Positions 1 through 64,000 of a stretch of 64,000 nucleotides of DNA are shown here, in pieces. A program made the translations under genes and the position numbers. The DNA is from Sphingomonas sp. (GTDB lineage: Bacteria; Pseudomonadota; Alphaproteobacteria; Sphingomonadales; Sphingomonadaceae). The DNA lies in the NCBI RefSeq assembly GCF_017744835.1, contig NZ_JAGIAM010000007.1:1-64000 (forward strand), in the 5' to 3' direction. The notes beneath the pieces were generated by a model. That model searched no databases. It was not told where the DNA came from and saw only the letters and a program-made list of their open reading frames with translations. Position 1 is the first letter of the stretch. Every line of letters starts with the position of its first letter.

Positions 1-2657
<2,657 letters not shown>

Positions 2658-2879
2658 GGGTGTTTTTGCCTCGTCAGCCGTAAGTTTGCCCCTGCCGGGG
2701 CGGGGGCGTAATTTCGGTGCCCGTGATCCGGGGCCGGGACGTGCGAAAGGACGCAGAAAGGCCGCTCGACTTCCTTGTGGAATTCGGCAGCTCCCAGCGT
2801 CCTCGTCAGGTCCACGACACCCATTCGACCGATGCGTTGCGCGACGACGCATCATTTCCCGGTGCTGTGGAAGAAGCGC

Positions 2880-2908
2880 GATATAGGAGCGCGGGGCGGG
2901 TCTGTCAA
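2880..2908 (-). promoter_or_regulatory. candidate rpoB promoter
   Basis: Read on the minus strand there is a perfect -35 hexamer TTGACA (2903-2908), a 17-base spacer, and a -10 hexamer TATATC (2880-2885). The predicted start near 2873 would give a leader of about 215 nt before rpoB. This is the best sigma-70-like match I noticed in the window. Confidence 0.65.
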
Positions 2909-2938
2909 ACCGATGGGTGTGGCGGCGGCGGCTCGATT

Positions 2939-3086
2939 TTTTTGTTCACGCAAAGGCGCAAAGGGATCTGGTACCGCGACAGCGGCTGGAATCCTCGAGA
3001 TCGGCAATAGCTGCCGCTTGCGCGGCGCGATCGCTCGCAGGGCAGGGCGGCATCTTCGCGTCTTTGCGCCTTTGCGTGAACAAAAA
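2939..3086. repeat. palindromic MITE-like repeat, copy 1
   Basis: The element is bounded by a perfect 25-bp inverted repeat. The left arm is 2939-2963 (TTTTTGTTCACGCAAAGG and on) and the right arm 3062-3086. The interior, with GGCTGGAATCC and GCTTGCGCGGCGCGA, resembles the reverse complement of the interior of the copy at 5268-5401. The two copies are therefore in opposite orientation. There is no transposase and no coding capacity. Confidence 0.75.
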
Positions 3087-3228
3087 TCCCGCCCTCGGCC
3101 CGCTCGCCGACGGCTGTGAGGCGAACGACAAACCCCGGAAACAAGCGGCGCGTCATGGTTCCTTCCAACGGGGCGGCTCTTTTCACGCGCGCGGATTTGC
3201 GCCTATCGAGCAGCTTCCCGCTGGAGAC

Positions 3229-5169
3229 ATGCAGCCGATGACCAAGATCCTTACCGTCCTTCTCGCTGGAACCGCTTTCCTCGCCTCGCCCGCGCTCGCG
3301 CAGCAGGGGCAGCCCGCGCAGCCGTTCAACGACATCCCGGCGAACTTCACGCCGCCCGAGCAACCCGGCGACTTCATCAAGCGCGAAGTGATGATCCCGA
3401 TGCGCGACGGGGTGAAGCTCTACACCGTCATCGTCATCCCCAAGGGTGCGAAGAACGCGCCGATCCTGTTCACGCGCACGCCCTACAACGCCAACGGCCG
3501 CGTCAAGCGGACCGACAGCACCACGATGATCAACGCGCTGCCCGAGGGCGACGAGGTGTTCGTCAAGGCGGGCTATATCCGCGTCTTCCAGGACATCCGC
3601 GGCAAGTACCGCTCGGAGGGCGACTACGTCATCACGCGCCCGCCGGTGGGGCCGCTCAACCCGACCAAGGTCGATCACACCACCGATGCGTGGGACTCGA
3701 TCGACTGGATGGTCAAGAACATCCCCGAGACCAACGGCAAGGTCGGCATGCTCGGCTCGAGCTACGAGGGCTTCACCGTGGTGATGGCGCTGCTCAACCC
3801 GCACCCTGCGCTCAAGGTCGCCGCGCCCGAGAGCCCGATGATCGACGGCTGGATGGGCGACGACTGGTTCCACTATGGCGCCTTCCGCCTCGCCAACATC
3901 GGCTGGATCGGCGCGCAGACCGGCTACAAGGGCGACGGCAAGGCGCCCAACCGACCCGACTGGGACGATTACGACACCTTCCGCCGCGTCGGCTCGGCCG
4001 GCGATTGGGCGAAGAAGTTCGGCTACGACCAGCTGCCGATGTGGAACAAGATGAGCCAGCACGTGGCCTATGACGAATTCTGGCAGCTCCAGGCGCTCGA
4101 CAAGCTGATCGCGCAGAAGCCTTCGAACGTCCCCACCCTCTGGGAGCAGGGCATCTGGGATCACGAGGACATGTACGGCGCGATCCACGCCTGGGAGGAA
4201 ATGCAGAAGACCCCGGCGGCCGACAGGAACTTCCTGCTGATGGGGCCGTGGCGCCATTCGGGCTTCAACTACAACGGTTCGAAGCTCGGCCAGCTCGAGT
4301 TCGAGGGCGACACGGCGCTCCAGGCGCGCCGTGACATCCTGCTGCCCTTCTTCAACGCCTATCTGAAGGACGGCGCGCCGCCCTTCACGCCGGCCAAGGC
4401 GAGCTTCTACAACACCGGCGACAATCGCTGGGACTATCTCAGCAAGTGGCCGCTCGCCTGCGACAATGGCTGCGACCAGAAGCTCACGCCGATCTACCTC
4501 AAGTCGGCCGAGCGGCTGGGCTTCGACAAGCCGGGCGCGGGCTCGGACAGCTACGTCTCGGATCCTGCCAAGCCGGTCCCGCACCTGCCGCGGCCGGTCA
4601 ACTTCCAGGACGGCCGCTGGTCGACCTATCTGGTCACCGACCAGCGCTTCGTCGACGGCCGGACCGACGTGATGACCTATATGACCGAACCGCTGACCGC
4701 GCCGGTCCGCGTCTCGGGTGCGCCGATCGCCGATCTCTTCGCCAAGACGACGGGCACCGACGGCGACTTCGTCGTCAAGGTCATCGACGTCTATCCCGAC
4801 GAGATGGCGACCAAGAAGGAGATGGGCGGCTTCCAGCTTCCCATCGCGCTGGACATCTTCCGCGGCCGCTATCGCAACTCGTTCGAGCATCCGACCGCGA
4901 TCCCCGCGGGCAAGGTGCAGGAGTACAAGTTCCGCCTGCCGACGGTGAACCACGTCTTCCAGCCGGGGCACCGGATCATGGTACAGGTCCAGTCGAGCCT
5001 GTTCCCGGTCTATGACCGCAACCCGCAGAAGTTCGTGCCCAACATCTTCTTCGCCAAGCCCGAGGACTATCAGAAGGCGACGGTGACGCTGATGTACGGC
5101 GGCGCCCAGTCGAGCAACGTGCTCCTCCCGGTGGTCCCGCTCGACCAGTCGGCGGCGGCGGCGAAGTAG
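3229..5169 (+). CDS. alpha-amino-acid ester hydrolase (CocE/NonD, S15 superfamily)
   Basis: Secreted or periplasmic serine hydrolase of 646 residues. Family members hydrolyse alpha-amino acid esters and can transfer the acyl group onto beta-lactam nuclei. Residues 1-25 form a signal peptide ending SPALA-QQ. The nucleophile elbow GSSYEGF puts the catalytic Ser at 178. The motif WDHEDM gives Asp311 and GPWRHSG gives His343. The spacings of 133 and 32 residues equal those I recall for the Acetobacter turbidans enzyme (Ser205, Asp338, His370). The acidic patch DGWMGDDWFHYG is also present. The start at 3229 follows CTGGAG; an in-frame ATG at 3238 is possible. The gene stands alone on the plus strand between two inverted copies of a palindromic repeat. 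The alternative is a generic X-Pro dipeptidyl-peptidase/CocE esterase; substrate is not proven. Confidence 0.88.
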   Translation: MQPMTKILTVLLAGTAFLASPALAQQGQPAQPFNDIPANFTPPEQPGDFIKREVMIPMRDGVKLYTVIVIPKGAKNAPILFTRTPYNANGRVKRTDSTTMINALPEGDEVFVKAGYIRVFQDIRGKYRSEGDYVITRPPVGPLNPTKVDHTTDAWDSIDWMVKNIPETNGKVGMLGSSYEGFTVVMALLNPHPALKVAAPESPMIDGWMGDDWFHYGAFRLANIGWIGAQTGYKGDGKAPNRPDWDDYDTFRRVGSAGDWAKKFGYDQLPMWNKMSQHVAYDEFWQLQALDKLIAQKPSNVPTLWEQGIWDHEDMYGAIHAWEEMQKTPAADRNFLLMGPWRHSGFNYNGSKLGQLEFEGDTALQARRDILLPFFNAYLKDGAPPFTPAKASFYNTGDNRWDYLSKWPLACDNGCDQKLTPIYLKSAERLGFDKPGAGSDSYVSDPAKPVPHLPRPVNFQDGRWSTYLVTDQRFVDGRTDVMTYMTEPLTAPVRVSGAPIADLFAKTTGTDGDFVVKVIDVYPDEMATKKEMGGFQLPIALDIFRGRYRNSFEHPTAIPAGKVQEYKFRLPTVNHVFQPGHRIMVQVQSSLFPVYDRNPQKFVPNIFFAKPEDYQKATVTLMYGGAQSSNVLLPVVPLDQSAAAAK

Positions 5170-5180
5170 GACGCTCCACC

Positions 5181-5257
5181 GTCACCCCGAAAGCGGGGAT
5201 CCAGGAATCACGGGCGATGCCCTGGTGGCTCTGGGTCCCCGCCTTCGCGGGGATGAC
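5181..5257. repeat. REP-like palindrome
   Basis: Imperfect inverted repeat running from GTCACCCCGAAAGCGGGGAT to GTCCCCGCCTTCGCGGGGAT followed by GAC. The GTCATCCCCGCGAAGGCGGGGA type of motif is a widespread dispersed intergenic repeat in Proteobacteria, known from general experience and not searched here. It could also act as a terminator for the upstream gene. Confidence 0.7.
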
Positions 5258-5267
5258 GGAAAGAGGC

Positions 5268-5401
5268 GTTCACGCAAAGGCGCGAAGACGCGAAGAGGCT
5301 TCAGCCAGTGGCGCCGCGCAGCGGCCCTCGGAGCGCTTTCCGGGATTCCCGCCGCTGCCGCGGCGGCGAACCTCTTCGCGCCTTCGCGCCTTTGCGTGAA
5401 C
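5268..5401. repeat. palindromic MITE-like repeat, copy 2
   Basis: The arms 5268-5298 and 5371-5401 are 31 bases each with one mismatch. The outer 20 bases, starting GTTCACGCAAAGGCGCGAAG, match perfectly. The first 16 bases of the arm are shared with copy 1 at 2939-3086, and the interior matches copy 1 in reverse orientation. Confidence 0.75.
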
Positions 5402-5479
5402 AAAAAACGATCCCGAACCCCGCAACTTGAGCCCCTCTCTCACCCCCGCTAGCGTGCCGCGGCAAGTGGGGGAGGGCGG

Positions 5480-6673
5480 ATGGTCCGCGTGTTCAAATGG
5501 GTCTTCGGGCTCGCGCTGCTGGCCGTGGTCGGCGCCGCGATCCTCGATGTCGCGACCTTCGACCGCGCGGGCTGGAAGCGCGACTATGGCCTGCTCAAGC
5601 GCGAGATGGCGCAGACCTATGCCAATCTCGACTGGATCCGCGACCACCGCAAGCTCGACCTCGCCACGCTCGACGCCGAGACCCGGGCCTCGCTCGATTC
5701 CGCCTGGTCGCACGTCCAGGCGTATCTGGCGCTGCGCCGCTTCGTCGCCGCCTTCGCCGACCCGCATCTGAAGCTTGCCCTCGCGATGGGCGGCAAGCCC
5801 GAACCCGCCACCGCGCCGAGCGAGGCGCAGCAGAGCCTCCCCGTCGACAGCTGCGAAGCCGCGGGCTACCGCGACGACCGCAGCGGCTTCGCCGAGCGCT
5901 GGAGCCGCGTCACCGGCTGGCGCCCGCGCAGCGCCTCCGATGATGACTTCCCGATCGCGATGGTCGGCGACACCGGCGTGCTGCGCATCGGCAGCTTCGA
6001 CGACATGCGCTATCTCCCCGCCTGCCGCCGCGCCTTCCGCGCCGGGATGGACGCCGACAGGCTGCGCGCGGCGACGCGGCACCAGCTCGACCTCCAGATC
6101 GCCCGCGCCATGGCCCAGCTCCGCGCGCAGGGGGCGCTGCGGCTGCTGGTCGACGTCAGCGGAAACGGCGGCGGCAGCGAATGGGTGGAGGAGGTGGTCG
6201 CGCTGATGACGCCGCGCCGCCTCGTCCGCAGCGAACCGCGTCTCGCGGCGCCCAAGTGCGACCGCTCGGCGATCTGGGCCGGGGGCGCGGTCTGCCCGGT
6301 GCTCGGCGGTGCGGCGGAGCAGCGCGAGATCCAGGGCAAGGGCGCGTGGCGCGGGCCGCTGCTGATCTACGCCGACAAGGGCAGCGCCTCGGCGACCGAA
6401 GACTTTGCTGCCTGGCTCCACCAGAACAAGGCCGCGACGCTGATCGGCGAGAAGACGCTCGGCGCCGGCTGCGGCTATGCGAACGGCGGCGGCCGGCTGC
6501 GGCTCGAACGCGCCGGGCTCGAGGTCCGCATGCCCAATTGCGCCCGCTTCCTCGCCGACGGCACCAACGAGATCGAGGGGCAAAGGCCCGACATCCCGCT
6601 CGAGGCGCAGGACGAGACGAGCTGGGCAAGGGGGATGGAAGCGGCGCTGCGGCGAGTGTCGGTGCTGCGGTGA
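5480..6673 (+). CDS. S41-family (tail-specific) peptidase-like protein
   Basis: Membrane-anchored protein of 397 residues. A hydrophobic segment at about 5-22 (VFKWVFGLALLAVVGAAIL) is followed by a helical domain and a crotonase-like S41 core. Core motifs are a strand with VLRIGSFDD, then LLVDVSGNGGGS, then KGSASATEDFA with the probable catalytic Ser, then GEKTLGAGCG. No clear PDZ domain is seen. S41 enzymes cleave peptides in the periplasm. The substrate is unknown, and the basic residue of the Ser-Lys dyad cannot be assigned with confidence. The start is preceded by GGGGGAGGG. Confidence 0.75.
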   Translation: MVRVFKWVFGLALLAVVGAAILDVATFDRAGWKRDYGLLKREMAQTYANLDWIRDHRKLDLATLDAETRASLDSAWSHVQAYLALRRFVAAFADPHLKLALAMGGKPEPATAPSEAQQSLPVDSCEAAGYRDDRSGFAERWSRVTGWRPRSASDDDFPIAMVGDTGVLRIGSFDDMRYLPACRRAFRAGMDADRLRAATRHQLDLQIARAMAQLRAQGALRLLVDVSGNGGGSEWVEEVVALMTPRRLVRSEPRLAAPKCDRSAIWAGGAVCPVLGGAAEQREIQGKGAWRGPLLIYADKGSASATEDFAAWLHQNKAATLIGEKTLGAGCGYANGGGRLRLERAGLEVRMPNCARFLADGTNEIEGQRPDIPLEAQDETSWARGMEAALRRVSVLR

Positions 6674-6737
6674 ACGCTTCCCTGCGGTCTGCTGCCGGGT
6701 TAGGCGGTCCACGCGGTTCGAAGGGGGCATTTTGCCA

Positions 6738-7616
6738 ATGTTAAAATGGGGGATGGTTTTCGCCGCTGCTGCGGCACTTCCGGCGATTGCGGTCGCCAAG
6801 GATCCCGAGCCCGAGGTGCTGAAGCGTAACGGCCAATGGGTAATCGACCATGACCGCGACCGCTGTCACCTAACGGCACAGTTTGGAAGCGGCGACGGGT
6901 CGGTCCTTGCGCGCTTCTCCCGCTATCAGCCGGGAGACGGCTTTGATTTCTCGATCTTTGGCAACCGGCTCAAGATAAATGGCAGGCCCCAGGCCCTGCT
7001 CGATTTCGGGCTCCCAGGCGCGCCTGTCGAGACTCAGGGCTTCCGGACAGGCTCGCTTGGCGAGCTCCCTGCGATATTCTTCGGCGAAGAGCGTCTCGAT
7101 GGATGGCCGCGGAAGGGGGAGTGGCCGCTGAAGGAAGGCGAAACTGCGCCTCCGGTCACACCCGATATGGAAGCAGCGGTTCACAGCGCTACAGTGTCGA
7201 TCAAGCACAAGCCGACGTTCCGCCTGGAATTCGGTTCGATGCGCGAGCCTTTCGAACTGATGCGCCATTGCATGACGACGCTTGTTGAGAGCTGGGGCTA
7301 TGACCCCAAGGTTCAGGCGACGCTCAGCCGCCCGCTGAAGCCGGTCGGCGAGCCGGCTAACTGGCTCCTGTCCAGCGATTTTCCGACCGGCACGCTGAAC
7401 AACGGCGCCAGCGGGTCCGTCCGGTTCCGGCTCGACGTCGATGCGGCCGGCAACGTTGCGCGCTGCAATGCGCTTTCGCGGCCCAGCCCGGACTCGTTCG
7501 CCGACATCGTCTGCCGAGCCTTGTCGCGCCGCGCCAAGTATGAACCGGCCCGGGATGCACAGGGAAGGCCTGTCGCCAGTTTCATAATGCAGAACGTATG
7601 GAATTCGGGCGGTTGA
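6738..7616 (+). CDS. exported protein with TonB C-terminal-like domain
   Basis: Protein of 292 residues with a signal peptide (MLKWGMVFAAAAALPAIAVA). The C-terminal 70 residues follow the TonB_C pattern: GSVRFRLDVDAAGNVARC, then a conserved Cys, then a Pro-Ala-Arg turn. Sphingomonads carry many such TonB-domain proteins that lack the usual N-terminal anchor and Pro-rich linker. I would not call it an energy transducer. Codon third positions are less GC-rich than in neighbours, which hints at a different history. The ATG at 6738 follows AAGGGGGC; the longer in-frame ORF start lies inside the upstream gene. Confidence 0.6.
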   Translation: MLKWGMVFAAAAALPAIAVAKDPEPEVLKRNGQWVIDHDRDRCHLTAQFGSGDGSVLARFSRYQPGDGFDFSIFGNRLKINGRPQALLDFGLPGAPVETQGFRTGSLGELPAIFFGEERLDGWPRKGEWPLKEGETAPPVTPDMEAAVHSATVSIKHKPTFRLEFGSMREPFELMRHCMTTLVESWGYDPKVQATLSRPLKPVGEPANWLLSSDFPTGTLNNGASGSVRFRLDVDAAGNVARCNALSRPSPDSFADIVCRALSRRAKYEPARDAQGRPVASFIMQNVWNSGG

Positions 7617-7691
7617 CCCACACTTGCCTTCCCCTGCCATTGCCGTACTAATCCACCAACACAGTCACCGGGTCCGAGGGGAATCAGACCG

Positions 7692-9101
7692 ATGAAGCAA
7701 TGGAGCCTCGCGCTCGCGCTCGCCGCCACGGCCCTGTCCGGCCCGGCGATCGCCCAGACTGCGTCGTCGTCCGCCGCGGCGAGCGCGCTCAACGTCGACA
7801 TGCAGTATTTCACGCTGCCCAACGGCCTGCGCGTGGTGCTGACCAGGGACAGCATCGCGCCCACGGTGACGGTTGCAGTCTATTACGGCATCGGGTTTCG
7901 CATCGAGCCGCGCGAGCGCACCGGTTTCGCGCATCTGTTCGAGCATCTGATGTTCCAGGGCTCGAAGCACGCGCCCAAGGGCGTGTTCGACACCACCATC
8001 ACCAACGCCGGCGGGTTCAACAACGGTTCCACGCGCTTCGATTTCACCAACTATTACGAAGTCACCCCCTCGGGCGCGCTCGAGCGGCTGCTGTGGCTCG
8101 AGGCCGATCGCATGGCCAATCCGGTGATCGACGAGACCGTGCTCAAGAACCAGCAGGGCGTGGTGGGCAACGAGGTCAAGGTCAACGTCCTCAACCAGCC
8201 CTATTCGACCTGGCCGTGGATCGATCTGCCGATGCTGGCCAACACCAACTGGTACAACAGCCACAATTTCTACGGCGACCTGAAGGAGATCGAGGCGGCG
8301 ACGGTGCCCGACGCCAAATCCTTCTCGGACAGCTTCTATCGCCCGAGCAACGCCGTGCTCGTGGTCGCGGGCGACATCGATTATGCCGCCACCCGCGCGA
8401 TGGTGGAGAAATATTTCGGCCCGCTGGCGAAGAAGCCCGCGGTCGCGCTCCCCGACATCTCCGAGCCGCGCCAGACCGAGGAGAAGTTCAAGAGCCGCGT
8501 CGACGCGCTCGCGCCCAAGCCCGGCTTCGCCTTCGGCTATCACGTGCCGAAGCGCGGCACCCCCGAATGGTATGCGATGGGGCTGATCGACCAGATGCTC
8601 GTCCAGGGCGACGATAGCCGGCTGCACCGCAAGCTCGTCCAGGAAGCCGCGATCACCGGAGAGGTCGATGGCGGGATCAACTGGGGCCTGGGCGACATGT
8701 TCGACTATAACGGCCCGATGCTGTGGAGCGTGAACTTCACCCACGATCCCGACCACAGCCGCGAGCAGATCACCGCCGCGGTCGACAGCGTGATCGACGA
8801 TCTTCGCACCAAGCCGGTCAGTGCCGCCGAGCTGGAGCGGGCGCGCACCAAGATGCGCTCGCAGCTCTATTCGACGATCGATTCCGGCGGACGGATCGGG
8901 CTGGTCAACCTGCTCGCCTCCTATGCGCTGTTCGACAAGGATCCGCAGGCAGTGAACCGCATCGAGCAGGGCTTCGCGCAGGTCACGCCCGCGCTGATCC
9001 AGAAGACCGCGCAGGAATATCTGCGCAAGACCAACCGCTCGATCTACGTGGTCGAGCCCGGCGCCGCCCAGGGCGCCGCCAAGCCGCAGGGAGGCCGCTG
9101 A
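7692..9101 (+). CDS. M16 zinc peptidase, catalytic subunit
   Basis: Pitrilysin-family metallopeptidase of 469 residues with a signal peptide (cleavage near IAQT). The inverted zinc motif HLFEH is at 81-85 (His81, Glu84, His85). The third ligand Glu161 is 76 residues later (VVGNEVK), the usual M16 spacing. It overlaps the next M16 gene by one base (TGATG), so the pair is translationally coupled. A heterodimer of active and inactive M16 subunits is known from Sphingomonas sp. A1, from memory. The RBS GAGGGGAA precedes the ATG. Confidence 0.93.
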   Translation: MKQWSLALALAATALSGPAIAQTASSSAAASALNVDMQYFTLPNGLRVVLTRDSIAPTVTVAVYYGIGFRIEPRERTGFAHLFEHLMFQGSKHAPKGVFDTTITNAGGFNNGSTRFDFTNYYEVTPSGALERLLWLEADRMANPVIDETVLKNQQGVVGNEVKVNVLNQPYSTWPWIDLPMLANTNWYNSHNFYGDLKEIEAATVPDAKSFSDSFYRPSNAVLVVAGDIDYAATRAMVEKYFGPLAKKPAVALPDISEPRQTEEKFKSRVDALAPKPGFAFGYHVPKRGTPEWYAMGLIDQMLVQGDDSRLHRKLVQEAAITGEVDGGINWGLGDMFDYNGPMLWSVNFTHDPDHSREQITAAVDSVIDDLRTKPVSAAELERARTKMRSQLYSTIDSGGRIGLVNLLASYALFDKDPQAVNRIEQGFAQVTPALIQKTAQEYLRKTNRSIYVVEPGAAQGAAKPQGGR

Positions 9102-10519
9102 TGCGCCGTGGAATGAAGCGCGCGCTCGTCGCGATCTGCCTGGCCTCGGCCGCCACGCCCGCGCTGGCGCAGGATTTCCCGCCCGCGCCGCCGATCGCCG
9201 AGCCCAAGCCCTTCAAGCTGCCCGCGACCGAGAGCTTCACGCTCGCCAACGGGATGCAGGTCACGCTCGTGCCCTATGGCATCGCGCCAAAGGCGGTGGT
9301 GTCGCTGCGCGTCCGCGCGGGCAACGCAACCGACGGCGACCAGACCTGGCTCTCCGAAGTCACCGCCGCGATGATGAAGGAAGGGGCAGGGGGGCGCTCG
9401 GCCAACCAACTCGCCACTGCCGCGGCCTCGATGGGCGGCGACCTCGACGTGAGCGCGGGGCTGCAGACCACTGCGATCACGATGAATGTGCTTTCGGAGC
9501 ATGCGCCCGAGGCCGTCGCGCTGATCGGCGACGTCGCGATCCGCCCGGACTTTCCCGCAAGCGAGCTCGCGCGGGTCAAGGCCTCGATCGGCCGCCAGCT
9601 CGCCGTCGCGCTCTCCGAGCCGGGCACGCTCGCCGATGTCGCGCTCGCGCGCACCGTCTATGGGCCCAACCACCCCTATGGCCGGGTGATCCCCACCCAG
9701 GCGCAGCTCGCCGGCTATTCGATCGACGACGCCAGGCGCTTCCACGCCGCGCAGTTCGGGGCGAAGCGGGCGCATCTCTATGTCGCCGGCAAGTTCGATG
9801 CCGCCGCGGTGAAGGCGGCGATCGAAAAGGCGTTCGCCGGCTGGAAGCCGGGGCCCGAGCCGCTCGCGCTAACCAGCCCGCATGCGCAGGGGCCGAAGGT
9901 GGTGCTGGTCGACCGCCCCGGCGCGCCGCAGACCACGCTGCGCCTCGCCTTCGACGCGGCGCGCGCGGGCACCGACGCCGACATTCCCCAGCGCGTCACC
10001 AATGCGCTGCTCGGCGGCGCCTTCAGCTCGCGCATCACCACCAACATTCGCGAGGACAAGGGCTATACCTATTCGCCCAGCTCCGGGATCGCCTTCAACC
10101 CGGAGGAGGCGCTGTGGACCTTCGAGGCCGATGTGACCACCAACGTCACCGGCGACGCGCTCAAGGAAGTCTTCAAGGAAGTCCGGCGGATGCAGTCCGA
10201 GCCGGCGCCGGCGGAAGAGTCGAAGGGCATCCGTACCTATCTGGCGGGCGTGTTCGCGATCCAGAACTCGACCTCGCCCGCGCTGGTGGGGACGCTGGCG
10301 ACGCGCGACATGCTGGGGCTGCCGGCCGACTGGACCGACCGCTATGTGCCCGCGGTGATGTCGGTCACGCCCGAGGCGATGATGGCTTCGGCCAAGGCCG
10401 GCTATCCGCTCGAGCGGATGACGTTGGTGGCGGTGGGCGACCTCAAGACAGTCGAGCCGCAGCTCAAGGCATTGCCCGAGCTGGCCAATGTTCCCTTCCA
10501 GCGCGTGACGGTGCCCTGA
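9101..10519 (+). CDS. M16 family non-catalytic partner subunit
   Basis: Protein of 472 residues with a signal peptide (to LAQD) and the M16 fold (FTLANGMQVTLVPYG; FSSRITTNIREDKGYTYSPS). The zinc motif is absent: the equivalent region reads WLSEVTAAMM. In two-chain M16 peptidases this subunit supplies the Arg/Tyr-rich substrate-binding half, here the RxxxGYTY-like stretch. The ATG shares its A with the stop of the upstream subunit. An alternative start at 9113 (MKRALV) is possible. Confidence 0.9.
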   Translation: MRRGMKRALVAICLASAATPALAQDFPPAPPIAEPKPFKLPATESFTLANGMQVTLVPYGIAPKAVVSLRVRAGNATDGDQTWLSEVTAAMMKEGAGGRSANQLATAAASMGGDLDVSAGLQTTAITMNVLSEHAPEAVALIGDVAIRPDFPASELARVKASIGRQLAVALSEPGTLADVALARTVYGPNHPYGRVIPTQAQLAGYSIDDARRFHAAQFGAKRAHLYVAGKFDAAAVKAAIEKAFAGWKPGPEPLALTSPHAQGPKVVLVDRPGAPQTTLRLAFDAARAGTDADIPQRVTNALLGGAFSSRITTNIREDKGYTYSPSSGIAFNPEEALWTFEADVTTNVTGDALKEVFKEVRRMQSEPAPAEESKGIRTYLAGVFAIQNSTSPALVGTLATRDMLGLPADWTDRYVPAVMSVTPEAMMASAKAGYPLERMTLVAVGDLKTVEPQLKALPELANVPFQRVTVP

Positions 10520-10586
10520 GACGAGCCGGGGCTAATATGCGCCGCGTGCAATCTGCAATTCAGCTTGGACCGGCTAGAGGTGGAGC

Positions 10587-11867
10587 GTGGAGTATCGCAA
10601 CTATCGCATCGGCCCGCTGACGAGCTGCGCCGCGGCAGCCTTGGCCGCGTTCGCCGCGCCGGCCGTGCACGCGCAGCAGACCCAGCCGACCGCACCGGCC
10701 CCAGCACCTGCCCCGGCCCCGGCCCCGGCCCCGGCCCCGGCCCCGGCCCCGGCGCCGGCACCCGCTCCGACGCGCTCGCCGCCGCCCAACGTCATGTACC
10801 TGCCCAATGTGGTGCCCGAGCGTTACTCGATCGGCGGCAACGCAGCGCCCGCCCCGGCACCGGCACCCACGCCGACTCCGGTCGCGACCCAGGCTCCGCC
10901 ACCGCCGGTACGCAGCGCCCGCGCTCCCGCAGGACGCACGGCACAGCCTGCAGCCCGCACCGCTGCGCCAACCCCTGCTCCCGGGGCCACAGCCACGCCC
11001 GACGCGGCGCCGGTTGCGCCTACGGGCGACCAGCCGATCGTCGCGCAGCCGGTGACCATATCCCAGGCGCAGCCTACCCCTGCTGCCGCTCCGGTCGAAG
11101 GGCCCGCGGGCACGCCCGGTTGGCTGTGGGCGCTCGGCGGCGCTGCGGGCATGGCGATCGTCCTGGCCGGCATCTGGGCGCTGCGTCGCCGTCGTCAGGG
11201 CTTCGAGGAGGAAAGCGGGCCCGCCGTCGAGCTCGCACCGATCCCACAGCCGCGCGTGCCCGCCGCGCCGCCGGGGCTGGGGCCGCGCCCCGATCCGGTG
11301 CCGCCGCGCCCTGCCGTTCCGCCGCGGCCCACCACCGCGCCGGTCGCTCCCGTGGCGCCCGCGGCGGTTTCCGACCCCTTCGAAATCGTGCTGCGTCCGG
11401 CGCGCATCGAACTCGGCGACCAGGAAGTGCTGATCGATCTCGAACTGCTGATCGGCAACCGCCAGACGGGCGCCGCCGAGGCGATACGCCCCTCGCTCGC
11501 GCTGATCAGCGCAAATCCCGACCAGGATCGGCAGATCATGGGCTTCCACGCCAATCCGATGGTCGAGGCCGCGGGCGAGCCCTTCGACCTGCCGCCGGGC
11601 GCGGGCGGGCGCATGCCGGTGCGGCTGCGCGTCCGCCGCGAGCATATCCATGTGGTCCAGGTCGGCGGCCGGCCGATGTTCGTGCCGATGGTGATGGTCG
11701 ATCTGCGCTGGCGCGGCGGTCTCAGTATCCGGCGCTTCGGCGCGGACTTCATGGTCGGCACTGCGGGGCAGGGGGCCAAGCTCGGCCCGATCTGGCTCGA
11801 CCGCGCCCCCGCCGCGCCGCTTGCCGCCACCCGCTACGTGCCCCGCCCGGCACCGGTAGCGGCATGA
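10587..11867 (+). CDS. Pro/Ala-rich single-pass membrane protein, unknown function
   Basis: Protein of 426 residues from a GTG start (RBS GGTGGAG). Residues 1-29 resemble a signal peptide (AAFAAPAVHA). A long Ala-Pro repeat follows at about 36-60, encoded by seven CCCCGG units. After a low-complexity Pro/Ala region there is one membrane segment at about 175-195 (WLWALGGAAGMAIVLAGIWA) with RRRR on the cytosolic side. The C-terminal domain of about 230 residues is probably beta-rich. The layout suggests a periplasmic linker and a cytosolic domain, or an LPXTG-free anchor. I do not recognise the family. Confidence 0.6.
   Translation: MEYRNYRIGPLTSCAAAALAAFAAPAVHAQQTQPTAPAPAPAPAPAPAPAPAPAPAPAPAPTRSPPPNVMYLPNVVPERYSIGGNAAPAPAPAPTPTPVATQAPPPPVRSARAPAGRTAQPAARTAAPTPAPGATATPDAAPVAPTGDQPIVAQPVTISQAQPTPAAAPVEGPAGTPGWLWALGGAAGMAIVLAGIWALRRRRQGFEEESGPAVELAPIPQPRVPAAPPGLGPRPDPVPPRPAVPPRPTTAPVAPVAPAAVSDPFEIVLRPARIELGDQEVLIDLELLIGNRQTGAAEAIRPSLALISANPDQDRQIMGFHANPMVEAAGEPFDLPPGAGGRMPVRLRVRREHIHVVQVGGRPMFVPMVMVDLRWRGGLSIRRFGADFMVGTAGQGAKLGPIWLDRAPAAPLAATRYVPRPAPVAA
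10711..10752 (+). repeat. hexanucleotide tandem repeat (CCCCGG)7
   Basis: Seven perfect copies of CCCCGG lie within the upstream third of the gene at 10587. They encode alternating Pro and Ala. Copy-number change would lengthen or shorten the linker by two residues without a frameshift. Confidence 0.9.
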
Positions 11868-11935
11868 AGAATGCGCGGGTTTAAGATTAATTTGGGTTAT
11901 TGAAGGGCTTGCAGCGGCTTTCCTAGATTTCGGCG

Positions 11936-12148
11936 ATGCTAGCCAAACAGATTGCAGACCTTCTCGAAGCCCGCAGCCCCCAGGCGCTCTGCGATGCGTG
12001 CATCGCCACCGAGCTCAAGGTCGCGCCGCGGCAAGTGAAGCCGCTCACCGAAGCCTTCGGCATCACCAACGACTTCACGCGCGTGCCGGCCAACTGCCCG
12101 GGCTGCGGCGAGCAGGGGTGGGCGATCCGCGCCGGCGGCACGCAGTAA
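11936..12148 (+). CDS. small protein with two Cys pairs, unknown function
   Basis: A 70-residue protein with CDAC near residue 19-22 and CPGCG near 54-58. This CxxC plus CxxC arrangement suggests a zinc-binding or rubredoxin-knuckle fold, with a helical stretch (RQVKPLTEAFGI) between. No Shine-Dalgarno is obvious and the start sits just after a short AT-rich stretch. Codon usage fits a real gene. It converges on rplL, with a hairpin terminator between them. Function unknown. Confidence 0.6.
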   Translation: MLAKQIADLLEARSPQALCDACIATELKVAPRQVKPLTEAFGITNDFTRVPANCPGCGEQGWAIRAGGTQ

Positions 12149-12160
12149 CGGCCCAACGAA

Positions 12161-12188
12161 AAAGGGCGGTCCCGAGGGACCGCCCTTT
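12161..12188 (-). terminator. hairpin terminator between small ORF and rplL
   Basis: Perfect 13-bp stem: AAAGGGCGGTCCC (12161-12173) pairs with 12176-12188. On the minus strand five T residues follow, so it fits best as the rplJL terminator. It may serve both convergent units. Confidence 0.88.
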
Positions 12189-12215
12189 CGTTCTCTGCCA
12201 TGAAGCAGAAGAAGC

Positions 12216-12596
12216 TTACTTGACCTCGACGGTCGCGCCGGCTTCCTCGAGCTGCTTCTTGATCTTCTCGGCTTCGTCCTTCGACACGCCTTCCTTGACG
12301 GCCTTCGGCGCGCCCTCGACGAGAGCCTTCGCCTCGGTCAGGCCGAGGTTGGTGATCGCGCGGACTTCCTTGATGACGTTGATCTTCTTGCCACCGTCGC
12401 CGGTGAGGATCACGTCGAACTCGGTCTTCTCTTCCGCGGCCGGAGCAGCGGCACCGCCGCCGGCACCCGGAGCAGCAACCGCAACAGCAGCGGCGGCCGA
12501 GACGCCCCACTTCTCTTCGAGCAGCTTCGAGAGCTCAGCGGCCTCGAGGACGGTCAGTTCCGAAAGCTGGTCAACAATCGCGTTCAGGTCAGCCAT
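12216..12596 (-). CDS. rplL: 50S ribosomal protein L7/L12
   Basis: Stalk protein of 126 residues, [20 protein letters not shown] through [10 protein letters not shown], with the N-terminal dimerisation helices, the Ala/Gly-rich hinge (about 38-55) and the factor-binding C-terminal domain. The start is the MADL codon; a four-codon upstream extension is not needed. It lies 53 bp after rplJ on the same strand and is followed by a strong terminator instead of rpoB. Confidence 0.98.
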
Positions 12597-12649
12597 GATA
12601 AACTCCAATCAAATCAGATGTTTCAGGTAAATAGTCTTGCAAGAGCCGC

Positions 12650-13165
12650 TTATGCGGCGTCCTTGGCCGCATAGGCGCCGAAGACGCGCGCGAGCTGCGC
12701 GGCCGGAGCCTGGGTGACGGTCGCGAGCTTGGTCGCCGGAGCGGCGATGAGGCCCACGAGCTTGCCACGCAGTTCGTCCAGCGACGGCAGCGAGGCGAGT
12801 GCCTTGACGCCGTTCGCGTCGAGCAGCTGCTTGCCCATTGCGCCGCCGACGATCTCGAGCTTGTCGTTCGTCTTGGCGAATTCCACCGCGATCTTGGCCG
12901 CAGCCACGGGATCGGCGGAGGTGGCAAGCGCCGTCGGACCCTTGAGCAGGTCCGCGATCACCGAATAATCGGTGCCCTCGGCGGCAATCTTGGCAAGGCG
13001 GTTCTTGCTGACCTTGTAGCTCGCACCGGCGTCGCGCATCTTGTTGCGGAGGTCCGTCGACTGCTTGACGGTCATCCCGAGGTTGCGGGTGACGACCACC
13101 ACGCCGACCTCGTTGAAGGTGCGGTTCAGCTCGGCAACGGCGTCGGTCTTCTGGGAACGATCCAT
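12650..13165 (-). CDS. rplJ: 50S ribosomal protein L10
   Basis: Stalk base protein of 171 residues starting [19 protein letters not shown]. It binds 23S rRNA and carries L7/L12 dimers on its C-terminal helix. The start at 13165 has the RBS GGAGACC; the longer ORF to 13255 reads through the leader. It is first in a two-gene rplJ-rplL unit, with a leader of about 220 nt likely used for autoregulation. Confidence 0.97.
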
Positions 13166-13507
13166 GCCGGTCTCCTCGTTATGGAGCCCCGAGAGGCTCC
13201 GGTTACACATTGTCCGAGGGGAAGGATCGTCAGCGCCAGAGACCAGCCCTGGCATGACCCGGACGCTCCGGATAGCGGAAGCGCCGATGAAATCAGTCCC
13301 CGTCTAGGCGAGAAATCAAGGCCGGCATATTCCGGCCACTCGCTGTCTCGGACGGCACGCAGGCAGGGCAAACCCCATCTGCGAAGGCGCGCACATAGCG
13401 GGAATCGTCCCAAAGTCAACGTCGCTTCGCCGCATCGGCGGGCAAGCGCGAGGGATACGCGTCCCCGCTACCGCGTTGGGGCGGTGACAGGCAAGGGATT
13501 GCGGGTG
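13166..13507 (-). other. rplJ leader, hairpin and promoter region
   Basis: This gap of 342 bases separates rplJ from the divergent gene at 13508. Reading toward rplJ it holds the promoter candidate (13392-13419). Next comes a GGCCGG/CCGGCC hairpin near 13330-13347, then a hairpin GGAGCC-GGCTCC at 13183-13200 just upstream of the RBS. The length and hairpins fit an L10 autoregulatory leader, but no covariance check was possible. Confidence 0.5.
13392..13419 (-). promoter_or_regulatory. candidate rplJ promoter
   Basis: On the minus strand: -35 TTGACT (13414-13419), 16-base spacer, -10 TATGTG (13392-13397). This would start the rplJL transcript about 220 nt before rplJ, independent of rplKA 6 kb upstream. 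Confidence 0.5.
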
Positions 13508-14170
13508 ATGGGCGACGCACATTCAGAGCCGATCCGCCATCTGGTGGTGCTGGGCCATCCGGTCAGGCCCAGCTTCGTCCATTCGGTCGCCGAGGCCTAT
13601 CGCGACGAAGTCGCCGCCTGTGGCCAGGAAGCGGTGGTGCGCGACCTCTATGCGTTGGGCTTCGATCCGGTGCTCAAGGCGGAGGAACTGCCGGGCGCTT
13701 CTGGAAACGTGCCTTCGGCCGACCTGCGTGCCGAGCTCGATCTGCTGCGCGGCGCGACGATCGTCACCTTCGTCTATCCCGTCTGGTTCGGGCTGCCGCC
13801 TGCGATCATCAAGGGCTATGTCGAACGCGTGCTCGGCGCCGGCTTCGATCCATCGGGCATCGGGCAAGGGGCCGCGCAGCCGGCGCTGCAGGGCAAGCGG
13901 CTGATGCAGTTCAGCTCGTCCGCCACCACGCTGCCGTGGCTCGAGGAACAGGGGCAGTGGGTTTCGCTGTACCAGGGGTTCGGCCGGTATCTGTCGATGA
14001 TCTTCGGGATGACGCCCGCCGAGCATGTCCATTTCGACGCGGTGGTCGAAGAGGAGCGCGAACGCGTGCTCGAGGAGCGCCTGTCCAACGTGCGCGAGCG
14101 GACGCGTGCGGTGTGCGCCGCGATGCTCAGCGAACGCCACGCGGCGCGTCATCAGATGGGACAAGGTTGA
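13508..14170 (+). CDS. NAD(P)H:quinone oxidoreductase-like flavoprotein (Flavodoxin_2)
   Basis: Protein of 220 residues with a flavodoxin-like fold. The phosphate-binding N-terminus is HLVVLGHPVRPSFVHSVAEA and the core segment is YPVWFGLPPAIIKGYVERVL, typical of NQO1/MdaB/KefF-type enzymes that bind FAD or FMN and reduce quinones. The start is ATG 13508; GTG 13505 is adjacent. It diverges from rplJ. Physiological substrate unknown. Confidence 0.75.
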   Translation: MGDAHSEPIRHLVVLGHPVRPSFVHSVAEAYRDEVAACGQEAVVRDLYALGFDPVLKAEELPGASGNVPSADLRAELDLLRGATIVTFVYPVWFGLPPAIIKGYVERVLGAGFDPSGIGQGAAQPALQGKRLMQFSSSATTLPWLEEQGQWVSLYQGFGRYLSMIFGMTPAEHVHFDAVVEEERERVLEERLSNVRERTRAVCAAMLSERHAARHQMGQG

Positions 14171-14529
14171 GGACGTCGCGCCTGTCGCCGACACTGCCTG
14201 CAGCCGATAGACTGAGTCGGGCGTGCCGCCGCCCGCGGCGGGCAGCGCGACTAACCCGCTATCGAGCTGCTCCTGTACCGGGGTTCGGCTGCAGAGAGGA
14301 GCATGGACGACGTCGTGGCAAGTAATGCGGGGGCGAGCGCACGGCGCGCCCGGCTGAGACTTTCATGGCCATTCCTCTCTTCCCATCGTTTCTTTGGGCG
14401 CCGCCGAAAATTCCGGTCACCGACACGCGCGCGAGCAATCACGGTTAACACTTGTTCACCCTGTCCCTGCCCGGAACAGGCCATTTTCGGGGGCTGTTCA
14501 GCGGCCAAAAGCCGCGCGATATCGCGCCC
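14171..14529. other. intergenic region, no supported gene
   Basis: 359 bases. A 76-codon ORF at 14303 has a good RBS (GAGAGGAGC), but its composition looks non-coding (Arg- and Ser-rich shadow type) and I do not support it. A G/C hairpin near 14227-14250 may terminate the upstream gene. No clear promoter for the next gene. Confidence 0.5.
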
Positions 14530-15084
14530 ATGAACAGGCGCTCGCTCCTCTCCGGCCTCGCCCGCTTCCTCGCGAAGGCGATGGTCCTGCTGCTCCTCGT
14601 CTCGACGTCCGAGGCGCTTGCCGCGTCCCGCGTCCCGATCGTCTATTCGGTGCTCGAGACCGACAGCCCGCTCGAACCCGGCGAATATCTCTGGGAGCCG
14701 CAGCGCGCGCCGAGCGGCCGCCTCGAGATCGTCGCCGACCTCGCCCGCGACACGCTCTACGTCTATCGCGGCGGCGTCGAGATCGGCCGCACCATCCTGA
14801 TCTACGGTGCCGACCACAAGCCGACTCCGCTCGGCAGCTTTCCGATCCTCCAGAAGAATGCGCGCCATATCTCGAACCTCTATGGCGCCCCCATGCCCTA
14901 CATGATGCGGCTCACCTGGGGCGGCATCTCGATCCACGGCAGCGGCGAGTTCGTCGAGAACCGCTGGGCCACGCACGGCTGCATCGGGCTTCCCGACGAA
15001 TTCGCGGCGCTGCTCTTCAAGGTCGCGCGCGTCGGCGACCGAGTCACCGTCACGCGCAATTGGCTCCCCCAAGCCTATAGCTGA
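14530..15084 (+). CDS. L,D-transpeptidase (YkuD domain)
   Basis: Exported protein of 184 residues with an N-terminal signal or anchor (about 9-30). The YkuD domain includes ARDTLYVYRGG, the conserved His in SIHGSGE, and the catalytic motif THGCIGLP. Such enzymes form 3-3 crosslinks or attach proteins to meso-DAP peptidoglycan. The start is ATG 14530; the longer ORF to 14452 is unlikely. It overlaps the convergent gene by 10 bp at the 3' end. Confidence 0.88.
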   Translation: MNRRSLLSGLARFLAKAMVLLLLVSTSEALAASRVPIVYSVLETDSPLEPGEYLWEPQRAPSGRLEIVADLARDTLYVYRGGVEIGRTILIYGADHKPTPLGSFPILQKNARHISNLYGAPMPYMMRLTWGGISIHGSGEFVENRWATHGCIGLPDEFAALLFKVARVGDRVTVTRNWLPQAYS

Positions 15085-15635
15085 GCGTCGCGCGCCGCCC
15101 TGCGGAACAGCGCGCCCGAAACCAGCCAGGGCAGCAGGAAGAACAGGTTCAGCCCCAGCACGCCCAGAGCGCCCGGCGGTTCGTTCGCGCCGAGGCCGGC
15201 GAGCAGCACGATCGCAGTCACCACCCCCTGCGCACCTGCCGCGGCGAACATCGCGCGCGCCATGCCCGCCGCCTTGAACAGGGCAATCGCCGCGCCGGCG
15301 AGCGCCACGCCGATCACGCCCAGGTACATCAGGTTGGCGGCATTATCCTCGTCGCCAATGATCCCCACCGCGCCGTTGATCCACACGAGGAGGAAGGACG
15401 CCCCCAGCGCCACTGCCACCGCGGCGCGATAGGCGGGGTTCGGGGTCATCCGCATCGCCAGCTCGAAGATGCCGCCCACGGTACCGAACATCACCGCGGC
15501 GAACAGGAAATCGGAGGCTGTCCAGGGCCATCGCGCGAGCAGCGGAATTGTCAGCAGGGCCGCCGCGCCACCCCAGAAGAGCAGCCTCCCCGGAACCATG
15601 CCTCCCGCTCGCCCTCCGTTCGCCATTTGCGCCAT
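15075..15635 (-). CDS. multi-pass membrane protein, unknown function
   Basis: Protein of 186 residues with about five hydrophobic segments (LLFWGGAAALLTIPLLA; AAVAVALGASFLLVWI; LMYLGVIGVALAGAAIAL; GVVTAIVLLAGLG; GLNLFFLLPWLVSGALF). The start MAQMANGG is preceded by GGAGGAAGGC. It converges on the L,D-transpeptidase with a 10-bp overlap. No family recognised. Confidence 0.7.
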   Translation of the reverse strand: MAQMANGGRAGGMVPGRLLFWGGAAALLTIPLLARWPWTASDFLFAAVMFGTVGGIFELAMRMTPNPAYRAAVAVALGASFLLVWINGAVGIIGDEDNAANLMYLGVIGVALAGAAIALFKAAGMARAMFAAAGAQGVVTAIVLLAGLGANEPPGALGVLGLNLFFLLPWLVSGALFRRAARDAQL

Positions 15636-15837
15636 TGCCTTCCTCCTTCGCAGTTCGAAGCAGGCAGCATCGTGTTGGGCGCGGTGAAGGGCATGAGCAA
15701 AGCGTGAGCATTTGCTGAGCATTGCCTCCGGCCAGGTCCCGATGCGGGAATCTATCCAATTCTGCAGATGCGGAATGCCGCGCGAGGCGCTACAGCGACT
15801 CCAAAGCGGCGGGGAAACGATCCGCTTTGGGGGCACC

Positions 15838-16296
15838 ATGCGTACAGATACAGAGAGTTCCCGTCGGAGCTTCGTGCTCGGCGGATTGGCGAGCGTGGCG
15901 GCGACGAGCCTGGCCGGATGCGGCTCCGCCGGATCGGGCAGCGTCGCGGCGCCGCCTGCGCAGCCGGTCGCGTCGGCGCCGCCCGTTCCGCTCACGCGCA
16001 GCGAAGTCGAGGATTGGGAGAAGCTCGTCGGCACCAGCTTCCTGATCATGGGCGAGGCAGGCAATGCGCCCGCGACGCTGGCCGCGCTCGAACGCTCGCC
16101 CGCGGACCCCAATCGGCCGGCCGACCTCGCCCGGCATCAGCCGTTCATCGCCTATTTCGAAATGGACAGCCGGCTGGTTCCCACCGGCGGCAAGACCTAC
16201 CAGCTCTCGCACCCCACGCGCGGCCTGTTCGACCTGTTCCTGGGCCAGCCGGGCACGGTTCAGGGCAAGGGCGTCGTGCTTGCGGTGCTCGCCTAG
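15838..16296 (+). CDS. lipoprotein with twin-arginine-like signal, unknown function
   Basis: 152 residues. The signal region SRRSFVLGGLASVAATSLAGC combines an RR motif with a lipobox (LAGC), so it may be a Tat-exported lipoprotein. The mature part has an Ala/Pro linker and then a compact domain (DWEKLVGTSFLIMGE through GKGVVLAVLA). It resembles small DUF6916-type domains, from memory and at low certainty. Its last four bases overlap the convergent marR-like gene. Confidence 0.65.
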   Translation: MRTDTESSRRSFVLGGLASVAATSLAGCGSAGSGSVAAPPAQPVASAPPVPLTRSEVEDWEKLVGTSFLIMGEAGNAPATLAALERSPADPNRPADLARHQPFIAYFEMDSRLVPTGGKTYQLSHPTRGLFDLFLGQPGTVQGKGVVLAVLA

Positions 16297-16742
16297 AGCG
16301 GACTGCTCGATCGACGCGAGGCCTGCATTCGGGTGAGCAGGTCCTCCAGAGTGCGCTGATCGGCGGCGTCCAGTTCGCCGATCAAGGGAGCCAGCGCTTC
16401 GCGGAACTGGCCGTACAGGCGGCCGATCAACGCATATCCTTCGCGAGTCAGCAGAACGTCCGTCGCCCTGCCGTCATCGGCGTTCGGGGTGCGGGCCACC
16501 AGCCCGCGCTTTTCGCCGCGCGCGATGAGTCCCGACAGCGTCTGCTTTTCGAGACCGAGGTGATCGGCCAGCTCGGCCATTCGCGGCCGGCGGTCGCGAA
16601 GAATGCCCATGACGCGCAGCATCGTCAGCGACAGGTCGTTCTCCGCACCGATCCGATTGAGCGCGGCCATGATGGCGAAGGCCACGGGGACGAGCGCGTC
16701 GATCACGGCTTCGCCGGCCACGGGCGGGGTAGCGGGTTCCAT
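16293..16742 (-). CDS. MarR-family transcriptional regulator
   Basis: 149 residues with a winged helix-turn-helix: LTMLRVMGILRDRRPRMAEL, then HLGLEKQTLSGLIARGEKRG as recognition region, then the wing at PNADDGRATDVLLT. It is divergent from an oxidoreductase gene, with a perfect palindrome at 16783-16797 between them. Most likely it represses itself and that neighbour in response to a small ligand or oxidant. Confidence 0.88.
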   Translation of the reverse strand: MEPATPPVAGEAVIDALVPVAFAIMAALNRIGAENDLSLTMLRVMGILRDRRPRMAELADHLGLEKQTLSGLIARGEKRGLVARTPNADDGRATDVLLTREGYALIGRLYGQFREALAPLIGELDAADQRTLEDLLTRMQASRRSSSPL

Positions 16743-16751
16743 CGACCAAGC

Positions 16752-16757
16752 TTGACA
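16752..16757 (+). promoter_or_regulatory. -35 hexamer for the oxidoreductase gene
   Basis: A perfect TTGACA. A weak -10 (AATTAT near 16776-16781) follows at about 18 bases. The MarR-type palindromes lie over and just downstream of it, where a repressor would block polymerase. Confidence 0.45.
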
Positions 16758-16759
16758 TG

Positions 16760-16797
16760 GTTCGTAATACGCATCAATTATTGTTCGTATAACGAAC
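16760..16797. promoter_or_regulatory. MarR-type operator (two sites)
   Basis: The proximal site is a perfect inverted repeat GTTCGT-ATA-ACGAAC (16783-16797). A second, degraded copy (GTTCGTAATACGCAT, 16760-16774) is 23 bases upstream. Both lie in the 71-base gap between the divergent regulator and oxidoreductase genes. Confidence 0.75.
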
Positions 16798-16813
16798 TAT
16801 CAGCGAGGTTGTC

Positions 16814-17755
16814 ATGAAAGCCGCTGTCATCACCGCCTTCGACGCTCCGCCGCGCTACGGCGAGGTTCCCGAGCCGGTCGCGCACGATTCCGGGCACATG
16901 GTCGTCGACGTTCTCGCAGTCGGACTGCATCACCTCACGCGCGCAAAGGCGTCGGGCAGGCATTATTCGAGCGCGGATGCGCTGCCGCTGATCGCGGGGG
17001 CGGACGGCGTGGGTCGTGGCCCCGACGGGAAACTGCGCTACTTCGTCCAGGGCCCGGGAGAGATGGGGACGCTGGCCGAAAGGACCGTGATCGACCTCGA
17101 CCATAGCCTCGAGCTTCCGCCCGAGGGCGATCCGGTGGCGATGGCTGCCGGCATGAACCCGGCGATGGCTTCGTGGCTGGCGCTGCGGTGTCGTGTCGGT
17201 TTCCGCGACGGGATGCGGGTCCTTGTCCTTGGCGCAACGGGGAGCTCGGGCAGCATGGCCGTCCAGATCGCGCATCGGCTCGGTGCGTCTCAGGTAATTG
17301 CCGTCGGCCGCGACGCAAAACGGCTCGCGGAGCTCAAGGTGCTCGACGCGACCGACGCCGTCGCGCTCGACGATCCGCAACTGGGGACGCGTGCGGCGGA
17401 AGTCGACGTTGTCCTGGATTTCCTCTGGGGCGAGCAAGCACCGCGGATCATGGAGACGCTGCTCCGCCAACGCAGCGATCGCGCACGGCCGGTCACCTGG
17501 GTCCATCTCGGATCGATGACCGGCGAGTCCGCCGCGATCCCCGGAGCCTTGCTGCGCAGCGCCAATCTTCAGATCGTGGGGAGCGGGCTGGGATCGGTGT
17601 CGACGCGCCAGATCCTCGAGGAATTGCCGGCGCTGGCGCAGGACATCGCGCGCGGTGCCCTGCGTGTCGAAGCGCGAGCGGTACCGCTGCGGGATATCGA
17701 GAGCGTCTGGAACGACCGGACGCGCGAGCGGCTGGTCCTGATTCCCGCGGAGTGA
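16814..17755 (+). CDS. MDR-family zinc-type alcohol dehydrogenase/quinone reductase-like
   Basis: 313 residues with a GroES-like N-terminus and a Rossmann domain with LVLGATGSSGSMAVQIA binding NAD(P)H. The catalytic zinc Cys/His set of alcohol dehydrogenases is not evident, so a quinone/enone reductase-type reaction is likelier. The divergent MarR-type gene and shared operator suggest induction by a reactive or aromatic compound. RBS GCGAGG. Confidence 0.82.
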   Translation: MKAAVITAFDAPPRYGEVPEPVAHDSGHMVVDVLAVGLHHLTRAKASGRHYSSADALPLIAGADGVGRGPDGKLRYFVQGPGEMGTLAERTVIDLDHSLELPPEGDPVAMAAGMNPAMASWLALRCRVGFRDGMRVLVLGATGSSGSMAVQIAHRLGASQVIAVGRDAKRLAELKVLDATDAVALDDPQLGTRAAEVDVVLDFLWGEQAPRIMETLLRQRSDRARPVTWVHLGSMTGESAAIPGALLRSANLQIVGSGLGSVSTRQILEELPALAQDIARGALRVEARAVPLRDIESVWNDRTRERLVLIPAE

Positions 17756-17778
17756 GGGGCGGCTCGCAGTCGCGCGCG

Positions 17779-18180
17779 CTAGAACTCACGTTCAAGCGGC
17801 AATTCCCCTGCAACGAGTGCCCAGGGGTGGCGGCGCTCTTCGTAGACCGAAACCTGGGGTGGCGGGAAGCCGGGGTCAGCGAATGCGCCCACCGCCACAT
17901 AGAGGACGTCCGGCATCGCCTCCGGCTCCCAATAAACGGTCGATCCGCAGGTGGCACAGAAATGGAAGCTGGCCGCGGTGCCGCTGTCGCCGCGCCGGGT
18001 CCATTGCGCGGCGTGGCCCTCGACGGTCACCCGGTCGCGCGGAAAGCGTGCCTGCACCGCGAAGACGCTGCCGGTGCGCTTCTGGCACTCGAGGCAGTGG
18101 CAGATCGAGACGCGCAGCGGCTCGCCTTCGCAGGTCAGGCGAAGCTGTCCGCAGCTGCAGCTGGCCAGGCGAGCGGGCAT
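17779..18180 (-). CDS. GFA-family zinc protein (CENP-V/glutathione-dependent formaldehyde-activating-like)
   Basis: 133 residues. Zinc-ligand pattern CSCG (8-11), CHCLEC (27-32) and CATCGS, with the typical VYWEPEAMPDVLYVAVGAFA core. Members bind glutathione or thiol adducts; the actual reaction of most is unproven. The start MPARLASCSC has AGGCTCCGAGG upstream. Confidence 0.85.
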   Translation of the reverse strand: MPARLASCSCGQLRLTCEGEPLRVSICHCLECQKRTGSVFAVQARFPRDRVTVEGHAAQWTRRGDSGTAASFHFCATCGSTVYWEPEAMPDVLYVAVGAFADPGFPPPQVSVYEERRHPWALVAGELPLEREF

Positions 18181-18220
18181 GCCTCGGAGCCTAGCGCACA
18201 CGCCGGCCGCGCAACAGCCG

Positions 18221-18991
18221 CTATCCGCGCGCGCCCGCCACTGCCTGGACGCGCAGCCGCGGGAACACCTCCTCGATCGGCTTGGTATCGGGCAGCACAT
18301 AGACATAGCCGCCCTTCCTGCGGAACAGCGGCTGCAGATCCTTGCCATAGAAGGCCACCGGCACGTTGATGCAGCCGAAGGTGATGCGATTGTCCTCCGG
18401 GGTAGGGGACAGCATCCGCTGACGGCGGCGCTCCTTCTTGCTGGCCGTCGGCGGGATCGGGTGGAGCGCCACCGAGGTCGCATAATCGACCCAGAGCACG
18501 CGCTGCCTGCCGCCGGCTAGCCCGTATCGGGCGAGGAAGCGCCCTGCAGGCGTCGTCTTCTCGGCGGGGCCGATCTCGGCCAGGTTCTTGCTGCCCACGC
18601 CGGGGGTGGCGTCGTCGCCCACTGCGACTCCGATCAGCACCGGCACCTTGGCGACTCTCTTGCCCTTCGCGTTGAACAGCAGCAGCGCCGCCGCCTTCTT
18701 GTCGACGATGGCATAGGGCAGCGACCCGTTGTCGCCGGAGGCGGCGATCCAGTCGGCGACGCGCGCGACCGCAGCCATCCGCTCCGCCTCGGCCGCGGCC
18801 TCGGCTTCGGTTTTGACTGGCTCGTCCTCGGCTTTGGCCGGCTCAGCCTTCGCCCTGGGCTTGGGAAAGACCCTGGGCTTCGGCTTGGCCTTCGCCTGGG
18901 TGGTTGCAGGGGGACGCGCCTGTTCTGCCGCGCCTGCGGGCGCGGGAAGAGCCAGCGCGAGTGCGGCAAATGCCGCGAACATTTTCATCAT
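18221..18991 (-). CDS. L,D-transpeptidase-like exported protein with Lys/Pro linker
   Basis: 256 residues: signal peptide (to AGAA), a linker of about 60 residues rich in Lys, Pro, Glu and Ala, then a YkuD-like domain with VALHPIPP and the Cys motif DNRITFGCINVP. The usual SHGC is TFGC here, as in a divergent YkuD subgroup, so the His before Cys is missing and activity needs testing. It lies 89 bp downstream of an Lpp-like lipoprotein on the same strand. The start MMKMFAAFAA was chosen for the signal peptide. Confidence 0.75.
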   Translation of the reverse strand: MMKMFAAFAALALALPAPAGAAEQARPPATTQAKAKPKPRVFPKPRAKAEPAKAEDEPVKTEAEAAAEAERMAAVARVADWIAASGDNGSLPYAIVDKKAAALLLFNAKGKRVAKVPVLIGVAVGDDATPGVGSKNLAEIGPAEKTTPAGRFLARYGLAGGRQRVLWVDYATSVALHPIPPTASKKERRRQRMLSPTPEDNRITFGCINVPVAFYGKDLQPLFRRKGGYVYVLPDTKPIEEVFPRLRVQAVAGARG

Positions 18992-19080
18992 CGCTCGATA
19001 CGTCGGAAAGGAACCGGCGCCCGCCCCGGACGGGCCGGCGCCGGTAATCACAGTCGGATCAGCGTTCGCTGACGCGCTGA

Positions 19081-19389
19081 TCAGTTGCGCGGCCGCTTGG
19101 CCTGGTTTTCCTTCTCGCGGATGCGCTGCTCGATGCCGTCGACGCGACCATTGAGCTGGTCGATGCGCTGGCTGTTGTTGCGGGCCTGGCCCGACGCCGC
19201 CTGCGCTTCCGCCAGCGCGGCCTTGGCCGTGCCGTCGGTCTCCTGCACCTTCGCCTCCAGCGTGTCGACACGCTGACCGACGAGCGCGACCTGCTCTCGC
19301 ACGAAGCCCTTGGTGGCACAGCCGCTCAAGCCGACGGCGCCGACCACGAGCACGACAACAGGGGCAAGTTTCGTTACGAACGGGGACAT
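19081..19389 (-). CDS. small coiled-coil outer-membrane lipoprotein (Lpp-like)
   Basis: 102 residues with signal peptide and lipobox LSGC (lipidated Cys24). The mature part is a continuous alpha-helix with heptads (QVALVGQRVDTLEAKVQETD; RIDQLNGRVDGIEQRI) of alternating charged and Ala faces. Overall design resembles Braun's lipoprotein or Pal-associated Lpp proteins. It ends QAKRPRN without the terminal Lys of E. coli Lpp, so covalent attachment would have to use an internal Lys or the protein is free. An inverted repeat GATCAGCG/CGCTGATC (about 19058-19082) overlaps its stop. Confidence 0.75.
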   Translation of the reverse strand: MSPFVTKLAPVVVLVVGAVGLSGCATKGFVREQVALVGQRVDTLEAKVQETDGTAKAALAEAQAASGQARNNSQRIDQLNGRVDGIEQRIREKENQAKRPRN

Positions 19390-19764
19390 CGCAATCTTCC
19401 AATGGTTAACGACCCGTCACAACCAAGCGGAGCGCCGGGAGGGCGACAATGGCGATTCTGTCCGGCCGTGCATTCCCTCCGGTGAGTAGATGATGCTGGA
19501 GCGCTTTTACCCGCGAAAATAGCGACAAAGCGCTCGTCGGCACGCTCAACCGCCGGCAGGCAGCGCCAGCGGCTGGGCTTCTCGAGCGTGCCGCGAACCG
19601 CGAGCGGGGAGGGAGGGGGCGATCAGCGCCAGCCCGGCCCTGCCTGCATGATTGCAAGCCCCATGGCATTCCCCTCCGTTCGCGGAGGATCATGCGCGCG
19701 CCGCCAATAAAGAAAGGGCCGGGATCGCTCCCGGCCCTTTCGCTTACTTGTCCTGGGACAGGGT
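19390..19764. other. intergenic region upstream of lipoprotein, downstream of rplA
   Basis: 375 bases holding the rplA terminator (19713-19740) and presumably the promoter of the Lpp-like gene, for which I see no clear hexamers. No gene is supported. Confidence 0.5.
19713..19740 (-). terminator. rplKA terminator
   Basis: Perfect 12-bp stem AAAGGGCCGGGA / TCCCGGCCCTTT (19713-19724 with 19729-19740) and loop TCGC. On the minus strand it is followed by CTTTATT. It lies 24 bases after rplA. Confidence 0.9.
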
Positions 19765-20457
19765 TCAGGCGGTCGCCACTTCGGCGACGTCCACCTTCAC
19801 GCCCGGACCCATCGTCGACGAAAGCGCGACCTTCTTCAGGTACTTGCCCTTGGCGCCCGACGGCTTGGCCTTGACCACCGCGTCGACCAGCGCGTCGAAG
19901 TTCGCGCGCAGGTCCTCGGCCGGGAACGACGCCTTGCCGATGCCCGAGTGGATGATGCCCGCCTTCTCGACGCGATACTCGACCTGACCACCCTTGGCGG
20001 CCTTGACGGCCTCGCCGACGTTCATGGTCACGGTGCCGAGCTTCGGGTTCGGCATCAGGCCCTTCGGACCCAGCACCTTACCGAGGCGGCCGACCAGGCC
20101 CATCATGTCCGGGGTGGCGATGCAGCGATCGAAGTCGATCTTGCCGCCCTGGATGGCTTCCATCAGGTCCTCGGCGCCGACGACGTCCGCGCCAGCGGCA
20201 GTCGCTTCGTCGGCCTTGGCGCCGCGGGCGAACACGCCGACGCGCACGGTCTTGCCGGTGCCCTTGGGGAGAGTCACGACGCCGCGGACCATCTGGTCGG
20301 CGTGGCGCGGATCGACGCCCAGGTTGAGCGCGACTTCGACGGTCTCGTCGAACTTGCTGGTCGCGTTCGCCTTCACGATCGCGATCGCCTCGTCCACGCC
20401 GTGCAGCTTCTCGCTGTCGACGGTCCAGGTCTTCTGCTTCTTGGTCAGCTTAGCCAT
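19765..20457 (-). CDS. rplA: 50S ribosomal protein L1
   Basis: 230 residues, [20 protein letters not shown] through [10 protein letters not shown], with the L1 signature near [18 protein letters not shown]. It binds 23S rRNA at the L1 stalk and in many bacteria represses its own operon. Four bases separate it from rplK upstream. A terminator follows, so rplJ 6.6 kb away is not co-transcribed. Confidence 0.98.
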
Positions 20458-20461
20458 CGTG

Positions 20462-20893
20462 TCAGCCCTCCACCACTTCGAGGCCCATCGCGCGGGCGGA
20501 GCCTTCGATGATCTTGGTCGCTGCCTCGATGTCGTTGGCGTTCAGGTCCTTCATCTTGATCTGGGCGATCTCGCTCAGCTGCGAGCGCTTGATCTTGCCC
20601 GCGCTCACCTTGCCCGGCTCCTTCGAGCCCGACTTCAGGTTGACGGCCTTCTTGATCAGATAGGTCGCCGGCGGGGTCTTGGTCTCGAACGAGAACGAAC
20701 GGTCCGCATAGACGGTGATGACGGTGGGAAGGGGCGTGCCCTTCTCGGTGTCGCCGGTCTGCGCGTTGAACGCCTTGCAGAATTCCATGATGTTCACGCC
20801 GCGCTGACCCAGGGCAGGGCCGATCGGAGGCGAGGGATTTGCGGCGCCGGCGGGCACCTGCAGCTTGATATAGCCGGTAATCTTCTTTGCCAT
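20462..20893 (-). CDS. rplK: 50S ribosomal protein L11
   Basis: 143 residues, [20 protein letters not shown] through MGLEVVEG, full length. It includes the Pro-rich GTPase-centre segment [20 protein letters not shown]. First gene of an rplK-rplA unit. The leader (20894-21070) contains a GCTCGAATCGAGC palindrome near 20967-20979. Confidence 0.98.
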
Positions 20894-21076
20894 GTCACTC
20901 TCTTTCCGGAGCGCGCGGGCGAAGCCGCGGGCCCCTGATCAAGTTTAGCGGTACAGCCGGACACGCTCGAATCGAGCGGGCCCTCCCGCAGGGTTTCCAA
21001 CGCTGTGGCTTTGGAAGCGCGGGCCCTTAGCCCAGTTGCGCCGCGATGGCAACCTGCGGGCTCGCCACAAAAAAGA

Positions 21077-21103
21077 GGGGCGCGAGGGCATGGTTCGCGC
21101 CCC
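21077..21103 (-). terminator. terminator of the mechanosensitive channel gene
   Basis: Stem GGGGCGCGA (21077-21085) / TCGCGCCCC (21095-21103), followed on the minus strand by CTCTTTTTTG. This is a classic intrinsic terminator 22 bases past the stop. Confidence 0.88.
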
Positions 21104-21124
21104 AGTCTACGGGAACGGAGGGTG

Positions 21125-22318
21125 TCAGGCCAGCGGCGGCGGGGTGCGGTCCTTCTGCGCCGCGGCATCGAGCTGCTCGAGCTTGCGCTTGGCCCATTCG
21201 CGCCCGCCGAGCCCGAAGGCGAGCGCGCCCGCCACGGCACCGCCGACCACCAGCGCGGCGAAGGCGATCTGGACGATCTCCTCACCCACGCCCATGAACT
21301 GCAGCCCCATGAAGGTGAACAGCACGATCGCCGCCCATTTGACGATCGTCGCGGCCAACGGCGCCTCGCCGGTGCCCGAGATCAGCTTCTCGAGCAGCCG
21401 CGCCACCAGGAAGCCGAACAGCACCACCACCGCGCCGAAGATCACGTGCCCGCCGAGAGCCAGCACCTGGTCGAGGATCGCGGTTAGCTCGGGGAAGCCC
21501 AGCAGCCGCGTCGCCGCGATCGCGAAGAACAGGATGATCGCGATCTGCACCACGCGCACCAGCACGCCGGTCGCGGTGGTGCCGGAGGGGAGCACTTCCA
21601 CCGATTCGAGCGAACGGTCGACGCCGAGCCCCGGCAGCACTTCCTTCAGGATCTGCGCCACGAACACCGAGATCAGATAGCCGATCCCGAGCAGCACCGC
21701 CGCGCCCAGGATCCGCGGGATCGCCCCGAAGATGAGCTGCAGCATGTTGCTCGCGGGGCCGGAGATCGTCGCGATGTCGAGCGCCTCCAGCGCCGCGATC
21801 GCCACCGGCACGACGATCAGCACATAGACGATCGTTCCGATCGTTCGGCTGAGCGTCGTGTTGCCGGTCACCGTCTGGACGCCGCCGCGATTGACCCATT
21901 TGTCGAAGTCGACCGTCTGGAGCGCCGTCACCACGATGTCGCGGACGATCCGCGCCACCATCAGCCCGATGAAGAAGATCAGGCCTGCGCCGATCAGATT
22001 TGGGATGAAGGCCATGATGTTGTTGAGCAGCGTCTGCACCGGCCCCATCACGCCGCCCAGGTCGAACACCTGGAGCACGGCCAGCAGGCCCAGCAGCCAG
22101 ATCAGCAGGCTGACGATGCGGCCTAGGGAATGGCCGACCGTCGCGCCGCTCTCGGTGCCGCGCCGCAGCACCTTCACCTTGTCGACCAGCTTGGCGAACG
22201 CCCATTGCGCCGCCTTGGCCAGCGCCCAGGTCACCACAAGGATCAGTACTGCGATCCCGACCTTTTCGAGTATCTCCATCGTCAGACCCTGGTCGAAGCG
22301 ATAATCCACCGTCTGCAT
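21125..22318 (-). CDS. mechanosensitive-channel-type membrane protein with conserved TM-helix repeats (CmpX-like)
   Basis: 397 residues. At least ten hydrophobic helices are arranged as repeats with motifs NIMAFIPNLIGAGLIFFIGL, LIFGAIPRILGAAVLLGIGY and LGGHVIFGAVVVLFGFL. These are PF05552-type TM-helix repeats found in small-conductance mechanosensitive channels and CmpX. The C-terminus GALAFGLGGREWAKRKLEQL resembles the MscS pore-proximal segment. The start MQTVDYRFD has AGGAGATGGG upstream. Confidence 0.78.
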   Translation of the reverse strand: MQTVDYRFDQGLTMEILEKVGIAVLILVVTWALAKAAQWAFAKLVDKVKVLRRGTESGATVGHSLGRIVSLLIWLLGLLAVLQVFDLGGVMGPVQTLLNNIMAFIPNLIGAGLIFFIGLMVARIVRDIVVTALQTVDFDKWVNRGGVQTVTGNTTLSRTIGTIVYVLIVVPVAIAALEALDIATISGPASNMLQLIFGAIPRILGAAVLLGIGYLISVFVAQILKEVLPGLGVDRSLESVEVLPSGTTATGVLVRVVQIAIILFFAIAATRLLGFPELTAILDQVLALGGHVIFGAVVVLFGFLVARLLEKLISGTGEAPLAATIVKWAAIVLFTFMGLQFMGVGEEIVQIAFAALVVGGAVAGALAFGLGGREWAKRKLEQLDAAAQKDRTPPPLA

Positions 22319-22677
22319 CGTCCCATCTCCTTCAGTCGAGGGAACTAGAGCCGGGCGCGCGCGGGCGCGTCCCTCAGTCGTCTGCAATGCGGCGGGGACT
22401 ATGCTTGCCCGCTCCGTCCGGCGTCAATTTGCACGGTGTAAATTGGTGTAACCCGCGCGACTGGTGCGGAGCATATCACGAACGCTTCGCTGTGCGGCAT
22501 CGATTGTTTGCAATCGCCCTCGGTTCGTCGCCTGTTCGGACAAGTGCTTGCCGGACAGAATCCTGCGCCATGCCCGTGGCGCATGGCTTTTGCCGACAAT
22601 GCATTGGACGTCGGCGGGCGCGCCTCGCACAGTGCATCGCCTCGCCGGTGCCGGCGACCAGTTCAAGGGGAGCCTGC
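22319..22677. other. divergent intergenic region
   Basis: 359 bases between the minus-strand channel and the plus-strand oxidoreductase. The direct repeat GGTGTAAATTGGTGTAACC near 22435-22453 is the only notable structure. The in-frame ORF extension upstream of 22678 has no coding look. Confidence 0.45.
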
Positions 22678-23811
22678 GTGACCGAAGCCGTCGATATTCT
22701 TGTCATCGGCGGCGGCATCGCCGGCCTGTCCTGCGCCGCGCGGCTGGCAGGGCACGCGTCGGTTGTCGTGCTCGAGCGTGAGGATGCGCTCGGCTATCAT
22801 TCGTCGGGGCGTAGCGCGACCTGGCTGCACCTCGGCATCGGCACCCCGCTGGTGCGTGCGCTGACCATGGCGAGCGCGCCCGCCTTCGCCGAGCCGCCCG
22901 CCGACCCGGAACACCCGCCACTGTCCTCCGCCCATCCGGCGCTGTTCATCGCGCGGGAGAGCGAGCTCGACCAGCTTGCGACGCTCGAGCGCGGGATGCG
23001 CAGCGTCTCGCAAAATGTCCGCCACCTCGAAGGCAGCGAGCTCACCGACCGCGTTCCGGTGCTGCGCGTCGGCGGCGAGCATTTCGTCCAGGGCGTCTGC
23101 GACGAGGGCGCGCGCCGCATCGATTCGCACGCGCTGCTCCAGTCGCACACCCGCGCGATCGCTGCGCAGGGCGGCAAGATCGTGACCGGCGCTGAGGTGC
23201 TCGCCATCCGCCGCGCAGGCGAGCGCTGGGTGGTCGACACGCCCTCGGCGAGCTGGTCCGCACGGACGATCGTCAATGCCGCGGGCGCCTGGGCGGACCG
23301 CGTCGCCGAGGCGGCGGGCGTTCGTCCGCTGGGCCTGCAGCCGATGCGCCGGACGATCATCGGCTTCGACGCGCCCGAGGGGCAGGCAGTTGACAACTGG
23401 CCCTTCCTCAAGACGGTGATCGACGACGGCTTCTACATGCTCCCCGACGCCGGCAAGCTGCTCGCCTCGCCGATGGACGTGACGCCGACCGATCCGGCTG
23501 ACGCCCAGCCCGAGGAGATCGACGTGGCGACCGCGGCCTGGCGCGTCGAGGAAGCGACCACGATCGCAGTCCGCCGCATCGCCGCGCGCTGGGCCGGGCT
23601 GCGGTCCTTCTTCCCCGACGGCAATCCTGCGGTGGGTTACGACGCCGCGGCGGAGGGATTCTTCTGGCTGGCGGGGCAGGGCGGGGCAGGCCTGCAGACC
23701 TCGCCCGCGCTTTCCGCGGCCGCTGCAGCGCTGGTCCTTCGCCAGCCATGGCCCGAACCGCTCGCGGAAATGGGGATCGACGCGGCGACGCTCTCGCCTG
23801 CGCGGCTCTGA
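22678..23811 (+). CDS. FAD-dependent amine/D-amino-acid dehydrogenase (DadA/DauA-like)
   Basis: 377 residues from a GTG start with RBS AAGGGGAG. The dinucleotide-binding motif VIGGGIAGLSCAARLAG is at the N-terminus. The second FAD contact is NAAGAWADRVAEAAGV, and the C-terminal FAD loop is AGQGGAGLQTSPALS. The overall DAO fold is closest in feel to D-arginine dehydrogenases (YHSSGRSA near residue 40). Predicted to oxidise D-amino acids to 2-oxo acids. It is 34 bp upstream of a DmpA-type peptidase, suggesting joint use of D-configured peptides. Confidence 0.82.
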   Translation: MTEAVDILVIGGGIAGLSCAARLAGHASVVVLEREDALGYHSSGRSATWLHLGIGTPLVRALTMASAPAFAEPPADPEHPPLSSAHPALFIARESELDQLATLERGMRSVSQNVRHLEGSELTDRVPVLRVGGEHFVQGVCDEGARRIDSHALLQSHTRAIAAQGGKIVTGAEVLAIRRAGERWVVDTPSASWSARTIVNAAGAWADRVAEAAGVRPLGLQPMRRTIIGFDAPEGQAVDNWPFLKTVIDDGFYMLPDAGKLLASPMDVTPTDPADAQPEEIDVATAAWRVEEATTIAVRRIAARWAGLRSFFPDGNPAVGYDAAAEGFFWLAGQGGAGLQTSPALSAAAAALVLRQPWPEPLAEMGIDAATLSPARL

Positions 23812-23845
23812 GCGGGCGCTTTTGAAGCACATGGGGGAGGGACGG

Positions 23846-24967
23846 ATGAGACTGAGCAGAGTGATCGCGGGGGTGGGCCTTCTGACGCTGGCATCGGCGG
23901 CGCCTGCCGGGCAGCGGGCGCGAGAGGCGGGGGTCGTGATCGGCGTCCTGCCGACCGGCCCGCTCAATGCGATCACGGATGTCGCTGGCGTCCGCGTCGG
24001 CCAAGTCACGATCGAGGAAGGCAAGGATGTCCACACCGGCGTCACTGCGATCCTCCCCCATGGCGGCAACGTCTTCCGCTCGCGCGTGCCGGCCGGCTTC
24101 GTCGCGTTCAATGCGTTCGGGAAGTTTGCCGGCTCGACCCAGGTCGTCGAGCTGGGCGAAGTCGAGACGCCGATTCTTCTCACCAACACGCTCAACGTGC
24201 CCGAAGCGATGGCGGCATCGGTCGAATGGACGCTGGCGCAGCCCGGCAACGAAGCGGTGCGTTCGGTCAATGCCGTGGTTGGGGAGACCAACGACGGGCT
24301 GCTCAACGACATCCGCCGCCGCCGGGTGACGATCGCCGATGCCCTGCGCGCGATCGAGAGCGCGAGGGGCGGTGCGGTGGCGGAAGGACCGGTCGGCGCG
24401 GGCACCGGCACGGTGGCCTTCGGTTTCAAGGGCGGCATCGGCACCGCCTCACGCAAGCTGCCGGCGTCGCTGGGGGGATGGACCCTGGGCGTGCTCGTCC
24501 AGACCAACTATGGCGGCGTGCTGAGCATCGCGGGCGTGCCCGTCGGTATCAACCTGGGACGCTACGAGTTCAAGGACGCCGTCGAGCGCAGGAGCGCCGA
24601 CGGCTCGGTCGTGGTGGTGATCGCGACCGACGCGCCGGTCTCGGACCGCAACCTCCGCCGCATCGCCGAGCGCGCCTTCATCGGAATCGGCCGGACGGGC
24701 TCGTCCTTCTCGAACGGATCGGGCGACTATGCGATCGCCTTCTCGACCAACCCTGCCGTGCGGCGCGAGGAAGGGAGCGCGGCGCCGCTGCAGGTGACCG
24801 ACCTGCGCAACGAGGCGCTGTCTCCGCTGTTCCAGGCTGTTGCGGAGGCGGCCGAGGAAGCCGTGATCAACTCGCTGTTCGCCGGCAAGACGGTAGTCGG
24901 CCACCGGGGCACCGTGGAGCGCCTCCCCGTGGAGGCTGTCCTGCCTTCGATCGCACGGCGGCACTAG
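23846..24967 (+). CDS. P1-family N-terminal-nucleophile aminopeptidase (DmpA/BapA type)
   Basis: 373 residues with a signal peptide (about 1-22), so the enzyme is exported. DmpA-family enzymes self-cleave before a Ser and then release D-Ala, L- or beta-amino acids from peptides, esters or amides. The cleavage motif DGS falls at Gly253-Ser254, close to Gly249-Ser250 in DmpA as I recall it. Other conserved parts are LTNTLNVPEA, VGETNDGLLND, GFKGGIGTASR, IATDAPVSDRNLRRIAERA and GSGDYAIAFST. The start ATG at 23846 follows GGGAGGGACGG. Confidence 0.9.
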   Translation: MRLSRVIAGVGLLTLASAAPAGQRAREAGVVIGVLPTGPLNAITDVAGVRVGQVTIEEGKDVHTGVTAILPHGGNVFRSRVPAGFVAFNAFGKFAGSTQVVELGEVETPILLTNTLNVPEAMAASVEWTLAQPGNEAVRSVNAVVGETNDGLLNDIRRRRVTIADALRAIESARGGAVAEGPVGAGTGTVAFGFKGGIGTASRKLPASLGGWTLGVLVQTNYGGVLSIAGVPVGINLGRYEFKDAVERRSADGSVVVVIATDAPVSDRNLRRIAERAFIGIGRTGSSFSNGSGDYAIAFSTNPAVRREEGSAAPLQVTDLRNEALSPLFQAVAEAAEEAVINSLFAGKTVVGHRGTVERLPVEAVLPSIARRH

Positions 24968-24974
24968 GAGGCAA

Positions 24975-27482
24975 TCAAGGGATCGCCGCCTTGACCGGCA
25001 GCTTCTCCGACGCCTCGGCGATTGCGCGCGCCAGGTGGACCTGGTTGAACGGCTTGCCGAGGCGGATGACGTCCCCGCCGAGTCCCTCCATTCCCTCGCC
25101 ATATCCGCTCGCGACGATGATCGGGACGTCCGATCCGGTGCCGCGGATCGCCTCGATCAACTCGGCGCCGGTCATGCCCGGCATGGCCTGGTCGGTAATC
25201 ACCACGTCGATGCTGTTGTCCGTCAGGAATTTGTCGATCGCCTCCGCGCCCGAATCCGCCTCGACGACCTTGTGTCCCAGATCTTCGAGCAGCGCCGCGA
25301 CGTTCATCAGGATGAGCGGATCGTCGTCCACGACCAGAACGGTCAGGCGCGATATTTTCGGCGCCATCTCCTCGGGCGCCTCCGGTTCGGCACCGGCCTT
25401 TTCCGTCTCCGCGACCGGCAGCCACAGCACGGCGCGAGTCCCTTCGCCGACGGCGCTCAGCAGCTCGAATGCGCCACCGGACTGATGCGCCATGCCGTGC
25501 ACCATCGGTAGGCCGAGGCCCGTTCCCTTGCCCACGCCTTTGGTGGTGAAGAAGGGCTCGGTGGCCCGCCGCAGGGTCTCCTCGTCCATGCCGCTCCCCT
25601 TGTCGGCAACGACGAGGCGGACGTAGCTTCCTGCGTTCAACCTGGGGTGACCGTCAGCCACATCCTCCCGCGTCGCCGACACCACGATCGGACCACCCGA
25701 AGGCGTCGCGTCGCGGGCGTTCACGATCAGGTTGAGCAGCGCCATTTCGAGTTGGTTGGCATCCGCCTTTACCCGGGGAAGGCCGATGGGAAGATTGGTC
25801 GATATCGGCCATTCGGTGCCGATCGAGCGCTGAACAAGGTCCCCCATCCCGCTGAGCAGCTGCGAGAGGTCGACCTTGCCCATCTTGAGGTCCTGGCGGC
25901 GGGCGAACGCCAGCATCCGCTGCGTCAGGGTTGCGCCGCGCTGCGCACCCTGGATGGCGTTATCGAGGAAGCGTTGGGTGAGTGGGTCTTCGGGGATCCG
26001 CTTGCGCAGCAGGTCCAGGCTGCTGAGCACCGCCATCAGCAGATTGTTGAAGTCGTGCGCGATGCCGCCGGTCAGCTGGCCGATCGCTTCCATCTTCTGC
26101 GACTGGAACAGCGCCTCGCGTGCCTGTTCCAGCTCGAGTTGCGTGGCTTCGCGCTCGGTGACGTCGCGCGTGATCTTGGCGAAGCCGATCGGCTTGCCCG
26201 CGTCATCGCGAATGGCGTCGATGACGACGCTCGCCCGGAAACGCTCGCCATCCTTGCGGACCCGCCATCCCTCGGCAAGGAAGCGGCCCTCGCGTCGTGC
26301 TGTCTCCAGCGCGTGGGCCGGCTCGCCGCGGGCTCGGTCCTCCTCGGTGTAGAAGCGAGAGAAATGCTCGCCAATGATCTCCTCGGGCTCGTAACCCTTG
26401 ATGCGGCGCGCGCCTTCGTTCCAGCTCGAGACGTGCCCTTCGAGATCGATCATGTAGATGGCATAGTCCGTCACGCCCTGGACCAGGTGACGGAACTGCT
26501 TTTCGCTTTCGCTCAGCGCCTGTTCGGCCAGGCGCCGCTCGGTGACATTGGCCAGCGCGCCGCTGAACTGCGCCGAGATCAGCCGCGCGATGTTCAGGAC
26601 GTCCGGATCGTCGGGGCGATAGGGATTGAGGCCGAGCACGAGCGTTCCCAGCGGCGCCTCGCCCACCGGGCCCGGTACCGCTATCGCAATGGCTTGGCGC
26701 GGTGCCCGGTCCCAGTCGCCGGTCGGCCAAGGATGGTCCTCGGGCAGGGTTAGGAGCGTTCCCGCGGGATCGGCGTCGAACCCCGAAATGGCGTCGATGG
26801 CCGGAATCAGCGACGGGTCGGTCGCGTAAGCGGTGTCGTCCGGATGCTCGTCGTCGAGCAATCGCAGGGCGGCAAAGGGGAAGTCGCGGCGATTGGCGGC
26901 GAACACAGACCGTGCGGCGTCCAGGATCATCGAGGTGTCGGCGGCGCCCACCAATGCCGCACCCAAATGCCGCAACGTTTCCAGCCGCCGCTCGGTGATG
27001 ACCTTCTCGGTTTCCTCGGTGACGATGCAGAGCAACCCCCCGACCGAGCCGTCGGCCTCGTGCAGCGGGCTGTACGAAAAGCTGTGATAGGTCTCTTCCG
27101 GATATCCGTTGCGCTCGAGCAGAAGGCGCAACGCCTTGTTCCAGGTCGCCTCTCCGGCCCAGACGCTCTCCACCTGGTCGGTTAGTTCGTCGTAGATTTC
27201 GGACCAGACCTCGCGGAAGGGCCGCCCGAACATGGCGGGGTGTTTGAGGCCGAGCGTCGGGATGTAGGCGTCGTTGTAAAAGAAGCACAGGTCAGGGCCC
27301 CAGCCGAGCCACATCTCGAAACGCGACGTCAGCAGCATCCGCATCGGGATCTTCAGCGCATCCGACCATTGCCGCGGATCGCCGAGCGGCGAAGACGACC
27401 AATCATGGCGCCGCATGACCCCGGCCATCTCGCTGGAGCCGGGGAATATGTCGGTCAGGTCCTCGCCTGAATTTACGTCCAT
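24975..27482 (-). CDS. hybrid sensor histidine kinase with C-terminal receiver
   Basis: Soluble kinase of about 835 residues with no membrane segment. Order: N-terminal PAS-like domain (to about 160), GAF-like domain (about 170-310), PAS (about 320-440, [19 protein letters not shown]), HisKA with the H-box [11 protein letters not shown] near 465, HATPase with [13 protein letters not shown], and a receiver with VVDDDP and phospho-acceptor Asp in [10 protein letters not shown]. This layout is common in FixL-like/blue-light-type alphaproteobacterial kinases; the signal is unknown. ATG 27482 has GGGGGGAGG just upstream; a TTG at 27494 is in frame. It converges on the DmpA gene, 7 bp apart. Confidence 0.92.
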
Positions 27483-27619
27483 TCCTCCCCCCAAGATCGT
27501 GATTCGATCCCAACGCGCACCGCGTCATTTGGATGCGAACGCCGGCCCATAGCGCATATTCCGGCATTGGATGTTTCCGCGGTTGCCGCGAAGGGTGGGC
27601 GATCGTCCCAAAAGCAGAA

Positions 27620-27645
27620 AGGCCGGAGCGTCTCCGCCCCGGCCT
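27620..27645 (-). terminator. nusG terminator
   Basis: An 11-bp stem with one G-T wobble (27620-27630 with 27635-27645) and a GAGA-type tetraloop, followed by TTTCTGCTTTT on the minus strand. It lies 26 bases after nusG. Confidence 0.82.
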
Positions 27646-27671
27646 CTCGAAACCCAATCTCTTGCGAGCAA

Positions 27672-28211
27672 TCACTTCACGCGTTCGACGTCCTCGAACC
27701 CCAGCTCCAGCGGGGTGGCGCGGCCGAAGATCGAGATCGAGACCTTCACGCGGCTCTTGTCGTAGTCGAGCTCCTCGACCACGCCGGTGAAGGTCGCGAA
27801 GTTGCCGCTGGTCACCTTCACCGTGTCGCCGATGTCGTAATCGACCTTGACCTTGGTCTTGGGCGCGGCGGAGGCGGCCTCGTCCTTGGTGTTGAGGATG
27901 CGCGCGGCCTCGGCCTCGCTGATCGGCTGCGGCTTGCCCGACGAGCCCAGGAAGCCCGTCACCTTCGGGGTGTTTTTCACGAGGTGATAAACGTCGTCGT
28001 TCATCTCGAGCTTGGCGAGGACATAGCCCGGGAAGAACTTGCGCTCGGACTGGATCTTCTTGCCGCGGCGGACCTCGGTCACCGTCTCGGTCGGCACCTC
28101 GACGGCCTCGACGAGACGGTCGAGCCCCATGCGGGTCGCGTCGGCCAGGATCTGGTCGCGGACCTTGCCCTCGAAGCCCGAGTAGGCGTGGATGATGTAC
28201 CAGCGCGCCAT
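27672..28211 (-). CDS. nusG: transcription termination/antitermination factor NusG
   Basis: 179 residues, MARWYIIHAYSGFEGKVRDQ through ELGFEDVERVK. The NGN domain is followed by a KOW domain (DTVKVTSGNFATFTGVVEEL). It couples RNA polymerase to Rho or to the ribosome. It follows secE by 21 bp, the usual pair, but is terminated here rather than running into rplK. Confidence 0.98.
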   Translation of the reverse strand: MARWYIIHAYSGFEGKVRDQILADATRMGLDRLVEAVEVPTETVTEVRRGKKIQSERKFFPGYVLAKLEMNDDVYHLVKNTPKVTGFLGSSGKPQPISEAEAARILNTKDEAASAAPKTKVKVDYDIGDTVKVTSGNFATFTGVVEELDYDKSRVKVSISIFGRATPLELGFEDVERVK

Positions 28212-28232
28212 TGTCTGTCCCTTGTTCTGTTC

Positions 28233-28430
28233 TTATCGGGCGAGGCTGAGCAGGAAGCGCACGATCGCATCGAAGATCGCGTCCACGCCCAGGAAGAAGA
28301 CGCCGAGCAGGCTCGCCATGATCAGCACCATGATGCCGGTCATGATCGTCTCCTTGCGCGTCGGCCAGGTGATCTTGCCGGTCTCGGCCCGCACCTGGTT
28401 GATGAACTGCATCGGACTGGTCTTCGCCAC
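28233..28430 (-). CDS. secE: preprotein translocase subunit SecE
   Basis: 65 residues from a GTG start: (M)AKTSPMQFINQVRAETGK, then ITWPTRKETI, then one membrane segment (MVLIMASLLGVFFLGVDAIF). The single-TM length is the short SecE form of most bacteria. The upstream ORF extension to 28520 is rejected because it has no SecE similarity and the GTG has a GAGGCGAG element upstream. Confidence 0.95.
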   Translation of the reverse strand: MAKTSPMQFINQVRAETGKITWPTRKETIMTGIMVLIMASLLGVFFLGVDAIFDAIVRFLLSLAR

Positions 28431-28578
28431 GGCGGCTCGCCTCGCATGAAAAACGGTTTTGCCGAAGCGGGGCATAGGTCCGCTGCCGCTCCCTAGCAAG
28501 GGACCGGCGCGTTCCATCACCGCTGTCGGAATGGGTCAGCTATCTAGCGACGAAGCCCGGGCAAGGCAAGCGCCGCAC

Positions 28579-29157
28579 TCAGAGGTATGCGACTGCCGCG
28601 AATCCGCCGATCAGCAGGATCAGGAAACCCCAGGCGAAGAGGTTCAAGCGCTCCTCGATGAAGGCCTGGACCGGCTCGCCGAAACGCTTGAGCAGCGCGG
28701 CGATGATGAAGAAGCGCGCACCGCGAGTGATCGCCGCCAGCAGCACGAACAGCGGGAAGTTGAAGTGCGCGATGCCGCTCGCGATCGTGACGAGCTTGAA
28801 CGGGATCGGGGTGAGGCCCTTCAGCAGGATGATCGCGGCGCCGTAATGGCCGTACATCTCCTGGAACTGCCCGACCTTGTCCTCCATGTGGTAGAGCCGG
28901 ATCAGCCACTCGCCGACGCTCTCGAGCAGATAATAGCCGATGGCATAGCCCAGCATCGCACCCAGCACCGAGAAGAGCGTGCACACGCCGGCGATCAGCC
29001 AGGCGCGGTCGCGGCGTGCGAGCACCATCGGCACCACCATCACGTCGGGCGGGATGGGGAAGAAGCTGCTTTCGGCGAAGGAGACGATGGCGAGGCTGCG
29101 AAGCGCGTGGCGGTGGTGCGCAAGGCGCAGCACCCAGTCGTACATTGGGCGAAACAT
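28579..29157 (-). CDS. DedA/VTT-domain membrane protein (YqaA-like)
   Basis: 192 residues with an amphipathic start, then several membrane helices. Conserved VTT features: FAESSFFPIPPDVMVVPMVL (FxP motif), LGAMLGYAIGYYLLES and KGLTPIPFKLVTIASG (the re-entrant Pro-rich loop). DedA relatives act in polyprenyl- and phospholipid flipping. It lies between tRNA-Trp and secE on the same strand. The start could be MFRPM or the MYDWV five codons on. Confidence 0.88.
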   Translation of the reverse strand: MFRPMYDWVLRLAHHRHALRSLAIVSFAESSFFPIPPDVMVVPMVLARRDRAWLIAGVCTLFSVLGAMLGYAIGYYLLESVGEWLIRLYHMEDKVGQFQEMYGHYGAAIILLKGLTPIPFKLVTIASGIAHFNFPLFVLLAAITRGARFFIIAALLKRFGEPVQAFIEERLNLFAWGFLILLIGGFAAVAYL

Positions 29158-29215
29158 GCGTCCCCCGGGCTTGGGTGGCTGGAACCGCGGCCCCTGTGTG
29201 CTTTCCGCGTCGCGA

Positions 29216-29292
29216 TGGCAGGGGCGCTCGGATTCGAACCGAGGGCCTTCGGTTTTGGAGACCGACGCTCTAACCAGCTGAGCTACGCCCCT
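29216..29292 (-). tRNA. tRNA-Trp (CCA anticodon)
   Basis: Cloverleaf read on the minus strand: acceptor AGGGGCG/CGCCCCT, D-arm GCTCAGCTGGTTAGAGC, anticodon arm TCGGT-CTCCAAA-ACCGA with anticodon at 29256-29258, T-arm TCGGTTCGAATCCGA, discriminator G and an encoded CCA end. A tRNA-Trp ahead of secE-nusG is the usual gene order in many Proteobacteria. Confidence 0.97.
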
Positions 29293-29391
29293 GTGCGGCC
29301 ACCGCTCCTATTTTCTGTCGCGCAGGAAAGCAAGCGCTCGCGCGGCGGATCGCGATCTTCGCGTGGAATTCCGCGTCGTGCGCCGCCGACG

Positions 29392-31749
29392 TCAGGCGGC
29401 GGCGGTGCTGCCCGTCGGGCGCAGCGTGAGCGCGCGGGCTTCCTCCACCGGAAGCGGCCGGCCGAAATAATAGCCCTGCACCTTGGTGCAGCCGAGCTGC
29501 TGCACCATGATGTGCTCTTCCTCGGTCTCGACCCCTTCGGCGGTGGTCGCCATGCCCAGGCTGTCGGCCAAGGCGACGACCGCGCGGATGATCGCGATCG
29601 CTTCCTTGGTGCCCCGCGAGGCGTCCTGGACGAAGCTGCGGTCGATCTTGATCGAGCTGAAGCGCGTGTGCGCGAGATAGCCGAGCGACGAATAGCCGGT
29701 GCCGAAATCGTCGAGGCTCAGCCGCACGCCGAGGTCCATGATCTTCTCGAGCACCTGCACCGCGGCAGTGCCCTCGCGCATGAACACGCTCTCGGTGACT
29801 TCGAGCTCGAGCCGTTCGGGGGGAAGGCCGGACTGGACCAGCGCCTGCGCGACGACGCTCACGAATGCCGGATTGTGGAGCTGCTCGGGACTGACGTTGA
29901 CTGCGACTCGCGCGGGCACGTCCCAACGCGCGGCCTCGTCGCAGGCGGTACGGAGCACCCATTCGCCGATCGGCGCGATCAGCCGCGCTTCCTCGGCCAG
30001 CGGCACGAACTTGGCAGGCGAGACATTGCCGAATTCCGGGTGCGTCCAGCGCAGCAGCGCCTCGAAGCCGGTGAGCGCGCCCGTCGCGGCATTGACGACC
30101 GGCTGATAGACCAGGTGGAGCTGGCCGTTCTCGACGGCGTTGCGCAGCGCGATCTCGAGCACGCGCCGCTCCTCTGCCGCCATGTGGAGTTGCGGCTCAT
30201 AGGCGTGGAAGACGCCGCCGCCGGCATCCTTCGACCGATAGAGCGCGAGGTCGGCCGAACGGATCAGCATCTCGGCGGTCCGACCGTCGCGCGGGCCGAT
30301 CGCCACGCCGACCGACGCGCCGATGTAGAGCGTGTGCGCGTCGACCTCATAGGGCTGCGACAGCGTCTCGATGATCGTTTGCGCCAGCCGCTCGATTCGC
30401 GCGGTGTCGGTCGCGTCGCGCACCACGACGGCGAACTCGTCGCCGCCCAGCCGGCCGATCATCTCATTGTCGGTCATCAGCAGCTGGAGCCGCTCGGAGA
30501 CGCGGCCGAGCAGCCGGTCGCCCACGGGATGGCCGAGCGTGTCGTTGACCGCCTTGAAGCGATCCAAGTCGATCATCATGAACGCGCAGCGCGAGCTCCA
30601 TTTCTCGGCGTCGGCCATGGCGCGCATCAGCGCCTCGTTGATCAGCAGGCGATTGGGCAGGCCGGTGAGCGTGTCGAACCGCGCCATCTTGCTGATCTGG
30701 TCCTGCGACTTGCGCTGCTCGGTGACGTCCGAGCCGACGCCGCGGAAGCCGACGAAGGCGCCGCGTTCGTCGAAGCGCGGGGAAGCGGACATTTCCCACC
30801 ACCGCTCCTCGCCGTTGACATAGACCGGGAGCAGCAGATCGCTGAACGGCTCGCGCTGCTTGAGCTTCTCGGCGAGCGTGCGCAGCGCCGGCGCGAAATT
30901 GCCCGATTCCCACGTCGGGCCGGCCAGGATCTGCAAGAAGGCCGTGCCGTTGATCGTCTTGGGGTCGGCGCCCACCGAGACCGCGAAGCGAGGGTTGGCA
31001 CGGATCACGCGACGCTGGGCATCGATTTCCCACAGCCAGTCGGCGCCCGAATCCTCGAACTCGCGCAGCAGCAGGCTCACGGTCTCGTCGCGTTCGGCCA
31101 GCGCGATCTCGTTGGCGCGAATCACCACCAGTGCCTTGCCGCGACCGAAGGTGGCGATCGCGAGCAGCAGTGTGAACAGCGCCGATGCCGCCGCCATCAC
31201 CGGCGTCGCGATCAAGGCCAGCGTCGTGGTAATCGCGATACCCAGGATCGACACGAACACAATCGTGGCCAGCGGCAGCGCGGCCATGGCTACGGCCGAT
31301 GCGGTCATCAGCACCGACAGCACGATCCACAGCCCCAGCGCCGCGCCCGGATCGACCATGCGGCCGAAGGCGAGCGGCAGGATCGACCAGACCAGGCCCA
31401 ACCCGATGCCGTCCAGGCCGGTGTCGCGAACATCCTTGAGCGAGGCGATGACGGCGTCGCGGTGCCGCTTCGACAGGCGACGGAAGGCGACTGCGCACGC
31501 CACCGCCGCGACGAGCGCGCCCCAGCTGGCGAGCTGCCACAGCGGCACCAGCGGTGCCAGGATGAGCGTGACGAGCGAGGCACCGATCAGGTTTGCCGCC
31601 AGCATGAATAGCGCGAGCTGTCGGCCGGCGTGGAGCTGCGCGGCGCGAATCGGCCCCCAATCCGTCGTATCGGCGGGATCGTAGAGCCCGAGGAGCGCGC
31701 GCGCATCGATGCGCGGCCGGGCGAATTGGGATGTCGTCTGGCTGGTCAC
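29392..31749 (-). CDS. membrane GGDEF-EAL protein (c-di-GMP turnover)
   Basis: 785 residues. The N-terminal membrane domain has about six helices (about 45-205). A PAS domain follows (about 228-345, GADWLWEIDAQRRVIRANPR), then GGDEF (about 360-515) with an intact RLGGDEF active site. The EAL domain (about 530-775) has intact metal and catalytic motifs EALLRW, NVSPEQL, LEVTES, DDFGTGYSSLGYL and KIDRSFV. Both halves look competent, so net activity as cyclase or phosphodiesterase cannot be told from sequence. It stands alone next to tRNA-Trp. Confidence 0.95.
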   Translation of the reverse strand: MTSQTTSQFARPRIDARALLGLYDPADTTDWGPIRAAQLHAGRQLALFMLAANLIGASLVTLILAPLVPLWQLASWGALVAAVACAVAFRRLSKRHRDAVIASLKDVRDTGLDGIGLGLVWSILPLAFGRMVDPGAALGLWIVLSVLMTASAVAMAALPLATIVFVSILGIAITTTLALIATPVMAAASALFTLLLAIATFGRGKALVVIRANEIALAERDETVSLLLREFEDSGADWLWEIDAQRRVIRANPRFAVSVGADPKTINGTAFLQILAGPTWESGNFAPALRTLAEKLKQREPFSDLLLPVYVNGEERWWEMSASPRFDERGAFVGFRGVGSDVTEQRKSQDQISKMARFDTLTGLPNRLLINEALMRAMADAEKWSSRCAFMMIDLDRFKAVNDTLGHPVGDRLLGRVSERLQLLMTDNEMIGRLGGDEFAVVVRDATDTARIERLAQTIIETLSQPYEVDAHTLYIGASVGVAIGPRDGRTAEMLIRSADLALYRSKDAGGGVFHAYEPQLHMAAEERRVLEIALRNAVENGQLHLVYQPVVNAATGALTGFEALLRWTHPEFGNVSPAKFVPLAEEARLIAPIGEWVLRTACDEAARWDVPARVAVNVSPEQLHNPAFVSVVAQALVQSGLPPERLELEVTESVFMREGTAAVQVLEKIMDLGVRLSLDDFGTGYSSLGYLAHTRFSSIKIDRSFVQDASRGTKEAIAIIRAVVALADSLGMATTAEGVETEEEHIMVQQLGCTKVQGYYFGRPLPVEEARALTLRPTGSTAAA

Positions 31750-31821
31750 GCGCGGAGTCTAGCCCCCGCTGGTTAGCGAGAGGTTAGAACCGGCGCCCGA
31801 TCGAAACGATTTCGGCGAATT

Positions 31822-31841
31822 CCTTCCCCCGTAGGGGAAGG
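31822..31841 (-). terminator. hairpin after the fatty acyl-AMP ligase gene
   Basis: Stem CCTTCCCC / GGGGAAGG with loop CGTA, 4 bases after the stop. No T-run follows on either strand. It may be a dispersed repeat of the CCCTCCCC-GGGGAGGG type that also serves as transcription end. Confidence 0.45.
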
Positions 31842-31845
31842 CGGT

Positions 31846-33615
31846 TCACGCCGCGATGTCGTAGGGCTTGATCTCGCCGGCGAGGTAGAGGTTGCGTGCC
31901 TTGGCGCGGCTGAGCTTGCCCGAGCTGGTGCGCGGCAGCGTGCGCGGGGGCACGAGCTCGATCACGCAGTTCATGCCGGTCACCGAGCGGACGCGCTCGC
32001 GGATCTCGTCGCGCAGGCGGACGCGCTCGGCCTCATCCGAGGTGCGGCACTGGACGAGCACCGCCGGGGTTTCCTCGCCGCCAGGGGTGGTGATCGCGAA
32101 GGCCGCGACATCGCCCTGCTTGAACGCCGGCAGCTGCTCCACCGCCCATTCGATGTCCTGGGGCCAGTGGTTCTTGCCGTTGATGATGATCATGTCCTTC
32201 GCCCGGCCGACGATATAGACATAACCCTCTGAGATATAACCCATATCGCCGGTGTCGAGCCAGCCGTCCTTCATGCATGCGGCAGTCGATTCGGGATCGC
32301 GGAAATAGCCCACCATCACGCTCGGGCCGCGGCACCAGACCTTGCCGATCGCTTTCTCGGGAAGCGGCGTGCCGTCCTCCTCGCGGACCTCGACTTCCAT
32401 GTCCTTGACCGGCTTGCCGCAGTTCACGATCGCGCGGAAACGCTGCGGGCGATTGGCGCCGTGGCTGCCGCCGGAGAGCTGGGTCTCCTCGACCAGCTCG
32501 ACCTGGATGCCTTCACCCGGGGGCATGATCGAGACCGCCAGCGTCGCCTCGGCCAGGCCGTAGCTCGGCAGGAACGCAGTGGCCTTGAATCCGGCATCGG
32601 CGAAGGCGTCGACGAACGACTGCATCACGTCCGGGCGGATCATGTCGGCGCCGTTGCCGGCGACGCGCCAGCGCGACAGATCGAAGCGCTCGCTCGCCTT
32701 GGTCTGGCTCGACATGCGGCGCGCGCAGATGTCGTAGCCGAAGGTCGGCGAATAGGAGAGGGTGGTGCCCTGGTTGCGGCTGATCATGTCGAGCCAGGCG
32801 AGCGGGCGCCGCGCGAAATCCTCGGTCTTCAGATAGTCGGTCGACACCTGGTTGGCGACGACCGAGAGGAAGCAGCCGACCAGCCCCATGTCATGGTACC
32901 AGGGCAGCCAGGAGACGCAGCGGTCGCTGGGCTCGAGCTGCATGCCGTGGCTGTGCGCGGAGAGATTGTTGAGCAGCGCGTGGTGCGTGATCGCGACGCC
33001 GTGCGGGAAGCGAGTCGAGCCGCTCGAATATTGCAGATAGGCGATGTCGTCGGTCTTCGCCTCGGGAAGCTGCGTCTCGGGCGCGGGGCGCTGGCCGAAC
33101 TCGGACCAGTCGATCGCCTGCACGTTCGAGATCCGCGCCGCTTCGGCGCACATCGCGCCGATCTCGGGCGGGAAGATCAGCATCGACGGATCGCAGCTCT
33201 GCAGCTGGACGTGGAGCTGGTCGATGTAGCTCTGCGCGCCGCCGAAGCTGGTGGGCAGCGGCAGCGGCACCGGCCAAGCGCCGGCATAGACCACGCCGAA
33301 GAAGAGCGAAGCGAATTCCGGCCCCGTCTCGGCGATCAGCGCGATGCGGTCCTCGGGCTTCACGCCCGCCGCGATGAGGCGGCGCGCCTGATCCAGCGCG
33401 TCGCGGCGCAGCTCGGAAAAGGGATAGGGACGCAGCAGATTGCCGCGGGCGTCATGGAAATTGAGCCCGCGCTTGCCTGTCGCCGCATAGTCGAGCGCAT
33501 CGCCCAGCGTCGCGAAGTCCGCAAAGCGGCGCGGCAGGCTGTCCTCGGTCGCCGTCGGGACGGGCGTGGTCCCCGCGGCGATAGTTTCGTGCGATCCCGT
33601 TTCTTCCAATGTCAT
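31846..33615 (-). CDS. fatty acyl-AMP ligase (FAAL)
   Basis: 589 residues of the ANL adenylation superfamily. ATP motif YLQYSSGSTRFPHGV; core WLPWYHDMGLVGCFLSVV; SYGLAEATLAVS; DTGDMGY and the hinge GRAKDMIIINGKNHWPQDIE; catalytic Lys near SSGKLSRAKARNLY. These belong to the FAAL class, which transfers acyl-AMP to an acyl carrier protein rather than CoA. No carrier protein or PKS lies nearby. In sphingolipid-making relatives an acyl-ACP synthetase of this general type feeds ceramide synthesis, but a role here is only conjecture. The start MTLEETG is chosen because the upstream extension is non-coding. Confidence 0.88.
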   Translation of the reverse strand: MTLEETGSHETIAAGTTPVPTATEDSLPRRFADFATLGDALDYAATGKRGLNFHDARGNLLRPYPFSELRRDALDQARRLIAAGVKPEDRIALIAETGPEFASLFFGVVYAGAWPVPLPLPTSFGGAQSYIDQLHVQLQSCDPSMLIFPPEIGAMCAEAARISNVQAIDWSEFGQRPAPETQLPEAKTDDIAYLQYSSGSTRFPHGVAITHHALLNNLSAHSHGMQLEPSDRCVSWLPWYHDMGLVGCFLSVVANQVSTDYLKTEDFARRPLAWLDMISRNQGTTLSYSPTFGYDICARRMSSQTKASERFDLSRWRVAGNGADMIRPDVMQSFVDAFADAGFKATAFLPSYGLAEATLAVSIMPPGEGIQVELVEETQLSGGSHGANRPQRFRAIVNCGKPVKDMEVEVREEDGTPLPEKAIGKVWCRGPSVMVGYFRDPESTAACMKDGWLDTGDMGYISEGYVYIVGRAKDMIIINGKNHWPQDIEWAVEQLPAFKQGDVAAFAITTPGGEETPAVLVQCRTSDEAERVRLRDEIRERVRSVTGMNCVIELVPPRTLPRTSSGKLSRAKARNLYLAGEIKPYDIAA

Positions 33616-33736
33616 TCTTATTCTCGTGCCCCTGTGAGGTAACAGGCCGTTGTGCCCCCACAACGCATCAAAACGCGTCGGCTCTGCTACGCACTATCGT
33701 TCAAATTCGGTTGCCAGTGTGGCACAATCATGGCGC

Positions 33737-34279
33737 ATGGCTCGTTCCCGCCGCCCGCTTTCCCCCCTGGACCGTGCCGACCTGGAGCGTCTGGCGCTCC
33801 GTTACGTCGAGCGCTTCGCAACCACAAGGGCCCGGTTGGCGGCCTATCTGGAGCGCAAAATCCGCGAGCGCGGCTGGGCGGGGGAGGCCGCGCCCGAGAC
33901 GGCGGCGCTGGCGGAGCGGATGGCCGAGCTGGGCTATGTCGACGACCGCGCCTTTGCCGAAGCGCGCGCGGGGGCGATGGCGCGGCGCGGGCTGGGCGCC
34001 AGGCGAGTCTCCGAAGCGCTGCGCCATGCGGGCGTCGACGGGGAGGATGCGGCGGCGCTGGCTCCGGACGTGGAGGCGCGCGCCGGAGCCAGCGCGCTGG
34101 CCTTTGCGCGGCGCAAGCGGATCGGCCCTTACGCACGCGATCCAGCCGATCGGCCGCTGCGCGAAAAGCAGCTGGCCGCGATGCTGCGCGCGGGTCATCC
34201 GATCGGACTCGCGCGCGCGATCGTCCATATGGCGCCGGGGGAAGACGTTGATTTCCTTATTGTCTCTGAGCGGGACTGA
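33737..34279 (+). CDS. recX: RecX-family regulatory protein
   Basis: 180 residues with RecX-type helical repeats: LRYVERFATTRARLAAYLERK, LGYVDDRAFAEARAGAMARRGLGARRVSEALRHAGVD, and the third repeat near the C-terminus. RecX binds RecA filaments and modulates strand exchange. It is not next to recA here. The start MARSRRPLSP follows the divergent FAAL gene by 121 bp. The upstream in-frame extension is rejected. Confidence 0.85.
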   Translation: MARSRRPLSPLDRADLERLALRYVERFATTRARLAAYLERKIRERGWAGEAAPETAALAERMAELGYVDDRAFAEARAGAMARRGLGARRVSEALRHAGVDGEDAAALAPDVEARAGASALAFARRKRIGPYARDPADRPLREKQLAAMLRAGHPIGLARAIVHMAPGEDVDFLIVSERD

Positions 34280-34357
34280 GCCCGTGTCGAATGTTACAAA
34301 CCAATTTCCCATTCCGCGAAATGCTGTGATAAAGTCGCGGGCTTGGGGGTAAAGAAA

Positions 34358-34942
34358 ATGCGTGCTGACCCACAGCTTGCGTCCGACGATTACGCGGTCG
34401 CGCAAATGGAGAGTGAAGGCAGCGGTGCCGATGCGGCATCGGAAGAGCAGGTCCATTGGGGCGTCGTCAAATGGTTCGACGTCACGCGGGGATTCGGCTT
34501 TCTTGTCGCGGATGATGTGTCGGTAGGCGACATATTGATTCACTTCACCGTGCTCCAGGAGCATGGCCGGCGCAGCCTCCCCGAGGGCGCGCGAGTCGAA
34601 TGCGTCGCAGTGAAGCGCCAGCGGGGGCTCCAGGCCAAGGAAATCCGCTCGATCGATCTCAGCGAAGCCATCGAGCCGCCGAAGCGCCCGGGAGAACGTG
34701 CCGACCGGCTCAAGCTGATCGCCTCGGCCGGGCCGTTCGAGCCGGTCACCGTAAAATGGTTCAATCGTCTCAAGGGCTATGGATTCCTCGTGCGCGGGTC
34801 GGACTCCGCCGATATATTCGTGCACATGGAGACGCTGCGGCGCGGAGAGATCGAGGACGTCGAGCCCGGTCAACCGCTCCGCGCCCGCATCGTCGACGGC
34901 GACAAGGGGCCGCTCGCAGTGGCGGTCGAAAGGACCTGCTGA
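34358..34942 (+). CDS. double cold-shock-domain protein
   Basis: 194 residues with two CSDs. The first (about 35-100) has [14 protein letters not shown] and [10 protein letters not shown]; the second (about 128-192) has [14 protein letters not shown] and DIFVHMETL. These are RNP1/RNP2 motifs for single-stranded nucleic acid. Two-domain Csp proteins of about 190 residues are typical of alphaproteobacteria and are often stationary-phase or stress linked. RBS GGGGGTAAAG. A DUF192 gene follows after 4 bases. Confidence 0.93.
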
Positions 34943-34946
34943 GACG

Positions 34947-35456
34947 ATGATCGTGTTGCGTGGTGTGCGAGCGGCGGTTGCCGCCGCGGCGTTGCTTGTC
35001 TCGGGTGCGTGCGCGGGCGGAGCGACGGCGCAGGAGTCGGCCTCCAAGGCTGCGGCCCAGGTGGCGGCGCCCAGGGCGCTGGTGACGATCCAGACTCGTT
35101 CGGGGGCCCGGCAGTTCAATGTCGAGATCGCCCGCACCGTCGAGGAGCAGGAGCGCGGGCTGATGTACCGCACCAACCTGCCGCCCGACGGCGGCATGCT
35201 CTTCACGCCTTATCCGGCCGAGGGCGGTGGCCCGCGCGAGGCGAGCTTCTGGATGAAGAACACGCCGAGCCCGCTCGACATCCTCTTCATCCGGCCCGAC
35301 GGCACGATCGCGACGATCGCCGCCAACGCCGTGCCTTTCTCCGAAAAGACGCTGCGCTCGGGCGAGCCGGTGAGCGCGGTGCTCGAGATCAACGGCGGCA
35401 AGGCTGCCGAGCTCGGCATCGCGCCGGGCGACAAGGTGACGTGGCAGCTGCGCTGA
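34947..35456 (+). CDS. DUF192-domain exported protein
   Basis: 169 residues with a signal peptide ending near SGAC-AGG, possibly lipidated. The DUF192 domain starts at VTIQTRSGARQFNVEIARTV, with EEQERGLMYR, FWMKNTPSPLDILFI and SAVLEINGGKAAELGI. A Csp gene followed by DUF192 is a recurrent alphaproteobacterial pairing. Biochemical role unknown. Confidence 0.9.
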   Translation: MIVLRGVRAAVAAAALLVSGACAGGATAQESASKAAAQVAAPRALVTIQTRSGARQFNVEIARTVEEQERGLMYRTNLPPDGGMLFTPYPAEGGGPREASFWMKNTPSPLDILFIRPDGTIATIAANAVPFSEKTLRSGEPVSAVLEINGGKAAELGIAPGDKVTWQLR

Positions 35457-35473
35457 TCGGGGCAGGATAGCGA

Positions 35474-35501
35474 TTGCCCTCGTTCCCGCGTGCCGCTAAT
35501 C
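35474..35501 (+). promoter_or_regulatory. candidate promoter giving a leaderless NDUFA12 mRNA
   Basis: TTGCCC (35474-35479), 16-base spacer, CTAATC (35496-35501), then only seven bases to the ATG and no Shine-Dalgarno. It resembles the TTG-GCTA type housekeeping promoter of alphaproteobacteria. Confidence 0.4.
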
Positions 35502-35508
35502 GGCGGCC

Positions 35509-35901
35509 ATGGGCCTCAATCTCAATCCCTTCACGTGGTGGAACGGCGCCACGCTTGGCACCTGGTTCGGCCTGCGCGGCAAGACGCAGGTGGGCGAGGA
35601 CGAACTCGGCAACGTCTATTACGAGGGCGGCAAGGATCCCAACGGGCTCACGCGCCGCTGGGTGATCTACAACGGCTCGAACGACGCGAGCCGGATCGCC
35701 CCCGAATGGTTCAGCTGGCTGCACCACCAGATCGACGACGTGCCCGATCGCGCGCTGCCGCCGCAGCGGACCTGGGAGAAGCCGTGGGAGCCGAACCAGA
35801 CCGGCACGCGGCTGGCCTATCGCCCGCCCGGCGCGCTCGAGGCGGGCGGCCACCGCATCCGCTCCACCGGGGATTACGAGGCCTGGACTCCCGACGCATG
35901 A
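35509..35901 (+). CDS. NDUFA12-type complex I accessory subunit
   Basis: 130 residues, MGLNLNPFTWWNGATLGTWF, then VGEDELGNVYYEGG, RRWVIYNGSNDASRIAPEWF, WLHHQIDDVPDR, and a tail PWEPNQTGTRLAYRPPGAL. This is the alphaproteobacterial homologue of the mitochondrial B17.2/NDUFA12 subunit of NADH:ubiquinone oxidoreductase. Its stop overlaps the start of the DUF2155 gene (ATGA). Confidence 0.95.
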   Translation: MGLNLNPFTWWNGATLGTWFGLRGKTQVGEDELGNVYYEGGKDPNGLTRRWVIYNGSNDASRIAPEWFSWLHHQIDDVPDRALPPQRTWEKPWEPNQTGTRLAYRPPGALEAGGHRIRSTGDYEAWTPDA

Positions 35902-36566
35902 GCCTGCGCGCCGGGCATGCCGTGGCGGCGCTGTTGGTGCTGGCGCTCGGCGCATGCTCGGGCGGCGATTCGCCTGCCAACAACAGTGCCGACGACATCG
36001 TCATCGCCGATGCCGCCCCGGGCGCGAAGACCGAGGGCGGGGCCGAGCTGGTGACGACCGGCCCCGACGGCAGCACGCTCAACGCCGCCGCGACGCCGAT
36101 GAACGAGCGCGAGGCGGTGCTCGGCCTGCTGAACAAGCGCAACGGCGAAGCGCGCGAGTTCAAGCTCCGGCCGGGCCAGGCCGGGCGGCTGGGCGACGTG
36201 ATCGTGCGGCTGCGCGCATGCGACCGCACCGCGCCGTGGGAAGCCGATCAGCTCACCGGCGCCTTCGTGCAGGTCGACGTGCTCGAGCTCGACAAGAAGT
36301 GGCACCGCGTCTTCTCGGGCTGGCTCTTCAAGGAGCGCCCCGCGCTCAACGTGGTGCAGCACCCGATCTACGACGTGTGGGTCAAGAGCTGCGCGATGAC
36401 CTTCCGTGACAGCGGGCCCGACACGGTTCCGGCGCCTTCCGCGGGCGGGGCAGGCGGAATCGGCGGCAATCGATCGAGCGCCAGCCAGTCGCCTGCCACC
36501 GAAGGGGCGCCTGCGGAAAGCCCGGCGGCCGAGTCGCCCAGCGCGCCGTCCAGCAACGCGACGTAA
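35898..36566 (+). CDS. DUF2155-domain lipoprotein
   Basis: 222 residues. Lipobox LGACSGG (Cys near 20). The DUF2155 core (about 75-170) contains REFKLRPGQAGRLGDVIVRL, RACDRTAPWE, AFVQVDVLEL, VFSGWLFKERPALNVVQHPI and YDVWVKSCAM. The last 50 or so residues are Gly, Ser, Pro and Ala-rich and are encoded opposite the 3' end of aat. NDUFA12-DUF2155 adjacency is common in alphaproteobacteria. Function unknown. Confidence 0.85.
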   Translation: MSLRAGHAVAALLVLALGACSGGDSPANNSADDIVIADAAPGAKTEGGAELVTTGPDGSTLNAAATPMNEREAVLGLLNKRNGEAREFKLRPGQAGRLGDVIVRLRACDRTAPWEADQLTGAFVQVDVLELDKKWHRVFSGWLFKERPALNVVQHPIYDVWVKSCAMTFRDSGPDTVPAPSAGGAGGIGGNRSSASQSPATEGAPAESPAAESPSAPSSNAT

Positions 36567-37129
36567 TCGTCACGCGGGATCTCGACCGCGCCGAGCGAGG
36601 CGAGATGATCGGTCTGGAACTGGCAGTCGAGTAGCGTGAAGCCGCCTGCCTTCAGCCGGGCCACCAGATGCGCGAAGGCGACCTTGGATGCGTCGCGTAC
36701 CCGCGTCACCATCGATTCGCCGAAGAAGGCGCGGCCCAGCGCCAGGCCGTAGAGCCCGCCTGCCAGTCGGTCGCCGTCCCAGCACTCGATCGAGTGCGCG
36801 AAGCCGCGGCGGTGGAGCTCGATGAAGACGCGTTCGATCGGACCGTTGATCCAGGTGTCGGGCCGATCGGGCGCCGACTCGGCGCAGAGCTGCACGATCT
36901 CGTGGAAGGCCTTGTCCGTGGTCACGCGGAAGCGGTCCGACAGGATCGTCTTCCTGAGCGAGCGCGAGAGATGAAAGTCGTCGAGCGGCAGGATGCCGCG
37001 CAATTTCGGCTCGACCCAATAGACGCTGGCGGCGCGGCGGTCGTCCGCCATGGGGAACACGCCCATCGCATAGGCGCGCAGCACCAGATCGGGGTCCAGG
37101 TCCAGCTGGGGGGAGATGCGGTGGCTCAT
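36368..37129 (-). CDS. aat: leucyl/phenylalanyl-tRNA-protein transferase
   Basis: 253 residues: LDPDLVLRAYAMGVFPMADD, VYWVEPKLRGILPLDDFHLS, RSLRKTIL, then the catalytic region HRRGFAHSIECWDGDRLAGG, FFGESMVTR and LLDCQFQTDHLASLG. It attaches Leu or Phe to N-terminal Arg or Lys of proteins to mark them for ClpAP (N-end rule). The C-terminal tail ends VIAQLLTHTS, after a Pro/Ala linker. The last 199 bases overlap the DUF2155 gene on the other strand. The start MSHRIS is preferred to the extension at 37156. Confidence 0.95.
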   Translation of the reverse strand: MSHRISPQLDLDPDLVLRAYAMGVFPMADDRRAASVYWVEPKLRGILPLDDFHLSRSLRKTILSDRFRVTTDKAFHEIVQLCAESAPDRPDTWINGPIERVFIELHRRGFAHSIECWDGDRLAGGLYGLALGRAFFGESMVTRVRDASKVAFAHLVARLKAGGFTLLDCQFQTDHLASLGAVEIPRDDYVALLDGALGDSAAGLSAGAPSVAGDWLALDRLPPIPPAPPAEGAGTVSGPLSRKVIAQLLTHTS

Positions 37130-37168
37130 CGGTGCTGTCTCGGGGCCATAACGCACGCTGCCACGAAA

Positions 37169-37198
37169 AAGGGCCGGCGGAAATGCCCGCCGGCCCTT
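37169..37198 (-). terminator. terminator of the small lipoprotein gene
   Basis: Perfect 12-bp stem AAGGGCCGGCGG / CCGCCGGCCCTT (37169-37180 with 37187-37198), followed by TTTCG on the minus strand, 26 bases after the stop of the gene at 37225. Confidence 0.9.
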
Positions 37199-37224
37199 GG
37201 GATTGCAGGATATTTATCCGGAGA

Positions 37225-37605
37225 TCAGACGTGGCAGGTCTTGGAACCCTTGCCCGGCAGCGTGACGTTCACGCTCTTCGGCGTGCCGGTCAGCTTGTAG
37301 CCGCCATCGGCTTCGAACGGACCGCCTTCGGCTGCAGCCTTGAGCATGGTCGCCTTGCCGCCCTTCTCGGTGCGGAGCTGGACCTGCTTGTTGCCCTGGA
37401 AGAAGTCGACGAAGACCAGGCTATTGTCGCCGCAACGCAGCGTAGCGGTCGACGAGATCGCCGGCGGCAGCTCGACGGGAGCGGCGTTGGCGAGCTGCGA
37501 CGCCATGGGATCGGGCGCAGTCGAGCTGACTTCCTCGGGCTTGCTCTCGCAGGCGGTCAGCGACAGGAGCGCAAGAGCGGCGACATAAACGGGGGTGTTC
37601 TTCAT
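37225..37605 (-). CDS. small lipoprotein, possibly MliC/PliC lysozyme-inhibitor-like
   Basis: 126 residues with lipobox LTAC (Cys19). After a Pro-rich linker the C-terminal domain has an RCGD start, several short beta strands (SLVFVDFFQGNKQVQLRTE; GGYKLTGTPKSVNVTLPG) and a closing TCHV. A disulphide-closed beta-barrel of about 75 residues with these end cysteines is the MliC layout, but the diagnostic Ser and Lys of that family are not clear. I treat this as a suggestion. Confidence 0.6.
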   Translation of the reverse strand: MKNTPVYVAALALLSLTACESKPEEVSSTAPDPMASQLANAAPVELPPAISSTATLRCGDNSLVFVDFFQGNKQVQLRTEKGGKATMLKAAAEGGPFEADGGYKLTGTPKSVNVTLPGKGSKTCHV

Positions 37606-37841
37606 AGCGGACGCTGCTTTTCCTCAGACGTTAACGATCGTCAAGTCGATTCGTGTGATAAGGTAACATTGTTGTTGTGCGGCGCAGCGAAATTATCGAA
37701 TCCTTGCGCCCTTGGCCTAAAGATCGCGAGTCGTTGGCCCAAATTCATTTCAGGAATACGACTGAGGTCAGATTTCTGCCGCATTGCGGCGCAGATTTGT
37801 CCCGTCTTGACCCGCCAGGCGCGCGGCAGCATGCGACGTTC

Positions 37842-38312
37842 ATGGAAAAGATGGCGATGCGCGCGCTTTCGATGGCATGTGTGCTCCTGCTCGCCGGCTG
37901 CGGCTCGGCGGAGGATGAAAGCGAGAACGCGGCAGCAAATGAGGTGGTGGAGCTGCCGCATGGGCCGATGCTCGGCGCCGTGGATCTGTCGCGGCCGGTA
38001 GATCTGCAAGGGGCCGGCGGCTCGTGGCGAATGGCGATCGCTCCCGGCCGGATCACCTTCGCGGACGCGCCGGGGCGCGCGCCGGTCGACTTCTATCCAG
38101 TGAGCCCGAGGGCGGAGCGCACTCGCGCCTCTTATTCCACCAAGACCCCCGACGGGGATCCGGTGACGATAACGCTCGTCGCGGCTGCGTGCGGGGCGGA
38201 CCGACTCCCGCTCACCGCCGAAGTCCGGATCGGCGGGCGCACCTTCGCGGGCTGCGGGCAGCAACGCGGCGAAGGCGAACCCGCCGACGAGGCCGCGAAC
38301 GTCACCGGCTGA
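37842..38312 (+). CDS. small lipoprotein, unknown function
   Basis: About 156 residues with lipobox LLLAGCGS. The mature domain is beta-rich (GGSWRMAIAPGRITFADAPG; VDFYPVSPR; VTITLVAAACGADRLPL; RIGGRTFAGCG) with two Cys in CG pairs, resembling MliC/COG3650-like predicted membrane-protein domains. Start is uncertain between 37842, 37851 and 37857; the last has GGAAAAG at a better distance. It diverges from the small lipoprotein at 37225. Confidence 0.6.
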   Translation: MEKMAMRALSMACVLLLAGCGSAEDESENAAANEVVELPHGPMLGAVDLSRPVDLQGAGGSWRMAIAPGRITFADAPGRAPVDFYPVSPRAERTRASYSTKTPDGDPVTITLVAAACGADRLPLTAEVRIGGRTFAGCGQQRGEGEPADEAANVTG

Positions 38313-38321
38313 CCAGGCGGG

Positions 38322-38819
38322 TCAGCGCAAATAGGTTCCCAGCGCCTCCCAGGCGGGCAGCTTGGCGGTTAGGCCCACAGTATGGAGCGGGCTGCTCGAG
38401 GGCAGGGCGACGATCTCGTAGCGCTGCGCCGCCGTTCCCAGCTGCTTCAGCCCGTGCCGGAGCGCAGTGCCGCCGTTGAAGGCGATCGCCCGCAGCTCGG
38501 GCAGCGTGGCGGCGAGGGCGGCGACATCATGGCCTTGGATGTCGCGGATCGTCGCGTCGGCGCTGCCGGTACGCGTCGCGCTGGCGACGACGTCCCACAG
38601 CCCGACATGCGCAGCCAGCAGTGCGGCCAGCCTCGCCTCATAGGGGAGCGGCGCGAGTTCCTGGCCGGCGACCGGCGACATCAAACGCCAGAACTGGTTC
38701 TGCGGATGCGCATAATAGCGCCGCTCGGCCAGGGAGCGCTCGCCCGGCAGCGAGCCGAGCACGAGCAGGCGTACGCGTGCGTCCACTACCGGGGGAAAGG
38801 AGTGCTTGCGGTCGGCCAT
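38322..38819 (-). CDS. uracil-DNA glycosylase superfamily, DNA-deoxyinosine glycosylase type
   Basis: 165 residues. Motifs of the small hypoxanthine/uracil DNA glycosylase group: VLGSLPGERSLAERRYYAHP, then NQFWR, GLWDVVASATRTGSADATI, and the late loop LPSSSPLH. It removes deaminated bases. The start MADRKHSFPP lies only 22 bp from the divergent DUF962 start; an upstream ATG at 38843 would overlap it. The nearest end of the preceding lipoprotein gene is 9 bp away. Confidence 0.85.
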   Translation of the reverse strand: MADRKHSFPPVVDARVRLLVLGSLPGERSLAERRYYAHPQNQFWRLMSPVAGQELAPLPYEARLAALLAAHVGLWDVVASATRTGSADATIRDIQGHDVAALAATLPELRAIAFNGGTALRHGLKQLGTAAQRYEIVALPSSSPLHTVGLTAKLPAWEALGTYLR

Positions 38820-38833
38820 CCGGCTGCGATAGC
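38806..38833 (+). promoter_or_regulatory. candidate promoter giving a leaderless DUF962 mRNA
   Basis: TTGCGG (38806-38811), 16-base spacer, GATAGC (38828-38833), eight bases to the ATG. The -35 lies inside the divergent glycosylase gene. Confidence 0.35.
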
Positions 38834-38841
38834 CTCCCGTC

Positions 38842-39171
38842 ATGGCGCGTACCATCACCCGCTATGCCGATTTCTGGCCCTATTATCTCCAGGAGCACGC
38901 GAAGCCGGAGACGCGGCGGCTGCATTATGTCGGGACTGCGCTCACTTTCGTGTTCCTGGCGCTTGCGCTGACGCAGGGCGGCTGGTGGTGGCTGCTGATC
39001 CCGCTCGCCGGATATGGCTTCGCCTGGGCCGCGCATTTCGGCGTCGAGAAGAACCGGCCGGCGACTTTCACCTATCCGCTCTGGTCGCTCTTTTCCGACT
39101 ATCGCATGTTCTTCCTGTGGCTGAGCGGCCGGCTAGGGCCGCATCTCAAGCAGGCGGGCGTCGCCGCATAG
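38842..39171 (+). CDS. DUF962/Mpo1-like membrane protein
   Basis: 109 residues with two to three membrane segments and the conserved His-bearing motifs [18 protein letters not shown] and [20 protein letters not shown]. The family includes yeast Mpo1, an iron-dependent dioxygenase that shortens 2-hydroxy fatty acids during phytosphingosine breakdown. Bacterial members of about 100 residues are largely uncharacterised. Because sphingomonads make 2-hydroxy-fatty-acid sphingolipids, a related role is plausible but inferred. Confidence 0.8.
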
Positions 39172-39181
39172 TTTCACTTGC

Positions 39182-39211
39182 TTGCGGTTCGCCCCGCGAC
39201 GCCCCTATCTA
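39182..39211 (+). promoter_or_regulatory. candidate promoter giving a leaderless cysK mRNA
   Basis: TTGCGG (39182-39187), 18-base spacer, TATCTA (39206-39211), then GCGCGC and the ATG at 39218. The transcript would begin at or next to the start codon. Confidence 0.45.
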
Positions 39212-39217
39212 GCGCGC

Positions 39218-40210
39218 ATGCATGTGACACCCGACACGCTGGCGCTCATCGGCAATACTCCGCTTGTTCGCCTCAAGGGGCCGAGCGAAGCGACCGGCTG
39301 CGAGATCTTCGGCAAATGCGAGTTCGCCAATCCCGGCGCCTCGGTGAAGGACCGCGCGGCGCTCTTCATCGTCCAGGATGCCGAGGAGCGCGGGCTGATC
39401 GCGCCGGGCGGCACGATCGTCGAAGGCACCGCCGGCAACACCGGCATCGGCCTGGCGCTGGTCGCCAATGCCAAGGGCTACAAGACGATCATCGTGATGC
39501 CCGAGACGCAGAGCCGCGAGAAAATGGACACGCTGCGCGCGCTCGGTGCCGAGCTCGTGCTGGTGCCCGCGGCGCCCTATTCGAATCCCGGCCACTTCGT
39601 GCACACCTCGCGCCGCATCGCCGAGGAGACGCCGAACGCGATCTGGGCCAACCAGTTCGACAATATCGCCAACCGGCGCGCGCATATCGCTGGCACCGCC
39701 GAGGAGATCTGGTCGCAGATGGAAGGCCGGGTCGACGGCTTCACCTGCGCGGTGGGCACCGGCGGGACCTTCGCCGGCGTCGGGCTGGGCCTCAAAGCCA
39801 AGGACGAGAAGGTGTGCGTCGCGCTCAGCGACCCGCATGGCGCGGCGCTCTACGAATATTATGCGCATGGCGAGCTGAAGTCCGAAGGCTCGTCCGTGGC
39901 CGAGGGGATCGGGCAGGGGCGGATCACCGGCAACCTGGAAGGCGCGCCGGTCGACACCCAGTTCCGCATTTCCGACGAGGAGGGACTCGAATGGGTCCGC
40001 AGGCTGCTCGCGGAGGAGGGGCTGTGCCTGGGCCTTTCGTCGGGCATCAACGTCGCCGGCGCGGTGCGGCTCGCACGCGAGCTGGGGCCGGGCAAGCGGA
40101 TCGTGACGATCCTTGCCGACACTGGCTTCCGCTACCTCTCGACGCTCTACAATGCCGAGTGGCTGCGCACCAAAGCCCTGCCGGTTCCGGAGTGGCTCGC
40201 CACCGCCTAG
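39218..40210 (+). CDS. cysK: cysteine synthase (O-acetylserine sulfhydrylase)
   Basis: 330 residues of fold-type II PLP enzyme. Schiff-base Lys44 in NPGASVKDRAA; substrate loop EGTAGNTGIGLAL; phosphate loop GTGGTFAG; SSGINVAGA; C-terminal TILADTGFRYLSTLYNAEWL. It makes cysteine from O-acetylserine and sulfide. Start at MHVTPD; an upstream ORF extension of 12 codons is rejected. Confidence 0.93.
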   Translation: MHVTPDTLALIGNTPLVRLKGPSEATGCEIFGKCEFANPGASVKDRAALFIVQDAEERGLIAPGGTIVEGTAGNTGIGLALVANAKGYKTIIVMPETQSREKMDTLRALGAELVLVPAAPYSNPGHFVHTSRRIAEETPNAIWANQFDNIANRRAHIAGTAEEIWSQMEGRVDGFTCAVGTGGTFAGVGLGLKAKDEKVCVALSDPHGAALYEYYAHGELKSEGSSVAEGIGQGRITGNLEGAPVDTQFRISDEEGLEWVRRLLAEEGLCLGLSSGINVAGAVRLARELGPGKRIVTILADTGFRYLSTLYNAEWLRTKALPVPEWLATA

Positions 40211-40212
40211 GT

Positions 40213-40261
40213 TGTATCGACATTCATCCCCCTACTTTCGGGGAGGGAGGCGCGTTACGCT
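40213..40261 (+). repeat. direct repeat copy A
   Basis: Begins TGTATCGACATTCATCC, contains a C-run/G-run hairpin (CCCC-GGGGAGGG) and ends GCGCGTTACGCT. It matches copy B at 40557-40608. Confidence 0.8.
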
Positions 40262-40556
40262 ATCGCGCCGCCCCGCGCATCCTGCGCGATCAAAGGTCAC
40301 ACCAAGGTCACACTATCGCGGCGGTTCGAGCGGGCCTGACCATCGGCCGATCCGGCGGCGCGATGCCGGAAGTGGACACGGCGGAAGTGGACAAAGTGGA
40401 CACCCCAACGCGGGCGCATGCGCGTGCGTACGTGCCTGCGCGCGTGCGTGTGCGCGCGAGACGCCGATTATATTCAGATTGAGAAAGAGCGTTCCCGATT
40501 TGTTTCAGGCCAAATCCAATTTTGCAAGCGGCAAGATTTTGCGCCGGGGGCTGGGC

Positions 40557-40608
40557 TGTATCGACATTCATCCTCCCCTCCCCAAAAGGGAAGGGAGCGC
40601 GTTAGGCT
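40557..40608 (+). repeat. direct repeat copy B
   Basis: Begins TGTATCGACATTCATCC, contains CCCCTCCCC-AAAA-GGGAAGGG and ends GCGCGTTAGGCT. Same start and end as copy A, 344 bp apart. Confidence 0.8.
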
Positions 40609-40687
40609 GAATTTCGATGCGCCCCAGGGACAAAATCCACGCTTCCCTCGACAAGCCGGGGATGAGGCGTTACATTTATGCCACAGG

Positions 40688-41002
40688 ATGAAGTCGGGAT
40701 CGCACCAAGACTCAGCCCAGGCAATGCAGCGCGTCCGCGTCGGAATGACCGGTCTCGCGCTGGTCCTTGTGCTCATCGGAATCGCCAGCGCGATCCTCTC
40801 CTCGGCCAATCGTGACGAACCGGTGGCTGCGGTGGGTGCGCCCAACGCGGCCGTCGTGGCCAATATGACTGACCGCGATGCCGGTGTCGCCACGCAGAAG
40901 GCGAAGGACGAGCCCCTCGCCGAGCTTGGCGCGGCGCCGAGCGCATCCTCCACCGACGCAGCCGAGACCGATCAGACCGAGGCCGCCGAACCCGCACGCT
41001 GA
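40688..41002 (+). CDS. small single-pass membrane protein, unknown function
   Basis: 104 residues with one membrane helix (about 20-40, MTGLALVLVLIGIASAIL), a short basic N-terminus and an Ala/Glu/Asp-rich outer tail. The start ATG 40688 has CCACAGG upstream. It lies just before the dcw cluster. Codon bias supports it, but no family is recognised. Confidence 0.6.
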   Translation: MKSGSHQDSAQAMQRVRVGMTGLALVLVLIGIASAILSSANRDEPVAAVGAPNAAVVANMTDRDAGVATQKAKDEPLAELGAAPSASSTDAAETDQTEAAEPAR

Positions 41003-41360
41003 CCTGAGCGGTCGCGTCTTCCGGTAATCCCGCTCGCCGCTCTATCGCGGCCGAGTCGTTCCCCAGTTTGCCGCCATTCCATTGGCCCGCGCGCGGAATG
41101 CCGCTGCGCGCCCGAGTGCGTGGAAGTCCATATAAAGAACAGATAGAGTTCGTAACGGGAAAACGCTTGTAAAATGGCGCTAAGTGGGGGAATTTCCCGC
41201 TCTGTCCCCAACTCTCCCGTTGTGTCCCGTCGGGATTTGTGGTTAAACACGCAATCTAAGGGGGCACGCCCTTTTCACCGTGAGAACAACAGGCTGGACG
41301 CAGCGACGAGCGCGATTCCGGCGGCGGGAAAGGCGTGCCTGGCTTTTCGAGGTCGGGTTG
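41003..41360. other. dcw cluster promoter region
   Basis: 358 bases. It includes an AT-rich stretch with a possible -10 TAAAAT (41170-41175) and the MraZ-type repeats (41195-41228). No gene is seen; the long ORF readings here are extensions of mraZ or rsmH frames. Confidence 0.6.
41195..41228 (+). promoter_or_regulatory. MraZ box array (four TCCC repeats, 10-bp period)
   Basis: TCCC begins at 41195, 41205, 41215 and 41225, exactly 10 bp apart, and reads GGGA on the other strand. MraZ in other bacteria binds three or four direct repeats with a GGG core and about a 10-bp period just upstream of mraZ. Autorepression of the dcw operon is the likely role. Confidence 0.75.
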
Positions 41361-41846
41361 GTGGCGGACAGGGAGCTCTTCGAGGGATTTGCGCTCCAGG
41401 CGGTCGACCAGAAGGGTCGCGTCGCCATTCCCGCAGACCTGCGCGCCGCCGCCGAGCGCAACTCCGATATCCGCCAGATCGTCGTGGGCCTCCATCCGGA
41501 GGATCCGTGCCTCTCCGCGCACGATCTGAGCTGGTCCAAGGAGAAGTACGACCGGCTCGATCGGCGCGAGCAGCAGGCAGTCGAGGCCGGCCAGGACGTC
41601 GACCTGCGCGCCAAGCGCCGCGCCTTCGGCCAGGTCGAGAAGGCGCCGTTCGACGACAGCGGCCGCTTCGTGATCCCGCCCTTCTTCCGCATGAAGGCCG
41701 GCATCCAGAAGTGGGCGCTGTTCTACGGCAGCGGCGAGACCTTCGACATCTGGGCGCCCGAGCGGCTGATGGGCGATCCCAATGCCGACCCGATGCTGCG
41801 CGAGATCTGCGAATATCTCTGCCAGTCGAAGGGAGTGAAGCTGTGA
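41361..41846 (+). CDS. mraZ: transcriptional regulator MraZ
   Basis: 161 residues from a GTG start with CGAGG upstream. Two SpoVT-AbrB-like halves: [20 protein letters not shown] and [14 protein letters not shown]. It binds the upstream repeat array and controls the dcw operon. The ATG-initiated ORF reading further upstream is not needed. Its stop overlaps the rsmH GTG (GTGA). Confidence 0.92.
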
Positions 41847-42793
41847 CCGGCTCCGCTCCCCACATTCCCGTGCTGCGCGACGAAGTGGTCGACGCGCTCG
41901 CCATCGTGCCCGGCGAGCGTCATGTCGACGCAACCTTCGGCGCGGGCGGATACACTCAGGCGATCCTCGAGCGGGGTGCCGAGGTGGCCGCCTTCGACCG
42001 CGACCCCCAGGCGATCGAAGGCGGCCAAACCATCGTGGCCGCGTCGGGCGGACGGCTGATCCTGATCGAGGCGCCGTTCAGCCGGATGGAGCAGGAACTC
42101 GCGCACCGCGGGCTCGTGCCCGTCGACGGCGTGACCATGGATATCGGCGTCTCGTCGATGCAGCTCGACCAGCCCGAGCGTGGCTTCTCGTTCATGGCCG
42201 ACGGGCCGCTCGACATGCGGATGAGCCAGTCGGGGCTGAGCGCCGAGGAATGGCTCAACACCGCCGACGAGGGCGAGATCGCCGACGTGCTCTACCAATA
42301 TGGCGAGGAGCCGCGTTCGCGCCGTGTCGCCAAGGCGATCGTCTCCGCACGACCCCTTAAGCGGACTTCCGAGCTGGCGAACGTGGTTAGGAAGGCATTA
42401 GGGCACAAGCCGCACGACAAGAAGGATCCGGCCACCCGGACCTTTCAGGCGATCCGCATCCATCTCAACCGCGAGCTCGACGAGCTGGCGGAAGGGCTGG
42501 CGGCGGCCGAGCGCGTGCTCAGGCCCGGCGGCCGGCTGGCAGTCGTGACCTTCCACAGCCTCGAGGACCGGATGGTGAAACGCTTCCTGCGCGAGCGCAG
42601 CGGCGGCGAGCCGGCCGGTTCGCGACACCGTCCCGCAGTGGGTCCGCGGGCGGAACCCAGTTTTGAGCCGCCCGCCAAGGCCGTGCGCCCGGGCGAGGCG
42701 GAAGTGGCGCGTAACCCGCGCGCGCGATCGGCGACGCTGCGCGTGGCGCGGCGGACGGCGGCCGCGCCGTGGTCGAGTGAAGGAGTGGACTGA
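41843..42793 (+). CDS. rsmH: 16S rRNA (cytosine1402-N4)-methyltransferase
   Basis: 316 residues from GTG. SAM motif [65 protein letters not shown], all hallmarks of RsmH/MraW. It methylates C1402 in the ribosomal decoding centre. Overlaps mraZ by 4 bases and ftsL by 1. Confidence 0.95.
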
Positions 42794-43368
42794 TGGCAAT
42801 GCATCGCTTCGAGGGGCTGGGTTGGTTCCTGTGCGGCGTCATCGTGGCGCCTGCCTGTTACATGGTGAATAGCTATGGCGCGGCCGAGCAGGCGAAGCTC
42901 AACGCGACCAAATCGGCAATTCTCCAGGCGCAGCGCGACATCCGCCAGCTCGAGACCGAGTTCAACACGCGCGCCAACCTCGCCCAGCTGGAGCGCTGGA
43001 ACGGCGAGGTGCTGGCGCTCGCCGCGCCGGCGCCGCAGCAGTTCCTGGCGAGCGAGACGCAGCTGGCGAGCCTCGACGAGTCGGCGGCGGGCGCGCAGGT
43101 GCAGACCGCGTCGCTCGTGGTTCCGGCCGGCGCGACTCCGGTGCAGGCCGTCGCTGCGGCAGTGGTTCCCGCCGCCCAGCCGGTGCAGAGCGCCGCGCGT
43201 GATGCCGAGGCCCCCAGGGCCGTCGCGCAGCAGGACGGGGAGCTTCGCAAGCTGATGAAGAAGGCTGACCGCCGGGCAGTCGCCATGGTGGGCGACGGCG
43301 TGCTGAGCGCGTCGACGGTCAACGACCTGGAGAAGCTGGCGAAGCGCGAGAAGCTGGCGCTCCGTTGA
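42793..43368 (+). CDS. ftsL: cell division protein FtsL
   Basis: 191 residues. Short cytosolic start, one membrane helix (about 9-27), then a coiled-coil stretch (SAILQAQRDIRQLETEFNTR) followed by a long Ala/Val-rich tail and a basic C-terminus. FtsL is poorly conserved; identity is from topology and place between rsmH and ftsI. It forms the FtsQLB/FtsWI complex. RBS GAAGGAG. Confidence 0.82.
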   Translation: MAMHRFEGLGWFLCGVIVAPACYMVNSYGAAEQAKLNATKSAILQAQRDIRQLETEFNTRANLAQLERWNGEVLALAAPAPQQFLASETQLASLDESAAGAQVQTASLVVPAGATPVQAVAAAVVPAAQPVQSAARDAEAPRAVAQQDGELRKLMKKADRRAVAMVGDGVLSASTVNDLEKLAKREKLALR

Positions 43369-45074
43369 TCGTCGTCGTCGCCCCGCCTGCGCGCGCACGC
43401 GCATCGGGCGGAGCCCGGCAGGCGCTGGTCGCCGTCGCGCAGCTGCGGCTGATGGTGCTGTCGCTGCTGTTCGGCTTCGGCATGCTGGTGGTGATCGGCA
43501 AGCTGGCGCTGCTCGCGCTCTGGGCCGAGCCGGCGACGGCACGCGACATCGCCGCAACGCTGATCCCGCCGCGCGGCGACATCGTCGACCGCAACGGCGC
43601 GCCGCTTGCGCGGACCATCGACGCCTGGTCGATCGCCATTCACCCGAACCAGGTGATCGGCGACAAGGGCGCGCTCGCGCAGAAGCTCGCCGAGCTGATC
43701 CCCGAGCAGAACGCCGGCCACTATTATGCGCTGCTCAATTCGGGCGGCAATTTCGCCTTTCTGAAGCGCCGGGCGATGCCCGAGCTGGTCAACGCAGTGA
43801 ATGCGCTGGGCGAGCCCGCCATCGAATTCCAGCGCGAGCCCGACCGGCTCTATCCCCAGTCGAACATGGCCGCGCACGTGCTCGGCTTCCTCGACGGTCA
43901 GGGGCACGGCGTCTCGGGCATGGAGAAGGTGCTCGATTCCCAGCTGAGCGATCCGGCGCGTCGCGGGCAGCCGGTCGCGCTGTCGATCGACGCGCGCGTC
44001 CAGGCGGCGCTGGAGAACGAGCTCGGCCGGACGATGACCGACCTTCAGGCACGGGGCGCAGGCGGCGTGATCCTCGACGTGCGTACCGGCGAAGTGCTGG
44101 CGATGACTTCGCTGCCGAGCTTCAACCCCAATGCGCTGCAGGGTTCGCCGCCGCCGAACAACGTGACCCAGAGCGTCTATGAGCTGGGATCGACCTTCAA
44201 GCCGATCGCCGTGGCCGCAGCGATCGATTCGGGAACGATCACGTCGATGGCGCGGCGGTTCGACGCCACCAAGCCGCTCCACATCGGCCGCTTCGCGATC
44301 AACGACGATCCCGGCGACGAGCAGTTCCGCTGGCTCAACATCCCCGAGACGCTGATCTATTCGTCGAACATCGCCACTGCGCGCATCGCCGACGAGCTAG
44401 GGGCCGAGAAGCTGCAGGGCATGTTCCGGCGCCTGGGCTTCGATCGGCGTCCGGCGATCGAGCTGGGCGGCGCGCGGCCGTTGTGGCCGACCTTCTGGGC
44501 GCGCGTTACGGTGATGACCTCCGCCTATGGCCATGGCATCGCAGTCACGCCGCTGCATCTTGCGAGCGCCTATTCCGCGCTGGTCAATGGCGGCATCCTG
44601 CGCCCCGCGACGATGCTGAAGGTCGATCCGGCGCACGCGCCCGCCGGGCAGCGCGTGCTGCAGGAATCGACCAGCGCGCGGATGCGGCAGCTGCTGCGCC
44701 TGATCGTGCTCAAGGGCACGGGCCGCAAGGGCGAGGCGCCGGGCTATCGCATCGCGGGCAAGACCGGCACCGGCGAGGCGGCCGTAGCGGGCGGTTACGA
44801 CAAGCATCGCAACGTCTCGACCTTCGCGGCGGCTTTCCCGATCGACGCGCCGCGCTATGTCATGGTGGTCATGCTCGATTCGCCCAAGGCAAACCCCGCG
44901 CTGGGGGTATATCGCACCACGGCCGCCTGGACCGCCGCTCCGGTGGTCAGCCGCGTGGTCAGCCGCACCGGCACGCTGCTCGGCGTCGCTCCCGACAACA
45001 ATCGCGACATCGACGAGAGCGAGCTCCTGCCGCTGATCTGGCAGGGGCCGCAGACCGCGCAGGGCGTGCAATGA
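43365..45074 (+). CDS. ftsI: septal peptidoglycan transpeptidase FtsI (PBP3)
   Basis: 569 residues from a TTG start overlapping the ftsL stop (TTGA). Membrane anchor about 25-55, pedestal with RGDIVDRNG, transpeptidase domain with Ser276-Thr-Phe-Lys279, Ser333-Ser-Asn335 and Lys466-Thr-Gly-Thr. It crosslinks septal peptidoglycan with FtsW. The penicillin-binding triad is intact. Confidence 0.96.
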   Translation: MIVVVAPPARARASGGARQALVAVAQLRLMVLSLLFGFGMLVVIGKLALLALWAEPATARDIAATLIPPRGDIVDRNGAPLARTIDAWSIAIHPNQVIGDKGALAQKLAELIPEQNAGHYYALLNSGGNFAFLKRRAMPELVNAVNALGEPAIEFQREPDRLYPQSNMAAHVLGFLDGQGHGVSGMEKVLDSQLSDPARRGQPVALSIDARVQAALENELGRTMTDLQARGAGGVILDVRTGEVLAMTSLPSFNPNALQGSPPPNNVTQSVYELGSTFKPIAVAAAIDSGTITSMARRFDATKPLHIGRFAINDDPGDEQFRWLNIPETLIYSSNIATARIADELGAEKLQGMFRRLGFDRRPAIELGGARPLWPTFWARVTVMTSAYGHGIAVTPLHLASAYSALVNGGILRPATMLKVDPAHAPAGQRVLQESTSARMRQLLRLIVLKGTGRKGEAPGYRIAGKTGTGEAAVAGGYDKHRNVSTFAAAFPIDAPRYVMVVMLDSPKANPALGVYRTTAAWTAAPVVSRVVSRTGTLLGVAPDNNRDIDESELLPLIWQGPQTAQGVQ

Positions 45075-46486
45075 GGCTGGGTGCACTGACCGGCGGCGAT
45101 CAGGCCGCTGTCGTCACCGGCTTTGCGATCGACCATCGAAAGGTCGCGCCGGGGACGATCTTCGGCGCGTTCGAGGGCGCCCGGGTCAACGGCGAGGACT
45201 TCATTCCCGACGCGGTCAAGGCAGGTGCAGTCGCGATCGTCGCGCGCCCCGAGGCGGTCGTCGAAGGCGCGCTCCACATTGCCGCGGACAATCCGCGCGA
45301 GCGCTTCGCCCGACTCGCGGCGCAATTCTTCGCGCCCTTTCCCGAGACCGCAGTGGCGGTGACCGGCACCAACGGCAAGACCTCCACCGTCGAGATGACT
45401 CGCCAGCTCTGGCGGATGGCGGGGTTTCACGCCGCGTCGATCGGCACGCTGGGCGTCACCACGGCCGACGAGCGCGTGACCACGGGGTTGACCACGCCCG
45501 ACATCGTCACCTTCCTGTCCAATGTAGCAGGGCTGGCGCGCGAGGGCGTGACGCATGTCGCGTTCGAGGCGTCGTCGCACGGGCTGTCGCAATATCGCAC
45601 CGAGGGGCTGCCGGTGCGCGCGGCGGCGTTCACCAACTTGAGCCGCGATCATCTCGACTATCACGGCGACATGGCCGCCTATTTCTGCGCCAAGCTCCGC
45701 CTGTTTGCGGACGTGCTCGATCCCGACGGCACCGCTGTGGTCTGGGCCGACGACCCGCACGCGCCGCGGGTCGAGGAACTCGCCCGGATGCGCGGCAACC
45801 GGCTGATCACGGTCGGCGAGCATGGCGCGACGCTCAAGCTGGTCGGGCGCGAGCCGACGCTGCTGGGGCAGGGGCTCACGATCGAGACCGAGGGCGGCAC
45901 GCACAAGGTGATGCTGCCGCTGATCGGCGCCTATCAGGCTGCCAATGCCTTGACTGCCGCGGGGCTGGTGATCGCGACCGGCGGCGACGTGGCGACGACG
46001 ATCGCGAACCTCGGCCGCCTCCAACCGGTGCGCGGGCGGCTCGAGCGGGCGGTGATCGCCCGGAGCGGAGCGCCGGTCTATGTCGACTATGCGCACACGC
46101 CCGACGCGATCGAAGCTGCGATTGCCGCGCTGAAGCCGCACACCGGCGGGCGGCTGATCCTGGTGTTCGGCGCGGGCGGCGACCGCGACCGCGGCAAGCG
46201 CGAGCCGATGGGCCAGGCGGCCGCGGCGGGCGCCGAGGTGGTGATCGTCACTGACGACAATCCGCGCAGCGAGGATGCCGCCGCGATCCGCGCCGAAGTG
46301 CTGAAGGGTGCGCCGGGCGCGCTCGACATTGGCGGCCGTCGCGACGCGATCCGCGCGGCGATTGAGATGGCCGGGAGCGAAGACATCGTGCTGATCGCCG
46401 GCAAGGGGCATGAGCAGGGGCAGATCGTGGGAGACATGGTGCTGCCGTTCGACGATGTGACCGTCGCGCGGGAGTGCGCGGCGTGA
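45071..46486 (+). CDS. murE: UDP-MurNAc-L-Ala-D-Glu:meso-DAP ligase
   Basis: 471 residues starting MRLGALTGGDQAAVV. ATP loop VTGTNGKTSTVEM, carbamylated-Lys region, and the DNPR motif (VTDDNPRSED) that selects meso-diaminopimelate. ATGA overlap with ftsI; GTGA overlap with murF. Cytosolic. Confidence 0.96.
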   Translation: MRLGALTGGDQAAVVTGFAIDHRKVAPGTIFGAFEGARVNGEDFIPDAVKAGAVAIVARPEAVVEGALHIAADNPRERFARLAAQFFAPFPETAVAVTGTNGKTSTVEMTRQLWRMAGFHAASIGTLGVTTADERVTTGLTTPDIVTFLSNVAGLAREGVTHVAFEASSHGLSQYRTEGLPVRAAAFTNLSRDHLDYHGDMAAYFCAKLRLFADVLDPDGTAVVWADDPHAPRVEELARMRGNRLITVGEHGATLKLVGREPTLLGQGLTIETEGGTHKVMLPLIGAYQAANALTAAGLVIATGGDVATTIANLGRLQPVRGRLERAVIARSGAPVYVDYAHTPDAIEAAIAALKPHTGGRLILVFGAGGDRDRGKREPMGQAAAAGAEVVIVTDDNPRSEDAAAIRAEVLKGAPGALDIGGRRDAIRAAIEMAGSEDIVLIAGKGHEQGQIVGDMVLPFDDVTVARECAA

Positions 46487-47862
46487 GCCTCTGGACTTCC
46501 GCGGAGATCGCCTCCGCGACCGGCGGCGCAGCCTCGACGGAGTTCACTGTCTCCGGCGTCACTTTCGACTCGCGCGAAGTCGGCCCCGGCGACCTGTTCC
46601 TCGCGCTCAAGGGCGAGACGACCGACGGGCATCGCTTTCTCGACCAGGCCTTTGCGCAAGGCGCGGGGGGCGCGGTGGTCTCGATGGCGGTCGAGCATCC
46701 GCATGTGCTGGTCGACGATACCATGGCTGCGCTCAACGCGCTCGGCGCGGCGTCGCGGGTGCGCATGCAGGGCAAGGTGATCGGCGTCACCGGATCGGTG
46801 GGCAAGACCGGCACCAAGGAAGCGCTGTTCGCCGCGCTGGACAGGATGGAGCCCGGCGCGGCGCATCGTTCGGTCAAGAGCTACAACAACCACACCGGCG
46901 TTCCGCTCAGCCTGGCACGAATGCCGCGCGAGGCGCGCTTCGGCGTGTTCGAGATGGGGATGAACCATGCCGGCGAACTCGCGGAGCTCACGCGGCTGGT
47001 GCGCCCGCATGTCGCGATGGTCACCACGATCGCGCCGGCGCACATGGGGTTCTTCGCGAGCGAGGAAGCCATCGCCGACGCCAAGGGTGAGATCTTCCAG
47101 GGATTGGAGCCCGGCGGTACGGCCGTCGTGCCGTTCGACAGCCCCCACCGGGATCGGCTGATCGCCGCCGCGCGGCCGCACGCCGCGAAGGTCGTGACCT
47201 TCGGGCTTGGGCAGGGGGCCGATTACCGCGCGGTCGAATCGATTCGCACGCGCACCGGCGGTACCTTCGTCACCGCGCGGTTCGGCGACCGCGAGCTGAG
47301 CTTCACCATCGCCCAGCCAGGCGCGCACTGGGTTTCAAACGCGATGGGCATCCTTGCTGTGGTCGATGCAGTGGGCGGCGACTTGGAGATGGCGGGCCTT
47401 GCGCTGGCCGAAATGGGCGGGCTGCCCGGCCGCGGTGCGCGCTTCCTCACGCGAGTGGGGGAAGGCGAGGCGCTGGTGATCGACGAGAGCTACAACGCCA
47501 ATCCCGCCTCGATGCGTGCGACGCTGAAGGTGCTGGCGCAGGAGCACGCGCGCCGCCTGGTGGTGCTGGGCGAGATGCGCGAGCTGGGCGAGCATTCGGA
47601 TGGCTTCCATGCCGAGCTGGCTGAGCCGATCGAGGCGGCGGGCGTATCGCATGCGATCCTCGTCGGCGAAGCAATGGGTGCGCTCGCGAATGCGCTTGAG
47701 GGCAGGGTGGATTTCGTCCATGTGCCCGACGCCGCGACTGCGCGCGAACGGCTCGAGGCCGTGCTGGCGCCGGGCGACGCGGTTCTCGTGAAAGGCTCGA
47801 ACGGCGTGCGGCTCTCCACGCTTGTGGCGGCGCTGGCGGAAAGGCAATCATGCTCTACCTGA
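46483..47862 (+). CDS. murF: UDP-MurNAc-tripeptide:D-Ala-D-Ala ligase
   Basis: 459 residues from GTG 46483 ([15 protein letters not shown]). ATP loop [17 protein letters not shown], then [24 protein letters not shown] and [15 protein letters not shown]. It adds D-Ala-D-Ala to complete the pentapeptide. GTG 46474 is also in frame but the GTGA overlap is favoured. Overlaps mraY by 13 bp. Confidence 0.95.
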
Positions 47863-48920
47863 TCGCGGAATATCTGGGCTTCCCTGGAGCCCTGAACCTT
47901 ATCCGCTATCTCTCCTTCCGCACCGGCGCGGCCGTAACGACGGCGCTGCTGCTCGGGCTGCTGATGGGGCCGAGCTTCATCGGCTGGCTGCGCGTGCGCC
48001 AGGGCAAGGGACAGCCGATCCGCACCGACGGCCCGCAGACTCATCTCGCCAAGCGCGGCACGCCCACGATGGGCGGGCTGATGATCCTCAGCTCGCTGAT
48101 GATCTCGCTGCTGCTGTGGATGGATCTTTCGAACCCGATGGTCTGGGCATGCATGTTCGTGACCTTCGGCTTCGGCATGATCGGTTTCCTCGACGACTAT
48201 GACAAGGTGCGCAAGGCGAGCACCGCGGGCGTCTCGGGCCGCGTGCGTCTGCTCGGCGAGTTCGTGATCGCGGGCATCGCCAGTTGGATCATCGTCCAGC
48301 ACAGCGGCACCGAGCTCTACGTGCCCTTCTTCAGCTGGATCCATCCGGATCTCGGCTATTTCTACATCGTCTTCGCCGCCTTCACGATCGTGGCGTTCGG
48401 CAATGCAGTGAACCTCACCGACGGGCTCGACGGGCTCGCCTCGATGCCGGTGATCATCGCCAGCCTGGCGTTCATGGTGATCGTGTACCTGACCGGCAAC
48501 GTGCGCTTTGCGACGTACCTGGGCATCCCGCATGTGCCGGGATCGGGCGACCTTGCGATCTTCTGCGGCGCGATGATCGGGGCGGGGCTCGCCTTCCTGT
48601 GGTTCAATGCGCCCCCGGCGGCAGTGTTCATGGGCGACACCGGCAGCCTGGCGCTCGGCGGAGCGCTGGGCGCGATCGCCGTCACGTCGCACCATGAGCT
48701 GGTGCTCGGCATCATCGGCGGCCTGTTCGTCGTCGAGGCGATGAGCGTGATCATCCAGGTCTTCTTCTTCAAGCGGACGGGCAAGCGCGTGTTCCGGATG
48801 GCGCCGATCCACCATCATTTCGAGCAGCTCGGCTGGGCCGAGCCGACGGTCGTGATCCGCTTCTGGATCATCGCCTTCGTGCTCGCGCTCGCGGGGCTTT
48901 CGACCCTCAAGCTCCGGTGA
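47850..48920 (+). CDS. mraY: phospho-MurNAc-pentapeptide translocase
   Basis: 356 residues, about ten membrane helices. Catalytic and Mg motifs [23 protein letters not shown] and the MAPIHHHFE histidine loop. It makes lipid I from UDP-MurNAc-pentapeptide and undecaprenyl phosphate. Its stop overlaps murD (GTGA). Confidence 0.97.
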
Positions 48921-50245
48921 TCACCAGCGAGGCCTGGCGCGGCAAACGCTACGCGGTTCTCGGGCTGGCACGCTCGGGGCTTGCGACGGTCGACGCTCTC
49001 ATAACCGCGGGCGCGCAAGTCACTGCCTGGGATACCAACGATACGCGCCGTGAAGAGGCTGCAGACCGCGTTCAGGAACTGTCGCTCGACCTCTCACGTG
49101 TCGATTTGGACTTTGCGGATCCGGTGGAGATCGACCTTTCCGGCTTCTCCGGCGTCGTCGTTTCGCCCGGGGTGCCGCTCAACAAGCATCCGATTGCAGC
49201 TCATGCTGCGGCGTTCGGCGTTCCGGTGATTGGCGATGTCGAGCTCTTCGCGCAGGCGCGCGCCGATCTGCCACCGCACAAGGTGGTCGGCATCACCGGC
49301 ACCAACGGCAAATCGACCACCACCGCGCTGATCGACCATATCTGCCGCACTTCGGGGCTGCCGAGCCTGGCCGGCGGCAATATCGGCCTGCCGATCCTCG
49401 GCCGCGATCCGCTGCCGGAGGGCGGGGTCTATGTGCTCGAGCTTTCGAGCTACCAGGTCGATCTGACTTTCAGTCTCGACTGCGACGTCGCGGTGCTGCT
49501 CAACATCACCCCCGATCATCTCGATCGCTATGACGGGTTCGCGGCCTATGCTGCCGCCAAGGCGCGGCTGTTCGCGATGCAGTCGAAGGGCCATGCCGCG
49601 GTGATCGGGATCGGGGACACGCCTTCGTACGAGATCGCGGCGCAGCTCGCGCGGGCGGGCCGCAGTGAGGATCTCAGCAAGATTGCTCCCGGCGTTTGCA
49701 TGGACCAGTCGCGCTGGCCTGCGCTGCAGGGGCCGCACAACGCGCAGAACGCGCTCGCGGCGATCGCTGCATGCGAGGCGCTGGGCGTCGCGCGCGAGGC
49801 GATCGATCGCGGGCTCGAGACCTTCCCCGGCCTGCCCCACCGCATGGAGCGCGTGGCGACGAAGAACGGCGTGCTGTTCGTCAACGACAGCAAGGCGACC
49901 AATGCGGATTCCACCGCGCCGGCGCTCTCCGCCTATCCACGCATTCACTGGATTCTCGGCGGGCTCGCCAAGACAAACGACCTCGACGCCTGCCGTCCGG
50001 GTTTCCCCCATGTTGCGAAGGCTTATACCATCGGCGACGCGAGCGAGATGTTCGCGAAGCTGCTGGAGGGGGAAATGCCGGTCGAACGTTCGGGCACGCT
50101 CGAGGCGGCAGTGAAGAGCGCCGCCGCCAATGCGCGCCCCGGCGAGACGGTGCTGCTTTCGCCGGCCTGCGCCTCCTTCGACCAGTTCAAGGACTATGAG
50201 GCCCGCGGCCAGGCCTTCCGCGATGCCGTGGAGGCGCTCGGATGA
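48917..50245 (+). CDS. murD: UDP-MurNAc-L-Ala:D-Glu ligase
   Basis: 442 residues from GTG. UDP-binding N-domain [22 protein letters not shown] loop [25 protein letters not shown] and the C-terminal [14 protein letters not shown] overlap with ftsW. Confidence 0.96.
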
Positions 50246-51471
50246 ACGACGCGGCCGAAGCCGATTCGATCGGCCGCGAGGTCAAGCGCCGGGTGAGCAA
50301 GCAACTCGGGCGCTCCAATACCTCGCGTTCGGGCATGTGGTTCTGGGAGGTCGACCGCGTGCTGTTGACGCTCGTCCTCGTCCTGATCGCGATCGGGCTG
50401 GTGGCGGTGGCGGCAGCTTCGCCGGCAGCGGCGCGGCGCTACTCGGATGCGGCGCACGTGATGCCCGCGATGCATTATTTCTGGCGCCAGCTCGTCTGGG
50501 TCTGCGTGTCGCTGCCTGTGCTGATCGCCGTCTCGATGCTGCCCGAAACCGCCGCGCGGCGGCTGTCGCTGGTCTGCGCGGGCGTGTTCCTTTTCCTGCT
50601 CGCGCTGGTTCCCGTGGTGGGCGCCGAGGTGAACGGCGCGAAGCGCTGGATCAACCTGGGCTTCTCCGACCTGCAGCCATCGGAGTTCCTGAAACCCTTC
50701 TTCATCGTCGCAACCGCCTGGATCCTGTCGTTCCGCGCGAAGGACCCCGAGCTGCCGGTGCTGTTCGTCACCGGCGCGCTCACCGCGGTGGTCGCCGTGC
50801 TGCTGATGCTCCAGCCGGACTTCGGGCAGACGATGGTGTTCGGCGCCGTCTGGGTGATCCTGCTGATCGTCTCGGGGATTTCGCCGGTTGCGATTGCAGG
50901 GCTCGGCGGCACTGCGGTGGCGGGCGTCGTGGCGGCCTATCTTTTCTATGATACCGCGCACACGCGCATCAACAACTTCCTCTTCCCGAGCAAGGAGGCC
51001 GCGCTCGCCGATCGCTACCAGATCGAGACCGCGCATGCGACGCTGACCGGCGGCGGCCTGACCGGAACGGGGCCGGGTAGCGGCCAGATGAAGTTCCGCC
51101 TGCCCGAGGCGCATACCGACTATATCTTCTCTGTGATCGGCGAGGAGTTCGGGCTGCTCGCCTGCGCAGTGATCGTCATGCTCTATGCCGCGATCGTGAT
51201 CCGCGTCTTCATGAAGCTGCTCGACGAGGAGGACGCCTTCCGCCTGCTCGCCGCTGCCGGCCTCGCTTCCCAATTCGGCATCCAGGCGCTGATCAACATG
51301 GCCGTGAACACCGGGATCGCGCCGTCGAAGGGGATGACGCTGCCGTTCATCAGCTATGGCGGGTCGTCGATGGTGGCGCTTTCGGTCGGCTTCGGGCTGC
51401 TGCTCGCTTTCACGCGACGAAACCCGTATCTGAAGCGCTCTCCCTACACGGGCCGGTGGAGCAAAGGATGA
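50242..51471 (+). CDS. ftsW: septal peptidoglycan glycosyltransferase FtsW
   Basis: 409 residues, SEDS family, about ten membrane helices. Signatures WINLGFSDLQPSEFLKP, PDFGQTMVF, and the catalytic-loop region with FPSKEAALADRYQIETA, GTGPGSG, LPEAHTDYIFSVIGEEFG, and SYGGSSMVALS. It polymerises lipid II with FtsI. A long polar N-terminus (about 40 residues) precedes the first helix. Confidence 0.96.
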   Translation: MNDAAEADSIGREVKRRVSKQLGRSNTSRSGMWFWEVDRVLLTLVLVLIAIGLVAVAAASPAAARRYSDAAHVMPAMHYFWRQLVWVCVSLPVLIAVSMLPETAARRLSLVCAGVFLFLLALVPVVGAEVNGAKRWINLGFSDLQPSEFLKPFFIVATAWILSFRAKDPELPVLFVTGALTAVVAVLLMLQPDFGQTMVFGAVWVILLIVSGISPVAIAGLGGTAVAGVVAAYLFYDTAHTRINNFLFPSKEAALADRYQIETAHATLTGGGLTGTGPGSGQMKFRLPEAHTDYIFSVIGEEFGLLACAVIVMLYAAIVIRVFMKLLDEEDAFRLLAAAGLASQFGIQALINMAVNTGIAPSKGMTLPFISYGGSSMVALSVGFGLLLAFTRRNPYLKRSPYTGRWSKG

Positions 51472-52622
51472 CCGAATCGCGCAGCTACGTTCTGGCAGCC
51501 GGGGGCACCGGCGGGCATATGGTGCCCGCGGCGGCGCTCGCGGTAGAGCTGACGCGGCGCGGCCATCACGTCGCGCTGATCAGCGACGACCGCGGCGTGC
51601 GCTTCCCCGGGCTGTTCGAGGGCGTCGAGACGCATGTGCTCCCCGCGGGAAGGCTGGGCGGCGGACCGATCGGTATGGCCAGGGCAGTCGGCAAGATGCT
51701 GGCGGGCCGCTCGATGGCGCTCAAGCTCTACAAGGCGCGGCGCCCGGCGGCAGTGATCGGCTTCGGCGGCTATCCGGCGTTTCCCGCGCTGCTCGCCGCC
51801 TTCCGCGCGCGCATCCCGACGATCGTCCATGAGCAGAACGCGGTGCTCGGCCGCGTCAATCGCCTGGTCGCAGGCAAGGTCGACGCGATCGCCACTTCTT
51901 ATGAGCATGTCGAGCGGCTCAAGTCCGGCTGGGAACCCAAGACGCACCTGATCGGCAATCCGGTGCGCGAGGAAGTGCTGGCGCTGCGCGACCGGCCTTA
52001 TCCCGTGCTCGACGAGGACGGCATCTTCCGCGTGCTTGTCACCGGCGGGAGCCAGGGCGCATCGGTGCTGAGCCAGGTGGTGCCCGACGGGCTCGCGCTG
52101 CTCCCGGTCCATTTCCGCCGCCGGCTGCAGGTTACGCACCAGGCGCGCGTCGAGGACATCGACACGGTGCGCGCCAAATACGCAGCGCACTCGATCCCCG
52201 CCGAGATCGCCACCTATCTGGCCGACATGCCCGAGCGGCTCGCCTGGGCGCATGTCGTGATCGCAAGGGCAGGAGCCTCGACCATCGCCGAGCTGACTGC
52301 GGCCGGCCGCCCGGCGATCCTGGTGCCGCTGCCGACCGCGACCGACGACCACCAGACCGCCAATGCCCGTGAGATCAGCGAAGCGGGCGGCGCACGCACC
52401 ATCGCGCAGCGCGCCTTTACTGCGCCCGAGCTCGCCAAGCAGATGCAGAAGCTGGGCCTCGAGACCGAGGGCCTGGCGCTTGCCGCGGCGCGCGCGCGCA
52501 GCTGCGGCCGCCCCTATGCCGTCCGCGACCTCGCGGACCTCGTCGAATCGATCAACGCCCCGGCCGCCCCTGTGGGGAAGGCCCGGGCGGCAGCAACCCA
52601 GGGAAGGCCGGCTTACGCATGA
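51468..52622 (+). CDS. murG: UDP-GlcNAc:lipid I GlcNAc transferase
   Basis: 384 residues starting [20 protein letters not shown]. The [10 protein letters not shown] loop, [62 protein letters not shown] and DDHQTANA mark MurG. It makes lipid II on the inner leaflet. ATGA overlaps at both ends. Confidence 0.97.
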
Positions 52623-54037
52623 AGGGTGTCGCAACCGACATCGGTACCATCCATTTCGTCGGCATCGGCGGGATCGGCATGTCGGGCATCGCCGAGGTGA
52701 TGCACAATCTCGGCTACAAGGTGCAGGGATCGGACGTCGCCGAGGGCTATGTCGTCCAGGGGCTGCGCGACCGTGGCATCCCGGTGGCGATCGGCCACAA
52801 GCCCGAGAATCTGGGAGACGCAGCGGTGGTGGTGGTCTCCACCGCGATCGTGCGCACCAATCCCGAGGTCGAAGCCGCTTACGAGCGCCGCATTCCGGTG
52901 GTGCGCCGCGCGGAGATGCTCGCCGAGCTGATGCGCCTTAAATCCACCGTCGCGGTGGCGGGCACGCACGGCAAGACCACGACCACGTCGATGGTCGCGG
53001 CGCTGCTCGACGCGGGCGGGGTGGACCCGACCGTGATCAACGGCGGCATCATCAACCAGTACGGCTCGAACGCGCGGCTGGGCGACAGCGACTGGATGGT
53101 GGTGGAGGCCGACGAGAGCGACGGCAGCTTCCTGCGGCTCGACGGCACGATCGCAGTGGTGACCAACATCGATCCCGAGCATCTCGACCATTACGGCTCG
53201 TTCGACCGAGCCAAGGACGCCTATGTCGAGTTCGTCGAGAACGTGCCCTTCTACGGCGCGGCCTTGCTCTGCCTCGACCACCCCGAAGTGCAGGCGATCA
53301 TCCCGCGCGTGCGCGACCGGCGGCTCGTCACCTATGGCTTCGCCGCCAGCGCGGACGTTCGCGGCGTGAACGTCACGCCATTTTCGGGCGGCAATCGCTT
53401 CGAGGCGATCATCCGCAACCGCGACGGCACGACGCGCTCGATCGAGAACATCGAGCTGCCGATGCCGGGGCGGCACAATGTCCAGAACGCGCTCGCCGCG
53501 ATCGGCGTGGCGCTGGAGCTCGGCATTCCCGACGCGACGATCCAGCAAGGCTTCGCTAAGTTCGGTGGGGTCAAGCGCCGCTTCACAAAGGTGGGCGAGA
53601 CCGGCGGCATCACCGTGATCGACGATTATGGCCACCATCCGGTCGAGATCCGCGCGGTGCTCGCCGCCGCGCGCGAGAGCGCCGAGGGGCGCGTGATCGC
53701 GGTCGTCCAGCCGCACCGCTATTCGCGTCTCGGCAATCTGATGGACGAGTTCGCCCAGGCCTTCAACGACGCCGACATGGTGTTCGTGACCCCCGTCTAT
53801 GCCGCCGGCGAGGAGCCGCGCGAAGGGGTGAACGCCGAGGCGCTGGTCGAAAACGTCAAGCGTCGCGGGCACCGCTCGGTCGCGTCCGTCGCGGATGCCG
53901 ATGCGCTCGCCCGCACGATCGCCGAAGTCGGGCGGCCGGGCGACCTGCTCGTCTGCCTGGGCGCGGGCGACATCACCAAATGGGCCGCCGGGCTTGCGCC
54001 CGCGATCGAGGCGGCGCGCGAGGAGGCTGCAGCATGA
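52619..54037 (+). CDS. murC: UDP-MurNAc:L-Ala ligase
   Basis: 472 residues. UDP-binding [19 protein letters not shown] loop [42 protein letters not shown]. First amino-acid addition to the muropeptide. The 3' end carries an AGGAGG (54021-54026) that serves the next small gene. Confidence 0.97.
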
Positions 54038-54228
54038 GCGATTGGTTCTCCACCGCCCTCGAAATGCAGCGCGAGATGCTGCGGGCGCAAAAGGCGCAGA
54101 TGGACGCTGCGCAGAAGATGCTCGACGGCGGCCGCGAGCTGATGAAGTTCCAGGAGGCCGGCCAGAAGGCCGCCGAGGCCAATCTCGCCGCGTGGAAGCA
54201 ATGGGCGGGCCTCTGGGGGTGGAAGTGA
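54034..54228 (+). CDS. small unknown protein inside the dcw cluster
   Basis: 64 residues, [20 protein letters not shown] and on to a Trp-rich end ([11 protein letters not shown]). It looks wholly helical and amphipathic, rich in Met, Gln, Lys and Ala, with no membrane segment, and the C-terminal aromatic cluster could dock on membrane or protein. ATGA overlap with murC, GTGA overlap with murB, and a perfect AGGAGG 7 bases before the ATG. Position and coupling point to a role in the division/cell-wall pathway, but no family is recognised; a faint phasin-like helix pattern is the only likeness. Confidence 0.8.
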
Positions 54229-55124
54229 GCGTCTGTTACGCGCTGCCTCCGGTTCGTGGAAAATTGACGCACGGCGCACCGCTCGCGCCTCTCGTATGGT
54301 TCAAGAGCGGCGGCGCGGCGGAATGGCTGTTCGAGCCGGCGGACGTCAAGGACCTGAGCGATTTCCTCTACGCGCTCGATCCCTCGGTGCCCGTGATGGG
54401 GCTGGGGCTGGGCTCGAACATGATCGTTCGCGACGGCGGCGTGCCCGGCGTGGTGGTGCGGCTGGGCAAGGCCTTCGCCACCGTCGAGCAGGTCGACGCG
54501 ACCACGCTCCAGTGCGGCGGTGGTGCTTCGGGAATTCTGGTTTCGTCCAAGGCGCGCGACGCGGGGATCGCGGGCGTGGAGTTCCTGCGTTCGATCCCCG
54601 GCACGGTCGGTGGCTTCGTGCGGATGAATGGCGGCGCCTATGGCCGCGAGACCAGCGACGTGCTCGTCGAGAGCGAAGTCGTGCTGCGCAGCGGCGAGCG
54701 CCGGGTCCTGTCGCGCGACGACCTCGGCTACACCTATCGCCACAGCGCGCTGCCCCCCGGCGCGATCGTGGTGAGCGCGACCTTCCGCGGAGAGGAGGGC
54801 GATCCCCAGGCAATCCAGGCCGAGATGGACCGCATCGCAGCCGCGCGCGAGGAATCGCAGCCGCTGCGATCGAAGACCGGCGGATCGACCTTCAAGAACC
54901 CCGAGGGCCACAAGGCCTGGGCGCTGGTCGATGCGGCCGGCTGCCGGGGCTTGCGCCGCGGTGACGCGCAGGTCTCCGAGAAGCATTGCAACTTCCTGCT
55001 CAACCTTGGCAGCGCGACGAGTGCCGACATCGAGGCGCTGGGCGAGGAAGTGCGGGCGAAGGTGAAGGCCCAATCCGGCGTGGAGCTGGAGTGGGAGATT
55101 CAGAGAGTTGGAGTAGCCGAGTGA
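54225..55124 (+). CDS. murB: UDP-N-acetylenolpyruvoylglucosamine reductase
   Basis: 299 residues from GTG. FAD-binding VMGLGLGSNMIVRDGGVPGV, SIPGTVGGFVRMNGGAYGRE, YTYRHSALP with the Tyr/Ser, and KTGGSTFKNPEGHKAWALVD, typical of type I MurB. Reduces UDP-GlcNAc-enolpyruvate to UDP-MurNAc. GTGA overlaps both neighbours. Confidence 0.95.
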   Translation: MSVCYALPPVRGKLTHGAPLAPLVWFKSGGAAEWLFEPADVKDLSDFLYALDPSVPVMGLGLGSNMIVRDGGVPGVVVRLGKAFATVEQVDATTLQCGGGASGILVSSKARDAGIAGVEFLRSIPGTVGGFVRMNGGAYGRETSDVLVESEVVLRSGERRVLSRDDLGYTYRHSALPPGAIVVSATFRGEEGDPQAIQAEMDRIAAAREESQPLRSKTGGSTFKNPEGHKAWALVDAAGCRGLRRGDAQVSEKHCNFLLNLGSATSADIEALGEEVRAKVKAQSGVELEWEIQRVGVAE

Positions 55125-56053
55125 AGCAGTTGCACGTCGCGGTCCTGATGGGCGGCTGGTCGGCCGAGCGCGAGGTTTCGCTGATGTCGGGCAGCGGCGT
55201 CGCGGAGGCGCTCGAGAGCCTGGGACACAAGGTCTCGCGTGTCGACATGGGGCATGACGTGGCGGTGCGGCTCGCCGAGCTGAAGCCCGACGTGGTGTTC
55301 AACGCGCTCCACGGCACGCCGGGCGAGGACGGTACGGTGCAGGGCATGCTCGACCTGATGGGCGTTCCCTACACGCATTCCGGGCTGGTCACTTCGGTGA
55401 TCGCGATCGACAAGCAGCTCACCAAGCAGGCGCTGGTGCCGCATGGCGTGCCGATGCCCGGCGGGCGGATGGTGCGTACCGAGGAACTGCACGAGCGCGA
55501 TCCGCTGCCGCGCCCCTATGTGCTCAAGCCCGTCAACGAAGGCTCGTCGGTGGGTGTGGCGATCGTCACTGCCGAGGGCAATTACGGCAATCCGATCGCG
55601 CGCGACGCGCGGGGGCCGTGGCAGGAATTCGACGAGCTGCTCGCCGAGCCCTTCATCCGCGGGCGCGAACTGACCACTGCGGTGCTGGGCGATACGGCGC
55701 TGGGCGTGACCGAACTCAAGCCCAAGAGCGGCTTCTACGACTACGACGCCAAATATACCGATGGGCTCACCGAGCATGTCTGCCCGGCCGAAGTGCCCGA
55801 GGAGATCGCCGAGGCGTGCAAGCGCATCGCGCTGGAGGCGCACCGGCTGCTCGGCTGCAAGGGCGCCTCGCGCTCCGACTTCCGCTGGGACGACAGCCAG
55901 GGCGTCGACGGGCTGTTCCTGCTCGAGGTGAACACCCAGCCCGGCATGACTCCGCTCAGCCTGGTGCCCGAGCAGGCCCGGCACATCGGGATGAGCTATC
56001 CCGAGCTGGTGCAGAAGATCGTCGAGGAAGCGCTCGCCGGAGGGCCCGCTTGA
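55121..56053 (+). CDS. ddl: D-alanine-D-alanine ligase
   Basis: 310 residues from GTG (MKQLHVAVLMGGWSAEREVS). ATP-grasp motifs: HGTPGEDGTVQG, YVLKPVNEGSSVGVAIV, and VNTQPGMTPLSLVPEQA. Makes the D-Ala-D-Ala used by MurF. TTGA overlap with ftsQ. Confidence 0.96.
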   Translation: MKQLHVAVLMGGWSAEREVSLMSGSGVAEALESLGHKVSRVDMGHDVAVRLAELKPDVVFNALHGTPGEDGTVQGMLDLMGVPYTHSGLVTSVIAIDKQLTKQALVPHGVPMPGGRMVRTEELHERDPLPRPYVLKPVNEGSSVGVAIVTAEGNYGNPIARDARGPWQEFDELLAEPFIRGRELTTAVLGDTALGVTELKPKSGFYDYDAKYTDGLTEHVCPAEVPEEIAEACKRIALEAHRLLGCKGASRSDFRWDDSQGVDGLFLLEVNTQPGMTPLSLVPEQARHIGMSYPELVQKIVEEALAGGPA

Positions 56054-56943
56054 GCCGCAGTCAGCCCAAGCGCACGGCCACGCGTCGCGGTGCGGCGCCC
56101 AAGAAGGCGCCGGCGCGCAAGCCCAAGAAGCCGGGCTTGATCGAGCGTGCGGTCGCTGCGCTGCCGATCAGCCACGAGACCTGGCACCGGATCGTGACCG
56201 TCACGATCGTCGGCAGCGTCGCCGCCGCGGCGCTGGGCGCGGCGGTGTGGGCGGGCGTGCCCGCGATGGCGGGCGTCGCCGCCTCGAACCTGGTCGGCGA
56301 GGCGGGGTTGAAGGTCGACGCGATCCAGATCGACGGCATCAAGCGCATGGACCGGATGACCGTCTATGAGCAGGCGCTCGACCAGGATTCGCGCGCGATG
56401 CCGCTGGTCGACCTGGCGATGGTACGCGAGCGGTTGCTCCAGCACCCTTGGGTCAAGGATGCGCGCGTTTCGCGCCAGCTGCCCAATACGCTCCGCATCT
56501 ACATCGTCGAGCGCGAGCCCGCGGCGATCTGGCAGAGCCACGGCCAGCTGATGCTGGTCGACACGACCGGCGTGCCGCTGGAGCCCGTCTCGCGCGAAGC
56601 GATGCCCGACCTGCCGCTGCTGATCGGCGAGGGCGCCAATTCGCAGGAAGCCGCGCGCCGCAAGTTGCTGGAGGCCGCGCCCGCGCTCCGTGAGCAGGTC
56701 AAGGCGGCGACCTGGATCGGCAACCGCCGCTGGGACCTGTTGTTCAAAAGCGGCGAACGGCTGCAGCTTCCCGAAGGCGAGCCCGAGTCCGCCGCGGCGC
56801 TCAAGAAGTTCGCCGAACTGGAGGCCACCCAACGGCTGCTGGGACGCGGGCATGTCGGCTTCGACATGCGCGATCCGGAAAAGCTCGTAGTGCGCAGGCA
56901 AAATGTTGTGAATCCGCCTGAATCGGGGGATAAGGGCGTTTGA
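56050..56943 (+). CDS. ftsQ: cell division protein FtsQ
   Basis: 297 residues from TTG. Highly basic N-terminus (about 1-40), membrane helix (about 50-72), POTRA domain (VDAIQIDGIKRMDRMTVYEQ), then the FtsQ beta domain (LLQHPWVKDARVSRQLPNTL; PAAIWQSHGQLMLVDTTGV). Divisome scaffold contacting FtsL/FtsB. Confidence 0.93.
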   Translation: MSRSQPKRTATRRGAAPKKAPARKPKKPGLIERAVAALPISHETWHRIVTVTIVGSVAAAALGAAVWAGVPAMAGVAASNLVGEAGLKVDAIQIDGIKRMDRMTVYEQALDQDSRAMPLVDLAMVRERLLQHPWVKDARVSRQLPNTLRIYIVEREPAAIWQSHGQLMLVDTTGVPLEPVSREAMPDLPLLIGEGANSQEAARRKLLEAAPALREQVKAATWIGNRRWDLLFKSGERLQLPEGEPESAAALKKFAELEATQRLLGRGHVGFDMRDPEKLVVRRQNVVNPPESGDKGV

Positions 56944-56962
56944 GCAGGGGATTTTTGGGGCA

Positions 56963-58225
56963 ATGGCGAAGACCGCACCGGAAGGTCTGATCACCGCACT
57001 CGACGTGGGGTCGTCGAAGGTGTCGGCGCTGATCGCGCAAAAGGCGGACGACGGGCAGCTAGTGGTGCTGGGCACAGGCCAGCGCGAGAGCCGCGGCGTC
57101 AAGCGCGGCTATGTCGCCGACATGCACGCGACCGAGCTGGCGATCCGCGAAGCCGTGGAGCAGGCCGAGCGCATCGCCGGGTTCAACATCGAGGACGTCT
57201 GGGTCAGCTTCTCGGCGGGAGGCCTGCTGTCCGACATCGTCAAGCTCGAGGCCGACCTGGGCGGACACCGCGTCGAACAGGCCGACATCGACGAACTGCT
57301 CAAGGCAGGTCGCGACGCGATCGATCCGCAGGGCAAGATGATCCTCCACGCACAGCCGACGCGCTACACCGTCGACGGGCTGGGCGGGGTCAAGCGCCCG
57401 CTGGGGCTGCACGCAGACAAGCTGGGCGTCGACATCCATGTCGTGGCGACCGAGGGCTCGCCGGTGCGCAACCTCGATCACTGCGTGCGATCGGCGCATC
57501 TCGAAGTGCGCTCGATCATCGCTGCGCCCGTGGCGACCGGACTTGCCTGCCTGAGCGAGGAGGAGCGCGAGCTGGGCGTCGCGCTGGTCGAAGTGGGGGC
57601 GGGGGTCACCAACGTCTCGGTCTTCGCGGCGGGCGTGCTCGCCGGTCTCGCCTCGATCCCGATGGGCTCGGCCGACATCACTGACGACATCGCCTCGGCG
57701 CTGGGCACGGCGCGCAACTGGGCCGAGCGGACCAAGTGCTTCCACGGCTCGGCGAACCTCTCCCCGCGCGACAATCACGAGATGATCGACGTCGTCCCGG
57801 CGATTCCCGACGGCGGGGCGGAAGGGCCACGCGTCACCAAGGCACAGCTCAACGCGATCATCCGCCAGCGGCTCGAGCGGCTGATGGCCGAGATCCAGAA
57901 GGAGCTGAAGAAGCTGGGCTTCGCCGACCCTGTGGGGCGGCAGATCGTGCTCACCGGCGGCGGCGCCGAGTTGAAGGGCATCGCCGATTATGCGCAGCAG
58001 GCGCTGGGCAGCGCCGTGCGCGTCGGCCGCCCCAAGGGACTGATCGCGCTTCCCGAGGCGCATGCCGGCCCGGCCTTCGCGACGCTGGCGGGGCTCGCGC
58101 GCTTCGCCGCGGCGGATCCGATCGACCTGCGCGCGCTCGAGCCCGCGCCGCACCAGATGGTGACCAAGGCGAGCGCAGGCGCGCTCTTCCAGCGGCTGAT
58201 GGCGGCATTCCGGTCGAATTATTAA
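56963..58225 (+). CDS. ftsA: cell division protein FtsA
   Basis: 420 residues, actin-like. Phosphate loop ITALDVGSSKVSALI, domain 1C, LVEVGAGVTNVSVFAAG, and the adenosine motif VLTGGGAELKGI. The C-terminal amphipathic helix (GALFQRLMAAFRSNY) binds the membrane. Links FtsZ to the divisome. First non-overlapping gene of the cluster (19-bp gap). Confidence 0.96.
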   Translation: MAKTAPEGLITALDVGSSKVSALIAQKADDGQLVVLGTGQRESRGVKRGYVADMHATELAIREAVEQAERIAGFNIEDVWVSFSAGGLLSDIVKLEADLGGHRVEQADIDELLKAGRDAIDPQGKMILHAQPTRYTVDGLGGVKRPLGLHADKLGVDIHVVATEGSPVRNLDHCVRSAHLEVRSIIAAPVATGLACLSEEERELGVALVEVGAGVTNVSVFAAGVLAGLASIPMGSADITDDIASALGTARNWAERTKCFHGSANLSPRDNHEMIDVVPAIPDGGAEGPRVTKAQLNAIIRQRLERLMAEIQKELKKLGFADPVGRQIVLTGGGAELKGIADYAQQALGSAVRVGRPKGLIALPEAHAGPAFATLAGLARFAAADPIDLRALEPAPHQMVTKASAGALFQRLMAAFRSNY

Positions 58226-58334
58226 AGAAATACGATAGGCGCCGCGGGATTCCTCTAGAGTCGGTCCGGTCCTTCGTGCAGAACAATCGTCAAAGTGCCG
58301 CCCCTCGCGACGGCGGCGCCAGGGAGACTACAGG

Positions 58335-59816
58335 ATGAGCATTGAATTTCTTCCCGCAGATGTCGACGAGCTGACGCCGCGCATCACGGTGATCGGCGTC
58401 GGTGGCGCGGGCGGCAACGCGATCGCGAACATGATCCGTTCGGACGTGCAGGGCGTGGAGTTCCTCGTTGCCAACACCGATGCCCAGGCGCTGAAGCAGT
58501 CGGCCGCCGGGCACCGGATCCAGCTCGGCGCGAAGATCACCCAGGGGCTGGGCGCGGGCTCGCGTCCCGAAATCGGACGCGCGGCGGCCGAAGAGACGAT
58601 CGACCAGGTGCAGCAGGCGCTCGAGGGCGCACACATGTGCTTCATCGCGGCCGGCATGGGCGGCGGCACCGGCACGGGTGCGGCGCCGGTCATCGCCAAG
58701 GCGGCGCGCGACATGGGCATCCTGACCGTGGGCGTGGTGACCAAGCCCTTCGCCTTCGAGGGCAAGCGCCGCGCGCAGAGCGCCGAGGCGGGCATCGAGG
58801 AGCTTCAGAAGTACGTCGACACGCTCATCGTCATTCCGAACCAGAACCTCTTCCTGATCGCCAACGCGAACACGACCTTCAAGGAAGCGTTCGAGATGGC
58901 CGACGAGGTGCTGCAGCAGGGCGTGCGTGGCATCACCGACCTGATGGTCATGCCGGGCCTCATCAACCTCGACTTCGCCGACGTACGCTCGGTGATGCAG
59001 GAGATGGGCAAGGCGATGATGGGCACCGGCGAGGCCGATGGCGACGACCGCGCGCTGATCGCCGCGCAGAAGGCGATCGCCAACCCGCTGCTCGACGGCG
59101 TGAGCATGAACGGCGCCAAGGGCGTGATCGTCTCGATCACCGGCGGCGAGGACATGCGCCTGCTCGAGGTCGACGAGGCCGCCAACCACATCCGCGAGCT
59201 GGTCGATCCGGACGCGAACATCATCTGGGGCTCGGCGTTCAACCCGGACCTGGAAGGCAAGATCCGCGTGTCGGTGGTCGCCACCGGCATCGACGCCGAT
59301 GCGCAGCCCAAGCAGGCGCCCGTCGCCGCCGAGCAGCCGCGCGTCTTCTCCTTCTCGACGCCGCGCCGCACCGCCGCGGCCGAGCCGGCGCCGCTCGCCG
59401 CGCCTGCGCCCGAGCCGAGCTACGAGCCTGCGCCCGAGGAGATCGAGCCGATCGCCGAGGCGCCGCGCGTGCCCGAGGCCTATGAGCCCGAGCCGCAGCA
59501 GCCCGAGCCGGTCGCGCAGGTCGAGGAAGATGCCGGTGCGGACGAGCTGCTGCTCGGCGCCGAGGACGCGGTGCCCCTGGCGCCCGAGCCCGCCGCGCCC
59601 GAGCCTTCGCCCGAGATCAGCAGCCGTCGCCGCTGGCTGACCGGCGGCAGCGACGAGGATCTGGCCCCCGAGCCCAAGCCTGCGCGCCGCGCCGGCGGCA
59701 CGCTGTTCGAGCGCATGGCCTCGGCCTCGCGCGGCTCGAAGGCGAATGCGGCCGACGAGGACGACAAGGACCCGCTGGACATCCCGCGTTTCCTGCGCAG
59801 CCAGAACAATCAATAA
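58335..59816 (+). CDS. ftsZ: cell division GTPase FtsZ
   Basis: 493 residues. Tubulin-like GTPase (about 15-320) with [13 protein letters not shown], the T4 loop [10 protein letters not shown], and the T7 loop [11 protein letters not shown]. After it a Pro/Glu/Ala-rich linker (about 325-440), then [12 protein letters not shown], and the conserved C-terminal peptide DIPRFLRSQ near the end, which binds FtsA and other partners. Forms the Z ring. The 109-bp gap after ftsA may hold its own promoter. Confidence 0.97.
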
Positions 59817-59874
59817 GTTGATGCACGTTCGTCGTCGGTTGCTCTCGCCCTGGCGAGCGGCCGGCGGCGCGTCA

Positions 59875-59903
59875 TTGCCGGTTCACCTTTGATACGGTCT
59901 AGC
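59875..59903 (+). promoter_or_regulatory. candidate promoter giving a leaderless SPOR-gene mRNA
   Basis: TTGCCG (59875-59880), 17-base spacer, TCTAGC (59898-59903), six bases to the ATG at 59910. Confidence 0.35.
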
Positions 59904-59909
59904 TGGGGC

Positions 59910-61949
59910 ATGCAGCAGAGAGGTTTCCTGCGCCCGCTCGCGCTTGCCGTCGTCCTCGCCACGGGCGCGGGGCCGGCGTTCGCGCAGACGACGGTCGCTC
60001 CCCAGCTCAATCCCGACGCGGATCGGCTGGCGCAGGAGATGCATGTCCTCGCTGCCGACCCGCGCAACGTGGGCGCGCTGCTGCGCGCAGGCGAGCTGAG
60101 CGCGCGGCTGGGCGACACCCCGGCAGCCTTCGCCTTCTTCGCGCGGGCGCAGGGGATCGACCCCTCCAATCCCCGCATTCCGGCGGGCCGCGCGATGGCA
60201 CTGGTCCGGCTCGGGCGTCCGGGCGAAGCGCTCCGGCTCTTCCAGACCTCCGAGGCGCGTGGCGTGCCGATGCGCGACTATGCTGCCGACCGCGGCTTCG
60301 CCTATGATTTGCTCGGCCAGCCGCTGCTCGCCCAGCGCGACTATAAGCTGGCGCTACAGACGAGCCGCGAAGACGAGCTGCTGCGTCGCTACGCGCTTTC
60401 GCTCGGCATCACCGGCGACGTCGACGAGGCGATGCGCGAGCTCGACCCGCTGCTGCGCAAGAGCGACCGTGCCGCATGGCGCGCGCGCGCTTTCATCATG
60501 GCGATGAACGGCGATGTGCCGGGCGCCGAGAAGATCGCCTCGACGATGATGCCGGGCAACATGGGCTCGGCGCTGACGCCCTTCTTCCGCAGGCTGGGAG
60601 GACTCTCGCCGGCGGATCGCGCCTTCGCCGCGCATTTCGGCGAGCTTTCGCCGACCGTGGCGCGCATGGCGGACGCGCGGATGGCACCGCAGCTGCCGCC
60701 CTACACGCCCCGGCAGCAGCCGGTGCAGGTCGCGCAGGCTCAGCCGCCGGCATCTCCCGCCGCGGCCAACCGTCGCTCCCGCGGTCGCCGTTCGTCGATG
60801 GCGGATGATTTCTCCAGCGCCCAGGCGTCGCGCTCCGCGCCCGTCCGGACCGCATCCGCCGCGCCGCCGCGTACGCCGGTACCGACGCAAGTACCGGCCC
60901 AGGCTCAGCCACAATTCCAACCGCCGGCACAGCCGCAGCCACAATTCCAACCGCCGGCACAGCCGCAGCCGCAGTTCCAGCCTCCGGCGCAGCCGCAGCG
61001 GCCGATGGTGCAGCCGCTTCCGACACCTGCTCCAACACCGGCGCAGACTCCGGCCCCGGCTCCTGCGCGGCTGGCGGGCAGCCCGAACAATGCGGTTCAG
61101 CTTGCGGCCAACGATATCCCGGTGCGACGTGCGCCCCCCGAGACCCAGCCGAGCCCCGCACAGCCGGAGCAGCGTCCAGCAGCATCAACGCCGGTTCCGG
61201 GGCAGACGCCGCTCGCGGCTTCCGCGCCCGCATCCAGCTTCACGCTCGCGTCCAAGCCCGCGCCGGAGCCGCTAGCCCCGGCGCCTGCACGCGCGCCCTC
61301 GACGCCCGAACCCCAACCGGTGACTCAGCCCGCAGCCGCGACACCCGCTCCGACGCCGGCGCCGACTCCGCCGGGGCCGGCGCGCGTGGGCGAAGAGGAT
61401 TCGGTGCTCGCGTCGATCATCGCCAACATCACCATTCCGGCGCAGGAGCTGGAAGTCGTCACCGCGCAGCCGGTCGATTTGCCTCCCGCGGCGGCAACGC
61501 CTCGACAGGCGCCCGCACCGGCGCGCGTCGTCGCTGCAACGCCCAAGCCCGAGGCCCCGAAACCCGATCCCAGAAAGGCCGCGCCGGCCAAGCCCGATCC
61601 CAAGGCAGCCGCCAAGCCGGACCCCAAGGCGGCGAAGAAGCCGGATCCCAAGGCCAAGGACCCGGCCAAGGCGGAGCCGAGCCGGATCTGGGTGCAGGTC
61701 GCGAGTGGCGCCAACGAAGAGTCGCTTCCGAAGGCGTGGAGCGCTGCGGTCGCCAAGGCACCTGCGGCGTTCAAGGGCAGGTCGGGCTGGTCGACCCCGG
61801 TCCGCGCTACCAATCGTGTGCTCGCAGGCCCGTTCAAGACAGCCGCCGAGGCACAGAGCTTCATCAACGCGCTCGCCAAGGCAGGGGCGTCCGGCTTCGT
61901 CTTCACCAGTGAGCCGGGGCAGAAAGTGACGAAGCTGCCCGCCAAATAA
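59910..61949 (+). CDS. TPR and SPOR-domain exported protein
   Basis: 679 residues. Signal peptide (LALAVVLATGAGPAFAQ), TPR-like helical repeats (about 30-230), then a long Pro/Ala/Gln-rich linker (about 240-590) with three PQFQPPAQPQ repeats, a Lys/Pro/Asp-rich part (KPDPKAAAKPDPKAAKKPDP), and a C-terminal SPOR domain (SRIWVQVASGANEESLPKAW through FVFTSE). SPOR domains bind denuded septal glycan. Its place directly after ftsZ fits a division role. Confidence 0.88.
   Translation: MQQRGFLRPLALAVVLATGAGPAFAQTTVAPQLNPDADRLAQEMHVLAADPRNVGALLRAGELSARLGDTPAAFAFFARAQGIDPSNPRIPAGRAMALVRLGRPGEALRLFQTSEARGVPMRDYAADRGFAYDLLGQPLLAQRDYKLALQTSREDELLRRYALSLGITGDVDEAMRELDPLLRKSDRAAWRARAFIMAMNGDVPGAEKIASTMMPGNMGSALTPFFRRLGGLSPADRAFAAHFGELSPTVARMADARMAPQLPPYTPRQQPVQVAQAQPPASPAAANRRSRGRRSSMADDFSSAQASRSAPVRTASAAPPRTPVPTQVPAQAQPQFQPPAQPQPQFQPPAQPQPQFQPPAQPQRPMVQPLPTPAPTPAQTPAPAPARLAGSPNNAVQLAANDIPVRRAPPETQPSPAQPEQRPAASTPVPGQTPLAASAPASSFTLASKPAPEPLAPAPARAPSTPEPQPVTQPAAATPAPTPAPTPPGPARVGEEDSVLASIIANITIPAQELEVVTAQPVDLPPAAATPRQAPAPARVVAATPKPEAPKPDPRKAAPAKPDPKAAAKPDPKAAKKPDPKAKDPAKAEPSRIWVQVASGANEESLPKAWSAAVAKAPAAFKGRSGWSTPVRATNRVLAGPFKTAAEAQSFINALAKAGASGFVFTSEPGQKVTKLPAK
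60906..60995 (+). repeat. three 30-bp coding repeats (QPQFQPPAQP)
   Basis: Units start at 60906, 60936 and 60966, in frame. The third unit differs only at synonymous sites, so the peptide is kept while the DNA has diverged. Confidence 0.9.
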
Positions 61950-61989
61950 CTGCCTTCCGAGGCAGGCGCAGAGCGGCTAGGGCGGCGGC

Positions 61990-63156
61990 GTGAGACCGAA
62001 CGCCCCCTGGGCCAGCACGCCCGAAAAGAGCCGCGGCCGCCTGCACCCGGAGCCCGGCGGCACTGCGCGCGGCCCGCGGGATGCCTTCCAGCGCGACCGC
62101 GACCGGATCATCCATTCGATCAGCTTCCGGCGCCTGCGCCACAAGACCCAGGTCTTCATGGCGCCCGACGGCGACCATTTCCGCGTGCGGCTGACGCACA
62201 GCCTGGAAGTGGCGCAGATCGGCCGGGCGATCGCGCGCATGCTCGGCCTCAACGAGGATCTGACCGAGGCGCTGTGCCTGGCGCACGACATCGGCCATCC
62301 GCCCTTCGGCCATGCCGGCGAGGACGCGCTCAAGCAGGCGCTGTCGGCGAACGGGGGCTTCGACCACAACGGCCATACGCTGCGCACGCTCACCGAGCTC
62401 GAGCGGCCCTATCCGGCCTGGAACGGGCTGAACCTGACCTGGGACACGCTCGAAGGCCTGGCAAAGCACAACGGGCCGATCGAGGCGCCGCAGTGGGCGT
62501 TGGAGGCTGCCGACGCGCAGTTCCCGCTCGAGCTCATGAGTTGGCCCTCGCTCGAGGCGCAAGTCGCCGCGATCGCCGACGACATCGCCTATGACAATCA
62601 CGACATCGATGACGGGCTGCGCGCCGGGCTGCTGACGCTCGACCAGCTGATGGACGTGCCGATGATCGCCGAAGGCTGGCGCCGGGTGGAGGCGAAGTTC
62701 CCCGGCTGCGATCGCCGCCGGCTGATCGGGGAACTGATCCGCGCGCAGATCGGCGAGATGGTCAACGACTTCATCGCCGCCACTCAGGCGCGGCTGGCGG
62801 ACTCGGGCGTGGCGAGCGTCGACGACGTTCGCGCCGCCGGGCGTGCGCTCGCCTGTTTCTCGGACCGGATGCGCGAGGCCGAGCGCGGCCTCAAGCGCTT
62901 CATGTATGCCAACCTGTACCATCACCCCAGCCAACTGGCGGCTGCCGAGGCGGCGCACGGCGTGGTGGCGGGGCTGTTCGCGGCCTATGCCGATGATCCG
63001 CGGCTGATGCCCGAGGAGTGGCGCGATGCGCTACCCGCGGAGGAGCCTGCGCGGAGCCGCCACATCGCCGACTTCATCGCTGGGATGACCGATCGCTATG
63101 CGATCGCCCGCTACCGCGAAGTGGTGGGGGAGCTGGAGCTGCCCGAGGGGTTTTGA
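61990..63156 (+). CDS. dgt: deoxyguanosinetriphosphate triphosphohydrolase-like protein
   Basis: 388 residues from GTG. HD-domain metal ligands in [30 protein letters not shown] and [25 protein letters not shown] and YHPHP-like YHHPSQL region. dNTP triphosphohydrolase family (type 2 Dgt) that hydrolyses dNTPs to nucleoside and PPPi. It usually sits next to argS in alphaproteobacteria, as here. Confidence 0.92.
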
Positions 63157-63160
63157 GGTT

Positions 63161-63184
63161 CCCCTCCCTGCGGGCAGGGAGGGG
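63161..63184 (+). terminator. hairpin between dgt and the small secreted protein gene
   Basis: Perfect 10-bp stem CCCCTCCCTG / CAGGGAGGGG with loop CGGG, just after the dgt stop and before the convergent gene. No T-run on the plus strand. Possibly bidirectional, or a dispersed C-run/G-run palindrome like that near 31822. Confidence 0.5.
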
Positions 63185-63194
63185 AGCGGGCAGA

Positions 63195-63467
63195 TCAGCG
63201 CTGCGCGACCTGCAGCGTCGCGTCGCCCTTGGGCGCGCGGAACGAAACGCGAGTGTCGGCGGCATAGCCGGTTACCCAGCCGTCCTTGACGACGAGGCGG
63301 AACTTGTCGCCGGTCGAGGTCTTGCCCTCGAGGATGCGGGCGTCGCCCTTCGAAGTGGCGGTATAGGCGTAGGTCACGCCTTCGTGAGTGAAGCTGCGCT
63401 CGTGCGCGAGCGCAGGGGTGGCGAAGGCGAGGACAGCGGCAGCCGCCGCGAAAAAGGTACGAGTCAC
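63195..63467 (-). CDS. small secreted protein, unknown function
   Basis: 90 residues with signal peptide (to ALA-HERS). The mature 69 residues are beta-rich (FTHEGVTYAYTATSKGDARI; TGDKFRLVVKDGWVTGYAA). Conserved-looking but no family recognised. Upstream is a palindrome shared with argS. Confidence 0.7.
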   Translation of the reverse strand: MTRTFFAAAAAVLAFATPALAHERSFTHEGVTYAYTATSKGDARILEGKTSTGDKFRLVVKDGWVTGYAADTRVSFRAPKGDATLQVAQR

Positions 63468-63528
63468 GATCTTTCTCCTTCAAGCATTGAAAAGAGCCAG
63501 ATCGGCATCCTGTTTTATGTTCTGCGGC

Positions 63529-63596
63529 AATGTTGCTGCACTGCAACATTTCCCGCAAACGCAAAGCGCGGGCGTGATGGTTGCACTTTGCGCAAC
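63529..63596. promoter_or_regulatory. two TTGCAC-type palindromes between divergent genes
   Basis: Perfect inverted repeat AATGTTGC-TGCACT-GCAACATT (63529-63550) and a second repeat GTTGC...GCAAC (63580-63596). The TGC-rich core resembles PhaR sites of phasin promoters, from memory. The regulator is unknown. Confidence 0.45.
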
Positions 63597-63672
63597 GAGT
63601 GCCGCGGAAACTTTGCGCGCGCGGGCGGCTTCCGCTAAGAGCCCGCGCTTCCGCCAGCCATTGGAACCGTGA

Positions 63673-64000
63673 ATGACGCTCTACGCCCGTTTCGCCGCGC
63701 ATCTGGATGCTGCCCTCGACGCGCTTGTCGCCGCCGGCGAGCTGCCTGCCGGACTGGAGCGACGCGCCGTCACGGTGGAGCCGCCGCGCGACGCGAGCCA
63801 CGGCGATCTCGCCACCAACGCCGCGATGGTGCTCGCCAAGCCCGCTGGCACCAATCCGCGCGCGCTGGCCGAGAAGATCGGCGCCGAGCTGGAGAAGCTG
63901 GACGAAGTCGCCTCGGTCGCGATCGCTGGGCCAGGCTTCATCAACATGACCCTGACCGACGACACCTGGCGCGGCGAGCTTTCCGAGATCCTGCGGACCC
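63673..64000 (+). CDS. argS: arginyl-tRNA synthetase, 5' part
   Basis: First 109 codons: [20 protein letters not shown], then the N-terminal additional domain ([33 protein letters not shown]). Cut by the right edge. Charges tRNA-Arg. Confidence 0.93.

Follow-up and report, generated by a model that had tools for sequence, protein, structure and literature searches.

Two palindromes next to a Sphingomonas hydrolase gene resemble a widespread bacterial DNA element stripped of its gene

Both palindromes that flank a hydrolase gene in the Sphingomonas sp. DNA analysed here (the window: a stretch of 64,000 nucleotides, positions 1 to 64,000 of contig NZ_JAGIAM010000007.1) have the appearance of a widespread bacterial DNA element that lacks its gene (Table 1); in its full form, that element has a tiny gene for a predicted nuclease between mirror-image ends. 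They probably do not mark where a mobile esterase gene begins and ends, and are likelier to be traces of overlooked selfish DNA. We put at roughly 60% the probability that they belong, as MITE-like copies without an ORF, to a family of GxxExxY-nuclease elements, whose predicted nuclease would home and would spread them in trans. The genome's only GxxExxY gene is tightly enclosed by arms of the same kind, and the inverted ends are common to the window palindromes and this gene-bearing element of the same genome. The source of such palindromes of ~8-bp units is otherwise not known, and linking them to GxxExxY gives both a testable explanation.

Table 1 Features of the window and of the gene-bearing element in the same genome
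Feature	Position	Strand	Description
Element a	2939..3086	.	Palindrome without ORF, 148 bp; arms 2939-2963 and 3062-3086
Arms of element a			Built from ~8-bp units: TTTTTGTTCACGC AAAG GCGC AAAG
Element a interior	2964..3061	.	Inner inverted pair CCGCGACAGCGGC / GCCGCTTGCGCGG
CocE/NonD family hydrolase gene	3229..5169	+	TIGR00976, 255 bits (query started at 3232)
Second, unlike palindromic repeat	5180..5259	.	CGTCACCCCG...CGGGGATGACGG; between hydrolase gene and element b
Element b	5268..5401	.	Palindrome without ORF, 134 bp; arms 5268-5298 and 5371-5401
Element b interior	5299..5370	.	Reverse-complement match to element a interior
Gene-bearing element L051a	G000:C3:706536-706974		439 bp; between fabD and fabG
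GxxExxY gene	L051:2552-2947		TIGR04256, 119.1 bits (cut-off 35); PF13366, 118.5 bits (cut-off 22)

As the original prediction had it, elements a and b are palindromes with inverted terminal arms, and their interiors do lie in opposite orientation. The outer 25 nt of the arms of element a are fully complementary (25 of the first 31 positions compared), those of element b are complementary at 30 of 31 positions, and folded as single-stranded DNA the two reach z scores of -8.13 and -10.68, respectively, against 200 shuffles. Aligned to each other, they score 53 in reverse complement and 32 on the same strand; the interiors alone score 23 and 14, with at most 15 in 300 shuffles, and the likeness is carried mainly by a core of ~20 nt (CCGCGNCAGCGGC.GGAATCC). 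The 3.92-Mb genome has 21 copies of the 16-mer GTTCACGCAAAGGCGC (reversed control, 0) and ~26 palindromic elements of this kind, a dispersed family to which the earlier suggestion of two MITE insertions comes close. Several element interiors have a common core that is unrelated to the GxxExxY gene.

The original prediction had also suggested looking for a transposase with matching ends. Its counterpart here takes another form: between the same arms lies a clear member of the GxxExxY/PDDEXK_3 family (TIGR04256, PF13366), to our knowledge an annotated family whose role is not known. In 32 sequences, D68, E78 and K80 of the predicted PD-(D/E)XK site D..ExK are invariant, and the glutamate of the GxxExxY motif, E28, is conserved in more than 90%. 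The solved folds nearest to an AF2 model (pLDDT 94.8) are SSO0001, which we take to be a Cas4 protein, and restriction-endonuclease-like proteins, with Z of 9.5 and 8.3 in a comparison where Z below 8 can reflect a merely common arrangement; a Foldseek search with the model returned nothing at E ≤ 0.001, and the GxxExxY profile had no match among PDB sequences at E ≤ 1. Because of the AF2 model, these Z scores and the motifs, we assign the PD-(D/E)XK fold and predict a nuclease of ~130 residues. Values of dN/dS of 0.04-0.28 in six pairs show that the gene is under purifying selection, and its catalytic residues were retained by 79 of 81 arm-flanked copies versus 11 of 14 without arms (p 0.022), a weak difference. 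GxxExxY was not matched in the phage collection searched and was found in eight records of the plasmid collection, so phages and plasmids of those collections rarely carry it. Nothing found in the open-licence literature links GxxExxY to repeats, and the mentions of it, in the parts of those papers available, concern neither repeats nor mobility.

The association of inverted arms with GxxExxY genes is well supported. Inverted repeats closely surround 53 of 56 such genes in the Sphingomonadaceae set (shifted control, 3 of 219). In the set from many phyla the count is 68 of 77 (control, 6 of 333), and in the phylum sample 29 of 39 (control, 0 of 78); the arms were under threshold in 3 of 56, 9 of 77 and 10 of 39, respectively. 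The arms consist mostly of ~8-bp units, and the complete form, comprising an arm, the GxxExxY gene and the inverted arm, mostly spans ~430-480 bp. At 80 cross-phylum loci, a set chosen for GxxExxY, there were 51 arm pairs; all those of at least 250 bp (33 of 51) enclose GxxExxY, and the other 18 are shorter. The arm pattern was present in 27 of 40 genomes with GxxExxY versus 15 of 159 without it (p 2e-13), a count that includes the GxxExxY copies' own arms; genomes G001, G072, G095, G155, G157 and G196 have many arms yet no GxxExxY. Dispersed palindromes of ~8-bp units were seen in many of the sampled genomes.

Arms differ between copies and agree within one copy: the match of an arm to its own partner exceeded all 10,000 re-pairings, both at fabD-fabG (n = 39) and at other sites (n = 100). 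For arms of unlike units, 83 of 147 units matched in register versus 80 of 282 out of register. When six arm positions were followed on the host tree, the left arm equalled the right in 23-29 of 29-31 copies; the best covarying position agreed in 29 of 29 with eight changes per side, and one position, base 1 of unit 2, did not covary (23 of 30 agreeing; of 5 contrasts, 1.4 the same, 0.5 opposite and 3.0 without change). None of the six individually reached p 0.05 in the host-tree covariation test.

Comparison between species shows the arms at fabD-fabG being replaced together with the nuclease, in the manner of a homing element. Two hosts that are 98% alike (L118/L239) have GxxExxY genes 71% alike and different arms there, and two that are 97% alike (L117/L236) have GxxExxY genes 91% alike and the same arms; that arms track the nuclease rather than the host appears as a difference in means only (20.0 versus 16.7, n = 31). 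Among the ten genus genomes read, the site was occupied in five and unoccupied in three, and held a solo arm in G155 and another sequence in G239. On the GxxExxY tree the site label changes 7 times, versus 30.9 after shuffling; nuclease lineages are tied to the fabD-fabG site. Among the 184 loci compared, nuclease-bearing copies at separate sites were never nearly identical, so no jump to a new site was directly observed; the sole pair with unrelated flanks on both sides was L313/L323 (79% at the nucleotide level). No target-site duplication and no clean palindrome junction was found in relatives, whose intergenic spacers are too diverged to show one, and ORF-less palindromes were seen to be present in some relatives and absent in others. 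We infer movement of GxxExxY elements from such sequence comparisons.

In the reading that we prefer, the GxxExxY nuclease would recognise its own arms, as a DNA hairpin or cruciform or as repeated 8-bp units, and might alternatively or also cut the unoccupied or rival allele; host repair would then copy the element into the cut allele, giving homing-like spread at a fixed site. Loss of the gene from a complete element would leave an ORF-less palindrome, and nucleases supplied in trans could spread such palindromes, frequently over short distances and to places close to gene ends, the esterase gene just happening to sit between two of them. A broader claim, to which we give slightly less than an even chance, is that GxxExxY elements may be unrecognised, cross-phylum minimal selfish DNA, in which nuclease and covarying arms would form one homing unit and would seed in trans the abundant short CGCAAAG/CGCAGAG/CGCGGAG-type palindromes of bacterial genomes.

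We read the hydrolase gene as a bystander, not as cargo. Its ORF, with an in-frame ATG at 3229, does lie between elements a and b, but not as exactly as originally described, since the stretch from gene to element b also has the palindrome 5180-5259. This palindrome falls outside the a/b family, and similar-looking repeats occur elsewhere in relatives. The gene was matched at E = 0 in at least 37 of 60 other genus genomes searched, and the 37 alignments listed all stop short of both palindromes, spanning at most query positions 771-2789; the eight relatives' regions compared gave no alignment to element a or b at E ≤ 1e-3. The upstream gene and the hydrolase gene lie close together in six of these eight and ~1.8 kb apart in the other two, G247 and G199, and when the left junction was aligned with that of five among the eight, element a proved to be present solely in the window. 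A mobilised esterase cassette flanked by inverted repeats, as originally proposed from a single gene flanked by two inverted copies, is therefore scarcely credible: the gene is common in the genus, the relatives read carry it without either palindrome, and paired elements also occur elsewhere in the genome (six neighbouring pairs at most 2.5 kb apart, 0.41 expected). That the repeats are dispersed and the gene occurs without them in relatives is what the original prediction had itself named as counting against it; for the relatives read, with gene there and palindromes absent, the cassette is refuted.

A different ordering of events would make the palindromes primary, as host or other repeats, with GxxExxY genes as parasites inserted in palindrome centres, much as homing genes enter the sites that they cut. 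This would fit the excess of ORF-less copies over the complete form (~25 to 1 in this genome), the several genomes that have arms without GxxExxY and the common core of several interiors; we nevertheless consider it unlikely, since close host pairs switch arms and nuclease together at one site and every cross-phylum arm pair of at least 250 bp, in the set chosen for GxxExxY, encloses that gene. More improbable still is an origin at the RNA level, as transcription terminators or as a processed mRNA stem like rRNA intervening sequences. The hairpins are strong, arm complementarity is maintained and, by a rough ORF call, 14 of 26 elements have a gene edge at most 20 bp away, but the 3' T-run expected of an intrinsic terminator is absent from both window palindromes: on both strands element a has T5 before and A5 after, and element b is followed by A6 on the plus strand and by GCCTCTTT on the minus strand. 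Isolated arm mismatches show no preference between sense-strand G.U and A.C (55 versus 61, p 0.64), with the same outcome in a looser count (215 versus 240). In an Rfam search of the palindromes all matches scored far under the gathering thresholds; most were to miRNA families with long hairpins, and a change of the stretch searched changed which families were listed, so we take these as generic hairpin matches.

REP/BIME-type or TIR repeats mobilised by a RAYT/Y1 tyrosine transposase would likewise be dispersed, palindromic and intergenic, and TIR-flanked RAYT relatives are described in the part of PMC3733652 available to us. Across 199 family genomes, the arm pattern was present in 11 of 31 with Y1_Tnp versus 31 of 168 without (p 0.03), and at four or more sites in 9 of 31 versus 11 of 168 (p 0.0009), a count unstratified by GxxExxY. 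Within GxxExxY-less genomes, however, having at least one arm site shows no association with Y1 (3 of 23 versus 12 of 136, p 0.37), whereas within Y1-less genomes it is associated with GxxExxY (19 of 32 versus 12 of 136, p 3e-9). With no PF01797 match in this genome, we regard such mobilisation as highly improbable. A RAYT origin is largely refuted for this genome, where PF01797/Y1_Tnp is absent.

Among known systems, free-standing homing endonuclease genes include PD-(D/E)XK types such as I-Ssp6803I, and the GxxExxY elements resemble them in their tiny nuclease, fixed site (fabD-fabG), species turnover and empty sites; unlike them, they are bounded by matched inverted arms, involve no intron or intein and have many ORF-less relatives, with cleavage only predicted here. 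In 23S rRNA intervening sequences that encode S23 protein, a long inverted repeat likewise has a small ORF in its loop; GxxExxY genes share this layout, but outside rRNA, with another protein and with no sign of sense-RNA constraint. Like MITEs, the window palindromes are short and ORF-less and have inverted ends in common with a longer gene-bearing element; unlike MITEs, they have no linked DDE transposase, no target-site duplication was seen for them in comparison with the strongly diverged spacers of relatives, and they are almost wholly palindromic. The defining features of REP/BIME, in the part of PMC3733652 available to us, are a linked Y1 transposase and a 20-40 bp palindrome with a GTAG or CGTC tag. 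By reading, the ends TTTTTGTTCACGC / GTTCACGC of the window elements (148 and 134 bp) bear no such tag, the arms are instead ~25-31 bp of 8-bp units, and the enzyme is a predicted PD-(D/E)XK nuclease in a genome with no Y1_Tnp. As with REP/BIME and REPINs with RAYT (HUH, Y1), these are dispersed intergenic palindromes apparently linked to a small enzyme gene of their own, which is itself repeat-flanked and outnumbered by ORF-less copies. If this link is true, PD-(D/E)XK would join HUH and DDE as an enzyme class behind bacterial palindromic repeats, and the GxxExxY elements would offer a natural example of a nuclease changing in step with its long inverted repeat.

The palindromes beside the CocE/NonD hydrolase (esterase) gene, elements a and b, belong to a family whose gene-bearing form, a single copy in source genome G000 (L051a, between fabD and fabG), encodes a predicted nuclease of the GxxExxY family. 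The arms of a and b are composed of units of about 8 bp, and their interiors contain an inner inverted pair (CCGCGNCAGCGGC ... GCCGCTNNCGCGG). These interiors match best in reverse complement (score 23, versus 14 on the same strand and at most 15 in 300 shuffles), which bears out the original prediction that the two are oppositely oriented. Its statement that one gene lies exactly between them holds as regards the gene, but the interval also contains a palindrome of another kind. Repeats resembling the latter were seen in relatives (L282, L283 and L284) where G000 has an arm palindrome.

Palindromes and associated genes discussed in the text
Feature	Position	Description
Element a	2939-3086	long palindrome; arm units (T)TTCACGC AAAG GCGC AAAG
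CocE/NonD hydrolase gene	3229..5169 (+)	between elements a and b
Palindrome of another kind	5180-5259	CGTCACCCCG...CGGGGATGACGG; between hydrolase gene and element b
Element b	5268-5401	long palindrome; arm units (G)TTCACGC AAAG GCGC GAAG ACGC GAAG
L051a	G000:C3:706536-706974	439 bp; same arms as the family, 131-codon ORF inside

The suggestion that the palindromes delimit a mobilised esterase cassette was evaluated with a 3.6-kb query against 61 genomes of the genus, source genome included. The hydrolase gene had an E=0 match in at least 37 of the 60 other genomes, and among the matches listed none of these 37 alignments reached either palindrome; additional genomes of the genus gave weaker matches, which may be paralogues. 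Regions fetched from eight relatives likewise gave no alignment to either palindrome at E<=1e-3, and in the left junction as aligned with five of them element a is present in the window alone. The upstream and hydrolase genes are close neighbours in six of the eight, whereas G247 and G199 have about 1.8 kb between them. As the gene occurs without the palindromes in the relatives compared, these speak against a cassette. Neighbouring pairs at most 2.5 kb apart number six (random expectation 0.41; maximum 4 in 20,000 simulations), which indicates that pairing is a habit of the palindrome family and not a property of the esterase.

Across the whole source assembly (3.92 Mb in 8 contigs, the window being part of contig C7), matches to a degenerate arm pattern (at most two mismatches) number 45 forward and 42 reverse, compared with 7 and 4 for a reversed control. 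Reading these matches in situ resolved them into 26 elements, a density near one per 150 kb; L040, L054 and L055 are partial or atypical. In several (L039, L041, L043, L045, L048b, L052a and L056), two or three arm pairs that differ in unit kind (AAAG, GGAG and AGAG units) are nested, with spacings from a few nt up to about 15 nt. By a rough ORF call, a gene edge lies within 20 bp of 14 of the 26 elements and five lie inside a called ORF; we take the ORFs overlapping these five to be over-extended or spurious, an example being the hydrolase ORF, which was called from an upstream GTG and in that form covers element a. Interiors match within two neighbouring pairs (L045a/b and L053a/b), and among the pairs listed (score >=22) the best interior partners are L047a for a and L044 for b. 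At L054 (G000:C5:119309-119358) two arms face apart with little DNA between them, so that a compact palindrome replaces the usual arm-interior-arm. This inside-out order, also present in genomes G186, G001, G157 and G095, may represent a junction or head-to-head form.

The ORF of L051a is the sole PF13366 match of G000 and matches TIGR04256 'GxxExxY' with 119 bits; its start codon directly follows one arm, while its last codons and stop lie inside the other. We compared flank with flank around such genes for inverted repeats scoring at least 14, using shifted windows as controls. In a family sample comprising all 58 PF13366 places from 199 genomes, inverted repeats flanked 53 of the 56 evaluable places (controls 3/219). 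They were also present at 68 of 77 evaluable loci (control 6/333) in a cross-phylum set, which holds the 80 best-scoring of at least 578 relatives from contigs of 84,980 species, includes, according to record titles, Pseudomonadota, Verrucomicrobia, Acidobacteria, Chloroflexi, Planctomycetes, Bacteroidetes, Cyanobacteria and others, and shares four locus records with the family sample. The third set, a phylum sample, took 40 of at least 102 GxxExxY places from 398 genomes and gave 29 of 39 (control 0/78). The test counts any inverted repeat; by eye, most of those printed consist of ~8-9-bp units and a few do not. Among 51 arm pairs found by pattern at the cross-phylum loci, a set chosen for GxxExxY, 33 hold the gene (434-616 bp) and 18 are shorter than 250 bp; no pair of 250 bp or more lacks it. 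Other repeat units (GACGCGGATGAACGCGGATG, CACGGACACTCACTGACGCTCACGGACG) form the inverted repeats around the genes of L315 (G391:C21), L308 and L331, which suggests that further bacterial repeats belong to GxxExxY elements.

The association extends to whole genomes. In the family sample, 27 of the 40 genomes that have GxxExxY show the arm pattern, versus 15 of the 159 that lack the gene (p 2e-13), and four or more arm sites occur in 13/40 versus 7/159 (p 4e-6); both counts include the arms of the GxxExxY copies themselves. The phylum sample gave 14/64 versus 19/334 (p 1e-4), many single sites there being chance-like. The REP-linked transposase domain Y1_Tnp, absent from G000, is more weakly linked to the arm pattern (11/31 versus 31/168, p 0.03; at four or more sites 9/31 versus 11/168, p 0.0009), and no link was seen among genomes lacking GxxExxY (3/23 versus 12/136, p 0.37).

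Conserved residues of the GxxExxY protein (G25, E28, Y31, D68, E78-x-K80 and Q92xxxY96) can be read from sequence as a PD-(D/E)XK nuclease with QxxxY, which we take to be a RecB-like motif. An AF2 model is confident (pLDDT 94.8, pTM 0.88), and the nearest solved folds are SSO0001, a Cas4 protein (VIA Z 9.5, Foldseek E 1.2e-3), and 3ijm, which is restriction-endonuclease-like (Z 8.3). Matches to type II restriction enzymes, Hjc resolvases and other proteins have Z under 8, a range in which, by the tool's own warning, similarity may reflect a common arrangement. Values of dN/dS of 0.04-0.28 in six nuclease pairs indicate that the protein is maintained. Three armless copies with changed catalytic residues (L107 and L114, both in G153, and L322) are possibly domesticated or decaying.

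The two arms of one copy belong together. The summed score of true arm pairings was 1033.5 for 39 fabD-fabG copies and 1958.5 for 100 copies elsewhere, against maxima of 830.5 and 1190.5, respectively, in 10,000 re-pairings. For 51 arms with unlike units, agreement was 83/147 in register versus 80/282 out of register, so the match is largely position by position, beyond the shared repeat. On a FabG+FabD tree of the 39 hosts, a minimum of 18 changes of arm kind is needed (mean of shuffles 21.0; 13 of 200 shuffles were this low). Of the 39 copies 31 could be parsed, and in these left-right agreement at six unit positions was 29/29, 29/31, 23/30, 28/31, 24/30 and 29/31. Differing independent contrasts on well-supported branches went the same way at five positions (5.0/5, 4.7/6, 4.5/6, 3.9/5 and 3.5/5; opposite 0-0.1) and not at unit 2 base 1 (1.4 same and 0.5 opposite, of 5), these contrasts being too few for any single position to reach p 0.05. 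Isolated arm mismatches showed no sense-strand G.U preference (55 versus 61) and thus no sign of constraint on sense RNA; DNA pairing or palindrome copying would fit as the arm constraint.

ORF-less copies come and go. G000 has a palindrome at L048b that four relatives (G250, G220, G247 and G200) lack at the corresponding gene junction, as do G202 and G242 judged by gap length. At the L042 and L048a sites, the palindrome of G247 is of the family but has different arms, and G200 has no palindrome. Other repeats lie there in G202, G220 and G250, and longer inserts in G242. No target duplication or clean junction was readable at the three sites compared.

Turnover of the gene-bearing form was seen between fabD and fabG, which are present at 42 of 143 GxxExxY loci examined (one, L121, a duplicate record), with GxxExxY between them in the loci printed except L097, where it is nearby. 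Ten genus genomes searched had the element there in five; G250, G220 and G200 have only about 12 bp between the genes, G239 has another sequence, and G155 (L243/L246) has a solo arm that looks like a lost nuclease, with 18 arm sites and no GxxExxY in the genome. Some closely related hosts keep both nuclease and arm kind (L117/L236, hosts 97% and nucleases 91% alike; L122/L123, 95% and 90%). Others have different arms and nucleases only 71% (L118/L239, hosts 98%) or 69% alike (L127/L128, hosts 95%); the nearest nucleases of L118 and L239 are L238 (84%, both GAAG arms, hosts 82%) and L126 (84%, both GGAG arms, hosts 86%). Nearest host and nearest nuclease differ for 31 of the 39 copies, whose arms are on average closer to those of the nearest nuclease than of the nearest host (20.0 versus 16.7). 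On a nuclease tree of 96 rows and 138 columns, in which many forks are unresolved, 7 changes suffice for the fabD-fabG label (shuffled 30.9). From these host pairs, arm-nuclease likeness and tree, the arms and nuclease seem to be replaced as a unit by related units at one site. This turnover is homing-like but could also reflect ordinary recombination across the region. Among the loci compared, no nuclease-bearing unit was seen to have moved recently to a different site. The L126 record, with an element between FabD and FabG, is named Arthrobacter sp. TPD3018, probably wrongly, because the host tree places it among sphingomonads.

For the composition, arm matching, turnover and selection that we observe, the most likely mechanism is that the predicted nuclease would recognise, and presumably cut, either the arms that flank it or an empty site, and that DNA repair would then copy and spread the unit of arms and nuclease; ORF-less copies would be by-products moved in trans. 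Within open-licence PMC literature, the name 'GxxExxY' appears in two papers, in a survey of reverse transcriptases and in a table of virus genomes; PF13366 appears in one further publication and the arm 14- to 17-mers tried do not occur. REPs and TIR-flanked RAYTs, described in PMC3733652, are the nearest analogue. GxxExxY elements are best placed with the known enzyme-linked palindromic repeats, and there is a fair chance that they form a class of their own.
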